Source: Capniomyces stellatus (taxonomy: Eukaryota; Kickxellomycota; Harpellomycetes; Harpellales; Legeriomycetaceae). Taken from it: a stretch of DNA of 64,000 nt. Shown piece by piece: positions 1 to 64,000 of this stretch. Made by a program: the position numbers and the translations under genes. The DNA is taken from assembly GCA_001661515.1 (NCBI GenBank), contig LUVW01000023.1, positions 498,977 through 562,976 on the forward strand, read 5' to 3'. The notes beneath the pieces were generated by a model. It made no database searches and was not told the DNA's origin. It saw only the letters and a program-made list of their open reading frames with translations. How positions within the stretch are numbered: position 1 is the stretch's first letter; every line of letters begins with the position of its first letter.

Positions 1-265
1 CTGTAGTCCGTGGAGAAGAGGTATGTATTTTTATATTATGTGTACTATATGCCTTGAACGTGGCTATAGGCAAGCAATCCTGAAGCCTAGCTGGGAGTGA
101 TCCCATTGCTTGGCTTATAATCGCTGGTCGATTCTTTTGGAATTAAAGAAGAAGAAAAGCGTTGCTTTTACAATGTTTTGCCCAAGTAAAACATATTTAA
201 AACATATTTAAAACAAATTTAAAATATCAAAAAAAATATCAACAAACTCGGTTGTCGCTTCAAAG

Positions 266-715
266 AAAAAAGCACTCAAGAAAGAGACTGAGATCCACAA
301 AGAGTCGGCTCAGCTGCAGCCGGTTGAGACCTTTGCTGCCCGTGGGATAGATGATGCCCTTGACCTGTTTGACGCTATAAACACCGACTCTGCTGGTTTG
401 ATGGAAGGATCTCCTAAATCCGCCAATGCTTTGTCGGCAAACAAAAACACAGCAGCGCTGGTTGATCGCCACCCCGAAAGGCGCCATAAGGCTGCGCTAA
501 AAGCATTTGAGGAACGGGAACTGCCACGAATTCGAGAGGAGTACAAAGGTCTTAAGTTGCAACAACACAAGCAAATTATCTGGAAAGAGTGGCAAAAATC
601 CCCCGAAAACCCATTCAACCAATCTCAAATTTCCCACAATGCTGACCAGAATGAAATTAGTAAAGTGCTGAATGATAATGCTGAAGACCTGAAAAATAGA
701 CTGAGAATTGAGTAA
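266..715 (+). CDS. CCDC124: CCDC124-like protein, C-terminal exon (gene truncated by window start)
   Basis: The reading frame is open from about base 212 to the TAA at 713-715. The protein carries the hallmark C-terminal block of the CCDC124 family: an R-G-I-D-D-A segment, then DRHPERRHKAALKAFEERE, then LKQxxWKEWQKSPENPFNQ. In animals CCDC124 is a ribosome-associated coiled-coil protein linked to ribosome hibernation and late cytokinesis; the function here is by family only. A good splice donor (GAGGTATGT) lies at bases 18-26, so the first 20 bases may be the end of the preceding exon. The acceptor is probably the AAG at 263-265, but the AG at 279-280 cannot be excluded. The N-terminal basic coiled coil lies outside the window. 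Confidence 0.85.
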   Translation, partial: KKALKKETEIHKESAQLQPVETFAARGIDDALDLFDAINTDSAGLMEGSPKSANALSANKNTAALVDRHPERRHKAALKAFEERELPRIREEYKGLKLQQHKQIIWKEWQKSPENPFNQSQISHNADQNEISKVLNDNAEDLKNRLRIE

Positions 716-1255
716 AGTTAAATATAGTGTAGTAGTTCCCTTTTTTGTTCATTTTCATTTCTTTTTCTTTTCTTTCTCTTTTCTTTTTCTTTTTTTTCTT
801 TTTTTCCTTCTTTCCTACTTTTTTTTCCTTCTTTCCTACTTTCTTTTCTTTTTATTTTTCTTCCTGGACATCTAGCCGATTATAAAGCCAGTCAACCATT
901 TCTACTATTTTACTTGCTTATTTGCTTTGCTTTCATATAAGTATACTATTTACTATTTTTTTGCTTTTTATCCCTAATTATTATTATTCGATATATTTAC
1001 CATCAAACCACTTTATGCTTATTCTTCATTTCTTTTTGCTCTAGGCTATTAAACTTTTGTGTATTGTTTCCTGGATAAATTGGTGTTGATCTGAATCATA
1101 TATTGTACTTGTGCACAGCTTTGGGTAATTGATTTAACTCTTACATGTAGCTACATGCAACATACGGGTTGTGTGTTTCTGGTTTTGTACTTGGGATTAT
1201 GGCGATAATCAATTCATGTTGAGCTAAAATATCAACAATACAACGATTATAGCTC

Positions 1256-1467
1256 ATGGAAATGGAAATGGAAATGGAAATGGAAATGGAAATGGAAATG
1301 GAAATGGAAATGGAAATGGAAATGGAAATGGAAATGGAAATGGAAATGGAAATGGAAATGGAAATGGAAATGGAAATGGAAATGGAAATGGAAATGGAAA
1401 TGGAAATGGAAATGGAAATGGAAATGGAAATGGAAATGGAAATGGAAATGGAAATGGAAATGGAAAT
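1256..1467 (+). repeat. (GGAAAT)n microsatellite, about 35 perfect copies
   Basis: An uninterrupted hexanucleotide array. It would read as Met-Glu repeats in one frame, but nothing indicates that it is translated. Confidence 0.97.
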
Positions 1468-1580
1468 CCTTTACCTTTACCTTTACCTTTACCTTTACCT
1501 TTACCTTTACCTTTACCTTTACCTTTACCTTTACCTTTACCTTTACCTTTACCTTTACCTTTATCTGTATCTGTATCTAC
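1468..1580 (+). repeat. (CCTTTA)n microsatellite abutting the GGAAAT array
   Basis: About 16 copies of CCTTTA directly follow the purine-rich array and decay into three copies of a CTGTAT variant. Together they form a purine tract joined to a pyrimidine tract on the same strand. Confidence 0.95.
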
Positions 1581-2559
1581 AGTTTTAAAGCTGGTAAAAT
1601 TGAAATTTACGCATTTGATGTTTTACACAAACGATGATTCTCCTCTACACAATTTGGGATTTTCACTATTCATTAATACGCCTTACAAAAGACATTTTAA
1701 AATTGCTGATCTTTGCCTCAGTTATTTGCACTATTTTCTATTTCAATTCTGGCATAACGTTTAAATTGCCTTTTCTTTATTTTGCTGTTTACTATTTTGG
1801 TCTAAGCTGATAGCTACATCAGCCACTGCTTTATTGGCTGTGTCCGCTTTTTAGAAAGCTCGTATCAAACTCCAGCTTCCCTAAACCGACTAATATTGGC
1901 CTTATGCAATAACTGTGTGCTAGCCAACATATTTACTTTTCTGTTAAATAAGCACAACTTTACCATTTAAAGTTGGCTTGACAATGATAGATTTCCCACT
2001 TTAACATAAACCACTAGGCAATTCAATCTTCAATTTACCTTGTGAGTTTCGGAAAGTGTATTGTGTTATGCTCGGGCTTATTAGCAACAATAGCCTATTT
2101 GTGTGGTAATACTGCACTTTGCTAATGCTGAACCAAACTAAATCAAACAAATATGTTTAAAGCAAGTCAAGTTCAACTCGGCTCCTTTCAAAATCAAAAC
2201 AATAAGGTCCAAGTAGTTAATTGAATCCTATACTATTTAAAATTGCTCGTTTAGTGCGTGGTTTAGTTTTGCCATGTAAATTACTTTGCCGAATTACATA
2301 GCTTTTGATTATTTTGGGTGTATCGGTATTTAAAAAACAATTGAGGATCATACATTAAAAAAAGTCCATTGTTTGAAACTTTTAGTTGATTTTGATTTAA
2401 GCTTACCAGCTGCATTACCACAATCCCATTCTTCCTTTGCTTTTACTAGCACTGGTTGGTACTAATCCTACTAGTTGTTCTACTAGCTGATATTGACTTG
2501 ACTTGGTTTGTTTATAATAAATCCGATTATATGCTCTACAATCAAAAGCACATCTTCTA

Positions 2560-2705
2560 ATCAAAATAATGAGACAAACAGTTGAAAATAGACAGACAAC
2601 TGAAAACAAACAGACAGTTGGGAATGGACAGACAGTTGGGAATACACAAGCAGTTGGGAATAGACAGACAATTTAAAATAGTCAGACAACTGAAAATAGG
2701 TCAAC
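2560..2705 (+). repeat. Degenerate 17-bp tandem repeat (GACAGACAGTTGGGAAT type)
   Basis: About seven diverged copies alternate between AGTTGGGAAT and AACTGAAAA versions. This is not a CRISPR array: the units are contiguous and have no spacers. Confidence 0.7.
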
Positions 2706-3069
2706 AGTTGGAATCAAGAGTATAATCGAATAAAGAGCAGACTCGGGTAATAACGTATTAGAGCAATGATCTGTATATATTTGCTTCATTCTGCTTCAGC
2801 TTTAAAACCATTTCATTTGTTTCTCCAATTTATTTCCAAGTAATAATTATATAAATTTATATATAAACATAATAGCGTTTGGATTAGTATAATTGCGGAC
2901 TATTTTATATGTGATACACAAATACACCAAGAACTGCTGCAATCACACACTCTCCCCCCTCCACACCCCCTTTACATTAAATGTGCTAATATTCACAGTT
3001 GGGATAATTAATATTTATTAAATAGGGGCTTTGGTGTAGCAAAAAAAAAAAAAATAGAAAAGCTTTTCA

Positions 3070-3843
3070 ATGTCTCAAGTCAACGACTCTTATTTGCTTG
3101 ATTTCTTTCCCATCAAGTCAATGAACAAAACCCCATTTTCCAACAGTGAAGAATACAGGCACTTTGGGATTTCAAAATACTGCGGCGCGGATAATAGTGG
3201 TTTGGACGACAACATCGACGACATTTTACACCTAATATGGCCACCCAAGCCTACAGACAGTTATGAAAAATGCAACTACCAAGTGAGCGACCTCGGCTCG
3301 CCTTTGATGAATAGATTTGACAATATCAAGGAATATCAGTTGAAAAAACGCGCAAGCTGGGCTGCTGCTGAACTACGACCAAGACCATCTCTGTCAGGGT
3401 CCATGTATGGAAATGGTCTTATGTTTGACTTGGGCGCTCTGGATGCCAATAAACACATAAACAATGACGATACAATCAACAGAAACATGTCCCCAAACTT
3501 TGTCCAAACGACGGGGTCAAACTACAGCCCCAATTTAAACATAAACGCATATAGCTACTTTCCACCACCCAACAGAGTTCAGAACCACGACACAAAGTAT
3601 TTTAGCAACAATAACTACATGGGATACAGGTTTAAAAAATTTAGAAGCCTCAACGCCATTAATTTTACGCTAGGCAACAACATACCGGTTGGTAGAACAA
3701 GCAATTGCAGTATAATTGGCACAGACGATGCTTCTGAACAAAAAATCAAAAAAAATGACAGCCAGACAAGATTGAGCATGGTTATTGGGCTCGCTAGTCA
3801 CGCAGCTGCCAGGCACAAGTTGAGCAGGCCAAACATAAGATAA
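3070..3843 (+). CDS. Hypothetical protein, 257 aa
   Basis: A single uninterrupted ATG-to-TAA frame of 257 residues in otherwise stop-rich DNA, preceded by a CT-rich and poly-A leader. I do not recognise the family. The protein is rich in Asn, Ser and Tyr and looks largely disordered. It has an acidic stretch near residues 42-55 (GLDDNIDDILHL), a basic K-K-R-A-S-W site near residue 95 and a basic C-terminus. There is no signal peptide or membrane segment. A soluble regulatory protein is possible, but this is unsupported beyond composition. Some downstream sequence could belong to the 3' UTR with its two hexamer arrays. Confidence 0.55.
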   Translation: MSQVNDSYLLDFFPIKSMNKTPFSNSEEYRHFGISKYCGADNSGLDDNIDDILHLIWPPKPTDSYEKCNYQVSDLGSPLMNRFDNIKEYQLKKRASWAAAELRPRPSLSGSMYGNGLMFDLGALDANKHINNDDTINRNMSPNFVQTTGSNYSPNLNINAYSYFPPPNRVQNHDTKYFSNNNYMGYRFKKFRSLNAINFTLGNNIPVGRTSNCSIIGTDDASEQKIKKNDSQTRLSMVIGLASHAAARHKLSRPNIR

Positions 3844-4604
3844 TAAGATGCACGGTTTCTCAGATCTAGTATGTTTGTTTCATTCAGTCCACTGCTAAAG
3901 ACTTGAATTTGAATTTGAATTTGAATTTGAATTTGGATTTGAATTTGAATTTGGATTTGAATTTGAATTTAGTTAAAGTTATAGTTATAGTTATAGTTAT
4001 AGTTATAGTTATAGTTATAGTTATAGTTACGGCTTGTTTTGTTACTTTAAATGTTTATACAGTTGTGTTTTTTTTTACTGGAAACAATGTACTTTCACCA
4101 TTTCTTTACAACAGTAATAATAGTAATACGTATCCGTTGATCGCGGATATTACTGAATAATGGCGATTTTTGGATAATAGTTGCTGTTTGCAAGTTTAAT
4201 TGTTATACTTGAGCCTTGATAATTCAATTTGCAACTAAAACTAAATTGACAATGTACCAATCTTCAAGATTCCAAGAATCATGCAAATGATTTAACCAAA
4301 TAAATCAACCAAAAAAAAATCAACAATTGAACCAACTCGATTGTTTATTGCATTGTTGAAAGCACACATAATTCAACAATTGAATTTGAGTACTGCGAGT
4401 ATTATTATTTTTATTGAATGCGAACATTGTTTTAATTCTCTTGTTGCGGAAAGCTTAGTGTTTTTCGTTTTTTTAGCTCAAGGAACGTTATATTAAATAC
4501 AAGTGTATAAACATTACTTTAACATTAACGGACGAGAATTTTAGCAGCAAAAATAGTTTACAGCTGCTATTGGTATTTTGTTTAAAATCTTTTAGAGTGT
4601 TTAA
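3844..4604. other. Intergenic with hexanucleotide arrays
   Basis: Holds the GAATTT and ATAGTT arrays described separately, then AT-rich sequence with short repeated AACAATTGAA words. No gene seen. Confidence 0.6.
3903..4030 (+). repeat. Two adjacent hexanucleotide arrays, (TTGAAT)n then (TTATAG)n
   Basis: About eleven TTGAAT/TTGGAT units (3903-3970) are followed, after a few bases, by about nine TTATAG units (3975-4030). Confidence 0.93.
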
Positions 4605-4853
4605 ATGAGTGTTGTGGTTTTTAAAAGTGGTCTTGCTAGGTTTCGCAGGATGCAATATAGCTTTACCATCCAAACATATCTAGTCTTTGATTTGGTTTTT
4701 ATCACAAATGCTTTATTGAATACAATACAATTTGGAGGCTTTTGGATTGGGCTTGGAGGATTATTTACTTGGCTGCTATTTGCAACCTTCATAAATGCAA
4801 CTCTGCTTACTCACTTTGTTAAAAAAAACCAATTGACAAAACCGTTGGTTTAA
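4605..4853 (+). CDS. Possible small membrane protein, 82 aa
   Basis: An ATG frame of 82 residues with two hydrophobic stretches, about residues 24-45 and 48-68 (FGGFWIGLGGLFTWLLF), and basic ends. The family is not recognised. Composition is compatible with a small two-helix membrane protein or with a chance frame in T-rich DNA. No intron signals help decide, so treat it as tentative. Confidence 0.25.
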   Translation: MSVVVFKSGLARFRRMQYSFTIQTYLVFDLVFITNALLNTIQFGGFWIGLGGLFTWLLFATFINATLLTHFVKKNQLTKPLV

Positions 4854-5583
4854 AAAAAAACAAGGATTTCACCACCAAAACAAAATATATCAATGAAAAG
4901 CTGAGAATTTATCCACAAAATCAACTCGATCAGCCTTTTTGGCGTATATCTGTTTTTACACTCCATTTAATCAAAAAAATATATTCGCATTTCCCATGTC
5001 ACAGGCTATGTATCTAAATTTGATCATTATACTAAAACCCATGATTAACATTTCTTGTAACGAAAACCACGACTATCTCCTGCGTATTCATCAGCTACAA
5101 GACCCATTGTTGATTTAATAAACGATGATTTACATTTACATTTTTACCTTATAAGTTACAAATACCAAATATCATACACAATTGATTGTATACCATACTT
5201 TAACCACCACGACCAAAAGTCTAGGCATACGATACACGCACACATACATCAAGATACCAAACACACACATCAAGATATCAAACACACACATCAAGATATC
5301 AAACACACACATCAAGATACACACACATCAAGATACACACACACCAAGCATATTTGCAGCGATAATTGAGGAACCTTAAAGGGTTTAAAATAGCTAAAAT
5401 CTTTTAACACAAACCGATCCAAAAAAAAGATAGTCGTATTGAATACGATACAAAGAATAGGCCATATCTCAAATTAGGACATTGGGGTATATAACACAGG
5501 TATTGGTAGTACCAAAATATAACACAGGGTTAGTTTAGACAGTAGAGTTAGAACAAAGGTCTAAATATCCAAGTGGTATTTAA
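4854..5583. other. Intergenic, includes CA-rich tandem repeat
   Basis: AT-rich with a tandem repeat at about 5235-5345 (unit around ACACACATCAAGATATCAA, five to six copies, shortening to the right). It ends in the presumed promoter and 5' UTR of the downstream MFS-like gene. No other gene seen. Confidence 0.6.
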
Positions 5584-8500
5584 ATGGACTCTGATACTGG
5601 AACCCCAATAAGACTGCAGAAAACTGGCAATAAAAGTAAACAGGACAAATCTCGCCATGAAGAACCGAGTGTGTTAGAGTCAAAAAAAGAAGAGAAACAC
5701 AAACCAGCCCAAAAATCAAAAGGCAGTAAAAAAGAGATGGAAAGACCTGGTTTATCGAATAAGGATTCTGCAGAAAAACTGCTAGAGAAAAGAAGAAAAC
5801 AAAGGGATGTCACTAAAGCTTCAGATTCAAGTAATAAGGATAAAGACAAGGATATTCTTGCTAATGCAGAGATAGCCAAAAGGCTGCTGGAAGAAAGGAG
5901 AAAAAACAAGTCAGATATACCAATTGAAATATTAAGCCCAGGCATACCAGATAAAACCGCAAATCCAAGTACAAAAGGTAATAATTATCAAGCAAGCAAT
6001 AATCAAATTGACAGACTTGAAATGTCAACAGCCACCACACCCCCCCTTTTCAAGAAGTGATACACTTGTGTTTATAATATTTGTTTGAGCAGTGATGGCT
6101 ATTATATAAATATTACTTTTTGTGCTGTTATAATAACACTGGGCGGTTATAAAATTTATAGAATCAAGGTCAGGCAACTCTGCAAAAAGTGGTCAAGATG
6201 TCAAATCAGGTGTTATAGCGTATCCAGATGTCCCAAGCGACTCGAATAGTAATATTGATACCGACTCTTATTCTGAGTCTGAATTTGAGAGCAATAAAAC
6301 CAGTAAAAACGATATAGTACCCAAAAAAGACGGTGATAGCGTTTCAAGTGGTGAGCACAAAAGGGGACCTCGGCTGGGTGGTGATGATGAGTTGGGTGAC
6401 GAAAACAGCAAGTTAAATAAAAAAGGTGATGGACTGGGCACCAATAAGCTAGGGAGAAATGGAAACAAGGGAACTGACGAGACTAAGGATGAGTTGAATA
6501 AAGAAACTGAGGTAAAAACTATACTGAGTTTTGGAGGCGAAGGTGCTGGCTTATATGAGCTCAAACCTGTGTTGAAAAGGTACGACACAATTAATAAGTC
6601 AATGGATCAAAGCACTGATTCTGATTCTGATTCTGATTCAGACTCAGACTCAGACTCAGACTCAGACTCAGACTCAGACTCAGACTCAGACTCTGGTCCA
6701 GACTCAGGCTCTAACCTTGGCTCAAGGTTGGGTAGTAATATGGACTCTGGTGAAAGTACCGTGATTAAAAGAGAGTCAAGTAGTCGGGTTAAAGGCAAAG
6801 CTAAGAGTGGAGATGGAAAGGGTAGTTTTGGTATAATTAGAGACAAAAAAAACGAGAATGGTGATACTCGTGCCACAGAAAAAAAAGTTCATGGGGATAG
6901 TAGAGTTGGCAGTAGTGGTATTGGAGATAGTGATGGTGGTTTTGAGAGCGATAAAAAAAGTAAAGGTGCGAGTAAAAGTGTAATCGACAAGAATAGCGAG
7001 TTAACAAAATCGCAAATACTTGAGATGAGAGAAAAGTATAAAAGTGGCCAGAAAGCACCAGGCAGCGGTGATACAAGGATAGAGAAGGGGAGCAGAAGTG
7101 GTGGTGAAGGCGGATCCAAGGAGGGTGGGGTAAAGGTTAGGGGAAGGAGAAAGAAAAAGGCATTTGACTTTTTTTTGCAAGAGGACATAACCAAAAAGAG
7201 TAGGAAGGAGATTAAGAAAGAGGAAAAGCTGGAAAAACAAAAGTTGAAGTTGCTAAAAAAACAAAAAAAAATGTTGAAAAACGGCTTAGCAATTGACTAT
7301 GTAGATACTGCAAGCAGTGTTGATGAGAAAGAGAAAAAGAATGCAAGTAGCTCGGTTGAATACTTTGAGGAGGCACATCCGCTGGTTTTTCAAGATGAGT
7401 TTATCAAAAAGAAGAAGGAAACAACGCTAAAAAAGTACCAAAACAAAGAAATAACGATAGAGGACATTGAAAGAGAAAGAATGGAAATAGCCAAGAAGCT
7501 AAACAAAAACAAAGCATACAAGAACAGGAGGGCAAAGACGGTTACTAAAGATTTAGACGATGACAACTGTCCAATCAAAGTTAGGGACGATAAAGTAGGA
7601 GGTAAAGATAGCCTAAAGCCTCATGTGGACTTTAAAAAACTGAAATTGATGAAAAAGATAGAAAAAGAAGCCCGAAGAAAGGAGGAAATGTTCAGAAAAC
7701 AAGTGTATACATTTTCAAGCCTGTTTTTATTGTGCCTGATGTCGTTTTTGGCATCCGAATTTATCATATATTACAAAAACATCTATATAATACATAACGA
7801 CCCTGAAAGAATAAAAGACTTGGACAGAATAGAGGGTATAACAGAGGAGGCAAAGACAACAATAAATAATGGCATACTTCAACTGCTGATGAAATCGTTG
7901 ACAATCAAGGGAGTTTTATCGAAAACACTGTTTAGCTTTGGGTTTTTTGCTAGTGGACTGATAGCAGGAATTAGTTGTGACACCAGAGGCAATAGGGAAA
8001 GTTTGGTTCTTGGAGTTTTGTTTTCTTCGACTGCAGTCTTTTTATCACTGCTCGGGCTAGAAATATCAAACGCTGTATATGCTATACAGCTGGTGCTGGG
8101 AGGTATTGGGGCAAGTTTTATGTTGGTTTCAGCAGTGAATGTGATGTTTCAAATTGGAAATGGTTTGGCAAAAGGCGAGAGTCTAAAGGAGAAGTTTAAC
8201 CACGAGAGAATTATGAAAAAAGCAATGGAGCAACTAAACCAAACCAGCAAAGATGAGGTTCAGGAGCATTCGGCGTTGTATCGAGGAGCAGTAATGAAGA
8301 TAAATACTAAAAAAAACATTTTAAAGGAGATTTCTAGAAAAAGATTTAGCGGGGGGAGGATAAATATGTTTCGGCGATACTGGCTGTTGACTATAGTAAC
8401 TGGTGGATTGCTGGGACTGATTTTTGGAATTTCGATTCTTTTAGTAATGGAAAGCCAAAGCCAATTCAACACGTTTGCGATTGTTTATGGAGCAATGATG

Positions 8501-9901
8501 CTGGTGTTTGGAGTGGTAATATCGGTTTTGGGGATTAAAATAAAAAATATCAAACCGGAAAAGGATAAGAAAAAACACAAGAAAAAGTCTGTGGGCTCTT
8601 CAAACCTGACTGCAGTTAGCCAAGAAGCCGATGATATGAATAGCGTTGGGTATAACAGCGATATATTTAAAAAGACATTGAAGACGCTGGAAGTGCTGGA
8701 AACAGGCGAGGATGTATACTCGGCAGAAATAGATATTGAAAAGGAATTCCAACTAGAGATCCTGGATGACAGTGAGCCTGAAGTTGAGTACGAAGACAAG
8801 TTTCAAGAGCTAAGCAACAGGATTTCCAAAAGGCTCACTGGTGTTAGACAGCTGGTTGCGTACTTGAAGAAGGCAATACTGACTCTTGACTATAGCAAGA
8901 AGCAGAACAGCGGGAAGGCCTACATCAACTGGACGTCAATTTTTGTATTGGCAATAGTCGCGATGATCCTCGTTCTTGCCTTGTTTGTCCCATTTGATTA
9001 CATTGAAGGTAATTTACTTGTTTTTTTTTAAAAAAAAAAATAGACGGCAACACTTTGCTTTACAAGCCTATACATTTGTATACACAACTTGCTTGATTAG
9101 TAGCTGAACTAGTGCCTGGATTAACACGATACTGTTAAATGTGTTTTAGCGTTTTCTGTGTACAAAAACAACGAGGCTAAAAATTCTGGCACCCAGACGA
9201 TACATCCAGTTATGATTTGTATGTTTGTTGTGGCTGGGACAGCGTGGTGCTCGTACTATACAACACGTGCTGATCAGGTTAGAGACTTTGGCTCAAGAAT
9301 AGAGCACGATATGCAAAATATTCCCTATGAAATAGACGTTGACGACGGTGTGATTAACAACATCCCGATATTATCCAATTTCAAAACATCAGTGTCGCAT
9401 TACACAGGGTCAACAAAGGTGTTGGTGGTGACTTTGCTGTTGTTGGGGGCAGCAACGCTCTTTTTGGGACTGGTAGGAAACAGTTTTTTTGTGTTGTTGG
9501 CGTACGACATGATCTATGGGTTCTGTCTTGGAAACATACTTGTGGTGTTTATTGTGACGGTGTACGACTTGGCTGGTTACAACTACAATGGGACAGTGTT
9601 GGGAATGATACTTACTTTATGCACAGTTCCCAAGTTGGTTGGTATATTTTTGGCACAGATTATTCTGAATCCAAAGTTCAAAACCACAGTAGCAGATATG
9701 TCCAACAGTGAAGCAGTGACGCAGGGATTGGGCGAGGCTTTGAAGAGAAGGTTTATTGAAGGTATGGGCCATGTAGTAGAGCTGGAAAGGTCCAATTTCA
9801 GGCAGCTATTTATATATGCCGGCAGTGTGATGGTACTATCTGGGCTTATTAGCATGTTGTTTTTGACAAAAAAGAAGACCAAGCCCCAAGCATCTAGTTA
9901 A
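5584..9901 (+). CDS. MFS-like 12-TM membrane protein with very long disordered N-terminus
   Basis: Three exons: 5584-5977, 6162-9008 and 9150-9901. Donors are GGTAATA and GGTAATT, acceptors TATAG and TTTAG; all phases agree and give 1,330 aa. Residues 1 to about 645 are charged and disordered, with a pure Ser-Asp run (bases 6618-6702), a Gly/Ser-rich region and a lysine-rich coiled coil. About twelve hydrophobic helices follow, six before and six after a charged central loop of roughly 120 residues. The loop between helices 2 and 3 reads GISCDTRGNRES, resembling the G-x-x-x-D-x-x-G-R motif of Major Facilitator transporters. The substrate is unknown. The final helices end in KKKTKP, possibly a retrieval-type basic tail. 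MFS membership is an inference from topology plus that loop; the gene model is well supported. Confidence 0.8.
6618..6702 (+). repeat. In-frame GAYTCW hexanucleotide tract encoding Ser-Asp repeats
   Basis: About fourteen GATTCT/GACTCA units lie inside the MFS-like gene and encode (DS)n. Unit choice shifts from GATTCT to GACTCA, as expected from a recent expansion of the second type. Confidence 0.9.
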
Positions 9902-10827
9902 ATGAACCAAAATGCTGTTTTGATGTTTTAAATATAGCAACTTGAATGATTTGAAATTAAATAAAGCAGAAGTATTAAACTTTAGTGTGGGGTGGTAAAG
10001 ATTGGTGTTTAGCGAATTAATTTAAATGCGCAAAGTCGATATGGCTTAAACTTGGGTGTTTGGCCAAGTGCGAATGTAGTTAAAAGCGGGATTTGTAACA
10101 ATGAAATAAGGATGTATAAAGTAAATTAACTTGGCGAATAAAAATGATGAAAACTTGGAAATTGAATTTGTACAAAAAAAATAATGTAAACAAAAGAAAA
10201 ATAAATAAATAGAGGAGAATAGGAAAGTGAAGAAAGTAAATAGCACGATGAAAAAAAATAAACGAGTAAATTATTTGAATCGGAAACAGCAAAATTGGAT
10301 GAACTTTTGGCAGAGGTGTAAAATGATTGGAGGGAGGTATAAAGTAAACAAAGGGATTAGCGAAATACAAATTAATTAACTCAAGAGAGTAAACAGACGA
10401 ATGCGGAAGAGAATTTGCCAGGACAAAAAAAGTAGTTAGACGCACAACGGGTAAGCCTGTTCAATAAAGAAATCAATGAGTTGAAGCAATAGGAGATGTG
10501 GAACATACAACTAAAAAAAGTACAGAGAGAAAAAAAGAAAAAGAAGTATAAGCAAAACGAAACGAAAAATAATAAACAATAAACAAAAAAACAAATAAAG
10601 AAAACAAATAAAAGAAAGAGAATTCTGGTCAAAATAAACAGCGAAAAGAGATAACTCACAGATATTTTAATTGATAACAACAATCCTTTTTGTAACAACA
10701 ACATATCAGCTGTAATAAATTGGAAATAAAAAAGCAGATAATTACTATAGTGATATAAATATTGTGATAGCCATTATAACTATATCAGGAACAAAGAGAG
10801 AGAAAGAGAAAGAGAGAGAGATAAACT
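9902..10827. other. Intergenic, A-rich, MCM7 promoter region
   Basis: Strongly A-rich on the + strand, with runs of AAATAAAGAAAAC type. Open frames on the - strand are low-complexity Phe/Leu strings. An AG-rich leader (10796-10820) directly precedes the MCM7 ATG. No gene seen. Confidence 0.6.
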
Positions 10828-13549
10828 ATGAGTGGGCTAGTAGCTATAAGAGGAAATGTAAATTACAATGAGGAAATTGAGATAATAACAGAGTTTCTGA
10901 GTAAGTTCAGCCAAGTGAGTGGACAGGAAGCAAAGGCGGCGGTTGGAGATGGGGAAGAGTTGGGAGAGTATGAGGAAAGAGGAGCGGGGAAGCTTAAATA
11001 CAAATACATGGATATGGTGGTAAGAGTTGTTTTTGATTGTAAAAGAGGAGAAAGGTAATGCAAAAGAAGTGAAGGATATTATAAAGGAGATAAAGATAAT
11101 AATAAGAGAGGTAAATGAATTGATATAAATGTAGCAAGAGGTGGCAGACAAAACAAGAGAGTGTATAGAGATAAGTCTTGATGATGTGGAGAGGTTTACA
11201 AAGGAGCAGGAAGAAGGGGTGATTGGGTCACAGGTGGGGGAGGGAAGTAGCACAATTGGATACAGCTCACAACAAAGCGGGGGGATGAGTGGGAGTGTGA
11301 GCAGAAGCGGAAAGTCGGCAAGGGGGGGAGAGGGGAGTTCACGGTCAGGGATAGTGGGTAGGATTGAGGAGAACAGTAAGAGGTATATAGAGGTGATTAG
11401 CCAGGCGGTAGACAGGGTGATGCCAGCAGGGAGAAATTCGACGGTGCTGAGCAAAGAGCAGGACAATGTGCTGGAGGTTATTCTTGAGCAGAGGAGGTTG
11501 CGGGACGAGGCAGATATGGATAGGGATAGGGAGGGATCGGGGGGTAATGGGGGGCAAATGGGGGAAAACGAGCAGATGAGGTTTCCAAAAAAGCTTACGC
11601 GAAGATATACAGTGGTGTTAATAGGAAGAAAGAGTACTAAGGCAAAGTCGATTAGGCAGGTGGGGGCAAAGGAGATGGGGAAGTTGGTGAAGATTAGGGG
11701 AATAGTGACGAGAACAACGGAGGTGCGGCCAATAATGTCGGTGGCAGCGTACTTGTGCGACAGGTGCGGGAGCGAGGTGTTCCAGGAGGTGCTGGGGAGG
11801 CAATTTCTGCCGCTTGACACGTGTTTGTCGGAGCAGTGCAAGAAGCAGAGGAGCAAGGGGAAGCTGCACCGGCAGACGAGAGGAAGCAAGATGATGAAGT
11901 TCCAGGAGGTGAAGATGCAGGAACTGTCGGACCAAGTATCGATGGGAGACATTCCAAGATCGCTGAGCATCCACTGCTACGAGACACTGACGCGACAGGC
12001 AAAGCCCGGAGACATCATTGAGGTGACAGGAGTGTTTCTGCCAAGTCCATTTACGGGGTGGCGGGCGTACAAGGCGGGGCTACTGGCAGACGTTCTGGTG
12101 GAGGCATTCAACATCGAGATGGACAAGAAGCAGTACAAGGACGTTAAGGAGGACGAAAAGAACAATGCAGAGATAAGACGCGAGATTGGGCGGCTGATAG
12201 GAAGCGAGGATGTGGTTGGCCAGCTCGCGTCATCAATCGCGCCAGAAATATACGGACACGACGACGTGAAGAGAGCGCTGTTGCTGCAGCTGGTGGGCGC
12301 GCCAAAGATAACAACGAGCGACGGAATGAAGATCCGCGGCGACATTCACCTGTGTCTGATGGGAGACCCCGGAGTGGCCAAGTCTCAACTGCTCCGGTTC
12401 GTGTCCAAGATAGCGCCAAGGGGCGTGTACACAACAGGCCGCGGATCGTCGGGTGTAGGACTGACGGCCAGCGTTGTGCGAGACAGTCTGACAGGCGAGC
12501 TGGTGCTGGAGGGAGGCGCGTTGGTGCTGGCAGACAACGGCGTTTGCTGCATCGACGAGTTTGACAAGATGGAGGAGGCTGACAGAACCGCGATTCACGA
12601 GGCTATGGAGCAGCAGACAATTTCTATTGCCAAGGCTGGAATCACCACCACTCTCAACTCCCGGTCCAGCGTCCTGGCCGCAGCCAATCCAAGCAGGTCG
12701 CGTTACAACCCCCGCCTCACCCCCGAGGAAAACATCAACCTTCCTGCCGCTCTACTTTCGCGTTTCGACGTGCTTTTCCTTATTCTCGACGTTCCAGACC
12801 ACAATAACGACTTGCTATTGGCTAGACACGTGACTCACGTCCACATGACTGGAATCCATCCAACCAATCAAAACGCGTCAAATCTCATCTCCCCCAAACT
12901 GCTCACCAGTTTCATCGCCAACGCGCGTTCCTTCACCCCAACTCTCGACTCTGAAGTTGCAGAGTACGTTGTTGAGTCATATGTCACAAAGAGAATGGAG
13001 TACAAGCTGCACCTCGACCGCTCAAGAAGCAGAGCAATGAACTCGAGAAACACATTTTCAGGCTCCAGTTCCGCCCCTGATTCTTCTGCCGCCGCCTCCA
13101 ACTCTGTGGTAGGTTCTGTTACCCCAAGATCTCTGCTCGGTATCCTGAGACTTGCCCAGGCTCACGCAAGAGTCAGGGGGTCCAATATTGTTGCCAAGCT
13201 TGACGTTGACGAGGCAAGCAGACTCATGTACGCTGCCCAAGTCACCCTCGACCTGCAGCTCGCAAACTCTCTCCACTCCAAGTCCACTAATTCTGCTGGT
13301 GCCCACTCCTCTGCCTCCAACTCTGACTACATCAGCCACATCTTTATGAACCTCACTGATATGCTGAAAACTCGCAAAAACATCCATCATTCCATCAACA
13401 ATGCCCTTGTTTACAACCTAGCCCTCAAGTCCATAGTCAATCTCGGCTACTCTGAGTCTCAATTTACCAACTGCCTCAACTACTATGACCAGCTCGGTCT
13501 TGTTCAGGTCAACTCTTCAAGATCCAGAATTGTCTTTGTATCCAACTAA
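10828..13549 (+). CDS. MCM7: DNA replication licensing helicase subunit MCM7
   Basis: Two exons, 10828-11019 and 11135-13549, joined in phase; 868 aa. The join gives YMDMV-QEVADKTRECIEISLDDV, matching the conserved N-terminal MCM7 segment, which fixes both splice sites. Features in order: a Ser/Gly-rich linker; a C4 zinc finger (CDRCG then C-x4-C, about residue 272); the MCM OB fold (LVKIRGIVTRTTEV); Walker A GDPGVAKSQ (about residue 474); Walker B CIDEFDK (about 536); and the arginine-finger block SRFDVLF. MCM7 is one of six subunits of the hetero-hexameric replicative helicase loaded at origins in the nucleus. A Ser/Ala-rich insertion lies after the AAA+ core. The first two thirds of the gene use G/A-ending codons and the last third C/T-ending codons, a sharp change within one gene. 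Confidence 0.97.
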
Positions 13550-13619
13550 TTTACTATTTATATCTTGACATTTTATTCATTTGCTTTTTTTATATTTATT
13601 TATTTTGGACTAAATAAGC

Positions 13620-13740
13620 TGCCAAAAACTATAGCTAAATAACTAAAACCAAATAACTAAAACCAAATAACTAAAACCAAATAACTAAAACCAAATAACT
13701 AAAACCAAATAATTAAAACTAAATAATTAAAACTAAATAA
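13620..13740 (+). repeat. 13-bp tandem repeat (AAATAACTAAAACC)
   Basis: Roughly eight copies of an AACTAAAACCAAAT-type unit, the last ones AATTAAAACTAAAT, fill the gap between the convergent MCM7 and secreted-protein stop codons. Confidence 0.85.
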
Positions 13741-15405
13741 CTATGATTTCCACTCCTCAATCACGAATTTACCGGGTACTCCCTCTGCTCCCTCTGCTCC
13801 TTGAACCCCTGGTATTCCCAGCATTTTATTGTAGCTTGGTTTTATGTAGCTGTTGATGATATCAAACTGGCATCTGTTTACTTCGTTTGGATTTTTGAAA
13901 TAGTGAAGGTTGTTGATTTTGTTTTTTCTATCTTGTTTATCAGGATACACTGGTGTTGCTGTTGGATTTATACACTTGTAATACTCCTCAGTTTTATTCA
14001 AAGCTTTAAACGAATACCCTGACGCTCCAATCAAACAAAGCATATCCTTCAAGCATATCTGTTCGTTTAAAATTTTATTGGCTTCGAAATCTGAATTATT
14101 CGGATAAACTTCTTGAAGGCCAGCTGGGACATATTTTCCGTCGTCGATTGTATAATCTCCAAATTTGCAATCTTTCCTAAACACCGACTTGTTGATATTA
14201 TCAATACTATTTGTATACAACTTGTTCTGTGTAATTTTTACAAGGTTTGCGGTATCTCTGCGAGTCTGTATAATCAACAACGCTGATAATATATTAACTA
14301 CACATTCTTCACCAACTGGATCAATTGTTCCTTTTATTCTCGCTTTTATTTTAATATAATTATCGGTGCTATAGAAATCTCCAGATATTACTCCAAGACC
14401 ACAAGAACCTGAAAGACGATTTATAAATTTAATACCATACTCGAAAACGTTCTGATAAACCTTTTTATACTTTTCCTGGTCAAACTTGAAATAGTCACCA
14501 TTGCTATCGTGCTTCATCAACATCCGAATCAAAACTTCTGCTATTTCAGCGACCGTGTCCTTGACAGTGTTATGATTGGATCCTGACAATCTTAAATATA
14601 ACATAGCAAACGATGTGTTCAACTTATTCATATCGTAGTTAGCATTGCTGCCAGAGCATAATTTGTGACGATTGATTGAACTTACGATAATATCTATAAT
14701 ATCAACCATGATATTTACTCTTTGCAATTGTTCCTCACTTGTTGTATGTATATTTAATTTTCCAACCAAATTTTCATTTAGTTTATCACCGTCATCCGAA
14801 GTGCAGTTTTCGGTATAATATGTATCTTCGAGAAACTCATAAAATTCATTAAACATCAATCCTTCGAAATAAGCATTATGCTCCATTAAAGTATTGCTTC
14901 GACTTTCTTTTATCAATGTTCCTCCACTACCATAACTTTTGCCAATATTTTTTAAAAATAATTCAACTTTATTACTCTCGCTGGTGAAATTACCAGGCAA
15001 TTTACCATTTACTATTTTTCTTATCTTGCCCATTCCTTCGACGATTTCCAAAAAATCAAAAGCACCCTTTATCAAGTTTCCATTTTCATTTTCATTTTCA
15101 TTTTTGTATGGATGATCAATTAACAACTCCCGATAACTGTTGTATTTTCCTCCCGGGTTATCTGTAACCAATTTCTGCAATTTTTTAATAACATCAGCAC
15201 CCCTTTTCATATCTATTAATTCTATCGACATTCCATCACTAACATCAATTCCAGACAACACGTCGATCTTATCCTTAATTAATTCAGTTGATTCATTATT
15301 CAAAACTTCGTACATGCTCAAACTCGTAGCCAGTGGGGAATCTCCAAGGACAGAAACCACGTATCCCAGTGTTGAGATTGCTAAAAATAAGGTACTGAGC
15401 TTCAT
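13741..15405 (-). CDS. Secreted orphan protein with short collagen-like tail, 554 aa
   Basis: A single exon, ATG at 15405 and stop at 13741. Residues 1-21 form a clear signal peptide (MKLSTLFLAISTLGYVVSVLG), probably cleaved after G21. The body has at least seven N-glycosylation sequons (for example NES, NFT, NCT, NKS, NKT) and scattered cysteines, as expected of an extracellular glycoprotein. Near the C-terminus are five Gly-x-x triplets (GIP GVQ GAE GAE GVP), a miniature collagen-like run. A short Asn-Glu repeat (KNENENENG, about residue 100) is coded by a TTTTCA-type hexamer. No catalytic family recognised. A TATA-like element lies about 190 bp upstream. It could be a cell-wall or host-interface protein; that is inference. 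Confidence 0.8.
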   Translation of the reverse strand: MKLSTLFLAISTLGYVVSVLGDSPLATSLSMYEVLNNESTELIKDKIDVLSGIDVSDGMSIELIDMKRGADVIKKLQKLVTDNPGGKYNSYRELLIDHPYKNENENENGNLIKGAFDFLEIVEGMGKIRKIVNGKLPGNFTSESNKVELFLKNIGKSYGSGGTLIKESRSNTLMEHNAYFEGLMFNEFYEFLEDTYYTENCTSDDGDKLNENLVGKLNIHTTSEEQLQRVNIMVDIIDIIVSSINRHKLCSGSNANYDMNKLNTSFAMLYLRLSGSNHNTVKDTVAEIAEVLIRMLMKHDSNGDYFKFDQEKYKKVYQNVFEYGIKFINRLSGSCGLGVISGDFYSTDNYIKIKARIKGTIDPVGEECVVNILSALLIIQTRRDTANLVKITQNKLYTNSIDNINKSVFRKDCKFGDYTIDDGKYVPAGLQEVYPNNSDFEANKILNEQICLKDMLCLIGASGYSFKALNKTEEYYKCINPTATPVYPDKQDRKNKINNLHYFKNPNEVNRCQFDIINSYIKPSYNKMLGIPGVQGAEGAEGVPGKFVIEEWKS

Positions 15406-15590
15406 TTTTTGCTTGGCTGATCTGCTTAAAAATGCTACTAGACTCTGGTGGCAAAGTTATTAGTGCTGCTGTTTGTTGGTTGGATTTCAAAGTAGGTTAT
15501 ATTCAATATTGATATTTCAAAGCGATTATTATGACTTTTTAAAACTCTGAAATAATGATAAAACTTTGGTCATCGGATGTTCCCTGACTC

Positions 15591-15596
15591 TATATA
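15591..15596 (-). promoter_or_regulatory. TATA-like element of the secreted orphan gene
   Basis: TATATA in the sense orientation (GTATATAGAG), about 190 bp upstream of the ATG at 15405. Position and sequence only. Confidence 0.45.
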
Positions 15597-17705
15597 CAAA
15601 TTTCCAGACTTTGGTTGTGTCGAAAATATCATTACTATTTCCACTTTTGTTTTTGGTTTTGCCATATTAATCAATTTACAGAGTATGTTTTAAGCTTGGT
15701 ATCGTAGATAAATATTGTCTTACTCCTACAAACAAACAAGCTGCTAAAGTAAAAAAAAACAACATGTACTGTAATTTTCCATCTGTAACTAGAGAGTAAG
15801 CAGCAAAAAAAAAAATAATAATAATAATGTTTTATTCTTGCTCCTATGCACACAACCCACCTATCAAATGTTTGTCTATAACACCAAAAACATTGATGCA
15901 GAGATCCCACTCTTGTATTCCTGTATTCCTGTATTCCTTCTTTATTTTTAAACATTGTTTTTCAGTGTCACTACATAACAACAACCACAGTTAATCACCA
16001 CATTTGATTTGCGGCGAGGTACGTTGTTAGGGGGTTCATACATCAACAGTTTGGCTCTTGTTTGGCTTTAACCGTTTTATTTGCTTTTTTGCATTCTAAA
16101 TTAATATTCCAAATGCAAAGCTTATTAAACGAACACCAAGTAGCCAGAACTATTGGCCATTCAAACTACTGGAATATTCCTTTGGAACGCATAGGTAGCA
16201 AGAGCACCGATTTTTTTGAATATTTATAGACCGATTTGTTGCAAATGGACAATTGAAATGAAGATATCAGTTGATAGCTACACTGAATCAACAAATAAGT
16301 AGATTTATCTCGGCGGAAACGCGCGTATGTGAATATTTTTTGCTGTACAGCTTGGCTATTCATATAGCAACAATGATTTATTATAAGATAGTGCTGCATA
16401 TTTTTATGTACATATTGAGCATAGTGCTCTAATGTTACTTTCTTGTTTTTCTTTTACCACTGTTTCTAATTATAAAAACACTGGTCCTTTTTTATTAATC
16501 TGGTAAAAAGTAGAATTTGAAATCGAATCGATAAAAGTTGTATCAGTTTGAAAAAATGAAAAAGTGAGATATATTCGTATTCAGTCTATTCAGTTTTATT
16601 TTATGCATTCGTGCTAATGTAAACAAACACTACGGGGGGATTTCTTTACATTTCAAACCAACACCACCAACAATAATTTTTTGGACAACTGTTTGTCAAT
16701 ATATGTGTTTGGTTGTCATTTTTTTCAGTTTGTTTTATTTTTGGCGCTCAACTGACATTTTTCTGGTTCATGTCCATTTTATTTTTTTCAATTTATTTAT
16801 TAACTATTAAAACGAGTGTAATGTAAATCATTAAAAGAGATTGGCAGTAATTAAACTTGACATGTATCGTTTTAACTAAAAGGAAGAAAAAAAAAGATGA
16901 AAAATACACCAAATTACACATTGAAAGTGTAAATCGTGTGAATCATTTAAATACAAGAGTGGGGGGGTTTATACGCCTTAGAGCCACTGAACAAGTTTAT
17001 CAAGAAGGGGTTGGAAAGTAAAGTAAAATTAGTAATAATAAAAAAACACACGGTGTATGTTTGGCCTTTTAGCCAAAAGACGGTGTCTTTTCAGTTTCAC
17101 GTTACGATTGCAAAATAAATGAATAAAAACATAGGGATAAAAATGGGCAAGGTAAAGAAATTTACGAGAGGTACAGGTGTGTTGATAAATAAAATTCAAG
17201 TTCATCACGAGTTTGAGTTTGCAATCACGCATGCATAAAAATTGACTCATAGCAGTACGATTCGAGTGTATATAAATTATTCACTTGCAGTTTAATTAAC
17301 AAGAAACAAACAACGTGAAACTTTGAACTTTGAGTTATTTCCGGTTATTTCTAGAGATATTTTTACAAAAAAGGAAAAAAAATAATAGGGCTAGATTACC
17401 GTTGAAATGTAAATGATAAATTGGTTATTAGAATCACTACACACATACTAATGTGCGACTAACATACAATTTTGGCTATTAGAAAACATGGAGTTAACTG
17501 ACTAGCCCAAATGGTCTAAATATGCAAGCATCCCTTACTGCATTTAAATAGCCACGATTTTCGGTGCTAAAGACAGTAGCTCTTTTAGTTTAGTTTAGTT
17601 TAGTTTAGTTTACAATTTGTATTTTGTATTTAATATTTTAGTACTTGGTGAAATTTCAACATAGTTTGGTACACAGCAACCACCAATATAGAAAATAATA
17701 GCAAG

Positions 17706-17707
<2 letters not shown>

Positions 17708-17787
<80 letters not shown>
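17708..17787 (+). repeat. (GA)n dinucleotide array, about 39 copies
   Basis: A perfect GA array 70-150 bp upstream of the glucoamylase ATG, likely in its 5' UTR or core promoter. Confidence 0.97.
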
Positions 17788-17790
<3 letters not shown>

Positions 17791-17857
17791 ATAGAATAGT
17801 ACCGATCAAAATTAAATAGAGATAGAGAGGAAAAGAAAAGGATTTTGGCAGATAAAG

Positions 17858-20227
17858 ATGATTTATAGAATAGTGCTAGTATCGTTTTTTGTAACGATGT
17901 TTTCAACCACATACTTTTTAATAGTGGGGCTAAACAGGAGAGGGGTTGTGAGTGAGAATGAGGGACTTTACAGCAGTGGGATTTATGAGAGACTAAACGA
18001 GATAAGGGAGAAGTTCCACAGAAACAACCGGAAGAGAAAATATCAGAGTAGTAGGGGGGGAGGGCAGGAAATAGGAGACGAAAAGTATGGGGATTATAGG
18101 TATAGGGGGGTAGAAGGCAGAATTGAGCAGACATACTATTATATGGCAACAGCAAAGCTAGATAGAGAGGCTGGACTGAGACCAAGAGTTGATAGAGATA
18201 GTGGGAGTTACCTGAGAAAAATATTTGATTCAAAGGTGTTAGTGGTAGTAAAAAAAGCTGTTAGCAGTGGGTATGAAAAGTTGAGGGGACTTTCAGGCAG
18301 TTGTGGGGGGTATACGGGTAGAAATAGTTATGGGAGAAAAGAGAAAAAGAAGGATATGAAGGAAAAGAAAAAGGAGTTTTTAGAAATGTCTACAGATGAA
18401 TGGATAGAGTATCAGTACGAATATGCATCAGAGAAAATAAAGAAGAATCTGGGGGTGGAGGGGTCGTCAAAGGGAGCGATCTGTGCGTCGCCTTCAAAGC
18501 GAAACCCAGACTATTTTTACCATTGGGTGCGGGACTCGGCGTTGACAGTAAAGTATCTGGTTACAAAGCTAGAGGGAAAAGAAAAAGAAGGAAAAGAAAA
18601 AGAAAAAGAAGGAAAAGATAAAAATGACACAATTTACTTTTCCAAGATTAAAGATTATTTAGAGTTTTCAAACAAACTGCTAGACAACATTCATCCTGTA
18701 GGGGGAATTGGGGAGCCAAAGTACCATATGAATGGGAGTTTGTTTACTGGGGACTGGGGGCGGCCTCAGAACGATGGTCCAGCATTAAGGGCAATTGGAA
18801 ACATTGAGTTTGTTTACTACTTGATGGACAAGGGACTGGACTATTCACGAATTCTGTGCGACAATACAAATTTGAGCCAAGAGTTTCAGTTGAAGTTTAA
18901 CAGTCAAACCAGACAAATGAAACTATCAAATATTCCACTAAATCCTTCAAACTGTATTCTGAACTCTGACCTGAAATACCTTGAAAATAACCTCAACTCG
19001 TCTTCGTTTGAGATTTGGGAAGAAGTTAATGGCTCTCATTTCTACACTTCCTTAGTTACTTGTAAGGCTTTTGAAATGGCTGCCCAGCTTTCGTTGAGGC
19101 TAAACAATACCGCTCAATACCTGCATTACTCCAATCTTTTACGCAATTCTGTTCATTCTCTTGATGCCTTTTGGAACTCCAATTCTCAGTTTCTTTCTTC
19201 CACTGTCAATTGGAAAGGCGGTCTATCTGACAAACCTTTTTTTCTAGACTCTCAAGTTGTATTGGCCCTCATTCACACATGGGATTCTTCTACTAGCTTT
19301 TATCCCCCAAACATTATTGGTAGAGTAGGTTTTCTTTTCTTTTCTTTTCTTTTCTTTTCTTTTCTTTTCTTTTCTTTTCTTTCCCCATATCCTATTTATA
19401 TTACCATTATCATCCTTATAATTATTGCTATTATTATTGCTGTTCTTATTGTCTTTTAGGTTTTGAAAACTACCATTGAATTGTTCAAGGTTTTCACCCG
19501 CGAATACCACATAAACAGCTATGGAATCCCCGGTATTGCAATGGTAATTTACCCTAAAATAATCATCTATTATTGTTATTTTAACCTATTTGCCAACAAA
19601 TTATTTAAATTTCCTCACTCTTGTTTTTTTTTCTTTCTTTCCGTCTTGTAGGGAAGGTATCCAAATGATAGGTACAATGGGTATAACTCTGAACATAAAG
19701 GAAACCCCTGGCCTCTAGTCACGTGTGGAATCGCCGAAATGTACTACAAAATCATCATTGCCTCAAAAACATCTAAATCCATCTACTTTGACCACAACAT
19801 GAACCTATTTTTATCTCATTCTGCCTCGCTTATTGCCAATCGAATCCAGAAAAAGTATCCTCTTGCTTCATCCCTTTACAATGACAATAACAAAGACAAC
19901 CACAGTTTGTCCAACTTTACTGTTGCCAGTCTAAACTCCTTAATCTCCAATCTAAACTCAACCTACCCAACCAATCCATCTTCTAATCCCCAAATCATAC
20001 CCCATTCTAACCCCATTTACAATGACATTCTATTGCTGCTTTATGCCTCCGCTGAAGAATTTGTAAATAGAGTAAGGTTTCACTCTTCTTTTGATGGCTT
20101 CATGGCCGAGCAATGGGATAGAAACTCTGGTTTTCACACCGGCGCCCCTGATCTCACTTGGAGCTACACCGCATTTTCCACTATGGTACACCAAAGAACC
20201 TCTGCTAAAAAGCTTCTTTGTCTATAA
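17858..20227 (+). CDS. Glycoside hydrolase family 15 glucoamylase, N-terminally membrane-anchored
   Basis: Three exons, 17858-19324, 19460-19543 and 19652-20227, in phase; 708 aa. Glucoamylases release glucose from the non-reducing ends of starch or glycogen. GH15 hallmarks: NPDYFYHWVRDSALTVKYL near residue 215; VGGIGEPKYHMNG with the general acid Glu286; GDWGRPQNDGPALRA; GNPWPLVTCGIAE; and AEQWDRNSG with the general base Glu670 before DLTWSYTAF. Residues 3-27 are a hydrophobic segment (signal peptide or type II anchor), followed by a basic stem of about 160 residues. No starch-binding domain is visible. A Lys/Glu/Gly insertion (about residues 233-255) interrupts the catalytic domain and comes from an AAAGAAGG-type repeat. 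Intron 1 holds a TTTTC pentamer array. It could serve secreted or vacuolar polysaccharide use. Confidence 0.95.
19329..19382 (+). repeat. (TTTTC)n array in glucoamylase intron 1
   Basis: About ten pentamers start five bases after the GTAGGT donor, forming an extended pyrimidine tract in the 135-nt intron. Confidence 0.93.
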
Positions 20228-20451
20228 CCCTTTCCTCATGTTTATTTTTCTTTCCCTTCTTTTATACTTTATATTAATTAAATTAATTAAATTTATTTCA
20301 ATCCAAATAAATACTATAATTCTATAAACATCGCTCCTACAAGTTATTCCTGAACAATCCTTTCCCCTCTTCCTTTTTTCCTTTTTTCCTTTTTTTCTTT
20401 TTCTTTTTTTTTCTTCTTTATTCCAACTGACTCATATAATGTCTTTTAGCT

Positions 20452-23400
20452 TTATTTGCTGGTGCTATTTGACAATGTCGGGATCATTCTACGCAGAAAC
20501 ATCGTAATCAGCGCAAACTTCCCCCTATGCCCCGCCATCCTTGTTACTATTATCGCATAATGCTTCCGCACACAGCTACTGTTTATCCAAACCAGCTCGA
20601 TTTTAAAACTCGTCGAGTAGTTTTCAAGCACCTCTGTTTCCCGACGACGACTTAAACTTGGACAGTATTGCGAAACTATCGTTGATGTTGCGTACTCTAC
20701 TGGCTGCGTGAATTCTATTGCCTCCCCACTTTTCTGCTCCAACAAATTGCTACCTTCGCTTTTCAAACTCCCTCCTCCTTTGCCTACCACCTCCTCCTTA
20801 TTTTCATCACCAAGACACTTTCTTCTCAATCCCTCTTGTTTGCCCCCAATTGGCCCAACCCCATTCCCCAATTCCTGGTTCTCGTTTGGCCCTCTCTTTG
20901 TTGCCCGTTTGATCTCTGGAACATCCGCATCCATATCCTTAGCCGCCCCCTTTGCCTTCTTGTATGTGGCGTTTGTCTTTACTCGAATGCTTTCAAAATT
21001 CCCGTCCTGTTGCCCCGGGTTGCCGCTGTTATTACTCCCCAACTCATTATTTGAATTGTTTCCTTCATCCACCAGCTCCGACTCGTGCACCATCACCTGT
21101 CTGTTCTTTCCTCTCACAAACTTAATTGTCCACAAGTACCCCTCAGGCAATGCCCCACCATGATGGTTCATAATCAGCCGCTCAGCACTGCTCGTTAGCT
21201 TTTTGTTGTAAAAGTACCTTGGATTCTTGGTCATGCTGTGTGGAGCTTTGTTGAACCTAATTGCCTTACTGTTCCCACTTTTAACTATTTTCCCGTGATA
21301 TCTACCTGTCCTATTTGCGTGACCTATCCTATCCAATATCACTTTCTGTGACTTGGCGCCTCCGCCTCTGCAACTCTTCTCCGCTTTCTTTGAATAAACT
21401 GGCACCGTGTCAATCTGCTGCGTCAGCACCAGGTGGAATATAGATTTGATTTTGCTCAGCACTGGCTGGTTGCCCTCATCTCCCTTGCTGCTCTGGTAAA
21501 CCTTTGAGCTTCTCGGAAAACTAACCTTTTTGACAACCGCTTTCTCATCTTTTAACCCCGCTTCATACTCCTCCCCAGTGCTCGGTTTTCCATTTTCCGC
21601 ACCTGGTTTTGGCGCCCTGCTTAGCCCGCTTTCCATTTTTTGTGCGTGCTGGTTGGTTTTTCCTGTGCCTTCCCCCTCAGTACCCCCTTTTTTTGGGAAA
21701 AAGTATATCGATGCCCTCTTTCTGGCTGCTGAGATCGACATTGCCGACTCGTTTTTAGGATTATCTGAAATGTTATATGGCGCTGTTGGGATCTCCACCG
21801 ACTCGACAAACGTATATGATATTTCGTTCAATGTCAACAAATCCGCCAAGCTCTTCAATATCTCTTGCGGTTCCATCTTGTTCATGGCACTTGGAAGCGT
21901 TATTCGCTCCATCGCACAATCCAACGCTCCTATCATCCTAACATTCATTCCATTTATCTGTGCTATGTTTCCTGAAAAGACATGATGCACTGTCTGCTCC
22001 TTTTGTTTCAAGCTTGTTGTACTTTTGCGCTCCAGCCTTCTATCCTTTAACCCGCTCTCTTTTATAGAGTTTCCGGAGACCTTCAAGCTCTTTAGCTCAA
22101 TATCGCCTTTAACCGATAACAACGAATCACACATCGAGTCCGCACGCTTCACTCCGCCCCCACACTTGTTTGAATCCTTGCTCAACGTAATATTCGAAAT
22201 CGACGGTTGCAATTCACAATAGTTCCCATCTCTTTTCTCCAACAAAGATACATTAGAGTCAAGGTTGACCAAGCTTTTTGTTTTTTTTGCTGACTTCTTG
22301 ATGCTTCCAACTGAATACAAACTCGTTAGTCTTCTCGATACCCTCTTGAACGATACCATCGATTTATTACTCGGTTTTTTCTCTGGCTTATTTTCAGTTC
22401 GCTCTGTGTTTGTGCCAAATCCAGTACTTGACTGGCTGTTATGTACCCCGTTTTCGCCGTTAGTCCCAAAATTATAGTACAGTTTCTGAATAAACGAGTT
22501 CATCGTTTTTCTTTTTCCCAGTCTGTCAAAATCTTCTGCTCTGACATCCAACCGCTCCAAGACGCTGTTCTCGTTCTTGTTCTTGTTCTCGTTCTTGTTC
22601 TGATTGTGTAACAGAATGTTAGGAACCGACTTGCACCTCGATCTACTACCTGCTGCAAAAACTGAATTACCTTTCTCTATCTCCCTGTCAATATTAAGCT
22701 CCATGGGCTGCAAGTACCAGTTTCTCAGTTCAACCTGCTTTGCAACCAAATAGTACATTGATACTATCGGTGAGTTTTTCAGTCTGATCTTCTGCTTGTC
22801 TTTTGGGATACCCAGCCCCCTGCTCTCTCTATTGTTTGACTGCAGCTTCTGCAAAGTCAAATCCAGATTCCTTTCTCGCTTGCATTCCGAGCTCGGTACC
22901 GCACTATCCCTTTCTCTTACTCCACTCCCATCTTCATCATCCGTGTGCTCCATAGGAACCAACTCAATAATCGCTGTCCTTATCTTTTTAATCACTTGCT
23001 CCACAGAAATGTCCAAACAAGTTGCCACCTCTCTTGCAACTGTATAGTCAACCTTTTGATAAATCTCAATCACATTTTCGTTTTGAGGAATGCCCATGTA
23101 TAGCTTTGATGCATTTGGATGAAGTAAACAACATGTAACTCTCCCCAAACTCCCGCTAGCTTCGTTTCCAGAACCAATCGAGCTTTTAAACCAACTATGA
23201 GCAACAACACCTTCAATCGTCAGCCTCTTTGATATTTCCGGTTCCAGCATCATCACAAGCAGCTCTTGAAGGTCTCTACTCATACTTTTGTTTAGCTTAA
23301 ATCTGCCTTGCATAATTTTATCAAAGTTTTTTGGTTGTGATGGATCCTCAAACGGAAACTTTCCTGTTGTCATAACATACAACAATACCCCTACAATTAT

Positions 23401-26254
23401 ATATATACGTTCATAACTAAATACATACTTGTGCTTGTATTCGAATCTATGCTTACACACACTTTCAAATCCAAACTAACTTCCACACTAGCGCTTTCCT
23501 CTGAATTTAAACCAATGCGTGTTTATATACATATGTATAAGAATATTATAGCACTTACCTAAAGACCATACATCAACCTCAGGCCCAATATATGGATCGC
23601 CTCGAAGTATTTCAGGTGCTGTATATGGCAAACTGCCACAAAATGTCTCCATTAACCCATTTTGACTGAAAAAATTGGCCAATCCAAAGTCAATTAGCTT
23701 AACACACGCCAAAGGCCTATTTAGCTCCTCTTTCAAACCACTGGTGAATTTAGAAGTGTAGCCCGACTTTTTAAGACCCTTCTTTCTTCCCGTACCAATC
23801 TCACTGCTTTCGTTTGTGTGGCTCTGCCTAACATGCCCATCCATACCATCTTGGGTAGTCACCCTAAATCACCAAACAAGAAAAAAAATCAGAAAAAAGT
23901 TTAAAAAAATTGGCACTACTATATTGGACCTGAGACTCAACCAGAATATGCCAATAAAAGTGGGTAAATCAAACTCAAAATCAAAATCTGGTGGTAACAG
24001 TGCCATTGTACTGGTTGTAGCTTTTCTTACTTGTTCCGTGATACATCAATCGAGATATTTGAAATAGAGTAGTCTAGCAATATGTTTTCAAGCTTTATGT
24101 CTCGGTGGATTATCGAGTAAGAATGACAAAATCGTATTGTTTCAATAACAGGCTTAAATATCTCCTTAGCCTCCAACTCGGAAATCCCGCTACACCCTAT
24201 TCTTTCAGCTAATGTAGGTCCGTTTACATACTCGTAGAATAAATAAAAGTGCGTTTCTGTCATTCTGAAATCATAAAGCGGAACAATATGCGGGTTCAAT
24301 TCTCCCAAAACTGCACTTAGGTTGGCCTCTCTTAATACCCTGCAGTCTAGGGTCTTGGCTTTTTTGTACTCTGGATGTTCTCTTTGGTGCTTATACGGTG
24401 GGAACCTTTTGATGATTTTTACCGCAAACTATTTTTTTTTTATTTCAATTATATGGTTGTTATTATTATTATCGTTATTACTATTATCGTTATTATTATT
24501 ATCGTTGTCATTATTGTTATGGTTATTGCCATGGTCACTGTTACTGTTAATGTTACTATTATTAAAGCCGCGCGGCTACTTATTGAACGCTTCGGTTTAA
24601 ACATATTCAAATAATTCATTTTACGCTAGTAAAAATAGGTCCTGAAAAGTAACCGATCAAGTTGGCTTACCTCTTCTTGTGTTAATGTGTTTTGCATCAA
24701 CTTCACTTTGCCATAACTTCCTTGGCCCAGGTTCTTTATAACTTCGTACTCCCCTAGCGGTGTGTGGAATAAAAATTGCTTTGACCTCGAACTCTTCAAT
24801 GATACTGTGATCGAAGTTTGTAAATCTTCACTTTTTAAACACGACGAGTAATGCTTTTGATCTTTAGGGTTAAGGGTGTGTACTTTTCGCTGCTCTTTCT
24901 TGGCCTTTTTTACATCTAAATTTGCATCTAGACCCAAATTTAGGTTCAGATTCAGGTTCAAACTCTTCCCATTCTTCTTTTCAAGCTTCAAGCCATCAAA
25001 AAAACTTGAATTAAAGCCCAACTCGTTGTTATTATCACCTTGGTCATTATCTTGGTCGTTTCTTTGCGGGAAATTGAGTTTTTTGCGTACTTTTTGTGAT
25101 TTCTCTCCCTTTTTCAATAGCTCAGCATCCAAGTTACCCGCGTCTACATCCACATTACCAAACTTCAACGCACCTTGAATAAACTTGTTTGAGCTATCTG
25201 TTCGCTGGGCAAACCACACCTTCTCATCCTCGTCTTTGTTGTGGTTCAATGACAACCTTTTGCTATTAGGCCTGTTTCCTAACTTTTTATTGGCGCTTTG
25301 GATATGCGTACTGATCTTATCCTCATCCAGCTTCTTGCTACTAAGGTTCAACTCCTCAATAAGCTTTGTGGTTGTACCAATAGCATCGTTGAAAGTTTTT
25401 CCATTTGAAAATCCACCAGGATTGGCTGTGTTTACCAAAACATCATCCCTGCTGATTCCTAAACCCATCAACATTTCCAAATCCAAGCCTAAACCTATCT
25501 CAGACCTGTTTTTTTTTGTATTTCTGACTTTTAACTGTTCCGGATCTAATTCTGCCTCTTTAACCCCTCTTCCTTTTCTGGAGTTTGTGTTGGTAATAGA
25601 CTGTGCGGTATTTGGTGTTACTACATTACTCGTCATATGTGAACCCATATCGCTGTCCGCCATGAAACACTGATTAGCAACCGATTCCGGATTTTCGACT
25701 ACCGAAGACTCTTGCTTCAGCGGAACTGCAAACACCTTAAAATTTCCAGCCATTTTCTTGTTTTTGTTGCTAATGCTACTAGCCTCGTTAATCCCTTCCT
25801 CGTTGCCTTCGCCTTTAACCTCTGAGCCCTTCATCCAATCGTATATTCTAGTACTCCGCTTCACCACCTTTTTCTGTATTTCAGAATTAGCTCTTCTCCA
25901 TTCACTATCCGACAGCAAACTGGCTCTTTTTGCTGCAATATTCTCTATGCTGTCTTTTCGGTCATTTCTGGTTGCCACCGAGCCAAATCTGTTTGGTATG
26001 CTGTCCTGCATATCCCTTGATAGTCTCTTTTTGACACTACTTGGCAAACTATCTACATTTTCTTGAGGCTCTTTGTTATCCACAGCCTTTCTAACGGTCG
26101 TGACATCCAGCTCTCCAAAAACCTGGCTTCTCCTCGTATACTTTCTAGCTGCTAAAGAATCGCCGTTAACATGTGGCTCTGGTTTTAAAGCATCTTTACA
26201 AAATACGTTATCCAGCAGCGAGTCTTCATATTTACCGCCGACCGTCTTGTACAT
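20452..26254 (-). CDS. KIN1: KIN1/PAR-1/MARK-type serine/threonine protein kinase
   Basis: Four exons on the - strand: 26254-24671, 24428-24031, 23863-23559 and 23390-20452; in phase, 1,741 aa. A disordered N-terminus of about 495 residues precedes the kinase domain (about 500-830): glycine loop NLGQGSYGKVKLM, VKIIKR lysine, HRDIKLEN catalytic loop, DFGLANFF, T-loop FCGSLPYTAPE, and PYIGPEVDVWSLG, which is nearest to the yeast Kin1/Kin2 version of this motif. C-terminal to it, SPIVSMYYLVAKQV matches the conserved Kin1 helix, and the end (FKIELVWINSSCVRKHY) resembles a KA1 membrane-binding domain. Kin1 kinases act at the plasma membrane in polarity and secretion. Odd: about 60 extra residues separate HRD from DFG, formed around intron 2. 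All introns fall within the kinase domain. Confidence 0.9.
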
Positions 26255-28578
26255 TGTTGCCTGTTGGTATTTGCTTTGACGAATTCCGATAAATATTATG
26301 CCTTTGATGTTCGACTTCTTTTACAAACTTTTCACCAGTACTATTTGAAATACACACGGTACAATTTATATATTAATATGATACTTTTTGGCTAACAAGT
26401 TTAATTTTGTTTTTAAAAAAATAATAATAAAGGTAGTAATAAAACAAAAAAGATAGCTTAATATATCAACCCTGAAAAAATAAATGTTGATATTGGCGTT
26501 GGGGTTGATATTGATGTTGATATTGATATTGATATTGATGTTGATGTTGATATTGATGCTGGTATTGATGTTAAACCCATAATTTTCACTGACACTAGTA
26601 ACGCTTATTAATCAGAAGAAATGACTGTGTTGGAATAATGATGACCTTGATTATTTAATCACTACTTTTTATCAAGACAAAAGATTGAAACATAGTGCAT
26701 GTTGGATATCTTTCATTTCATTTAATTTCATTTAAATTACAAGTTATACGCTTTGTGTTGTAATTTATACGCTATATGTTGTACGCTGTATGTTATTTAC
26801 CCGACAAGGATAGAACTAATCTGGAGAATATTTAGGAATATTGAAAAGAGCACATGGAATGTTAAAATAGAATTTATAATTCCAAGATTCAGTATATTGT
26901 TTTGATACAATGAAGTGATTTATTGAGATGGCTCGACAAGAAAGTATGTTCAAGTGGAGCAAAGGCAAGCGGCACTAAAGATTAGCTACCCATATAAAAT
27001 GTAATGAAAATGAAATGAAAATAAAATGAAAAAAGCGAGTGGTTTAGAGAATTCTCAGTATTCATTATGTGGAAATATTATGAACAAAATTTCAAGAATT
27101 CTACAAAATATAACTTTAATAAACTTTATTGGTTTTATTTCACTTTTGCGATTAAAAAAAATGTGTAAATGTATAATTCTATTGTTATCACTCGGGGGTG
27201 TGTTTCGTATAGTGTTGAATACGCTTGTTTCTAACTAAAATGTTAATATTCTCTTTAAATATTACTCGCGCCCATAGTTTTGACCCCAATACGCTAATAC
27301 ACCTATCCGAGCTTCCTGTATCAAAAATTAATTTGTGTAAAAATTACAGTTTTGCTCAATACAAGAGCATGTACAACGAATACAGAAATGAACAAGATAT
27401 ATGGAGATGGATATGGAGATGGATATGAATATAGATATGAATATGAATCACCAAAACAAAACAAAACAAAAACTTGAGAAAGTCTTACAACTGCTACTAT
27501 TGACAATTCCAAACACCAAGAGTCGTTTATATGTGACATACAGTGTATATTAATACATAATTTGTAAGCAAGCTGAGTCTGATACCCTTTGAAAAAAGTT
27601 CCAGCAATAATACATGGGCTTTAAAAAGTATTGAAGCGATAAAGCAATATTCAGCAGCTAAATTGGACAGTCGAACAATAACTTATAGCATATTTCGAGT
27701 GGTATGTATAAATTGGGAGCTAAATCGTCATGTTTTCAAGCACTTTGACTCCATATATGTTTATTGTTTTATAGCAGCTGTACCAACCAAAAAAAAAAAA
27801 ATTAGTCTTGATTGCGGAGAGAATGAATAATTTATGGTTTTGGTTGAATGTACTTGAATTTTAATTTATGGTTTTTTAGTCAAAAGCTTATTGATCTCCC
27901 TTAAGCCTGAAAAGGCCAAGTAACTGAACACAAGCATCTACCGATATAAAGTTTACAATAAAACATTAGATATATAAAATTATTTTGCGTTTGTGTTTGT
28001 GCTTGTGGGATTTATTGGGGAAACAATACTTGTCATTTTTCAACTACATTGCGTAAAGGTAAAATATAAATTGCAAGTATAAATGTATAGTATATAAACT
28101 ACACTCTATACTTGATAAAATCGGCGCTGATCAATTTGAAACCAACAACGCCGAGTAATGCCACTAGTGCTCGTAAAGCTATTCGTTTGAGGCCTGTGCT
28201 TTTTTTTTTTTTTTGCCAAATTTAGCATTTATTAATGTGATTTATTTTAGGCAAGATGTCAACATTAATTAAGATTACAAAGCTATAAATACAAGTTGGA
28301 GTATTTGCTACAAATAATCAGTGCACAATATTTGTGCAAAGTGAATAAAAAAAAAGGAACTACAAGTGAAAAAAAAGAAACAGAAACAGATATAGATGTG
28401 GTGGCTATGGCATTGGCAGCCTCAGCTATATCGAGCTCGAGGGAATTTGTTAATAACAACATGATGCAAGTGTTAAAAAGCACACTGAGATGAGTGTGGC
28501 AAGCGGAGCTATATAGTTGAGGATATTGGCTGGTTGTACTTTGCAGGCGAATATCTTGAGTGCGAGTAATATCAGTTG
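26255..28578. other. Intergenic, AT-rich, no supported gene
   Basis: Contains a TTGATA/TTGATG hexamer array (26485-26570) and an AT-rich KIN1 promoter region. A frame at about 28296-28493 ends in a normal-looking sequence (VVAMALAASAISSSREFVNN) but lacks an ATG and clear splice partners. No gene called. Confidence 0.5.
26485..26570 (+). repeat. Imperfect (TTGATR)n hexanucleotide array
   Basis: About thirteen TTGATA/TTGATG units upstream of KIN1. Confidence 0.88.
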
Positions 28579-29523
28579 TTAATTTGGGGTTGTGGAAATA
28601 TCAGCGGTGCTCAGCTTATATCTACAGATTGGACAGACCGTAGACCTTTCGGTTAGCCAAAGATCGATGCAAGACCTGTGAAATGCATGGTTGCAAGGGA
28701 TGTCTCTTACTTCATCGCTGCTGTTTAAAACATCAAAGCATATCAAACAATCGGCTTCAAACTCGACTTCAATGCAAAAGCATGTACAGTTTTCTATAGA
28801 GCCGGTTAAACCAGGAGCACAGCTGTGTAGGCTGTTGGGCCTTGGAATTGTATTTTCAAAGTGTGCTACTTGGGGAGGGATTTCGGTTTGTTTTTCGACT
28901 TTGTTTTCCTGGTCTGGACCGGTGCTTTCTACAGAATCTGCGGGTTTGTTGTCTTTCAAGCTTTCGAGCTTTATTCTGTGTTTTAGATCCGAATAGGCTA
29001 CAACGGGGTATGACTCCAGCTCTGCCTTCGAAAGATGCTCTTTGTATTTGATGTCTCGCTCGAAAGCCCCGACTTGGTCCAGCTCAACAAACCCGTTGCT
29101 GTTGTAGTCAATGTGCCTTTTCCTAAACTGAACTATTGTAGAGGTAAGCGTGTTACTAAAAAAGAGAGAAAGGATGCTGCTCAGCAGTGAGTTAGACTTT
29201 AAGAGGACAAACATAAATATAAAAACTGAACTAACCAGAAATTATCACAAAGGAAATAACAACTATTAGCCCTAGGAAAACGTGGGTATACCATTGTACT
29301 CCTAGTCAAAAAAATACAGAATAAAAATAAATTGGTAAAAGAGAGTATAGATATGATATGTGTAGCTAGAACAAAGCTTGTGAAAACCAAGCAAAAAGTT
29401 GTTATTTTTCCAAGTACCTGAGGAAGCGTGTCTTTTGTAAAGTTCGCCACTATTATCTTCTGTAGCAGGGATTATATAATATTCATAGTTAGATAAATGT
29501 GTTACAAAAGACTTGACAAACAT
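28579..29523 (-). CDS. Single-pass membrane RING-H2 E3 ubiquitin ligase, 241 aa
   Basis: Three exons, 29523-29418, 29301-29236 and 29132-28579, in phase. Exon 2 encodes a transmembrane helix (residues about 43-60, VFLGLIVVISFVIIS). The C-terminal RING-H2 finger spans residues 186-228 with all ligands: C-x2-C, C-N-H-x2-F-H, then C-P-x-C. This is the layout of ATL/RNF-type ligases anchored in endomembranes, which recruit an E2 enzyme and ubiquitinate membrane or nearby proteins. The region between helix and RING is acidic and disordered. There is no signal peptide, so the N-terminus (about 40 residues) is a short lumenal or cytosolic arm. The substrate is unknown. Confidence 0.88.
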
Positions 29524-30506
29524 GACTGTGGTAGCGAGTTACTCCCGTTTAAAGCAGAAAAGCCACATGTTGAGTTATTTTTACACAGTTATAAGCTTAC
29601 TAGTATTACCCTGATTGACCGTGTACGCTAACGCATGGTCTATAAGCGTAGCCAACATGGCTAGATAGTTTATGCAAGAGCCCATAGTATAGCTCGGTAC
29701 GGCAATAGACAAGGTTTGTATTCTGACCCAAACTGTATCTGATCTCGGTTGAAATCAATAAATAAATAAATAAAAATGTAATTAAACAGATAAATGGCAA
29801 CGAAGCAGAAATTAAGACAAGTGGCATCAAAGCACCTTGATATATAACTTGGTATGGCTTGCTTCAAAATCAAAATGGAAGAGTGAAAAAAAAGGAGGGG
29901 GGGTGAGCATAAATTAAACCTTGAATCTAAAAACCAACAAAACTACTAAAACGGAAACAAAACAAAAAAAAGAAAATGGTAATACTGAGAGGGGGGGAGG
30001 GGGGGAGACGTTTAATTCGAAGATCTCGACGGCAAATCTGAAGCACAGTATTTTATTTCTATTCATTTTATTTAAATCCCGTGTTTTATTCGCTTGCCGA
30101 AACCATGAAATAAAAAATTCCGATGTTTTACTGTTCCTTTTTCACTCACCTTGAGCATTCAAAAAAAAAAAAACGAGAATAAAACGAGAAAAAAACGAGT
30201 GAGGAAAAAACGAATGTGAATAAAAAAAAGAAAAATAATAATTGTTATTTGGATGAGACATTCCCTATTTGTCATATGGTATGTAATTAAGGTGATTTAC
30301 CTTGGATAATAAGGCATTTAGACAGATTTAAAACACGAGAAATCGCACAATTTAGTAGGTGGTTTATAACTGAAAAGAAAGGAAAGAAAAGCAAGACCAA
30401 GTTAAATGCCAATAGAAAAAAAAGAGCAGTAATAAATCGAGTAATAGCGTTTATTGATAAAAGTAATATATATGTATGTATGCTTATATATAAAGGGTAG
30501 AGGAAA
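29524..30506. other. Intergenic between tandem - strand genes
   Basis: AT-rich. It holds an (ATAA)-type run near 29760, an A-rich stretch with a G-run (29985-30007) and poly-A (30160-30230). It should contain the RING gene promoter and the BCKDHB 3' end. No gene seen. Confidence 0.55.
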
Positions 30507-32257
30507 TCAGTAGTCCAATGAGCTTTTTATTGCTTCGGCGCAACGAACAACGTCAGGCAAGTACAGCTGTTCAAAAATCATAGGGAACGGGATGTCCTGT
30601 CCGCAAACTCTAGTAGGGGGGCTCTCGAGTCTTGAGAAGCAGCGGGCAGAAATCTCAGTGATGATATCTGAGGCGATTCCCATTGTGCGTGGAGCCTCGT
30701 GAGCAACAATAAGTCTTCCGGTTTTGTTGACCGAGGCTACAAGAGTCTCGACGTCGTAAGGGGCGATTGTTCTCAAATCTATCAGCTCAATGGACACGCC
30801 AGGCATTTGCTTTTCAACCAGCTGGATGGCGTTTTCGAGGGTGTATATTTGCGATCCATAGCCAACAATTGTCAAGTCTTTTCCTTCCTTCAGGACCTGG
30901 GCCTTTGACAGGGGAATCGTGTAGTCGCCCTCTGGAACAAGCTCGGCTGCTGCTCTGTACAGGGCCTTTGGCTCAAAGAAAATAACTGGGTTCTTGTCGC
31001 GGATTGAAGCTAGTAGGAGCCCTTTGGCCTGGACCGGCGATCTCGGCATAACTACTTTGAGTCCTGGAGTGTGGCAAAAACTGGCTTCTGGCGACTGCGA
31101 GTGGTAATGGCCCCCGTGTCCAACTGCCCCACAAGGCGACCTGAATGTCAATCCCCCCACGTCAAACTCGCCTCCTGATCTGTAGCGGAACTTTGCTGCC
31201 TCGTTGACGATCTGATCAAATGCTGGGAAAATATAGTCTGCAAACTGGATCTCTGCAATCGCCGTGTGGCCAACCGCTGCCATTCCAATCCCAAACCCTG
31301 CAATACCCTGTTCAGTCAACGGCGTATTGAAAACTCTATCGCTTCCTGTCATCCATCATCACCCAGAACACATATCATTCAATAAACAATCAAGTACCAC
31401 ACGCAATCTTTTTCTCTTTTCTTTTATTTTCTTTTCAAATAAATAAATAAACTTTCACAAACCAAATTCTTCTGCCAAGTTCATAGAACACCGGAAAACT
31501 CCCCCAAACCCTACATCTTCCCCAAACACAACTATACCCCAGTTTCAACCAAACAAAATTAAACGTTAAACCAGCTATTATTTATCGTTATGCACTATTC
31601 GTCCCATCCAACCAAATACACAGCTTCGCCCTCCGTTCACTGTTTATTTTTTAACCACTCAATTACCAGCTTTGTCGTCTGTGCTCAACGCTATCCTCAT
31701 TGCATCGTTTACAGCTTGGAACAGGTTCATTTTTTTTGTGTTGGCTATCAATTAATATATATATATATATATATACCCAAGGCTCAATTACTGTGTCTTG
31801 AAAATTCTTTTGTTTTTCAAAGACAAACCTCAACAATTGGCTTGAAAAAGCAAATATATCAAATTGTACACAAAAGGTTCTTGCAAATGACCGCAATTAC
31901 AAAAATACGTGCATGGTTATGACTATACGTTCATACATTCAGAAAGGCCCAGTTCTTTCAGCTCCTTATCTGCTCTAATATTTGCAACTGTTCGAAGTAA
32001 TAGTCCGCTGTTTGCTACACCGAGCTTCATTCCGTTTATAGGCTCTGCATTCGCGTTAAATATACTGGAATACACCCGATGCTGGGCAGCTTTTGGGCAC
32101 AGAATCTACAACACCAAGAGTGAATGACTCAATAATCGATAACCGGGTTTATCTTGCCAAATACCGTTAAATCTCTGTTTACCAACTTTACCTTGGAAAC
32201 TACTGACGACCTCTTGCCCAACCTCGCAGCTTTGATATTGGTGAAGACTGAATTCAT
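30507..32257 (-). CDS. BCKDHB: Branched-chain 2-oxoacid dehydrogenase E1 component, beta subunit
   Basis: Five exons on the - strand: 32257-32192, 32105-31937, 31744-31667, 31531-31463 and 31345-30507; in phase, 406 aa. Conserved blocks: [89 protein letters not shown]; and a C-terminal transketolase domain ([15 protein letters not shown]). The GHYHSQSPE and [13 protein letters not shown] blocks separate it from pyruvate dehydrogenase beta. With the alpha subunit and thiamine diphosphate it decarboxylates Val/Leu/Ile keto acids in the mitochondrial matrix and transfers the acyl group to lipoyl-E2. Residues 1-40 are basic and Ser-rich, like a mitochondrial presequence. The first two exons are inferred from phase and splice motifs; the remainder is secure. 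Intron 2 contains a (TA)n run. Confidence 0.93.
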
Positions 32258-34238
32258 CCTTGTTTATCTTTGTTGTTTTTTTCTGGGCTGTTGTCTTTGT
32301 TTTCAAAGTAAATATTCTCTTTGTATATCTTTTTTTTAGTTCTTAGTTTGGTGTATTAAGAAATAGAGGCAAAATATGCTTTAATAATATTGTCTTTGTT
32401 AATTTATATAGTTACAAACAGTGAGGAGTTGATTGTTAGTTGGCAACAAAGAAAGAAAAAAAATACACGCCATCAAGTGACTATAAAACCTGCCTTCAAT
32501 GATAATCATTGTCATTAGAGTTTCTACTCTTCTATTTGCTGTTTACTTGCTCTTCGTCTACTTTATGCATGGCTTTGCGTCTATTTGGCTCCAGGATTAT
32601 TTCAGATACACGCACTAAACAAAGACAAATTAGCCGCAAGAATAGCTTTCGTCGAACAATGCGAGTGTTTTAAAAATATCCGGAAAGCTAGCAATTAAAT
32701 GAAAAGCTAGCAATTAAACGAAAAGCTAATAACTAAACTAAAAGTCGCTTGGTTTTCAGTTTATTTTGATTGAATTTTATCCACAAGACTCTATTCCTTA
32801 ACTGTAAACAAACTTGAACATTCGAGCCTGAATAGGAAATATGTAAATAGGCGTTTCAAACGGTATTGAACATGAAACAACTGAATATTTAAAGCTTTGT
32901 TCTAATTGGCCCTTCTCGACTGTTGACTTTAGTTATTACACTTTAATTAATAACTTGTGTATGTTGACATTGAAAAAATAGGCGCAAAAATACCAGCCTG
33001 AGCTTCTGAGCTAATCCGACTATGTGGATTTATCGGCAATATGTAATGTTCTGCATACCGCCACTAAACAAACGACCATTCATCTCTTTTATTATTCAGA
33101 TACTCGCACACGCACTCACACACACTCCCCCCCCCCCCCCCCNNNNNNNNCCCCCCCCCCCCCCCCCCCATTTACCCAACAGTTGCAAATACCGAAAGTC
33201 TCGAACTAGGTATTAAACATCTAAGCGATATTTTTTAAGAATCCTATAGCCAATATTCTTCACCACTTTATTGCACAACTTTTTTTTTGAAAAAACAATT
33301 AAAACTAAAAGCGTGCAGATGCAGGTATAAAAGCCAAAGCCAATCAATATATTCTGGATTTCACATGAACCTGATGGGTCTAAATGACATTTTAAGGATC
33401 TTTAACCCATACTTCAGAACGCCATCTTTACCATCTTTAGCTTTTTACCAATTTGTTTTTTTTTTACCAAACATTAGCAGTTGGTTTGAATCCCAATGTT
33501 TCAAACTTGGAACCTTATTTTTTTTTTCGCTACTTTTTTGAGTTTCCAGTTTCCAGTTTCCACCAAACGGTTATACTTTCCAAACAAAGCATCTAAATAA
33601 AGCTCTGCTTGTGGATGGGAAATGCGATGATAGAGTGTGAGATTACACAGAGCTATTAATTATCTAAACCAACCCCAAAATCTTTGGTTATAATGTCTGT
33701 TTTGTCTAATTCAAGCCTATCCTAGGTCCATCTAATTAAACACACTCAAAAAAAAGAGGTAAAATGCCAAATAGGAAAAATAAATATTTAAAGTTAGTCA
33801 TAACCGATTCAACAAGCAAAACAGCTTTAATGCTGTTGATTAACAAGAATACAAGTTACGTGGTTTCTATTTACTTGTTTATTTATCAATATTTGGTAAA
33901 TGTCAAGTATAAAAACGCTATTCTAAAAGCAATAATCAGGTGGCAGAGATTTAAAGGTGCTAAAACAAAACGGAAAAAAATCTAAACAACGAGTTCTAAA
34001 GTCTAGCTATACGCTACAAGCCCAGAAACTGCCAATAAGGCAAGTCTATATATTTTTTGATATTAAATCCAGTATCTTTATACATAGTCCATCCAATGTA
34101 CTGCTGCTCTTGAAGGTTTGTATTTTATTATATTCAAGCTCCGATCCTACTCAAAATAAAAGAAGGGGTAGAATTATATTAGTCAAAAAAAACATCCACC
34201 AATATGAAAAAAAAACAGAATCTATATGATCCAGACAT
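32258..34238. other. Intergenic, contains assembly gap; no supported gene
   Basis: AT-rich DNA with short frames of low complexity. A frame at 33764-33985 begins with ATG and is Lys/Ile-rich, but has no recognisable domain. The poly-C/N gap lies at 33127-33169. The left part should include the BCKDHB promoter. Confidence 0.5.
33127..33169. other. Assembly gap in poly-C (N at 33143-33150)
   Basis: Eight N flanked by 16 and about 19 C. The true length of the tract is unknown. A CACACT repeat precedes it. Confidence 0.99.
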
Positions 34239-36380
34239 TTAAATATAGAGGCGGTTTGGTATTATCCAAAATGACATATTAAAATGAGCCAGGTTACCTA
34301 GTAGCACCGATTTCAGTAGCAGCAAAGATTTATTTAACATCAGCTCGTTTTCAGGGCTTTTGGAGTCGGAAACTGCAGATACCAAAGTAATCTTTCCTTT
34401 AACAGCAGTTAAATCAACAATCTACACGAATAAAGCAAATAGCCGTCAAATGAGTTATACATAAGGGGAAAAAATAAATAGCCACATGGAAAGTTATAAT
34501 TTGAGTATAGAGTATAGAGTAAAAGCAATCGTTATTACCATTTCCTTTCCATCAATCTCACCAGAGAATTGGATGCTAAACTCTGGTGTAAGACCATAAA
34601 GCCAATCCCAAGTCTACAAAAAAGTTTGGATTCACAAAAAATTTCTCAAAGCTAGCAAAAACAAAGCAGGTCAACAACGTAGCACAGATAAAAATGAAAT
34701 CAATATTTTACTTGAAGAGTCTGTGAGTTGTCGTATACTCCTGGGTAGTTGCGGGCAGAGTTTTCGTCAACAGAAATCACCTAGGCATAGTTAATAACCG
34801 ATTTATTGCAATTATGTCTTTTTTGTAGACACTGTTAATTAAACTAACAACCAAGTGACAGATTTGTTGATTTAAACAATATTTATGACTGGTAATTAGC
34901 TTACATTTGAAAAGCTGCCATATGTTTTTTCAAACTCGTTCATAACAGAGTCACAAAATACCGAATGATCAACTGTCCACGAGTTATCTCTGATATTCTT
35001 CACCGAGCTTCTAACACTACCCACCCCTTTTGCTGCCGTTATTTGCTTTACAAAACAAAAACAATAAAACCACGTTAATTTATTACTTGAAATAAACCGA
35101 AGCTTGTAAGAAATTTCACCCAACACAACAAAGCACAGATCTGCACAACCAAAAACAACATAAATGTACCTTTACGCTATGTAAACACCCGTTAAGCTTG
35201 GAAAAATCTGTATCGATTAGCATAGTGCCGTGATGGAATGCTTTTTTTCCTATTATCTTGTATGCAGATCCAGAAACCTAAAGCCAATAAAAAAAAGCAA
35301 AAACAAAGACAAAAAAAAAAGCAATAGCAAAGTGAGAATGAGCTATGTAAATAATGAGGGCAGCAAACAAAAGGCATGTCTGTAGAATTAAACAAAATGT
35401 ACAAATATCCAGTTGGCTAGATGACAACACACAATAACGTGTTCGTCAATAGATATACAAATCATAATCCTCCAAGTAAATGGCAGTACAAACCTTAAAG
35501 CCGTCCACAGTGATATCGTGTCTTGAATTTACTTCAGCAGGCACATCCAGCTGCTCCAGTGCTCTGCAAACAAGCTTTGCATTGGTGTCGCGGTCAAAGC
35601 TCTCTCTAGGCATAATAACCGAATAATTCGTATTCCCCATATCATGGTAAACTGCACCACCACCGCTTACCCGCCGCGTTAACCAAATGTCTTTGTCTTT
35701 CATCAACCCCAAATTGCACTCTTTCCACGGATTCTACCCCAATAACATAACATTATAGCTTATCAGCCAAAGCGTTTAAATACACCGCCATAACTTGTGT
35801 TTTATGCGCTTCTAGTCATATCGAGATGTGCAACTACAAGTACCTGGTTTTTCCCAATCACCACACACGGTCTATTTCGGTATAGAAACAGAACAAAAGA
35901 ATTCTGTTCAGAGTTTCGCAGAAGCCTAAAACACAAATAGCAGTGAACAAATCATTTCAAGTTTAAATACAGACGATCACAAACTCCTTATTCCTTTATT
36001 TAAACACATTTGTACAGACGTTGAATTCTTGGTTTTATTTACCATTCCTCAAGAGCTAAATTCAGATACGGATTGCTGCTTTGCGAGGTAACAACTGTCG
36101 TTCCGCTAAGCTATTAATCTCGAGAATATTGTTATTTTTTAAAAATTAGAATTTAGGTGTTTGTATTTTTGATCGCAGTACCTTCTTTTCACACTTTCCC
36201 ACTCCCTTCGCCTCTATTACTCTCTTAGAAAAACACCGAATACATTCATACAGGCGGAAGGAGTGAATCGACTCGATTGATAGTTACCTCGTTGTTGAGA
36301 CTATACTTTCTCACTGAAGTTTCCAATCCGCATTTCTTGTTTCGAAAAGCACGAGAAAATGAAAGAAATCTGTAGCTCAT
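34239..36380 (-). CDS. LIP3: Mitochondrial lipoate-protein ligase (LplA/LIPT1/Lip3 family)
   Basis: Nine exons: 36380-36288, 36110-36043, 35925-35844, 35733-35494, 35277-35170, 35045-34905, 34780-34712, 34613-34539 and 34421-34239; all in phase, 352 aa. The start gives a basic, Ser/Arg-rich mitochondrial presequence (MSYRFLSFSRAFRNKK). Family motifs in order: NPYLNLALEEW; RNRPCVVIGKNQNPWKECN; the lipoyl-pocket glycine loop RRVSGGGAVYHDMGN; NSRHDITVDGFK; and VSGSAYK with the catalytic lysine, followed by HHGTML. Members attach lipoate or transfer octanoyl/lipoyl groups to E2 and GcvH proteins. Which reaction applies here cannot be read from sequence. The gene directly follows BCKDHB upstream on the same strand, and the BCKDH complex is a substrate of this pathway. 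Confidence 0.93.
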
Positions 36381-36787
36381 TACCGCTTGTGCTGACGAGT
36401 CGAGTACTGAAAAACTTGATTTGATTAAGTAGACTATTTGACAAGAAGTAACTTAAAACACAACTGAGCCTACATTCCAATGTAATCGCAAAAAAAAGTA
36501 GGTTTAAAGTCGAAATTAAAGCTTATTTGGAAAAAAAATAATAATCGACAAATCTCTGAAATAACCCAAAAAATCAACTTGATTGAACAACAGCAAACAG
36601 CCAATACAAAACAAGAGTTTCAAAAATCGCATATCGATATGAAAAAAAGGACAAATTGATCAATTAGAGCTACCAAGGCGCTTGCTCACGAGGAGCGGGG
36701 CATTCGAAAGTACCATTATTATTATTTTTTTATTATTTTATTATTATGTGTTCAATAATACAATACTAAAAAAATATTACAAAGCTA
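36381..36787. other. Intergenic between lipoate ligase and LINE relic
   Basis: AT-rich. It ends with an (ATT)n-like low-complexity run at 36714-36750, possibly the 3' tail of the decayed LINE. No gene seen. Confidence 0.5.
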
Positions 36788-36789
36788 GT

Positions 36790-37900
36790 GGAACACTATT
36801 TAAAAAAAAGTGGCTATTTCAAATGCTATCCTACTCCATGTCGTCCCTCTAGAGACACCGTGCCTTGGCAGCGTTGGTTCAGTGGGACTGGTGATGTACT
36901 AACCTCATCGAGTTTTAGTAATCGGGTTGCGCAGATTAAAGTCAAGAATGATGCTGTTGCAAGCGTCATCGAGACTGAGCGGTCATACTCTTTCTTTTGG
37001 ATAGAAGATGCCTTGATTTTAAGTTCTCCCTCGAGAAGCTCGCCTACCAGCTTATTACGAGCTGAGTTGGGCGTAAGATTAAAGTCCGGTGAATTCTGCG
37101 TATGCCTTTGCAAAGTCGATAAATCCTATCCATGTTGGTTTTCCTTTGAGTTTTCTTTTCCTTACTAGTTCTTATAATGCGGTGGCTTGCGCTACGCACT
37201 CTTCTTTTTGCTCTAAACCCTGTTTGTTCTTTGGCTAGCATATTGTATTTATTGTCTATCCTGCCGAGTCTAATGGCTACTAGTTTGGCAACTACTTTTA
37301 ATAAAGTCGCTATTATGGCTATTCCTCTGTAGTTGTTTGGGTCTTTCAGGTTCCCCTTTTTCGGGACTGGTACCACTACGCTGGCGTTTAGGATTTCTGG
37401 TGCTTTTCCGTTGCTGTTTTGGCAACGCTGAGAATACATTCGAATATGAAGTTTATTCTCCATATCGCTGTTGTCTTTGGTTTCTTTTTTGAGTTTGACT
37501 ACTGTCGGTACTCTTTTCTTTTTCTGGATTGCTTTCCTTGAATTTTTCTCAGTGTTTCATTCGCTGTTGCTTAGTTATCTTGCTCTTTTTACAGATTCGG
37601 TTTTTTTGCTTAGTGAGTTCTTAGTTTTTTCCAGTGTGCTTCCTGTTGGGATTGCACTATTTCCTATGTTTTTTACTGTTATTCCTATTGTTGGTGTTGG
37701 TTCTGCGTTCACAGTAACCTCCATACTATCTTCAGATAAGAAGCTTTCCAATCTGTTTTCTTCCGGATCCACCTGCCCTGCTTCTTCAAACGGTGAATCT
37801 ATGGCCCCTAATTGGGCCATCTTCAGCTCTTGTGCTGATCTAGCCAGTTTTCTCCACTATTATATCTGCAATTATTGCTACTATGAACTTCATTATACTA
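36790..37900 (-). mobile_element. Decayed non-LTR (LINE) retrotransposon fragment with reverse-transcriptase remnants
   Basis: On the - strand, 37463-37200 encodes a recognisable RT segment: VVVPVPKKGNLKDPNNYRGIA, then LLKVVAKLVAIRLGRI and KEQTGFR. Just after, the RT continues only in another frame (EECVAQATAL, then a stop), and near 37130 the FIDFAKAY block of the RT palm reappears in a shifted frame. So there are at least two frameshifts and stops. Frames at 37820-37575 and 37113-36826 have matching composition and probably represent flanking parts of the same element. No target-site duplication was identified. It is an old, inactive copy. Confidence 0.8.
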
Positions 37901-38205
37901 ACATTAAATAATACCAAAACAGACTAATTTATAATCTCGTTTTTATTGAAAAGTCAGAATATCATTAAATTCAACACTAGTAAACAAAAATAATGCTTCA
38001 ACCGTTGTATCCTAAACATCTTTAACATCCTAAATATCCTAAATAAAAATCATAATAAACTGCTCTGAACTTGAGCTCGAGTCTTGGTTGCACCGTTACT
38101 CCTTGAGCACCATAGACCATCTACATACATCGCACTGTCCAAATCCGACTGTAACCGGTGCCAATAAACAGTCTGGATACACGTGCTAGTTAAACAGGCT
38201 GATCC
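37901..38205. other. Short intergenic region downstream of the small peptide gene
   Basis: The left part is AT-rich and the right part (38090-38205) has more C and G; the latter is probably the 3' UTR of the - strand peptide gene. Nothing else seen. Confidence 0.5.
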
Positions 38206-38328
38206 TTAGATGAATCCCCACAAGCGCAAGTAGTAGTGTCTGAACATCATGGTTTGGGCTTCGGCTCCGGATGAAAGCGCAATCACGGCAACGGTGGCGA
38301 CTAGAACGATTTTGGTTGATGTTTGCAT
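38206..38328 (-). CDS. Tiny secreted peptide precursor, 40 aa (signal peptide plus 16 residues)
   Basis: ATG at 38328, TAA at 38208-38206. Residues 1-24 form a textbook signal peptide: a short basic n-region (MQTSTK), a hydrophobic core (IVLVATVAVIALSS) and an AEA cleavage site. What remains is the 16-residue peptide QTMMFRHYYLRLWGFI, aromatic and basic, with an N-terminal Gln that could cyclise. The ORF is far richer in G and C than its surroundings, and the third position is often C or G, unlike chance frames nearby. A TATAAAT box lies 110 bp upstream and the leader is a CAA/AAC-rich 5' UTR, common for highly translated fungal genes. The family is unknown. Candidate roles are signalling peptide or antimicrobial; both are inference. 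It could alternatively be the first exon of a longer gene, although no donor is evident before the stop. Confidence 0.65.
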   Translation of the reverse strand: MQTSTKIVLVATVAVIALSSGAEAQTMMFRHYYLRLWGFI

Positions 38329-38437
38329 TTTTGTTGTTGTTTTTGTTGTTGTTTTACTGTTTAAATAATGTTATATTCAAGAATAAATACTTTATTTGTT
38401 GGTAAAGAATCTGGGAATTAAGCACAGAACCCGGTAC

Positions 38438-38444
38438 ATTTATA
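38438..38444 (-). promoter_or_regulatory. TATA box of the 40-aa secreted peptide gene
   Basis: TATAAAT in sense orientation, 110 bp upstream of the ATG at 38328. Confidence 0.6.
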
Positions 38445-39476
38445 CTTTTTTTCCCTCTTTATCTCTGATATTATCACGAATTACAATTACTACTATTCCA
38501 CCACTATTACACTACTATTATGAGTACTGCTATTATGAGTACTACTATTCCATTGCCACCAGCAATACCTCATTATCGCGTGTTACTCCATACTCCATTC
38601 TGTATCACCGCGCTTAGCTCTGCCCTTTCTTTATTCTTTGTATTGCCTTTGCTATACCCCCAAACAATCACAGAAACGACAGCACCAACAAACCGACCTG
38701 AAAATAGATGGCGTACTTAGGTATGACCAGCACTCTATAGCCCACAACAAACCAGCCAGTCTCTTTGTACCTTCTTTCTTGAGCCACCCAAAAATCACAA
38801 CACCATCAACCTCGCTATTGACCACAATAGCCGCTGCATTGCCTTGTGGTTTTTATACATATTCCTCAATAGGCTGGTTGGTTCTGATACTCAATAGCAC
38901 CAGTGTCTTTGGCTTTTTGACAGGTCCAGCTCAGCAATCTGCCAAATAAACAAATACAATAACAGAAACAACTACAGAAAATATTCGTTGCCTACTCTTT
39001 ACTCCTTGTTTTGTATTTCCTTTTGCTGTCGTTTACTTTTCTTTTCTTTATCTCCCTTAACTGTCTCTCAACAGCAACTTTATTGAGAGTAGCTGAGATG
39101 AATTGGCTAAACATGTAGATAGACAAAGCAAACAAAGAGATAGTGCAACATCAAAGTCAATACTTCAATAAACTATCAATAAACCGTCAATAAACTTTCA
39201 ATAAACTTTCAATAAACATTTAATAAACTTTCAATAAACCATCAATAGCATAGTCTCCACTTGAATGCCAATAACCTTTGGAACTAAACTAATGCTGTGA
39301 ATGATGCTGTTTTATTGGCAATGGGCACTTTCAATGGAAACACAGAGAAAAGGGAAACTGTATAGTGAACAATAATAAAGACCTAAGCCAATATCTCTAG
39401 GCATTGGGTGGGTTGCGAAAAGTAGTAGGCATAATGTAATAAAGCGTAAATTACAAAATAAAGATGTAAATTAAAA
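38445..39476. other. Intergenic, C-rich then repeat-rich
   Basis: 38450-38990 is unusually C-rich on the + strand and has open frames in two phases, but no start, domain or splice pattern I can defend. 39163-39240 holds a 10-bp TCAATAAACT tandem repeat. It likely includes distal promoter sequence for the small peptide gene. Confidence 0.5.
39163..39240 (+). repeat. 10-bp tandem repeat (TCAATAAACT)n
   Basis: About seven imperfect copies between the peptide gene and the 2OG oxygenase 3' end. Confidence 0.85.
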
Positions 39477-40325
39477 TCAAATCATAGAATTTATTCCTCC
39501 GATTGTGTCAACAAACCCTACTAGAATAATTCTGGTACCAAAACCAATATCAACTCCTGAATGTTCTAAACGAGCGTCATGGATCAGAGCGTCGCCTTTA
39601 TTATCGGGACTGTATGTTTTGTTGAATAACGTAAAATATGTGCCACCCCCAGTGAAGTCATTTGGCGAGCTGAGCAAGATGTTGAAGCTGACCAAGCAGC
39701 CATCGCTATGGAGCTTCAAGCCTCTTTGACCCAACTCTGAGTATTTTACAATAAATAGGTCGCGGAAACTCAAAAACTCTTGATCAATTCCTGTTACTTG
39801 CGATATAATTGGAATAATTTTGTTTTGTATGGTCGTGTTGACTATGATCTGTACACTGCCTGACAAGCATATTATGGGCAAATCGGTTGTAGGGAAGGAC
39901 GAGTGTCTGGAGGATAGCCAGCCATCGGCAGCACTATTCTCGTCAATGTTTCCCAATAGACTTTGCTTTTCAAAGTTCACTCTGGCAGTTTCCTCGGCGT
40001 CGTCAATAATGGCTTGGCATTCTTTAGGGTCAAGAATATCCTTGACAAGCTTTGGCTCCGAGTTTTTAATTGTCCTTAAGCCCGTGTTGGCGTGATCTGG
40101 GTTGTCGGAGAGATTATATAACAGCCGCTGTTTATCTACCAGCAGCCTCAGGGCTTTTCCGTTTGGGTGTTCTATGGGATCAGAGTTTGGACTAGAAATA
40201 GAATCAAGTAGTTCTATCCGTTTGTTGAAAAAGGATTCTTTTCTTGATTCCAATTCTTCATTTTCCTCGGCTGTTAGATCGCCAAATAAGCTAAATTCAC
40301 TTTCTGCTTTGTTTCCCAAGTCCAT
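39477..40325 (-). CDS. 2-oxoglutarate/Fe(II)-dependent dioxygenase, prolyl-4-hydroxylase-like, 282 aa
   Basis: A single exon, ATG at 40325. The double-stranded beta-helix core carries the iron ligands His206 and Asp208 (LHSDG) and His255 (LEHSG). Arg265 (GTRIIL) is positioned to bind 2-oxoglutarate. The motif GGGTYF between them is typical of P4H/procollagen-lysine-type oxygenases. An upstream helix (KDILDPKECQAIIDDAEE) matches the N-terminal part of this fold. There is no signal peptide, so the enzyme is probably cytosolic or nuclear. Substrate unknown; protein prolyl or lysyl hydroxylation is a reasonable guess. The acidic N-terminus (about 60 residues) is not conserved. Confidence 0.85.
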   Translation of the reverse strand: MDLGNKAESEFSLFGDLTAEENEELESRKESFFNKRIELLDSISSPNSDPIEHPNGKALRLLVDKQRLLYNLSDNPDHANTGLRTIKNSEPKLVKDILDPKECQAIIDDAEETARVNFEKQSLLGNIDENSAADGWLSSRHSSFPTTDLPIICLSGSVQIIVNTTIQNKIIPIISQVTGIDQEFLSFRDLFIVKYSELGQRGLKLHSDGCLVSFNILLSSPNDFTGGGTYFTLFNKTYSPDNKGDALIHDARLEHSGVDIGFGTRIILVGFVDTIGGINSMI

Positions 40326-41108
40326 AATGGCTTATGTGCGACTTTGAGTCATAGTCAGATTCCTGTAAATGAAATCTCGGCTGCGAGATTTGGAGTTTTG
40401 GGATTTAGTTAGCAGGATTCGGAACAATTCAATGATAAAACCTGACTTATATTACTGTCGGGATTGAGGATTTGACTAACCAAGTAAAAATTCGTTGGTC
40501 AGCCGATTTTATTGGACCAAACCCATATTAGCGAGGTTTTTTTTTCAATAGTTTTCTAATTTTTTTTTTTTACGTAGCATAAAAGTTTGGTGATTGCCAA
40601 AATCAATATTTTGCAAATTCTGAATATATTAGCAATGCGTGTGTTTTTTTTCTCCTTTATGTTTAAGATACAACAGTTTTTTTTCCCTGTTGAAATAAAA
40701 GAACCGAAAGTCGAAGGTTGAAAGTTAGAAGAAAGTAAAACAATTAATATTCGAAAAGAAAAGATAATAAAAAAATGTGCGATCAAGGGAATATTCGGGT
40801 TGAAGGCAAGTCGATTTACTTGGTTTGTTGAAAAGTAATAATGGTAAATGAAAAGCACAATGTGGAATAGAAAAGTAGAGCAACGTGAATCTGGTGATGT
40901 ATGCGATTAATAGTGACAGAGAAAGTTGAACTGAATGGAGAGCTGTGTATAAAGTGCAAGACTGAAGCACCAAAGATATTAATCCGACAGGCTAAATTCT
41001 GTCAGTAAGTACAGCAGGCTATGGTTTAGGGGAGAGGAAAGATTTGTATATTGGTAGTGGTGTTGTTAGTGTAGCCAAAGTAAAGTAAGAGATATTTAAG
41101 AGAGGATA
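40326..41108. other. Divergent promoter region, 2OG oxygenase and CTU2
   Basis: 0.8 kb, AT-rich, with poly-T near 40560. Contains the shared promoters of the two flanking, diverging genes. No additional gene seen. Confidence 0.6.
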
Positions 41109-42866
41109 ATGAATGAAACTGTGTACGGTAGGAGCTGTTTTTTGCTGAATTTTGTGACAAAGTTCAGGTCAAATTTGACAAGAACGGAGTCGCCGTTGAA
41201 GGGAGAGCGTTCAAATATGCTGGTTGCTGTTTCGGGAGGACCGAGTTCAATTGCGTTGTTGAATCTAGCTAGTCATTTTCAGCTCCCAGAGTTTAGCAAC
41301 AGATCACAGCAGAAGTTTGTTGAAATGTTTGTAGGCCACATTGACGAGAGCTCGTTGTTTCCGGTAGGTGTTTGGTTGATGGGTAGAGATAGTTTTTGTA
41401 TTGATGGACTTGCAAGTGTTTTTATTGAAGCTTTGTTTTTGTGCTGATTAAATGGGGGGAGAAGGAGAAGGTGAAGGAGTGGTGGTGGTGGTGGTGGTGT
41501 TTAGAGCTGAATTGAAGGTAGAAACCCGTTGGTATGTATGTATTTTAGGAAACAAAACGGGACAAGATAAAGGAGATTTTCGGCAAGTATAACGTAAAAG
41601 TGTATACAAGAAGGCTGGAGGATGTTTTTGATACGAAATATTATAAAGAGTTTGTTTGTACTAAAATGATGGAAAGCCAAGGAGCAAACTGTAAGTTGAA
41701 AGAAATTAGGATAGAAATAGTGGTAATTGCGATGGTGGCAGTTGCAATGGCGGTATTTGTAATGGTGGAGGTGTGAATAATGATTAAATGGCTATTGAAA
41801 ATAGTGAGGAAGTCGAGATTTGCCAAAGTAGACAATAAAGACTTGAAAACACCAGTTGAAATGCTTAAAGAGCTATTTTCGAATTTGAAAACGGCAACTA
41901 GTCGCGAAGATATGCTGGAGAGAATAAAAAATCATTTGTTGCTAGAAATAGCAAGAGAAGCAAAGTAAGTGATTTGAAGGAGAGAAAAGAGAGTTTATAT
42001 GGGGTTTATTGGTGAATCAAGGCGGGTAGTTTAACGATTGGTTTACAATGGGATGAATAGCTGCCACATTCTTGTTGTTGGAGATACAGCAACACGAATA
42101 GCGTTTAAATCGATACTTTTGACTTCAGAGGGCCGAGGATTTTCGCTTCCCTATGACATTGGGGCCGAGTCGAGACTGGAGGATGGTAAATTCCAAAATG
42201 AGTATATATGAAATGAGTTGGTATTGGTATTGGTATTGGTATTGGCATTGGCATAGGTGCTGGTTCATTGATAGAGAACCCCAGCTTGACTAGTGTCAAA
42301 TTATACTCAAGGAAATGCGGATAGCTAAATGGTCTATTTTCTGGCTGAAATATGGCGTGTTTTATCTAGATGTCTGGGTTTTGAGGCCGTTGAGAAACAG
42401 CCTATCAAAAGAAATTGCATTTTACAACCGCGTGCAAAATCTGGAAACCGTTTGGGTTCCCTCGTTTTCGTCCAAGGCAACAGGATCCAAGTTTTCGCTG
42501 GGCCACCTGACTGAATCGTTTTTAAACGGACTGAATGTAGAGTACACGGCAACGACATCTACTGTTGCAAGCACTGTTGCAAAGCTCAAAATAAACACCG
42601 ACTCCGTGTCTGGCACCAGGTGTCTGGTATGCCGCGTCTTTGTGGCCGACAATGCCTATCACTGGAAATCCAAAATGACTGTTGGGCTTGACAGCTGTTC
42701 TTCCGCTCTTAAACCCACGGATTCGGCTATCCCAACTTCTGCGTCTGGCTGCTGCGAAAATACCGAGCCTTTGATTGACTTGCAAGGCAAACTGTGCTAC
42801 AGCTGCCTCACTCTTGTTGAAGAGGCCAAAACCGGGTCTATATTCCCTGGTTTTGTTTGCCTATAA
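41109..42866 (+). CDS. CTU2: Cytoplasmic tRNA 2-thiolation protein 2
   Basis: Five exons, 41109-41363, 41549-41690, 41805-41964, 42061-42185 and 42325-42866; in phase, 407 aa. The N-terminal nucleotide-binding block LVAVSGGPSSIALLNL is followed by LVVGDTATRIAFK and DVWVLRPLRNSLSKEIAFYN, all conserved in Ncs2/Ctu2. The C-terminus has CLVC and CYSCL cysteine pairs. With Ncs6/Ctu1 it thiolates U34 of Lys/Glu/Gln tRNAs using sulfur relayed by Urm1, in the cytosol. The P-loop-like motif has Pro in place of the catalytic motif of the Ctu1 partner, as expected of a Ctu2 subunit. Intron 4 contains a GGTATT hexamer array. The last exon is markedly C-richer than the earlier ones. Confidence 0.92.
42218..42262 (+). 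repeat. (GGTATT)n hexamer array within CTU2 intron 4
   Basis: About seven units, grading into GGCATT, inside the 139-nt intron. Confidence 0.88.
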
Positions 42867-43414
42867 CCAACCCTTCTCCTACTATTTACTTCCTTTACTT
42901 GCTTATTTTTTTTTTCTTATTCTAGGCTAGTTATACTGAATCAAATCGATTTAACTAGTCTAGCATAGTTACATTATTTCAGTAGTATAGTTACTTTTTT
43001 TTTATCCTTTTTTTTTTTACTTGCCACCTTTATTTTAACTTTGAATGCCTTGCAAAAAAAAAAGCTTAAATAGAATTAAATGGCGCTATTTTATTCGCCC
43101 AAATGATTCCTTCTTGTTTTTTTTTTGTTATTTATCTGTTTTAGTCTTTGAGTCCAAACTTGTTTTCCTGCTTGCCCAACTATTCTCTTTGGATCCTTAT
43201 CTCCAATTCCAGTTTTCCTGACTTGAAATAGAACCTCGACTATTTTGCTTTTCACTCTTTTCTATACTTTATTAAATTTTGGCATTCCGAGTTCAAATAT
43301 TTGCCTCTCTATCTCTATTACTTTTTTATTTTTATAAAGATTCCGCGCAGTATTCTTTGTGCTTAGTTATAACTACCAATTCCTGGCGCTAGGTAAACGC
43401 AGTGTAAAATAATC
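42867..43414. other. Intergenic, T-rich, COQ7 promoter
   Basis: T-rich 3' flank of CTU2 followed by the presumed COQ7 promoter. No gene or element seen. Confidence 0.6.
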
Positions 43415-44382
43415 ATGTCTTTGTCGAGATTTGTGTTCAAATCAACCCTTTGTAAAGCATCCGCCAGTCTGGTATCAACACCAATCCAAACACCCGTCCA
43501 CAACATCTCGAAAATAGGATTAAACCGTAATCATGCTTTAATAAAGCTTGGTGCTGGGTTTTCTACTTGCCCAAAAAACCCAAACCTTCGCAACAACGAG
43601 CAACAAAACAGTAAACAACCAATCGACCTTTCAAATCTATCTGAAAACGAACGCGAAATGATCGATAGATTTATTCGAGTTGACCAAGCTGGCGAAACCG
43701 CCGCTGTTTGGATATACAGAGGCCAAAAGGCCGTTTTAGGAAAAAACAAACGACTCCGGGATCTCTTACAGGTAACCCCCCCTTTTTTTTTAACTCGTGT
43801 CGGCTATATAAACTTTTAAGCTGGGGCTTAAAGTAGATATTGCCAGTGTACATTATCATTCATCACTGTTTGAATCCAATTCATTTTTCAACTCCTGTAA
43901 AAAATAATAATAACCAACTAAATTTTCAATTGCTTTCTTTTCAATTATTTTTGATTCTCCGCTTGTACTTTAAACAGCACATGAAAGAGCAAGAAGATGT
44001 CCATCTTGATTCTTTTAACAAAAAAATTGTCCAGTACAACGCCAGACCAACCATTCTTCAGCCCATATCCGCAATCGGTGGCTTCATTCTCGGTGCTACA
44101 ACCGCTCTTATGGGCGAAAGAACTGCCATGGCCTGCACTGAAGCTGTTGAAACTGAAATCGGAAACCATTATAACAACCAGCTACGCGAACTGCTTCCAA
44201 TTGCCAACAACCCTGATATTGCTGACTTGATGCAAGACATCAAGCTGTTCCGTGACCAGGAACTTGAACATTTAGACACTGCTGTTGATAACGGCGCCCA
44301 CAACTCCATTCTATACGACTGCGTCAATTCTGTTATTAGACGTGGATGCAAAACGGCAATTTGGTTGTGCGAGCGTGTTTAA
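43415..44382 (+). CDS. COQ7: 5-demethoxyubiquinone hydroxylase, mitochondrial
   Basis: Two exons, 43415-43771 and 43978-44382, in phase; 253 aa. Residues 1-55 form a mitochondrial presequence (MSLSRFVFKSTLCKASASL). The di-iron carboxylate ligands are all present: Glu in DQAGETAAVW (residue about 94), E and H in the HMKEQEDVHL segment, E in EAVETEIGNHYNNQL with its His, and E/H in RDQELEHLD. Coq7 performs the penultimate hydroxylation of ubiquinone synthesis on the matrix face of the inner membrane, within the CoQ synthome. The exon junction falls immediately before HMKEQE, which fixes the splice site. Same strand as CTU2, 0.5 kb apart. Confidence 0.97.
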
Positions 44383-45794
44383 CTCTTCACACACTCTCTC
44401 TCCTTCTCTTGTTTGACTTTTTTTTTATCTCTTGTCTAGTTCTTCTTTATTTTGTGTTTAATGCTTGTTTTTTTTAAAAAAAAAAGGCAATCCCATTTCT
44501 ACTGCCACTATTTTTTCACTTTGTTAGTTTTAATGCTATAGATCCAAATTTTATCCCCCAAATACATTTCTTAAACCCATGTAAGTTTAATTTGCCTTCA
44601 TTCTAAGCTCATAATTCTGTTTTTGTTTTCTTTCAGTCAAAATTTTGTTCCAAATATCTTTGTAACACACTAAATCCTGAATCTGATCCGTTTTTGCTAT
44701 TCTTGTGTTTATTATTTGTTATTTTTTTAAAAAAGCCAATATTATACCTCTTTTTTGGTGCTAGTTTCAACGCCGGTTCAAGATCGGATCTTCATCTTTT
44801 ACTTTTATCGGCTCTGTTTGTATGCAGTTTATACTAATTATTGGAAGGTCAAAGGGTTGGTTTAAACTCAAGTCATGATTTCGACAACTATCGCAATCAA
44901 TTTAAAAATCAAAGTACCTTTCTGATTCTAAATCGGGTGAATTCTATTGGACCACAAAGTTAAGCCACACTATTCAAACGCTTTATGTCAACGTCAGCCT
45001 TAGGAAGAGTTTCCAATACTTTAACATCGCCAACACCAACCTAACAACACCAACCAATACAGACTCGAATATTCCAAGCTAGAAAGAGCGCTTTAAATCA
45101 AGGCACAAACTCGATTAGATCAAAAAATAAACATCATTGCAAAACGATTTATAAAGCGGTTTATATTAGCTAAAACAGAAATACAAATAGCCTCAATCTC
45201 ACATTCCTATAATTTCGAATATTATCAAATTTACAATAGACCACTTTGAAAGGATAATTTGTCTTGCATTGGTTGATATGATATATACCAAGAAATGCTC
45301 GACTGGCGAATCAAATTCCTTACAGAAAGAGAACGGTGTCTTTAAGCTCCAGCTCCCACACTGCTAAGCCGCACCCTTTGCATTCAAACTCTTTACAAGC
45401 CAACTTTTGCATCTTTTGTGCCACCCCAAAGTAACTTATAAGTTTCATTAAGCGGATACAGCTGGTAATATCGGAAATGGAACCATATACACTTTTACAA
45501 CTTCTATACCATCAACCTTGTAGATTACATGTTGGTATCTTGGACTTTTGTGCACATAAAAACAAGTATAAATAGCCATATGTTTTCCTAAATAATTACA
45601 CTCATCAACAGTTTATAAAGCATTCAACTCAAATAACGATTCTAGCTATTTAAACACACACACACAGACAAGACAATAACAGCATTATAACAATATTTAC
45701 ATACCTGGCCAGCTAATTCCAGCAAACTACAAACTTTAACTGTTATACACATTTTAACTAAAACAAACCAAAAACACCAACCAAATTAACAAAA
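44383..45794. other. Intergenic and promoter of the repeat-peptide precursor
   Basis: 1.4 kb. The left part is T-rich. From about 45000 to the ATG the + strand becomes A/C-rich, ending with a CACACA run (45655-45670) and an ACCAAACAAAC-type leader, as in efficiently translated fungal mRNAs. A TATA box lies at 45567-45575. No gene seen. Confidence 0.6.
45567..45575 (+). promoter_or_regulatory. TATA box of the Kex2-type repeat-peptide gene
   Basis: TATAAATAG, a strong consensus match, about 220 bp upstream of the ATG at 45795. Confidence 0.65.
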
Positions 45795-46454
45795 ATGAGA
45801 GTATCTTCAATCTTTGTCCTTGCAACCGCCTTCTTGAGCTATGCAATCGCAGTTCCAACAACCGCCGCAGTTGAGGACGTAACCACCGACACAAGCTTTG
45901 ATCCTCAAAGCCATATCTTGCTAGAGTCAGCCGATGGCTCACCAGTTGAACTATCGCCTGATGACTTGCACCTGGTTGATGTGCTGGTTAGCCACCACCT
46001 CTTGACCAAGTACCTTGACGAGATCTTTAACATCAATGGGGATAACTCAACCGAGGGCCAAGCTCCCGAACAGAAGCAGTTGTCCAAGCGCGCCAACTTG
46101 ATCATCAAACACAAGGGAATCTCTGGTGCCCAACTCTTGGCTTACTTTTTGAAGCGTGACGCTAACGAACAAATTCTGAGCAAGCGCGCCAACCTTATCA
46201 TTAAACACAAGGGAATATCCGGTGCCCAGCTTTTGGCCTACTTTTTGAAGCGCGAGGACGGCGGTGAAATCAGTGAACAAGAGTTCTCCAAACGCGCCAA
46301 CTTGATCATCAAACACAAAGGAATTTCTGGTGCCCAACTCTTGGCCTACTTTTTGAAGCGCGAGTACAGCGGGAATGAATTGAACAAGCGCGCCAACTTG
46401 ATCATTAAACACAGAGGAATTTCCGGTGCCCAGCTTTTGGCTTATTTCCTCTAA
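45795..46454 (+). CDS. Secreted Kex2-processed repeat-peptide precursor (pheromone-like), 219 aa
   Basis: Architecture as in yeast alpha-factor precursors. Residues 1-19 are a signal peptide (MRVSSIFVLATAFLSYAIA). Residues 20-99 are an acidic pro-region with one N-glycosylation sequon (NST) and a terminal SKR. Then come four copies of ANLIIKHKGISGAQLLAYFL (bases 46092-46151, 46188-46247, 46296-46355, 46392-46451; the last has Arg for the second Lys). Each copy is preceded by KR and the first three are followed by KR, with short acidic spacers between. The fourth copy ends exactly at the stop codon, which defines the mature C-terminus. There is no CaaX box, so it is not an a-factor type. Predicted fate: ER/Golgi, Kex2 cleavage, carboxypeptidase trimming, secretion of a 20-residue amphipathic cationic peptide. 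Role unknown: pheromone, hydrophobic surface (repellent-type) peptide or membrane-active peptide. I recognise no homologue. Confidence 0.9.
   Translation: MRVSSIFVLATAFLSYAIAVPTTAAVEDVTTDTSFDPQSHILLESADGSPVELSPDDLHLVDVLVSHHLLTKYLDEIFNINGDNSTEGQAPEQKQLSKRANLIIKHKGISGAQLLAYFLKRDANEQILSKRANLIIKHKGISGAQLLAYFLKREDGGEISEQEFSKRANLIIKHKGISGAQLLAYFLKREYSGNELNKRANLIIKHRGISGAQLLAYFL
46092..46451 (+). repeat. Four in-frame 60-bp peptide repeats with variable acidic spacers
   Basis: Repeat cores are 60 bp; spacers including the flanking KR codons are 36, 48 and 36 bp. DNA copies differ at up to nine of 20 codons, almost all synonymous. Confidence 0.95.
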
Positions 46455-46886
46455 TCACCGTCCACACCGATTATTATTTTGTTTTTTTGCTTTAATTTAC
46501 TTTTCTCGTCTAGTTAAGGGCGAATGATGTGCTTTCATATTGGTACTTTTTTGATCACAATATACAAATATAAAACATTATTATAAAATTGTAAAGTATT
46601 ACAGCCTAGACACCTAGTGCTAAGTAGAAGCCTGGTAAAGCCTTGCTTTGTTAGCAAGGGCATTTGTAGTTGTGATGGCATGATGTTCTCATACTAGTTG
46701 GTTAGCTGATGTAAGGTGGTTAGCTAGCTGCTTTAATATGATTAGCTGAGCCCTTCTATAAGCGCTGAAACGGGTGTTAATCATAAAACTCAATGTTTTT
46801 CGGTTACGTTAAAGTGCAACTAAGAAAAAGATTATATAATTTGACTTTTTTTTATAATAGCTTGCTAGTTCAATTGGCTAAGGCCG
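46455..46886. other. Short intergenic region
   Basis: 3' flank of the repeat-peptide gene, then GCTAGCTG-type repeats near 46700 (TGGTTAGCTGATGTAAGGTG). Nothing else seen. Confidence 0.5.
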
Positions 46887-47159
46887 ATGATGGTTAACAT
46901 ATTCGCTAAATTCAGGTTTCAAGTTTCAATAACTCAATTTAGTCACCAATGTTTTACAATACCAAGTCGATTGGCGTTTTTGAATAGTTACTCAATATTA
47001 GGTAAGAGCCTGCAAAGGAATAGGATGACAAGAGCTCCCCAATCCATTTTACTCGTGCAAGGTCGTAGGGGCAAGAAGTCCATACGACAGAAAGCTAAAA
47101 AAAATAAAAATAAAAGGCGGAGGAAGATGTGGGAAACCAAATCAATTGGAAGATTGTAA
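46887..47159 (+). CDS. Small basic protein, probably mitochondrial, 90 aa
   Basis: ATG frame of 90 residues. The N-terminus (MMVNIFAKFRFQVSITQF) looks like an amphipathic mitochondrial presequence. The C-terminal half is extremely basic (GRRGKKSIRQKAKKNKNKRRRK), as in small mitochondrial ribosomal proteins such as the mS38 or bL34m type. I cannot match it to one of those with confidence. No intron is visible. Confidence 0.45.
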   Translation: MMVNIFAKFRFQVSITQFSHQCFTIPSRLAFLNSYSILGKSLQRNRMTRAPQSILLVQGRRGKKSIRQKAKKNKNKRRRKMWETKSIGRL

Positions 47160-47597
47160 AAATAAAAATATAGTTAAACTAAGGCATTGATTTGGAAATA
47201 AAGTCCCGAGTTTCACAATACTAGTTTGCCGAAAAAGATTCATGAAGAAAAACAGATTGATTAGTCGAAAGATTTCACCTTTACAATCTTGAGTGCAGTA
47301 AAAGTTTACAAAAAAAAAAAAAAAAAAAAAAAAAAACGTTTCAGAAAAAATTGGATTTTTAAAAGCGAAAAAATAAGTTGAAACAAGAAAATGCTACAAA
47401 TGCTAGACGGTCATTTAAACAATATTTTGTCAATTTTAGTTTTAGTTTTACATTGATTTTAGTTTGCATTTATTATTGTCATTGTTACTGTTACCTTTGT
47501 TGTTACCGTTGCTGTTGTTGCTATAGTTTTATAGATATACGCTCCAATTCTTGCTATTCACCAAGTTCAAATAACGACAAAGCCAAACCAGGATAGT
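47160..47597. other. Short intergenic region with poly-A
   Basis: Contains 27 consecutive A at 47310-47336 and TTG/TTA-rich sequence upstream of the F-box-like gene. No gene seen. Confidence 0.6.
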
Positions 47598-48746
47598 ATG
47601 GTTGAAGCAAGAGGCTTCAATAGACTTACCGAATGTATATTATCAAAGATATTTGTGCTGGCGCAAAACACCAGCTTCTCGTTGGTGAACAAGCGAGTGT
47701 ATTATGTTTCGCAAGAGTTTTCTACAAAGAAGAGGTATATCATAAGGTGTGTGAATAGTTCAAGGGTTGGGAATTTCAGCCTGGGCGATATCTTCAAGGA
47801 GATACTTTCGAGGCATCCAAGAATAGCAAATAATGAAGCCCTAATCACCGAAGTGTTGTATGGGCTGAAAAAAATCAAGTATGTAGATGTTTTGGAGCTG
47901 GCGTTTGAGTATAAATGGAGAGGTGTCATATCAAAGCTGTTTGACATGTTTGTGGTTTTAAATGGCGAGAAAACATCGGTGGTTTATGTTGGAACAGGCC
48001 TGGCAGAGCATAAAGTGATGGACATCGATGTTGAGCATGTTGTAGATGATAAAAGCGAATATTGCGACCTAACTGATATTGAACATGGCAATGTTTACGT
48101 CCGCCCTTTATACAGCTTGATAAATAATTGGGATACAATAATGGACAGCCTGTCTGAAATAAGTGGCGAAATTATATTAGACGAGTTAGTCAGAATAAAC
48201 AAGAACCGAACCGTTATTTCTAGCAACAAGCAGAGTGGTGAGGCGGATCATAAAAACGAGGAATGTAACGTCAGTCTGTCAAGCAACAAGATATACGGCG
48301 TGTATATAATAATCGTCATATCAAAAGTGTGCAGGAGTGCTGATTTAGCACATCTCTCAGCATTGCTATCTATCAGATATAGCTTTGAGCTTGTTCCCAA
48401 CGATCTTGGCAGCTTCATTATAAAGTCGTTGTATGACGCCATTTTGAGGGATCTACTGGGTGTAATGTCTCGCAGCACCGGCTCAGTAGCCGAGTCCAAC
48501 GCTGACCATGATGCTGATAAAGGATCTGCTGACTTGGTGTTTGCTGTTATTTGTTATTATGTCATTGAGACCAATAACCAGGTATACCTGGGGTACATTA
48601 TAAACAACGAGTCTAGTGAAGCCAAGCTACAGCTACTTTACGACATTTCGAATTTTCTCAACAAAGACAACATCTGCACAGATATTTTACTAAAATCCAG
48701 GCAGTCAAAGGGGTGCCCAACAGAGCTGCTTGAAATAGCAAGCTAG
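47598..48746 (+). CDS. F-box-like protein, 382 aa
   Basis: A single exon. The N-terminal 50 residues (CILSKIFVLAQNTSFSLVNKRVYYVSQ) follow the F-box pattern of a Leu/Pro-lacking first helix, I-L-x-x-I-F, then S-L-V-N-K-R. F-box proteins bind Skp1 and present substrates to SCF ubiquitin ligases. The remaining 330 residues are predicted mostly helical, with no LRR or WD repeats that I can see; segments such as VLELAFEYKWRGVISKLFDMF suggest a helical repeat, possibly ankyrin-like and degenerate. Many early-diverging fungi carry expanded families of this type; that link is inference. Confidence 0.6.
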   Translation: MVEARGFNRLTECILSKIFVLAQNTSFSLVNKRVYYVSQEFSTKKRYIIRCVNSSRVGNFSLGDIFKEILSRHPRIANNEALITEVLYGLKKIKYVDVLELAFEYKWRGVISKLFDMFVVLNGEKTSVVYVGTGLAEHKVMDIDVEHVVDDKSEYCDLTDIEHGNVYVRPLYSLINNWDTIMDSLSEISGEIILDELVRINKNRTVISSNKQSGEADHKNEECNVSLSSNKIYGVYIIIVISKVCRSADLAHLSALLSIRYSFELVPNDLGSFIIKSLYDAILRDLLGVMSRSTGSVAESNADHDADKGSADLVFAVICYYVIETNNQVYLGYIINNESSEAKLQLLYDISNFLNKDNICTDILLKSRQSKGCPTELLEIAS

Positions 48747-49957
48747 CCTGACCCCAGATTTTTGGCTATCCAGCTCGTGTTTGCATTCTAGAGGGTTTGA
48801 CTTGGTTTGGTAGGTTTGCACTTGTATCGAAAATCAATTAATGTATACTGGCATAGGTCTAGCGGCTAGAGAGTCGGTTTAGCTGGTCCCAGCACCGCTT
48901 TTACAGTGCATTGTCAATATGCTCATGCACTTTTTAAAAGGATATTTGGTCTCTTTGACGCGTTTACAAAAGTGATCACCAACTCTTTTGTTTTATTTTA
49001 TTGAATTTTGAACAAACCGGCCAATATAATGTTGTGTGCAGGTGAAAAGGAATTGATTAGACTTGAACCCAAAAACTGCAATGCGTGATTTTTCATCGAT
49101 AGTTGGAATTAATAATGAAAAAAAACTCTTGGCAAATTAAATGAACAGGTGAAAAAAAAGTGATAAAATTCAGGATAAAGTCAAAATGGCGTAGTCTAAT
49201 TGGCGGTAGTACTGAAAAGGCGAAGTTGCAATGTAATTCGACGCGAGATAGTAAATGTATTTAATTTGAAGCGATAGAACTTGGATTATAATTTTTTTTT
49301 TTTTAATTGAATAGAATCATTCCATTCTACTTGTTTTGCATTATTAAAATAAACACATTGAAATAAATGGTCCAATAAAGAGGTTTAGTGAATAATTTAG
49401 CCAACAAATTATAGTCGAGGGCTAAAGTTGGCTTATTTTTTTTCTATATTACTTTTAATGTTATTATCACTATTAATTCAGCAATTAATATAGGGTAAAA
49501 TGAAAAAGTGATATTGGCTTTAATTAATTGTGATGAAAGTTGAAAGAAAAATGAGAATTGTCAAAGGAAATAAAAGCTAAAAAACACAGGCTTTGAACTT
49601 GAATCACTTTTGGACTTCTTTCTAAAACTTACATTTAATAATAAGCCATTTAATTACGTTTTTAAAAAAATATTTCTTTATTATCTTGGTATTTTTATTA
49701 ACGAAACTCTTTTTTTTTCTTTTTTTAATAGTATACAAACACGGCACAGATTTATTAAATAATAAATGAAAAAACAAATAATCCCATCTAGTAGCAAAAA
49801 TTAGCCATTTAGATTTAAACAGTTATTAGCAGCCAGCAATTACAAGTCAGCAGATAAAAAACAAAGAGAAGAGCTGAACAGTCAAAAAGATTCAAAACAA
49901 AGTAGAAAAAGTAAAAAAAAAAATAGGCATAAGATTAACAACGAAAAAAAAGCAAGA
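48747..49957. other. Intergenic, AT-rich, PCF11 promoter
   Basis: 1.2 kb. Poly-T runs at 49292-49303 and 49436-49444 and an A-rich leader before the PCF11 ATG. No gene or RNA gene recognised. A GC-richer patch at 48850-48910 does not fold as a tRNA by eye. Confidence 0.55.
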
Positions 49958-52900
49958 ATGTCTAAAGAGAATCTAGAGCAGGTTTACAAGGATTATAGGA
50001 TGGGATTGTTGGATCTAACATTCAACAGCAAGCCGATAATTACAAACCTCACAATAATAGCACAAGAGCAACACCAGTTTGCACCAGCCATTCTGAGAGC
50101 GATTGAAGAGCATCTTTTAGAGGTTAGAATTGAGTTAATTAAATATAATAATGATAATGATGATAATTATAACAATGATGACAGTGATTAATAAGAATTT
50201 TGTGTTGTTTAAACTAGATCCATCCCAAGATGAAGCTACCTAGCTTTTATTTACTGGATTCGATTTGTAAAAACGTTGGTGGCGTATACGTAAGTCTAGC
50301 CAGCAAGCGAATCAGAAAGATATTCTATAGTACTTTTACCAAAGTAGACAAGACGATTCAGGGTAGCATGGAGCGTGTTTTGGCAACGTGGCGGAACTGT
50401 GTCAGAGGCAAACCGCTGTTTCACGTAGAAATTTTAGATAAGATCAACCAAGATATAAGTACGTTCAAGAGCGGGACAATCCAAGTGAAAAAGGCAGCAC
50501 AGCCAAGGCCAGAAGTAAATGTAAGTTAAAAGAAGTTTCGTTTAAATATAAAAATGACACAACTGCAAATGCAGGCATATATATGCACATGTACACTTAT
50601 CTATTTATAGCCGTTTAATTATTATCGTAAGATATGCTGTGTTGAACAATCATTGTATCATTTTATTGTAAAAATACTGTTTGAATATATAAAAAAAACA
50701 TCATTGTTAAAAAGTGAAAAAAAAACTCAATTATACATGGAAAGTATAAAAAAAGACTCGAAGCTTGAATAAAGTTATACAACCAGAAGGAGAAAAAAAA
50801 GGAATTTAGAATTGCCAAGTGTGTTTAAAAGGCATTGTGCTATTATTGCGTTGTATCTGTCATGTGGTGCAACGATGGTTGTCTAGCAAGATAAGTTGTA
50901 CATTCATTTTCACCCCAATCCCAATTTCAATTCCAGTTCCAACAACAACTCGAATCTTTTGATTTCAGAGCTTGAGATGCAGTCTGGAGATTGTGCTGAT
51001 AGTTAAAATAGGCTTGGTGAGAAACAAAATATAATTATTGTGGCAGATAAGGCACTTTGAGCATCAAGTAGGGGTTCTGGTGGCGGATATTGCGACAATA
51101 TAATGGCAACTGTTGGAATTTTAAATTCTGGGCATTGTTGCGTTATTGTTGGCTTCAGATTGGTGTTTAAGTCGAAAGAAAAAGTCGGTGATTTATAGTC
51201 ATGAGAGCTTCTATTTCAACATTTGACACGGCGCGACAATGATCTATAGAATCCAGCTTTAGCTTAATTAGTGCATTTCTGCCTGCCACTATATTTTATA
51301 TTTTGTGATTGTCAACTCCTTTTAACTTTCAAACATAGCACTGTTTTTACCATGCAATCAGGATGCTGGCACAAACTAAGGCCACTGGACGGGATGAATA
51401 AAGGTTGGCAATGTGGAGAGCGTTGCTAACTCATTGCAACCAGAGCATACATACAAATAAGTATAGATATAGGTATTTATGTTTGCTCTGGGGAGGGGGG
51501 GGGTGTTTATATTTCAACTTAGACCCACCAAAGTGAGAGCGGTGCATACAAGGACCCAAGAGACAATTTCGCACAAATATATATTTGTAATTGTACTTTT
51601 TGTTTTGATTTAAAACACTTTTATGCATTCCGAGAAACCTAGTGAAAATACAATTAACCACAAAGGCAGCTATATGGCCATACATTAGGGTGCAATATAT
51701 GTTGCCCGAGTTGGCGGATAGTTTATGTATAAACACGTATATATTTAATGACAGGTTGCTAGTACAGTGTGGTTTAAACTTGGCCATGAGTGGGCGAGCG
51801 GACAAAGACAAGTTTTTTAGGGAGTTTAAATGATAAGTTTGTACGTATTTAATATGTGAATATATTTGGGTGGAATATTACTTTAATTAGGGCACAATGG
51901 GAGGCGAACCTCATGAAATAGTACAGCAAGTAAACAATTTGCTAATCAAGAAGCAAATTCAAAGATTGAAGTCGCCTAAAGATACAGAATTGATTGAATC
52001 TATAGCAGCGTTACAAAAGGTAAGTGTGGTAGCAGTATGCGTACATTAGGTTCCGTGTAGTTGACAACAACAGTGTTGTTGGAGTGTACTTAATGAATGC
52101 GGTGTTTTTTTCTTGTTATTTGTTTTTTTTTTTTGCAGATTTGACACCTGCTTGATATTGTTTGAATTTGTTTATTCTTTTTCTTTTCAATACCTTTTCT
52201 TTATAAAAAAAAGTTGGTTGATAAATGATGGTTGATAAATGAAAGCAAGATTTATCAAATGATTTAAAATGAAAAAGTGAAAAAGTGAAAAGAAAAAAGT
52301 TAAAGTGAAAAGAAGGAAAAAGGGAAAAGAAAAAAAGTGAAAAGGAAAAAGGGAAAAGGAAAAAAGGGAAAGGAAAAAGGTGGGGGGAACAGTAAAGTAA
52401 ATATATGTAATGTTGTATGAAATAAATAGATGCAGAGCGAAATAAAGTCGGGGAAATTATCAGATAAAGATCAAGATATGTATAGAAAAGCATTACTGAA
52501 GCTAGAAGGGGGAGGGGTTAGTGGATCGACAAATGAAGAAATGGGGAGTATAAAAGCAGAGAGTGGGTTAGCAGGAGGGGCAGAGGCAGCAGCTACTGGT
52601 GTGCAAAGGGGAGGTGGTGTAGGCACGGATAGCAGAGCCAAAGAGAATAGATTTGAGCCAAGTAATAATGTTGATGGTAACCGTAGTAGAGGAAATACCA
52701 ATGTCAATATCAATAGCAATAACAAAAACAGTAGTAGTCATAATGATAAGTTTGTTAGCAGTAGTAGTAGTAGAAATAGTAATAGTGATTATAATAAAAG
52801 CAACAGCGTTAATAATAACAAAAGCGGTAAATATGAATTGGGCAGTCACGGAGTTATGAATAAGCCACGGTTTTTGAAGGGAAATGACAACAAGGTGTTT

Positions 52901-54607
52901 GACAGCACCAAAACGCAAAGAAAGGGACACGGGGTTGATCAAAGCAGCGGTGCAAACAGAAACACAGGAGGCTATTCCAGCAGACATGGAAATCCGAATC
53001 CGCAGCACCAAAGCAGCTACATGGGAGGAGATAAAAGCAGTAGATATGGATATGAGCGAAATGAATACGAGTATGGGAAAGTTGAAGATTACTCGAACAG
53101 TGCGAACCAATTAAACAATGGAGGCAATAACTTCAACAACGAAGGGTACATGAACAACATGATGGATCCGGGTAGAATGGCAAACAGCCAATTTAGCCAA
53201 ATGAACACAAACAACAGGAATATGAATACGCAAATGAATACGCAAATGAATACGCAAATGAATATGGGAGTGGGGATGGGAATGGGAATGGGAATGGGAA
53301 TGGGGCAAGCGAGTAGCCAAAGAGTTCCCGAGTCATTAGTGGAGAGTCTTATGGCATCGGGACTACTGGCGAATCTTAGCAATTTGGCACCACAAATACT
53401 GGGAAGCAGTGCAAGTCCCAGTAATATAGTAGGGAGCACAGCAGCAGTGAACAGTTTTGCAAGTCCTCTAGTGGAAGCAGGTAAAGCAAACGGGAATGGT
53501 GGAGTCGGCAGAGTCGATTTGGACGATGGTTTTGAGGACGTTCAAGCACCAGAGTTTACAAACGAGAGCTTGAAAACGTAAATAATAAATAATAAATAAT
53601 AAATATTTACTAGTATAAAATAATAATAACTATAAAAAAGTAGTAATATATAAATCAATTAATTGATTAATTAATTCGGCGTTGTGGGTGCTAAAAATAG
53701 GGTTAGGGACAATAGCTACTGCAGGCTGTACAAAAAGTACGAGACATTTTGTAGCCAATGTGGGTGGAGAAGCAAGGAATCAAACAAGGCGGATAAAAAA
53801 CCGCTGATGAGGGCACACTTGGATTGGCATTTCAGACACAACAGGAGACTCAAGGACAATGTAAAGAGAAAGCGGTCAAGGGGGTGGTTTGTTACTGAGG
53901 AGGAGTGGAGCATGAATGAGGAGGATAGAGATGCTTTGGCTGCGGGTGCAGAGGGGCCAGGATTAGGATTAGGGTATAACAACGAGGACATGATATCGCC
54001 TTTTGTTGAGTTTGCTGGCAAGGGCGGATATAGTGCAGACCACAATGGCAAGCCAAGAAAACAGGGTGGCCGAGACAGTAATTCAGGTGGAAGTGGAGCT
54101 GGTGATGGAAGCTTAGGCGGAGGCGGTGGTGATGCTTTGAGCGAGAGGAAGAGGCTGATGGAAATGCGAGTTGTTGTTCCAAATGACTACCAAGGAGAAA
54201 CGAGCTGTCCGATATGCAAGGAGGCGATTGAGACCTTTTGGTGTGATGGAGATGAGGAGTGGAACTACCTGAATGCGATAATAGATGCAGGTGTGGTTTA
54301 CCATGCCACGTGTCACTCTGACCTTAAAAAGAAATCCATTGGTGGTGGCAGTGCGTTAGGGTTTTCGCCAAACAGTTCTGGGACATTGGGGTTGCCGCCT
54401 GGGCTTGGACTTGGGCTTGGACTTGGACTTGATCTTGGCGGTAGCAATAAGAGAAAAGCGACCAGTGATTCGCATTTAGGTGGCGTTGGTGAAAAAGGAA
54501 ATGCCGATGAGGATTTACTTGATGCTGACGTCAAAAGCAGTGTCAAAAGCTCAAGCGATTTGGATTTACCACATTTAAAGAAACTTCATTTAGATTTTGC
54601 TCACTAG
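49958..54607 (+). CDS. PCF11: mRNA 3'-end processing and transcription termination factor Pcf11
   Basis: Five exons: 49958-50122, 50218-50520, 51891-52019, 52430-53577 and 53701-54607; in phase, 883 aa. Exons 1-2 encode the CTD-interacting domain, which binds Ser2-phosphorylated RNA polymerase II: YRMGLLDLTFNSKPIITNLT, AILRAIEEHLLE, KLPSFYLLDSICKNVGGVY. Exons 3 and 4 continue with the conserved IKKQIQ / IKSGKLSDKDQ helices. The middle is Asn/Ser/Gly-rich, with MNTQ and MGMG repeats. Exon 5 carries two zinc fingers: FCSQCGWRS ... HLDWHFRHNRRL ... RGWFVTEEEW, and SCPICKEAIETFWCDGDEEW ... YHATCH, flanking the Clp1-binding region. Pcf11 is a core subunit of cleavage factor IA. Intron 2 is about 1.37 kb, ten times longer than other introns here. 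Confidence 0.93.
53221..53306 (+). repeat. In-frame 12-bp and 6-bp repeats in PCF11
   Basis: Four ATGAATACGCAA units (MNTQ) followed by GGGAAT hexamers (GMGMGM). They encode a low-complexity Met-rich linker. Confidence 0.9.
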
Positions 54608-55058
54608 TTTTTTCTTTTCTTTTCTTTTTTTTCTTTTTCCAAATTTGATCAAAATAGTTAGTTGTCAAGTACAATTTATTGACCCGAAATCTTTAATTAA
54701 ACAAAAAGGTTGTCAAAAACAAAGAAAAAAAAGCTCGATAATAATTTTAATCACTAGTTTTCGACGAGGATTAGACAATGTTTATTTTATACTTTTAATG
54801 ATATTTTTTTATTTTAGGTTTACTTTTTATTTTTATTTTTTTTCAATTCAGTATAATATATTTATTAAATGCCACTAAAATATAAACATGTTAAAAAAAA
54901 CCAAACTGAAATGGTTCCAAAGCAAAAGTGCTGATAAGTTTGATATTAAAAAAAAGGAAAAAAAAAGGCGTAAGAAAATAGAACACAAAAGAGTTTTGTC
55001 AAAAGTAAAAGTAAAAGTAAAAGTAAAAGTAAAAGTAAAAGTAAAAGTAAAAAAGAAA
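54608..55058. other. Convergent 3' region of PCF11 and SF3B2
   Basis: AT-rich, with a T-run after the PCF11 stop and an (AAAAGT)n array at 55006-55050 next to the SF3B2 stop. No gene seen. Confidence 0.6.
55006..55050 (+). repeat. (AAAAGT)n hexamer array
   Basis: About seven copies immediately downstream of the SF3B2 stop codon. Confidence 0.92.
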
Positions 55059-57097
55059 TCAAAACTTGTACTCGGAGTTTTTGTTTCGTTGTCTTTTCTT
55101 TGCTTGTTGCTGAACGTGCTCGTTAACCATGTCGCTTAGGTCTTCGCCAGTAGGATTGGATGAGCTGGAGATTCTTTCAAGTTCAGCAAGTTTCTTTTGT
55201 TCCTCATACTTTTCGAGCAGCATTTCTTCATCAAGACTGCCGAGTTCACTGGGGTCGAGACTGACCTCGATAGCTTCATCGCCGTGTCTCTTTTTCCGTT
55301 TAGTGGCAGTAGTAGTAGTGGTGGCAGTGGCAGTAGTAGTGGATGTTTTAGTGGTGGCGGATAGATCGTATACGTGCTGTGAGGCCATAATGGTGTTTGC
55401 GGATAGTTCAGTGACTTTGATTTGTTTCTGGGGCAAGACCGTGTATAGTTGTTTAGGTACGTTGTCTTTTCTAAGCTGGATGAGCTCTGGGGTTTCCAGG
55501 CCAGACGCCACACTGGCAATTCCGCTTGGTGTAGCGAGTCCTCTGCCTAGGTGATCAGACTCATCGGCGTCTTGGTCCATTGCAGACTTTTCACCGCCTT
55601 CTTCCTCATCTTCCTCCTCATCTTCCTCCTCCTCCTCTTCTTCTTCTTCATCCTCGTATTCGGACTCAGAGTTGACTTCGCCCCATAAGCTGACTGGGCC
55701 TATGTCGAGGTCCTCAGCTAGCGGGTCGCCACCAGGGCCAGAGTAGTCGCCTTCAGCGAGGCCAAACACGTTTCCGTAAAGCGGACGTCCAAACTCGTCG
55801 ACTGGTGGTCTTCCCCAACCACCTGGGTGGTACCCCCACTGGGCTCCCGCAGGAATAGGCGCACTCAGGCCTGGAATCAGCATGTCTGGGTAGGAAGGTG
55901 GGGGGCCAAACCGCTGCATGTTTATCAGGTATGGTGGCGGGGCGAGGGCCGGAATTCCCAGAGCCTCCTTCAACTCTTCGGAAATCACACCAGCCTCAAA
56001 GTTCATCTGCTTTTTGGCCTCCAGCTCCTTGCCCTCATAAAACATCTCCCCAAACCCGCTCAGATTGGCTGGCTGCTTTTGGAACCGGAAAAACGCATCG
56101 TGTAGGCGCTGGTAGTCTATCACCAGCTTGTTCATCTTTGGCTGCACCCGTTCCCTCTGCTTGCTCTTGCTCTTCAGCGTGTCCTCCTTCTCCTTCACCG
56201 TTTCCCGCATCTCCGTTATCCCCGTGTCTCTTATAAACTCTGGAAGCTCAAACGCCGCCTTCTCCATTCCTCGCTTGTACTGCAGGTACTTTCGCTTCTG
56301 GCTCCAGTGTCTTGGAATCGGCACTGTGTTTCGGTACCCCTTGATGCTCACCAGCAGAATCGGATCTTGTGACGTCACATCTTCCCATTCTACCACCTCT
56401 GGATTCTTCACCAGCTGCTTCAACTCCGCCACTGTTTTTCTTTGGTTTCTCGCCTGCTTATTTTTAGACAGCCCCGTCTCTCCCTCCCCCTCTTCCCCTT
56501 CCGATTCTGAACCCGACTTCATTTCCTTTTCCATCCCTTTTTCTTTCCCTTCTTTCTCTGTCTCTGTTGTATTCTCCTCCTCATCTTCCTATTTACATTT
56601 ACATTTAAAGTTTATTCTCTTTATTTACTGTATCTATATCATTTATCTCCACATTTATCCTCATACTTGCCTTGATTCCTTTCGAGTTCTTTTCAAATCT
56701 TGTAAATATCTCTTGGAACTCTGCAAACGCTGAATCTTCTGCAAAATCTAGTGTTTCTGCTACATACTCGATCTCTACATTGCTCTTCTTTTTATCCTCC
56801 TATAACCAGTTTTACTACCCTTTTCTTACTTTTTCCTTTTTCTTACTTTTTCCTATCTTTATTTTAACTTTATGTTTTATCCTTTTTTTTTCTTTACTGT
56901 TTCTTTCTTACCTTGTCTTGCTTTTTGCTTTCAGAGGTCTGCACTTGCTTCTTCTTACGTCTTCTATTCTTTTTATATTCCGTCTTGCCCTTCTCGTTTT
57001 TATTTCCATTTACACTCTCCGTCTTGTTACCCCCTATCGTCAAGTTTCCCATCTTTACTTGAACCGATGTTCCGTCTGGAACTACCACCGTACCCAT
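55059..57097 (-). CDS. SF3B2: Splicing factor 3B subunit 2 (Cus1/SAP145)
   Basis: Three exons, 57097-56912, 56799-56667 and 56584-55059, in phase; 614 aa. Strongly conserved core: TVAELKQLVKNPEVVEWEDV, QDPILLVSIKGYRNTVPIPRHW, KRKYLQYKRGMEK, DYQRLHDAFFRFQKQP, YEGKELEAK, GPPPSYPDMLIPGLSAPIP and YHPGGWGRPPVDEFGRPLYG, then a Glu/Asp tract, MASQHVYDLS and the terminal EYKF. It is a component of the U2 snRNP SF3b complex, which stabilises the branch-point interaction. The exon 3 acceptor is the AAG at 56587-56585: the AG four bases upstream would put a stop in frame. Exon 1 is short, basic and weakly conserved. Fits a window with intron-dense genes. Confidence 0.95.
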
Positions 57098-57705
57098 ATT
57101 TTTCTTTTCTTTCTTTCTATGTTCAATCTTTTCCAATTCTTTTTTATTCCTTTCCTTTTTCTATTTCTTTCTTTCTCTCGTTCTTATTCTACTTTGCTTT
57201 CTTTTGTTCGTTTCTTCTTTTTTTAATCAATTCGTGATTTTCATAAAGTGAAAATACCGTTACCTTGACTGTAACATTAATTCATACTATTAATTCATGA
57301 TTTTCCTTATTTTTTTTTTACTTTTTTAATTCTTCAATTTAATTTCAAAAAATCGCGATTTTATTCTCAACTTTGCTTTACTTTTTATTTTTTTCTCCTT
57401 TATTTTTTTTACCAAACAAATATTGCATATATTTATCACTTTTAAACACATAAATTTGATTCCCGATTCTTTACGGTTTCTTTATGCCTCTTTACTTTCA
57501 ACACTTTTTTTTTACTCTTAACCAAGCCTACCCTTGGTTTATTCAAAACTAAAGCAACACTTGTGATTTATAAACTCGCAATCCAAAATTTAATAGTCCC
57601 AATATTTATTATACATTTAAAGAAAAATCTAAAAACAACGAAACGAAATAATATATAAAAAAAAAAAATCAAAACACGGTTTAACTCTAACCATCTAATT
57701 GAAAG
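57098..57705. other. Intergenic, SF3B2 promoter and MscS 3' end
   Basis: T-rich + strand (57100-57400) and an AT-rich remainder with a poly-A run at 57657-57668. No gene seen. Confidence 0.6.
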
Positions 57706-60480
57706 CTATTTAACATTTTTAATCTTGAGCTGTGTCATTTCCGCCCTCAATTTGTCAAAAAACTTGTTGTACACCTTCCATCTATTTCCTACATATTGCC
57801 AGTTGGTCCTATATGTAAATATCACCTTGATTTTTACCAGATCTGTACTTGCCAAATCAACGTATCTCATCCTAACCCTTGGCTTGAACTCTAATGGATT
57901 TTCCTTAACAAACTGTTCCATGTTCTCTACCAACTTGTTGATTGTTTGGATCGGCGTGCCAAACTGCATACTGATATCTATTTTTTTTTTAGTTTTTTAG
58001 TTTTTATCATTCTGATTTAGTTAACCGATCACTTGCTCCCAGCCAGTTGACCACACACGCCCCCCCTTTTTTTATGGTTCTGTTTAAACTGTCTTTACAC
58101 ATTGCTATCACTATACTGCTATTATTGTCTATTTTCAACTTGCCTATTCCTTGCCACTGGTTCTTGGACTGTTTGTAATTTATTATGCTCTTCGCTGACA
58201 GCACACTGTTTGGTATTATTACCAACTGGTTGTTCTCCCTTTCAAGCTTTGTCCTGTTCAAAGTTATCTCAATTACACACATGTCTACTCCATCAATGTT
58301 GAGTTGATCACCTACCCCGTTTAAAAACACGTCAATTAGATACACATCTCTTTTACACCAGCGTCGAGCCCTTCCTTTATTAGTTTCTTTTTATTTTATT
58401 TTACTTATTAATTTTCTATTATACATTTACCGCAACATTGTTTACACCCAAACCAATCCCAACTTACCAACATCAAAGTCGTGGTTTAAAAACAGAAACA
58501 AAAAGTTTTCGAACGCCACTCTTATCGAACTTCCAAACACAAAACTCCATGCTATCAAATTTCATTCATAAATACTTGTACTCGGTTATTTATTTCACCA
58601 AACTTCTTGGCTCCCCACCATGTCTCCTCCCCAATTATACGATGTGTACATTTATATTTTTATTGAAGGGTTTAGCCATCATACTTACACACTATTAGTG
58701 TTGCCAACCCCGTTATATAATTCATTGGGTTAAATACCAGGATTGTCAGACTTGCAATAACAACAACCAGCATACATATTAACACCAAAAACAACTCGAG
58801 CTTCTCAATGATCTTTGACATATCCGACATTGTTTTTGAAAGCGCCTTAGCCTCAAAGTAGCAATAATAAAACACATCTTGCATCTCACTCCGTGTTATA
58901 TTGTTGTTCTTTTGCGGGTCAAACAGCTGAAACATTTCAACTGCCCTCTCCAACTCATCAAAGTACACCTTGAAATCCTCTAGCAACAAGTACTCTCTTT
59001 TTTTTGCTCCTAGCAGCATGTCAAACATCTCATTTGCCTGCGTATTTGCCTGTTTATGTGTCATATTTAATCGAAATATCCGTGTATGCATTTCCTGCTC
59101 TGTGTTTTCTGGTTGTCTACCATCCAAACTCTTTTTGCTCTTCTCTGAGCCTGCCCCTTCCTTTTCACTTTTATTTTCTGCCAACAACCTCTCCATTTCT
59201 TTAATTGCTTCATGAATCTTTATTTGCCTTGAAACTCTGTGTTTGTGTGCTTTTATGTGATAATTGGCAGCTATGAATTTAATCCAGTTATTCCGGTTAT
59301 TCATATCTTGGCTCATCTAAATTTTGGCTGCGGTGTGTATTATCAATCACAACAATGTATTTCCTTGTATATCGACTTACCTAGTCTTTTCACAATCACA
59401 GACTCTATTGATAAAAGTACATAAATTCCATATTTTAAATCGTTGTCTGTGAATACGATATAAAAAAAGTGGGCATCCTAATTTAAGCTACCCAAGCTTT
59501 TAATACTCATACTCAGTTTATTTATTTTCACTTACTGATCAATAGCATAAAGCAAGTAAACATCAGTATTATCAGTATCTGGTAAAAAATCAACTCCCAA
59601 GTGTCCCCTTCCTCACTGCTGGTGATTTTCAATATCGACTTGCTATCAACGTGTATCAATATCCATATAACAACCGCTAAAACGCTCAACTTGAAGTTCC
59701 TTATCTCCTTCTGAACAGCGTCACAGAGCTACACCCAATTAAACCACCGTAATTTTAAAAAATACATCAGACAAATATTGATTAAAAACAACCAAACTAG
59801 CAGCGTGTACAAAGAAAAAAAAAAGCCAACGTTACTAGTTTGTCGAAACTTACATCAAACAGTGTAACAATCATTTCTGGGTCAAGTCGCGTGTAGTTCA
59901 AAAGCAAATATTTCAACCCTCGCATCACTTTAACAATTGTCAGGTTGTAGATAATACAAACTGTGTATACAATAAAGGCAATCACCGAGTATGTTGCAAT
60001 ACATTGGAAGTACATAATTCTGCTTTTCTCTGCTGTTTTTTCAGCTATCTTTTTCAGCACGGTGGCTTCTGGGTAGAACGCGTATATCAATATAGCCGGA
60101 GTCAACAGTATCAACATTACTGCTAGATGTGATAGCGCCCTTAAAGCCGCCGACTTTACTGTATCTACTTTTGACAGCTCTTCATCATTACTCTGCAAGC
60201 TTTGCTGTGGGTTCTCGTACCAGTCATATGTGTGTGCGGAGTTTAAATCCCAAACTGCAGCCTCTATGTATAGCTTGGAATCTGTCTCTGCGTCATTATT
60301 TCCGCTCCCTACATTGCTCAACACCACGCGTTTTGTTAAAATTGGGTAATGGTTACAATACACTTTACAGTCATGCTTTTCACACTCGTCTCAGTTTAAG
60401 ATTTACCAATTGTTTTCAGTCAATATTTATTATTGCAACTTACCACTTTTTCCTAAATCACCGATATCTATACTTTCCAT
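57706..60480 (-). CDS. MscS-family mechanosensitive ion channel with EF-hand
   Basis: Eight exons: 60480-60444, 60389-59854, 59728-59536, 59446-59381, 59306-58689, 58551-58468, 58311-58099 and 57977-57706; all in phase, 672 aa. Several hydrophobic helices occupy residues about 75-275. An EF-hand loop (DPQKNNNITRSE, about residues 407-418) follows, as in the fungal/plant MscS-like proteins Msy1/Msy2. Then come the pore-lining helix region and SFVFGSSIRVAFENFLFLF, the FDVGDQLNIDG beta-domain entry, and NNQLVIIPNSVLSAKSI. The final exon is the C-terminal MscS domain (FGTPIQTINKLVENMEQFVKENP). Homologues in fission yeast sit in the ER and regulate Ca2+ after hypo-osmotic shock. Exons 6 and 7 were recovered because their junction restores FDVG-DQLNIDG. 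Confidence 0.92.
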
Positions 60481-62368
60481 GTTTGCTTTAACAAACTAAC
60501 ACAGCTTCACTAATGCGATGTATATACGGATACACCCTGTATGATGCTCTTTATTTCTCCTCTGTTGGTGGGGTTATTATTACTTTAACTTATTACAATC
60601 AATTTATTGTGCTAATATTGGGTGCTGAGTAGATAGACAAAGACTGTAAATAAAATATACCAACCAGATAACAGATATACACTTAAAAGTCGACTTTGAA
60701 TTCGTACATTTTGCGTTCAAACAACCACACGCCTATGTTTTTACTTTTTTATTTCCAATAATGGAATTCAGTTATACTGTTGGATACTGAACTTCATACT
60801 TGCAACTGATTGGTTTGCGAAATTCACTTAGATTTGTATGAACGCCTAGAATCAGTTCATTGTCAATGCCAATACTAAACTAGATCAACTTTGCATTTAA
60901 ATTTTCCTACAAAATTCCTTAATTTATCATTACTATTGAATCTAAACTTTATTAATTTCACTATGGATCTCACTCTGGTTGGCAGTAAGCCGCACTTGAC
61001 TAGAACCTTTTTAATGTTGCAATGGAACAACTTTCAAGTACTGGTACTGGTTTTATAAAAGTAATTATTTCGATTTAATTGCAATGCGACTTTTTCCCGA
61101 TATTCCTCACATTTGGGAACCTTCAAATCACGATTAAATATGCTAAGAGGATTGGGTACATCATAAGCGATAGCACTCTGGGAATATTTTGTCCTGTTTA
61201 GGACATACTAGCTCTGCTTTAATTAGGAATGTCCTTAAGGTTATACCAAATTGGGGTTTAAAGTGCAAATTGTTTGCACTCCAACTAGTGAGCTATTTGG
61301 CTGCTTTCAATACAAAACTATATGACTGCCTTCAATACAATATTGACTTTGTTTTGTAGAGCTGATATATTTCAGCCAAATTGGAATAAAGAAACAAGTA
61401 ATGTCAGTATAGTAAAATGTGTTTAATTTAAAGCAACGTTTAGCGGTCATAGAAACTTTAGATATTTTAAGAACGCAAAATATGCCGATCCTTTAGTCCA
61501 ATTAAAGATTAAATGCTGATCCTTTAACGCACTCTCTTCTTTTAAAAAAAAGCAATACAAATTGACAAGACCTTGCTAAGAAACGTAATTCGAGTTATAC
61601 AAGTTATTTGATCGAAAATGTATACTTTCGGATTTATAATGTCACTAGTTCATTCTAGACCAGCAATCGAATATTAAACTTTTATGTCCAATGTACCAAA
61701 AGGTGTACTAAGTAAAGTTCATGGATTGGTCGAGTTTAAATTAAATAAATTGGTTAATCAACTGTAGTTGACGTATAAGCCAAACAATCGGAGGTAAGGA
61801 ATCCAGACAGTCAGGAATGCCTTCGCGTATCAATGTTTTTGACACGGGTTTCAGAGAAGATCGATTTTGAAGCAAGCTCAGATGAAACTTTCTGGGAAAA
61901 AAAAATAATACTTTATTCGGTTCAATCTTAATCCTGTGCTTGGAGTTAAAATATTGCAATTGATAGGAGTGATAGTAAGATCGCCATTTCGTATGCTTGT
62001 AAATGTGAGCGATGTATGTTTTATTCTTTGTTGAACTGTTTATATTGTGTTTTTGATTTATTTCTTGTGATGAATTTGTTTTTTGTGATGATTTTGTTAA
62101 CCCGAAATCACCTTCATGTTATGTTTGAACATGAAAGCAACAGCTGTATATTTACAGCAGACATTTTTTGATTTTCAAATATTTAAGGCGCCCCAAAATC
62201 CACAAAACTAAAAAAAATAATATATCAACAGTATCCACCCAAGCCAAGTAAACAAAACAGCAGTCTTTAAACAAAACGTGGATATATATACCAAGCTTTA
62301 GAGGTATTATTAGCAAACAAGATAGAAAAAAAAATAACCAAATAGACACTTTTTTAAAGGAAAAAAAT
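60481..62368. other. Intergenic, divergent promoters of MscS and secreted HGGG protein
   Basis: 1.9 kb, AT-rich. A - strand frame at 61741-61959 (SLLQNRSSLKPVSKTLIREGI) has composition suggestive of an old coding fragment, perhaps mobile-element derived, but has no ATG or recognised domain. A TATATATA element at 62283-62290 lies about 80 bp upstream of the secreted gene. Confidence 0.5.
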
Positions 62369-63844
62369 ATGAAAGTAGTGTCAATTATTTCTCTAGCCTG
62401 TATGCTGTACACTAGTGCATCCGGCGTTCAGGAAAACATCAATTTGAATGCAATCAAGGCAAGAATCAACCAAGATCGCCTAGGTAATGAACAGCTGAAC
62501 GTACTTCAAGAAGATGGCGAGGAGACAGCCGCAAAAGACAGCTACATTGTAAAAGAGGATGAGGACCATGAAGGTGGTCATGAAGGTGGTCATGGAGGAG
62601 GTCATGGGGGAGGTCATGGAGGAGGTCATGGAGGAGGTCATGGAGGAGGTCATGGAGGAGGTCATGGAGGAGGTCATGGAGGAGGTCATGGAGGAGGTCA
62701 TGGAGGAGGTCATGGGGGTGGCCATGGAGGTGGTAACCACCACAATCATCGCAGATGCACAAAAGTTATTTCCACTGTAACAAGAACTGTTACAAAAGAA
62801 GGCTCAGGGTTCTTTACAAAAAAACCAAAGAATAACTGCAAATGTATAAAACAACAAGGTGGCGTAAGACACGATAGAATGTTTTCAAAGATTGACGTTC
62901 CATCATTGGGAACGTTTGCAACAACAAGCAAGCTAGTCTTTGCGGATATCGATGGGCCATTGAGACAACTGAGTTTAGCTACAAGAAACGGAGACCCCAG
63001 ATTTATGGCGTTGAGTGTTAACGCGGGACAGAATGGGTTGAACTATGGGCCAAGCAGAATTACCGAGTTTTTTGGAATTTTGATAGAAACCATGAAGAAA
63101 CATAACCACGAGTTTACAAAGCAGATTGCAAAAGGGTCGGGAGAGATAGAAAACAGAGATGTGTTGAGAGATAGAGTGATGAAAAACATCAAGAGTTTTG
63201 ATGGAAATGAGAAGGCAATTGCAAGATTTACAGCGGACTTGTTTAAGGGGATGTGGGAGGATCAAAATGCAAAGAACGGATTGGTGGACTTTTTGCAACA
63301 TTCATTGTTAAAGTTGCAAGAGACTTCAAGGCCTACACAGCAAAATCTGAATGAGCTTGCAGCGGCAATTGATAAATTTGAAAAAATGATTGCTGAGGTT
63401 TACGGGTGTCACAAAAACTCAATCCCAACAAACTCGCAAATGACGTTTGGACATATTGTTGCTGGGGCTTTGGGGGGAGATAGAGATAGGCTTAAAATGT
63501 TGGTTGACATTACAGTGTACTTGGCAAACAAGAACAACGTGAGATTCGAAACAGATATGGCCAAGGTGCTGAAGGTGTCAGGAACGTATGTCAACTATGT
63601 GATGTTGGGAGTATACGATACCCACACTATGGCGGCAGGAACATCAGTTTCGTTGACCAATAACATCAATGCGCTTAATGCGTACTTGGCAAAGAACAAA
63701 AAGCTTGTGGAAACTTCGCTTTGCATGTACTCGAAGATGTACAACTTGGGCGATATTGACATCAGCGAGTTTATCCTCAGACTGTTCCCTATTATGTTTG
63801 TGATGATGATTATGTTCTTGCTTCCAATCTGTTGTTGTTGTTAA
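62369..63844 (+). CDS. Secreted protein with His-Gly repeat tract and hydrophobic Cys-rich tail, 491 aa
   Basis: A single exon. Residues 1-19 are a signal peptide (MKVVSIISLACMLYTSASG). Residues 67-122 are fourteen perfect four-residue units (two HEGG, twelve HGGG; bases 62567-62734), followed by NHHNHRR, a potential transition-metal binding segment. The main body (about residues 160-465) is helical, without a family I recognise. The last 22 residues are strongly hydrophobic and end in four cysteines (LRLFPIMFVMMIMFLLPICCCC). This could be a C-terminal membrane anchor with lipidatable cysteines or an atypical GPI signal; no clear omega site is visible. Together these suggest a surface-anchored, metal-binding protein, by inference. 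The repeat is coded by near-identical CATGGAGGAGGT units, so the tract probably expands and contracts. Confidence 0.82.
   Translation: MKVVSIISLACMLYTSASGVQENINLNAIKARINQDRLGNEQLNVLQEDGEETAAKDSYIVKEDEDHEGGHEGGHGGGHGGGHGGGHGGGHGGGHGGGHGGGHGGGHGGGHGGGHGGGHGGGNHHNHRRCTKVISTVTRTVTKEGSGFFTKKPKNNCKCIKQQGGVRHDRMFSKIDVPSLGTFATTSKLVFADIDGPLRQLSLATRNGDPRFMALSVNAGQNGLNYGPSRITEFFGILIETMKKHNHEFTKQIAKGSGEIENRDVLRDRVMKNIKSFDGNEKAIARFTADLFKGMWEDQNAKNGLVDFLQHSLLKLQETSRPTQQNLNELAAAIDKFEKMIAEVYGCHKNSIPTNSQMTFGHIVAGALGGDRDRLKMLVDITVYLANKNNVRFETDMAKVLKVSGTYVNYVMLGVYDTHTMAAGTSVSLTNNINALNAYLAKNKKLVETSLCMYSKMYNLGDIDISEFILRLFPIMFVMMIMFLLPICCCC
62567..62734 (+). repeat. 12-bp in-frame minisatellite, 14 units
   Basis: CATGGAGGAGGT units encoding HGGG. 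The middle units are identical; the first two (GAA for GGA) and the last two (GGGGGT, GGAGGT) vary. Confidence 0.97.
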
Positions 63845-64000
63845 AGAGCGATGCAACACGCGATAAAATCCGGCTGTAGAAGCGTACCCAGATATTTATC
63901 GAATTGTCAGTATATAGACTCGGCTTGGCGTGTATACAAATGCTTAGTTTTAAATAGAATAGCAACTTACCAAAAAAAAAAAAAAAAAAAAAAAAAAAAA
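63845..64000. other. 3' flank ending in poly-A at the window edge
   Basis: Ordinary 3' flank, then 29 consecutive A (63972-64000) at the end of the sequence, which looks like a contig end in a homopolymer. Confidence 0.8.

Follow-up and report, generated by a model that had tools for sequence, protein, structure and literature searches.

The locus and its host

The stretch of DNA studied here (hereafter the window: 64,000 nucleotides of contig C16, positions 498,977-562,976; the genome comprises 24,510,316 bases in 59 contigs) carries a gene that can be read as one open frame without an intron and encodes a precursor of 219 residues, in which a predicted signal peptide and an acidic pro-region are followed by four copies of one 20-residue peptide, set off by KR pairs and acidic spacers (Table 1). 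Those of its neighbours that Pfam can name are housekeeping genes; among them, the CID and Pcf11_C matches are taken as a single Pcf11 gene, and the DUF382/PSP frame is one which we take to be SF3B2. A further frame (47598-48746) is without Pfam match, and in the 29 window frames that were scanned no biosynthetic cluster can be made out.

Table 1. The precursor gene and its named neighbours (positions are those of the window)
Feature	Position	Strand	Basis
TATA-like motif TATAAAT, about 220 bases 5' of the ATG, candidate core promoter	45567..45573	+	consensus match only
Precursor ORF, 219 aa + stop	45795..46454	+	
Predicted signal peptide, residues 1-19, cut after AIA (before VP)	45795..45851	+	hydropathy and A-x-A rule
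Acidic pro-region, residues 20-99 (80 aa), first KR (46086-46091) at its end	45852..46091	+	residue count
Single N-glycosylation sequon N84-S-T, in pro-region	46044..46052	+	
Peptide copy 1, ANLIIKHKGISGAQLLAYFL	46092..46151	+	
KR - spacer DANEQILS - KR	46152..46187	+	
Peptide copy 2, identical to copy 1	46188..46247	+	
KR - spacer EDGGEISEQEFS - KR	46248..46295	+	
Peptide copy 3, identical to copy 1	46296..46355	+	
KR - spacer EYSGNELN - KR	46356..46391	+	
Peptide copy 4, K8R variant of copy 1, stop codon immediately after	46392..46451	+	
CTU2 match	42294-42866	+	
COQ7, two pieces	43397-44382	+	
CID match and Pcf11_C match	50218-50529 and 53675-54607	+	
DUF382/PSP frame	55059-56588	-	

Elsewhere in the window, glucoamylase-type GH15 matches lie in two plus-strand frames (17858-20227) that are probably one intron-split gene. 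Two adjoining perfect hexanucleotide arrays (ATGGAA x35.3, then CCTTTA x16) occupy positions 1256-1563, the window having several hexamer arrays, and a frame of 491 residues (62369-63844), without Pfam match at E 0.001, contains CATGGAGGAGGT fourteen times (62567-62734).

Capniomyces stellatus is a gut symbiont of stoneflies. The best match of the window's MCM7 (11285-13549) among those listed is that of Smittium angustum (63%), if one sets aside the fused record P0002. The latter, labelled Brassica cretica, is the top-scoring match and contains MCM7 twice over, as nearly identical stretches in tandem, which may reflect misassembly or contamination; it was omitted from a tree of the window MCM7 and 19 of the 120 listed matches. 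In this tree the window sequence joins five Smittium (Harpellales) with a support of 100/100, on a long branch (0.88), its order relative to S. angustum not being settled. Judged by this gene, the host belongs to the Harpellales, among the early-diverging fungi, and is neither a yeast nor any other ascomycete.

Organisation of the precursor

The N-terminus is hydrophobic (best 12-residue hydropathy mean 2.28, hydropathy being the only measure used) and residue 20 is preceded by A-x-A, which is the rule for cleavage of signal peptides. In the pro-region, 15 D/E stand against 4 K/R. The three spacers are acidic as well; their sequences differ from each other, one also in length, and the copies follow each other at 32 or 36 residues (Tandem Repeats Finder detects 3.6 copies at a period of 96). 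An earlier note on this DNA had described the signal peptide, the acidic pro-region with its sequon, the acidic spacers and the stop codon right after the last copy, and all of them are there; its four units framed by KR are found as such for copies 1-3, which are identical, and not for copy 4, which carries the K8R change and has a KR on its N-terminal side only.

Dibasic pairs number seven in the whole precursor, all are KR, and 7/7 stand at the borders of units. The composition of the protein would lead one to expect 0.65 KR, and one in 100,000 residue shuffles reaches seven, so that the seven border pairs are not due to chance. Kex2 favours a hydrophobic residue at P4, and this position is L or F ahead of 7/7 sites.

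The GC content of the frame (0.486) is high compared with the flanking 300 bases on each side (0.30 and 0.35), that of the window being 37.7%. The antisense strand is also open (46047-46454, minus strand, 135 codons); we consider the plus frame to be the coding one because the pattern of third-position variation (see below) fits it. An upstream ATG (45580) lies just downstream of the TATA-like motif.

Conservation among the four copies

The four copies vary at 14/60 sites, 11 of which are third codon positions (binomial P ~1e-6, a rough figure only, because it takes the sites as independent and the copies as unrelated though they share ancestry), and the codon of residue 8 is the only one whose variation alters the amino acid (K in copies 1-3, R in copy 4). 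Up to 62% of synonymous sites differ between copies, for a peptide that differs by at most one residue. Over the six pairs of copies, dS ranges from 0.25 to 1.34 and dN from 0 to 0.069, the latter exceeding zero even for some identical peptides because the path method counts an amino-acid step in some Leu TTG-CTT changes. The lowest dS (0.25) is that of copies 1 and 3, which may derive from a younger duplication; since the remaining five pairs show dS of 0.77-1.34, the identity of the peptides does not come from recent copying. With so high a synonymous divergence against a change of at most one residue, it is the 20-mer itself that is conserved, and not the spacers, as measured on four copies inside one gene of one species.

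One might object that the product could be a secreted repeat protein left unprocessed, or that the frame is not expressed at all. We consider this very unlikely, as the repeat is conserved at the codon level and all seven KR pairs are exactly placed.

Relatives and class

A word-based search of 5.8 billion proteins produced no homologue of the precursor at E 0.001 among 2148 candidates, and the repeat region had no match at E 10 among the best 8000 candidates by shared words in the same set. The set includes Smittium proteins, and seemingly lacks the host's own (its best sound MCM7 match is at 63%). Both searches depend on a common word of 5 residues and on a comparable length, and might therefore overlook a relative that has diverged or whose copy number is very different. 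Within the host, a 56-residue query run at E up to 10 against the 24,510,316 bases of the 59 contigs matched the gene itself only, and the best PDB sequence match of the precursor had an E-value of 0.68. Finally, four peptide stretches were not found in print in the literature searched. "Undescribed", as the earlier note had it, is therefore a fair word for this precursor as far as these proteins and this literature go.

Several matches to the precursor were rejected as artefacts of the repeat: HI0933_like_1st, which scores 27.6 for a Pfam cut-off of 27 (0.6 bits over) by summing short repeat matches, AAA_lid_BCS1, which is under its Pfam cut-off, and three NCBIfam matches far under theirs. 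A mechanical scan for precursors of this plan over the window together with a further 200 kb of its contig (264 kb in all including 32,539 N, about 1% of the genome; 205 ATG-started ORFs of at least 80 residues, the scan being blind to multi-exon genes) gave two matches, the precursor gene and a frame in L016 (428977-438976 of the contig). This second match was dropped, being a basic frame that overlies another, acidic and repetitive, whose start is signal-like. The underlying reverse-strand frame (about 5,700-7,300 of L016) begins with MLKYIFGALALLSIATTNG and continues as a long acidic SADEET/SAEEET repeat; it probably encodes a secreted acidic repeat protein.

Kex2-processed repeat proteins (KEPs) have been defined by at least three tandem repeats of at least 8 residues between KR, KK, RK or RR, a repeat of at most 100 residues, an ER signal peptide, and cleavage by Kex2 (PMC7329392). 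Here we find four repeats of 20 residues (thus under 100) and seven KR pairs, together with a signal peptide recognised by hydropathy only, and we regard it as very probable, from the sequence, that the gene encodes a KEP. Surveys of such proteins (Le Marquer 2019, PMC6339444; Umemura 2020, PMC7329392) count 185 KEPs in 16 strains of Zoopagomycota (11.56 per strain), and some Zoopagomycota are said to carry as many as the richest Dikarya (PMC6339444). The 2020 survey, which was built on annotated proteins and lists 7878 KEPs, does not name Capniomyces in its main text (PMC7329392). Since KEPs have already been counted in Zoopagomycota whereas our searches gave no match for the present 20-mer, we have here a known kind with a seemingly new member. 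The "new signal class" that the earlier note put forward as possible is not demonstrated by such a plan, which is that of a published class.

The precursors of alpha-factor consist of a signal peptide, a glycosylatable pro-region and tandem copies with KR sites. The present precursor has the same elements, its signal peptide being a predicted one, and the likeness that the earlier note had seen is thus real in terms of architecture. It goes no further in the features tested: MF_alpha and MF_alpha_N are not among the Pfam matches to the precursor, the pro-region or the 20-mer at E up to 10 (the HMMER filters dropping most weak matches), the Ste13-type dipeptides X-A/X-P are absent before 4/4 copies, each of which directly follows a KR (one spacer does start with DA), the acidic spacers have KR on both sides, and the GRAVY of the 20-mer is 0.80, that of the S. 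cerevisiae 13-mer being -0.87. The precursor would, then, work like that of alpha-factor but, by these sequence features, is not one.

Processing genes and predicted maturation

The genome contains one P-domain match (E 2.6e-25), in a frame whose best PDB match is the S. cerevisiae kexin (E 7.1e-149) and in which a membrane span and a tail can be seen by eye. There are seven matches to carboxypeptidase S10, and the frames of three (L006, L007, L008) were inspected. L007, the sole one compared with PDB, is closest to KEX1 (E 3.4e-68) and has, by eye, a C-terminal membrane span and an acidic tail; an N-terminal signal was not seen in the ATG-started frame, and therefore either the gene model is incomplete or this is not a Kex1. 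With these two genes and the layout described above, a Kex2-type precursor, as first proposed in the earlier note, seems a sound reading, the processing itself being putative.

We propose the following course for its maturation. The signal peptide would lead the precursor into the ER, where the pro-region could be glycosylated at N84; the kexin would then cut after the seven KR pairs in the Golgi, and a Kex1-like carboxypeptidase would trim the leftover KR from copies 1-3, copy 4 needing none. Four linear 20-mers (three K8, one R8) would be secreted without further modification, and the acidic spacers and pro-region discarded. Candidalysin of Candida albicans is a linear peptide cut from the KEP Ece1 by Kex2 and Kex1 (PMC9769878); for our 20-mer this is a prediction, and the present precursor differs in holding one peptide in four copies.

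A modified, cyclised product of the dikaritin (RiPP) type would share the KEP plan, and the core does contain one Tyr. However, UstYa/DUF3328 (PF11807) has 0 matches in the genome and 0 in the 29 window frames (prokaryotic control genomes also giving 0, and the search ignoring introns), and the 2020 survey reports DUF3328 in no phylum beyond Ascomycota and Basidiomycota (PMC7329392), which makes this alternative highly improbable in our view.

On the side of reception, G-alpha matches exceed the cut-off at three places in the genome and the more conserved 7TM family PF03006 is detected, whereas STE2 (PF02116), STE3 and MF_alpha_N each have no genome match; these searches ignore introns, and the control genomes, which are prokaryotes, also gave 0 for each of the three. 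Of the processing and receptor genes to which the earlier note had pointed, the kexin and the Kex1-like gene are thus present and Ste2/Ste3-type matches number 0 within those same bounds, so that none of the known peptide-pheromone receptors has come to light.

Possible roles of the peptide

The 20-mer carries a charge of +2 from K/R and has no acidic residue, with hydrophobic ends (NLII and LLAYFL), a polar middle (KHKG) and a single Tyr. Its computed monoisotopic neutral masses are 2169.267 Da (K8 form) and 2197.274 Da (R8 form). On an Aggrescan scale, LLAYF and LAYFL score 1.13, and ANLII reaches 0.74. The helical moment is 0.114, shuffles having an average of 0.205 (79% of 20,000 equal or exceed the peptide), and the moments at 160, 170 and 180 degrees are unremarkable (P 0.76, 0.44 and 0.54), such that the peptide is amphipathic neither as a helix nor as a strand. 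A lytic helix of the classical type is thereby made less likely, and roles as a signal or at a surface are left.

A membrane-active or antimicrobial peptide, directed against gut bacteria or host cells, would indeed be expected to be hydrophobic and positively charged, as this one is, and secretion into a gut shared with other microbes might give it targets. We hold it nonetheless to be unlikely: the helical moment lies under the shuffle mean and nothing stands out at 160-180 degrees, and the earlier note's suggestion of membrane activity is weakened to that extent for an amphipathic helix. Candidalysin differs in just this respect, as it is described as an amphipathic helix (PMC13426942), which by its helical moment the 20-mer is not.

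The hydrophobicity of the peptide, with its two aggregation-prone ends around a polar middle, would fit with a surface-active structural product, in which the 20-mers would come together on the wall or the holdfast, altering wetting or attachment to the lining of the insect gut. Rep1 of Ustilago maydis, to which we liken the precursor by plan and not by sequence, also yields repeated peptides cut by Kex2, the repellents (PMC9769878); they have been termed hydrophobic (PMC5784256) and are reported to form amyloid-like fibrils (PMC9769878). It has also been noted that Harpellales and Basidiobolus come first for one type of cell-adhesion gene among the insect-associated fungi compared (PMC5954228). 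Against this, all but one of the 20 positions are kept, which would seem stricter than a bulk material needs, and four copies per precursor would be few for a structural product. We therefore see it as a possible role, though not a probable one.

We prefer to think that the 20-mer acts outside the cell in a sequence-specific way and is read by a receptor or another defined partner, because its positions have held while the synonymous sites have moved far. In our judgement this has somewhat less than an even chance of being right, and the partner might be the fungus's own hyphae or spores, its neighbours in the gut, or the insect. The report that KEP knockouts in Coprinopsis cinerea, for whose KEPs Pichia was also used, had no detectable phenotype (PMC9769878) is counted against this reading.

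A narrower version, in which the 20-mer is a signal of the Harpellales that guides conjugation, sporulation or synchrony with the host through a receptor unrelated to Ste2/Ste3, seems to us rather unlikely. The special case of a conjugation pheromone, for which Harpellales would have independently adopted a precursor plan like that of alpha-factor, appears more doubtful still. The plan is shared with the alpha-pheromones of ascomycetes, G-alpha genes are present, the pheromones of early-diverging fungi are described as largely unknown except in Mucoromycotina and Blastocladiomycota (PMC6339444), and the mating genetics of Zoopagomycota as not well understood (PMC10386755). But STE2 and STE3 were not matched (by a search with prokaryotic controls that ignores introns), MF_alpha_N is absent from the matches, and the neighbours that Pfam names are housekeeping genes.

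Significance

As a sequence finding alone, this is one more KEP beside the 7878 of the 2020 survey (PMC7329392). The gene nevertheless names one exact molecule, which can be synthesised and for which two masses are predicted, and C. stellatus has already been grown in culture (PMC4974312), so that a direct test of peptide signalling in a fungus of insect guts comes within reach. This is relevant in view of what the literature says of the pheromones of most early-diverging fungi (unknown, PMC6339444) and of mating genetics in Zoopagomycota (poorly understood, PMC10386755). Should the peptide prove to be such a signal of the Harpellales, read by a receptor unrelated to Ste2/Ste3, the alpha-factor-like plan would have been put to use independently, and the literature searched would hold no earlier description of a peptide signal from Kickxellomycotina.

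Follow-up and report, generated by a model that had tools for sequence, protein, structure and literature searches.

The window, that is, the whole 64,000-nucleotide stretch of DNA analysed here (GC content 37.7%), harbors an intron-free open reading frame (ORF) of 219 codons that runs from ATG to TAA on the forward strand (45795–46454; 219 aa plus stop) and appears to encode a repeat precursor. The parts of this ORF and the promoter-like string described next lie on the same strand. A TATA-box-like string, TATAAATA, is present as an exact match 220 bases 5′ of the ATG (45567–45574) and may be a promoter element. The precursor starts with 19 hydrophobic residues (aa 1–19, 45795–45851), judged by eye to be a candidate signal peptide with a site between AIA and VP. 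An acidic pro-region follows (aa 20–97, 45852–46085), whose computed charge is approximately −12.9 at pH 7 and which carries the single N-glycosylation sequon of the precursor, NST (N84-S-T, aa 84–86, 46044–46052). The first KR site (46086–46091) is located immediately 5′ of copy 1 of a 20-residue peptide, ANLIIKHKGISGAQLLAYFL (aa 100–119, 46092–46151). The residues of copy 2 (aa 132–151, 46188–46247) and copy 3 (aa 168–187, 46296–46355) are the same as those of copy 1, and copy 4 (aa 200–219, 46392–46451) is a K-to-R variant ending at the stop codon. Successive copies are separated by KR-spacer-KR segments with the spacers DANEQILS (8 residues; 46152–46187 including both KR), EDGGEISEQEFS (12 residues; 46248–46295) and EYSGNELN (8 residues; 46356–46391). 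The spacers are unlike one another and have net charges of −2, −5, and −2, respectively. Cys is absent from the whole precursor protein, and the AlphaFold model of the lone precursor sequence, with a mean pLDDT of 47.9, was left out of account. The anatomy given in the initial annotation (signal-like start, acidic pro-region with a sequon, four KR-framed units, acidic spacers, and a last copy at the stop) was thus recovered at 45795–46454, the signal peptide being judged by eye. Just upstream is a COQ7-like gene (43415–44382, apparently two exons; Pfam COQ7 on 43981–44379). Elsewhere the window contains a 533-aa ORF of Glycosyl hydrolase family 15 (17858–19459, glucoamylase-type) and a 491-aa ORF rich in Gly-Gly-His repeats with no Pfam match (62369–63844).

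The precursor has no dibasic pairs other than the seven KR, all of which are placed on unit/spacer borders. KR precedes all four copies and follows copies 1–3, while the stop codon follows copy 4. That copy 4 stops at just this residue lends support to YFL being the true end of the peptide. None of 100,000 composition shuffles of the precursor reached seven KR (mean 0.66). The fourth residue before the cut is L or F at all seven sites, and the longest segment between Kex2 sites is 97 aa.

Comparison of the four copies indicated that the peptide has been held constant while the codons and spacers have drifted. At the base level, 14 of the 60 positions vary among the copies, one of them with three states, and at least 15 changes are needed, of which 14 are synonymous and only one is non-synonymous (the K-to-R change of copy 4). 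Pairs of copies are 3–11 bases apart, with 3–8 codons differing synonymously and 0–1 non-synonymously. Given a neutral synonymous share of 0.23–0.30, the binomial P value for this excess is 1e-8 to 5e-7 under three transition weights; the test assumes independent sites, and the values are indicative only because the site patterns conflict, some uniting copies 1 and 3 and others copies 1 and 2, which suggests that the copies have undergone some exchange with one another. Since the changes are nearly all synonymous, the peptide is constrained, as would be anticipated were one exact peptide the product, and the pattern argues against an assembly artefact or duplicate. The same divergence bears on whether the ORF is a chance product, namely a non-coding tandem repeat. 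The window is repeat-rich, and 21 frames including the precursor hold an 8-mer at least three times, but the other 20 consist of one- to four-residue units, and copies 3–11 bases apart that differ almost exclusively by synonymous changes argue against a non-coding repeat; we regard such an origin as extremely improbable. A long simple repeat at 1209–1761 of the window generates two-residue repeats in several frames. The third-position GC content of the precursor ORF is higher than that of 16 of the 17 other ORFs in the window, a weak hint that it may be well expressed.

No relative of the precursor was found. A word-based search of 5.77 billion protein sequences gave 2145 candidates, none of which matched at E up to 10, and this search likewise returned no relative from other Harpellales. 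For the neighbouring genes of the window this database did yield Smittium proteins, with approximately 60% identity at conserved genes; because identity to Smittium is only this high even there, a fast-evolving short peptide could escape a word-based search. In the genome itself only 45795–46454 was matched, with no second locus, and the prokaryote and virus collections gave 243 and 21 pattern matches, respectively, with no relatives by tblastn. Two Pfam families hit the full precursor, PF22780 (HI0933-like, 27.6 bits, narrowly above the cut-off of 27) and PF25426 (BCS1 lid, 24.4 bits, short of a cut-off likewise set at 27). Both were judged to be chance matches summed over the repeats, and both vanished when the precursor was cut to a single copy. 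One 20-mer unit with its flanking KR matched no Pfam family at E up to 10. Four PDB matches (E 0.68 and worse) were also judged to be due to chance. The first 14 letters of the peptide returned no paper from the open-licence PMC literature, and a Geotrichum alpha-pheromone sequence had no match in the genome, a result made moot by the rejection of a yeast origin below. The peptide resembles no known pheromone in the sense that the precursor matched none of the mating-factor Pfam families at E up to 10, as had been proposed. As judged from these searches the peptide is new, which agrees with its earlier description as undescribed; that word does not hold for the kind of precursor, since its plan is already known and KEPs are a named class (PMC6339444, PMC7329392).

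The placement of the host was examined with two conserved genes of the window. The three best matches of SF3B2 (55059–56534) were from Smittium culicis, S. simulii, and S. angustum (609, 585, and 538 bits; 58, 57, and 56% identity, respectively). After these came a metagenome protein (52% identity) and then Phycomyces (56%, 495 bits). A 31-row tree placed SF3B2 with the three Smittium sequences (support 100/99), then with Kickxellales (96/84), and then with Spiromyces (99/96). For MCM7 (11285–13549), Smittium accounted for five of the best seven rows (59–63% identity), and the subsequent matches were from Spiromyces (55%), Mycoemilia (54%), and Coemansia. The other two of the seven were a Brassica cretica record at rank 1 (56% identity, 57% of the query covered) and Lingula at rank 3 (46% identity, 80% covered); both were set aside because neither identity nor coverage was in keeping with their high bit scores. 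By these protein comparisons the host groups with Smittium, i.e. it is a Harpellales-like fungus (Kickxellomycotina) of the insect-gut type, and SF3B2 and MCM7 rule out a yeast (Saccharomycotina) origin. The two genes are approximately 42 kb apart in the window; the Smittium simulii tags are BB561_000720 and BB561_000718, for each of which the longest contig is 151,079 bases, suggesting that the gene neighbourhood is partly conserved with that species.

To what extent the host is equipped to process such a precursor was assessed in the genome (24,510,316 bases, 59 contigs). The kexin P domain had one match (C27:80407–80664) within a 794-aa ORF, which aligned with yeast Kexin at 500.6 bits over aa 93–568; the score with furin was lower (411 bits). 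S10 carboxypeptidase had seven matches, some of which are parts of one gene. One of them, L008 (620 aa), was judged by eye to contain a membrane stretch as well as an acidic tail, and its best solved structure was KEX1 with 233.9 bits vs 149.1 bits for carboxypeptidase Y, the structure comparison covering L008 alone among the S10 matches. At the first ATG of the kexin and L008 ORFs no evident signal peptide was seen. On the strength of these matches, the genome carries a kexin gene and a Kex1-like carboxypeptidase gene, the two processing genes whose presence the initial annotation had proposed to check. A second Kex1 candidate is L009 (C16:16530–17753), another S10 carboxypeptidase, which carries a hydrophobic stretch at its C-terminus and shares its contig with the window. 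The earlier view of the ORF as a Kex2-type precursor that repeats a single peptide is supported by the seven border KR and by these genes, and the 20-mer is very probably a secreted peptide released by Kex2. The signal peptide would route the precursor into the secretory pathway, the host kexin would cut after each KR, and a Kex1-like carboxypeptidase would strip the trailing KR from copies 1–3. Copy 4 would need no trimming, since its stop codon falls where the peptide ends. With the acidic pro-region and the spacers discarded, the product would be one linear secreted peptide, which would likely carry a signal from cell to cell within the species.

Candidate receptors were also sought. Neither STE2 nor 7tm_2 gave any candidate in the genome, and STE3 gave only a 14.6-bit fragment with stops, in searches that contained no control match; the proposal to look for Ste2/Ste3-type receptors thus produced no STE2 candidate and only this fragment for STE3. 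Dicty_CAR (PF05462) reached 24.4 bits (cut-off 21) at C15:86539–86820 (minus strand) with one internal stop, and the 68-residue part after the stop scored 17.5 bits (E 0.0025), below the cut-off. The eight other frames at this place had no Dicty_CAR match. This fragment is probably a chance match, because by eye the opposite strand resembles a Dcn1-type gene. In a survey of 1357 genomes, STE2 was reported from Ascomycota alone and STE3 mostly from Ascomycota and Basidiomycota (PMC12842992). Because the host groups with Harpellales and STE2 is reported only from Ascomycota, the alpha-factor/Ste2 pairing is probably the wrong frame, and its receptor is predicted to be other than Ste2.

The physical properties of the 20-mer were calculated with respect to its possible function. 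Its mean hydropathy is +0.80 vs −0.87 for the S. cerevisiae alpha-factor, in agreement with the earlier statement that it is the more hydrophobic of the two, and it is cationic (+1.9 at pH 7). The computed monoisotopic masses of the 20-mer and its K-to-R variant are 2169.27 and 2197.27 Da. Such a hydrophobic peptide, made in many copies per precursor, might coat hyphae, spores or the holdfast, in the manner of the Rep1 peptides on Ustilago aerial hyphae; Rep1 is a repeat protein that is cut by Kex2 and serves to repel water (PMC7329392). According to the same source the Rep1 peptides number at least 8 and are only similar to one another, whereas here there is one near-invariant sequence, which is moreover cationic, and we consider a structural or surface-active role rather unlikely. 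Charge and hydrophobicity together are also what a membrane-active or antimicrobial peptide directed against gut bacteria or rival fungi might display, and the gut habitat suggested by the kin of the host holds competitors. As a helix, the final nine residues show moderate amphipathicity, their moment being reached by 2.9% of shuffles in one of eight tests, but the helical moment of the whole 20-mer (0.23) is below the shuffle mean (0.27) and is reached by 66% of shuffles. An amphipathic membrane-lytic helix, one form of the membrane-active peptide suggested earlier, is for this reason not favoured for the whole peptide. Near-invariant copies are likewise unexpected for a peptide acting through bulk properties, and an antagonistic function appears distinctly unlikely.

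A ustiloxin-type (RiPP) modified cyclic peptide derived from a KEP precursor would share the precursor plan, and there is one Tyr in the core. No candidate for UstYa (DUF3328, PF11807) was detected in the genome, in a search without any control match, and according to a KEP survey none of 185 Zoopagomycota KEPs adjoins a DUF3328 gene (PMC7329392), which makes such a product very unlikely. In favor of a signal, the copies are identical and constrained and the size fits; on these grounds the chance that the 20-mer is a signal and not a surface-active or antagonistic peptide is about even. Our preferred reading as a whole, a four-copy precursor cut by the fungus's own Kex2/Kex1-like proteases into a linear secreted peptide that likely signals within the species, is put forward tentatively, at slightly under an even chance. 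In most other early-diverging fungi pheromones are mostly unknown (PMC6339444). A more specific proposal is that the 20-mer is an alpha-factor-style hormone of independent origin outside Dikarya, with a receptor that is neither Ste2 nor Ste3, and would then be the first peptide signal for mating or conjugation from an early-diverging fungus (Kickxellomycotina); we consider this proposal quite improbable. Capniomyces stellatus, of the gut-fungus order Harpellales, has been cultured (PMC4974312). As the gene supplies one exact 20-residue candidate, whose mass is known, from a single locus, the question is directly testable.

In alpha-factor precursors, such as S. cerevisiae MFalpha1 and the fission yeast P-factor precursor, an acidic glycosylatable pro-region is followed by identical copies with acidic spacers, and the final copy of MFalpha1 ends at the stop. 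The present precursor also has an acidic sequon-bearing pro-region, near-identical copies and acidic spacers, and its last copy likewise ends at the stop. On the other hand, it belongs to another phylum, no Ste13 dipeptide-repeat leader stands ahead of its peptide, it has no Pfam mating-factor match, and its genome gave no STE2 candidate in the search without a control match. Ece1, the candidalysin precursor of Candida albicans, is a Kex2-cut polypeptide that gives several different peptides, whereas here one 20-mer is repeated with a single K-to-R variant and the differing parts are just the acidic spacers of 8–12 residues. The peptides of Rep1 from Ustilago maydis are hydrophobic. Rep1 is a Kex2-type repeat precursor with hydrophobic peptides and the present protein appears to be one too, but Rep1 gives several merely similar peptides and the present one a near-invariant peptide. 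Farnesylation at a CaaX motif requires Cys. The hybrid a-type pheromone precursor of Trichoderma has a Kex2-type repeat layout (PMC3068285) like that found here, but the present precursor has no Cys. Since it matches no Pfam mating-factor family and has no Cys, the precursor would be a member of neither the ascomycete alpha-pheromone families nor the CaaX pheromones, which leaves the claim of the same manner of processing unweakened.

The closest correspondence is with KEPs, of which 7878 were reported from 1345 of 1461 strains, with 11.56 per strain among 16 Zoopagomycota strains (PMC7329392). Many KEP peptides are described as having no known function, and the phenotype of Coprinopsis kep knockouts was undetectable (PMC9769878). 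KEPs likewise have a signal-peptide-like start and three or more repeats with Kex2 sites between them. The present precursor shows no definitional difference from them, its longest segment of 97 aa being under the limit of 100 aa between sites, and in having no homologue found it resembles the 2560 stand-alone KEPs without homologues in that survey (PMC7329392). With its signal peptide judged by eye, it can be placed within the definition of a KEP (PMC6339444, PMC7329392), and its 20-residue peptide falls in the class of 9–24 residues that has been linked to alpha-type pheromones (PMC6339444).
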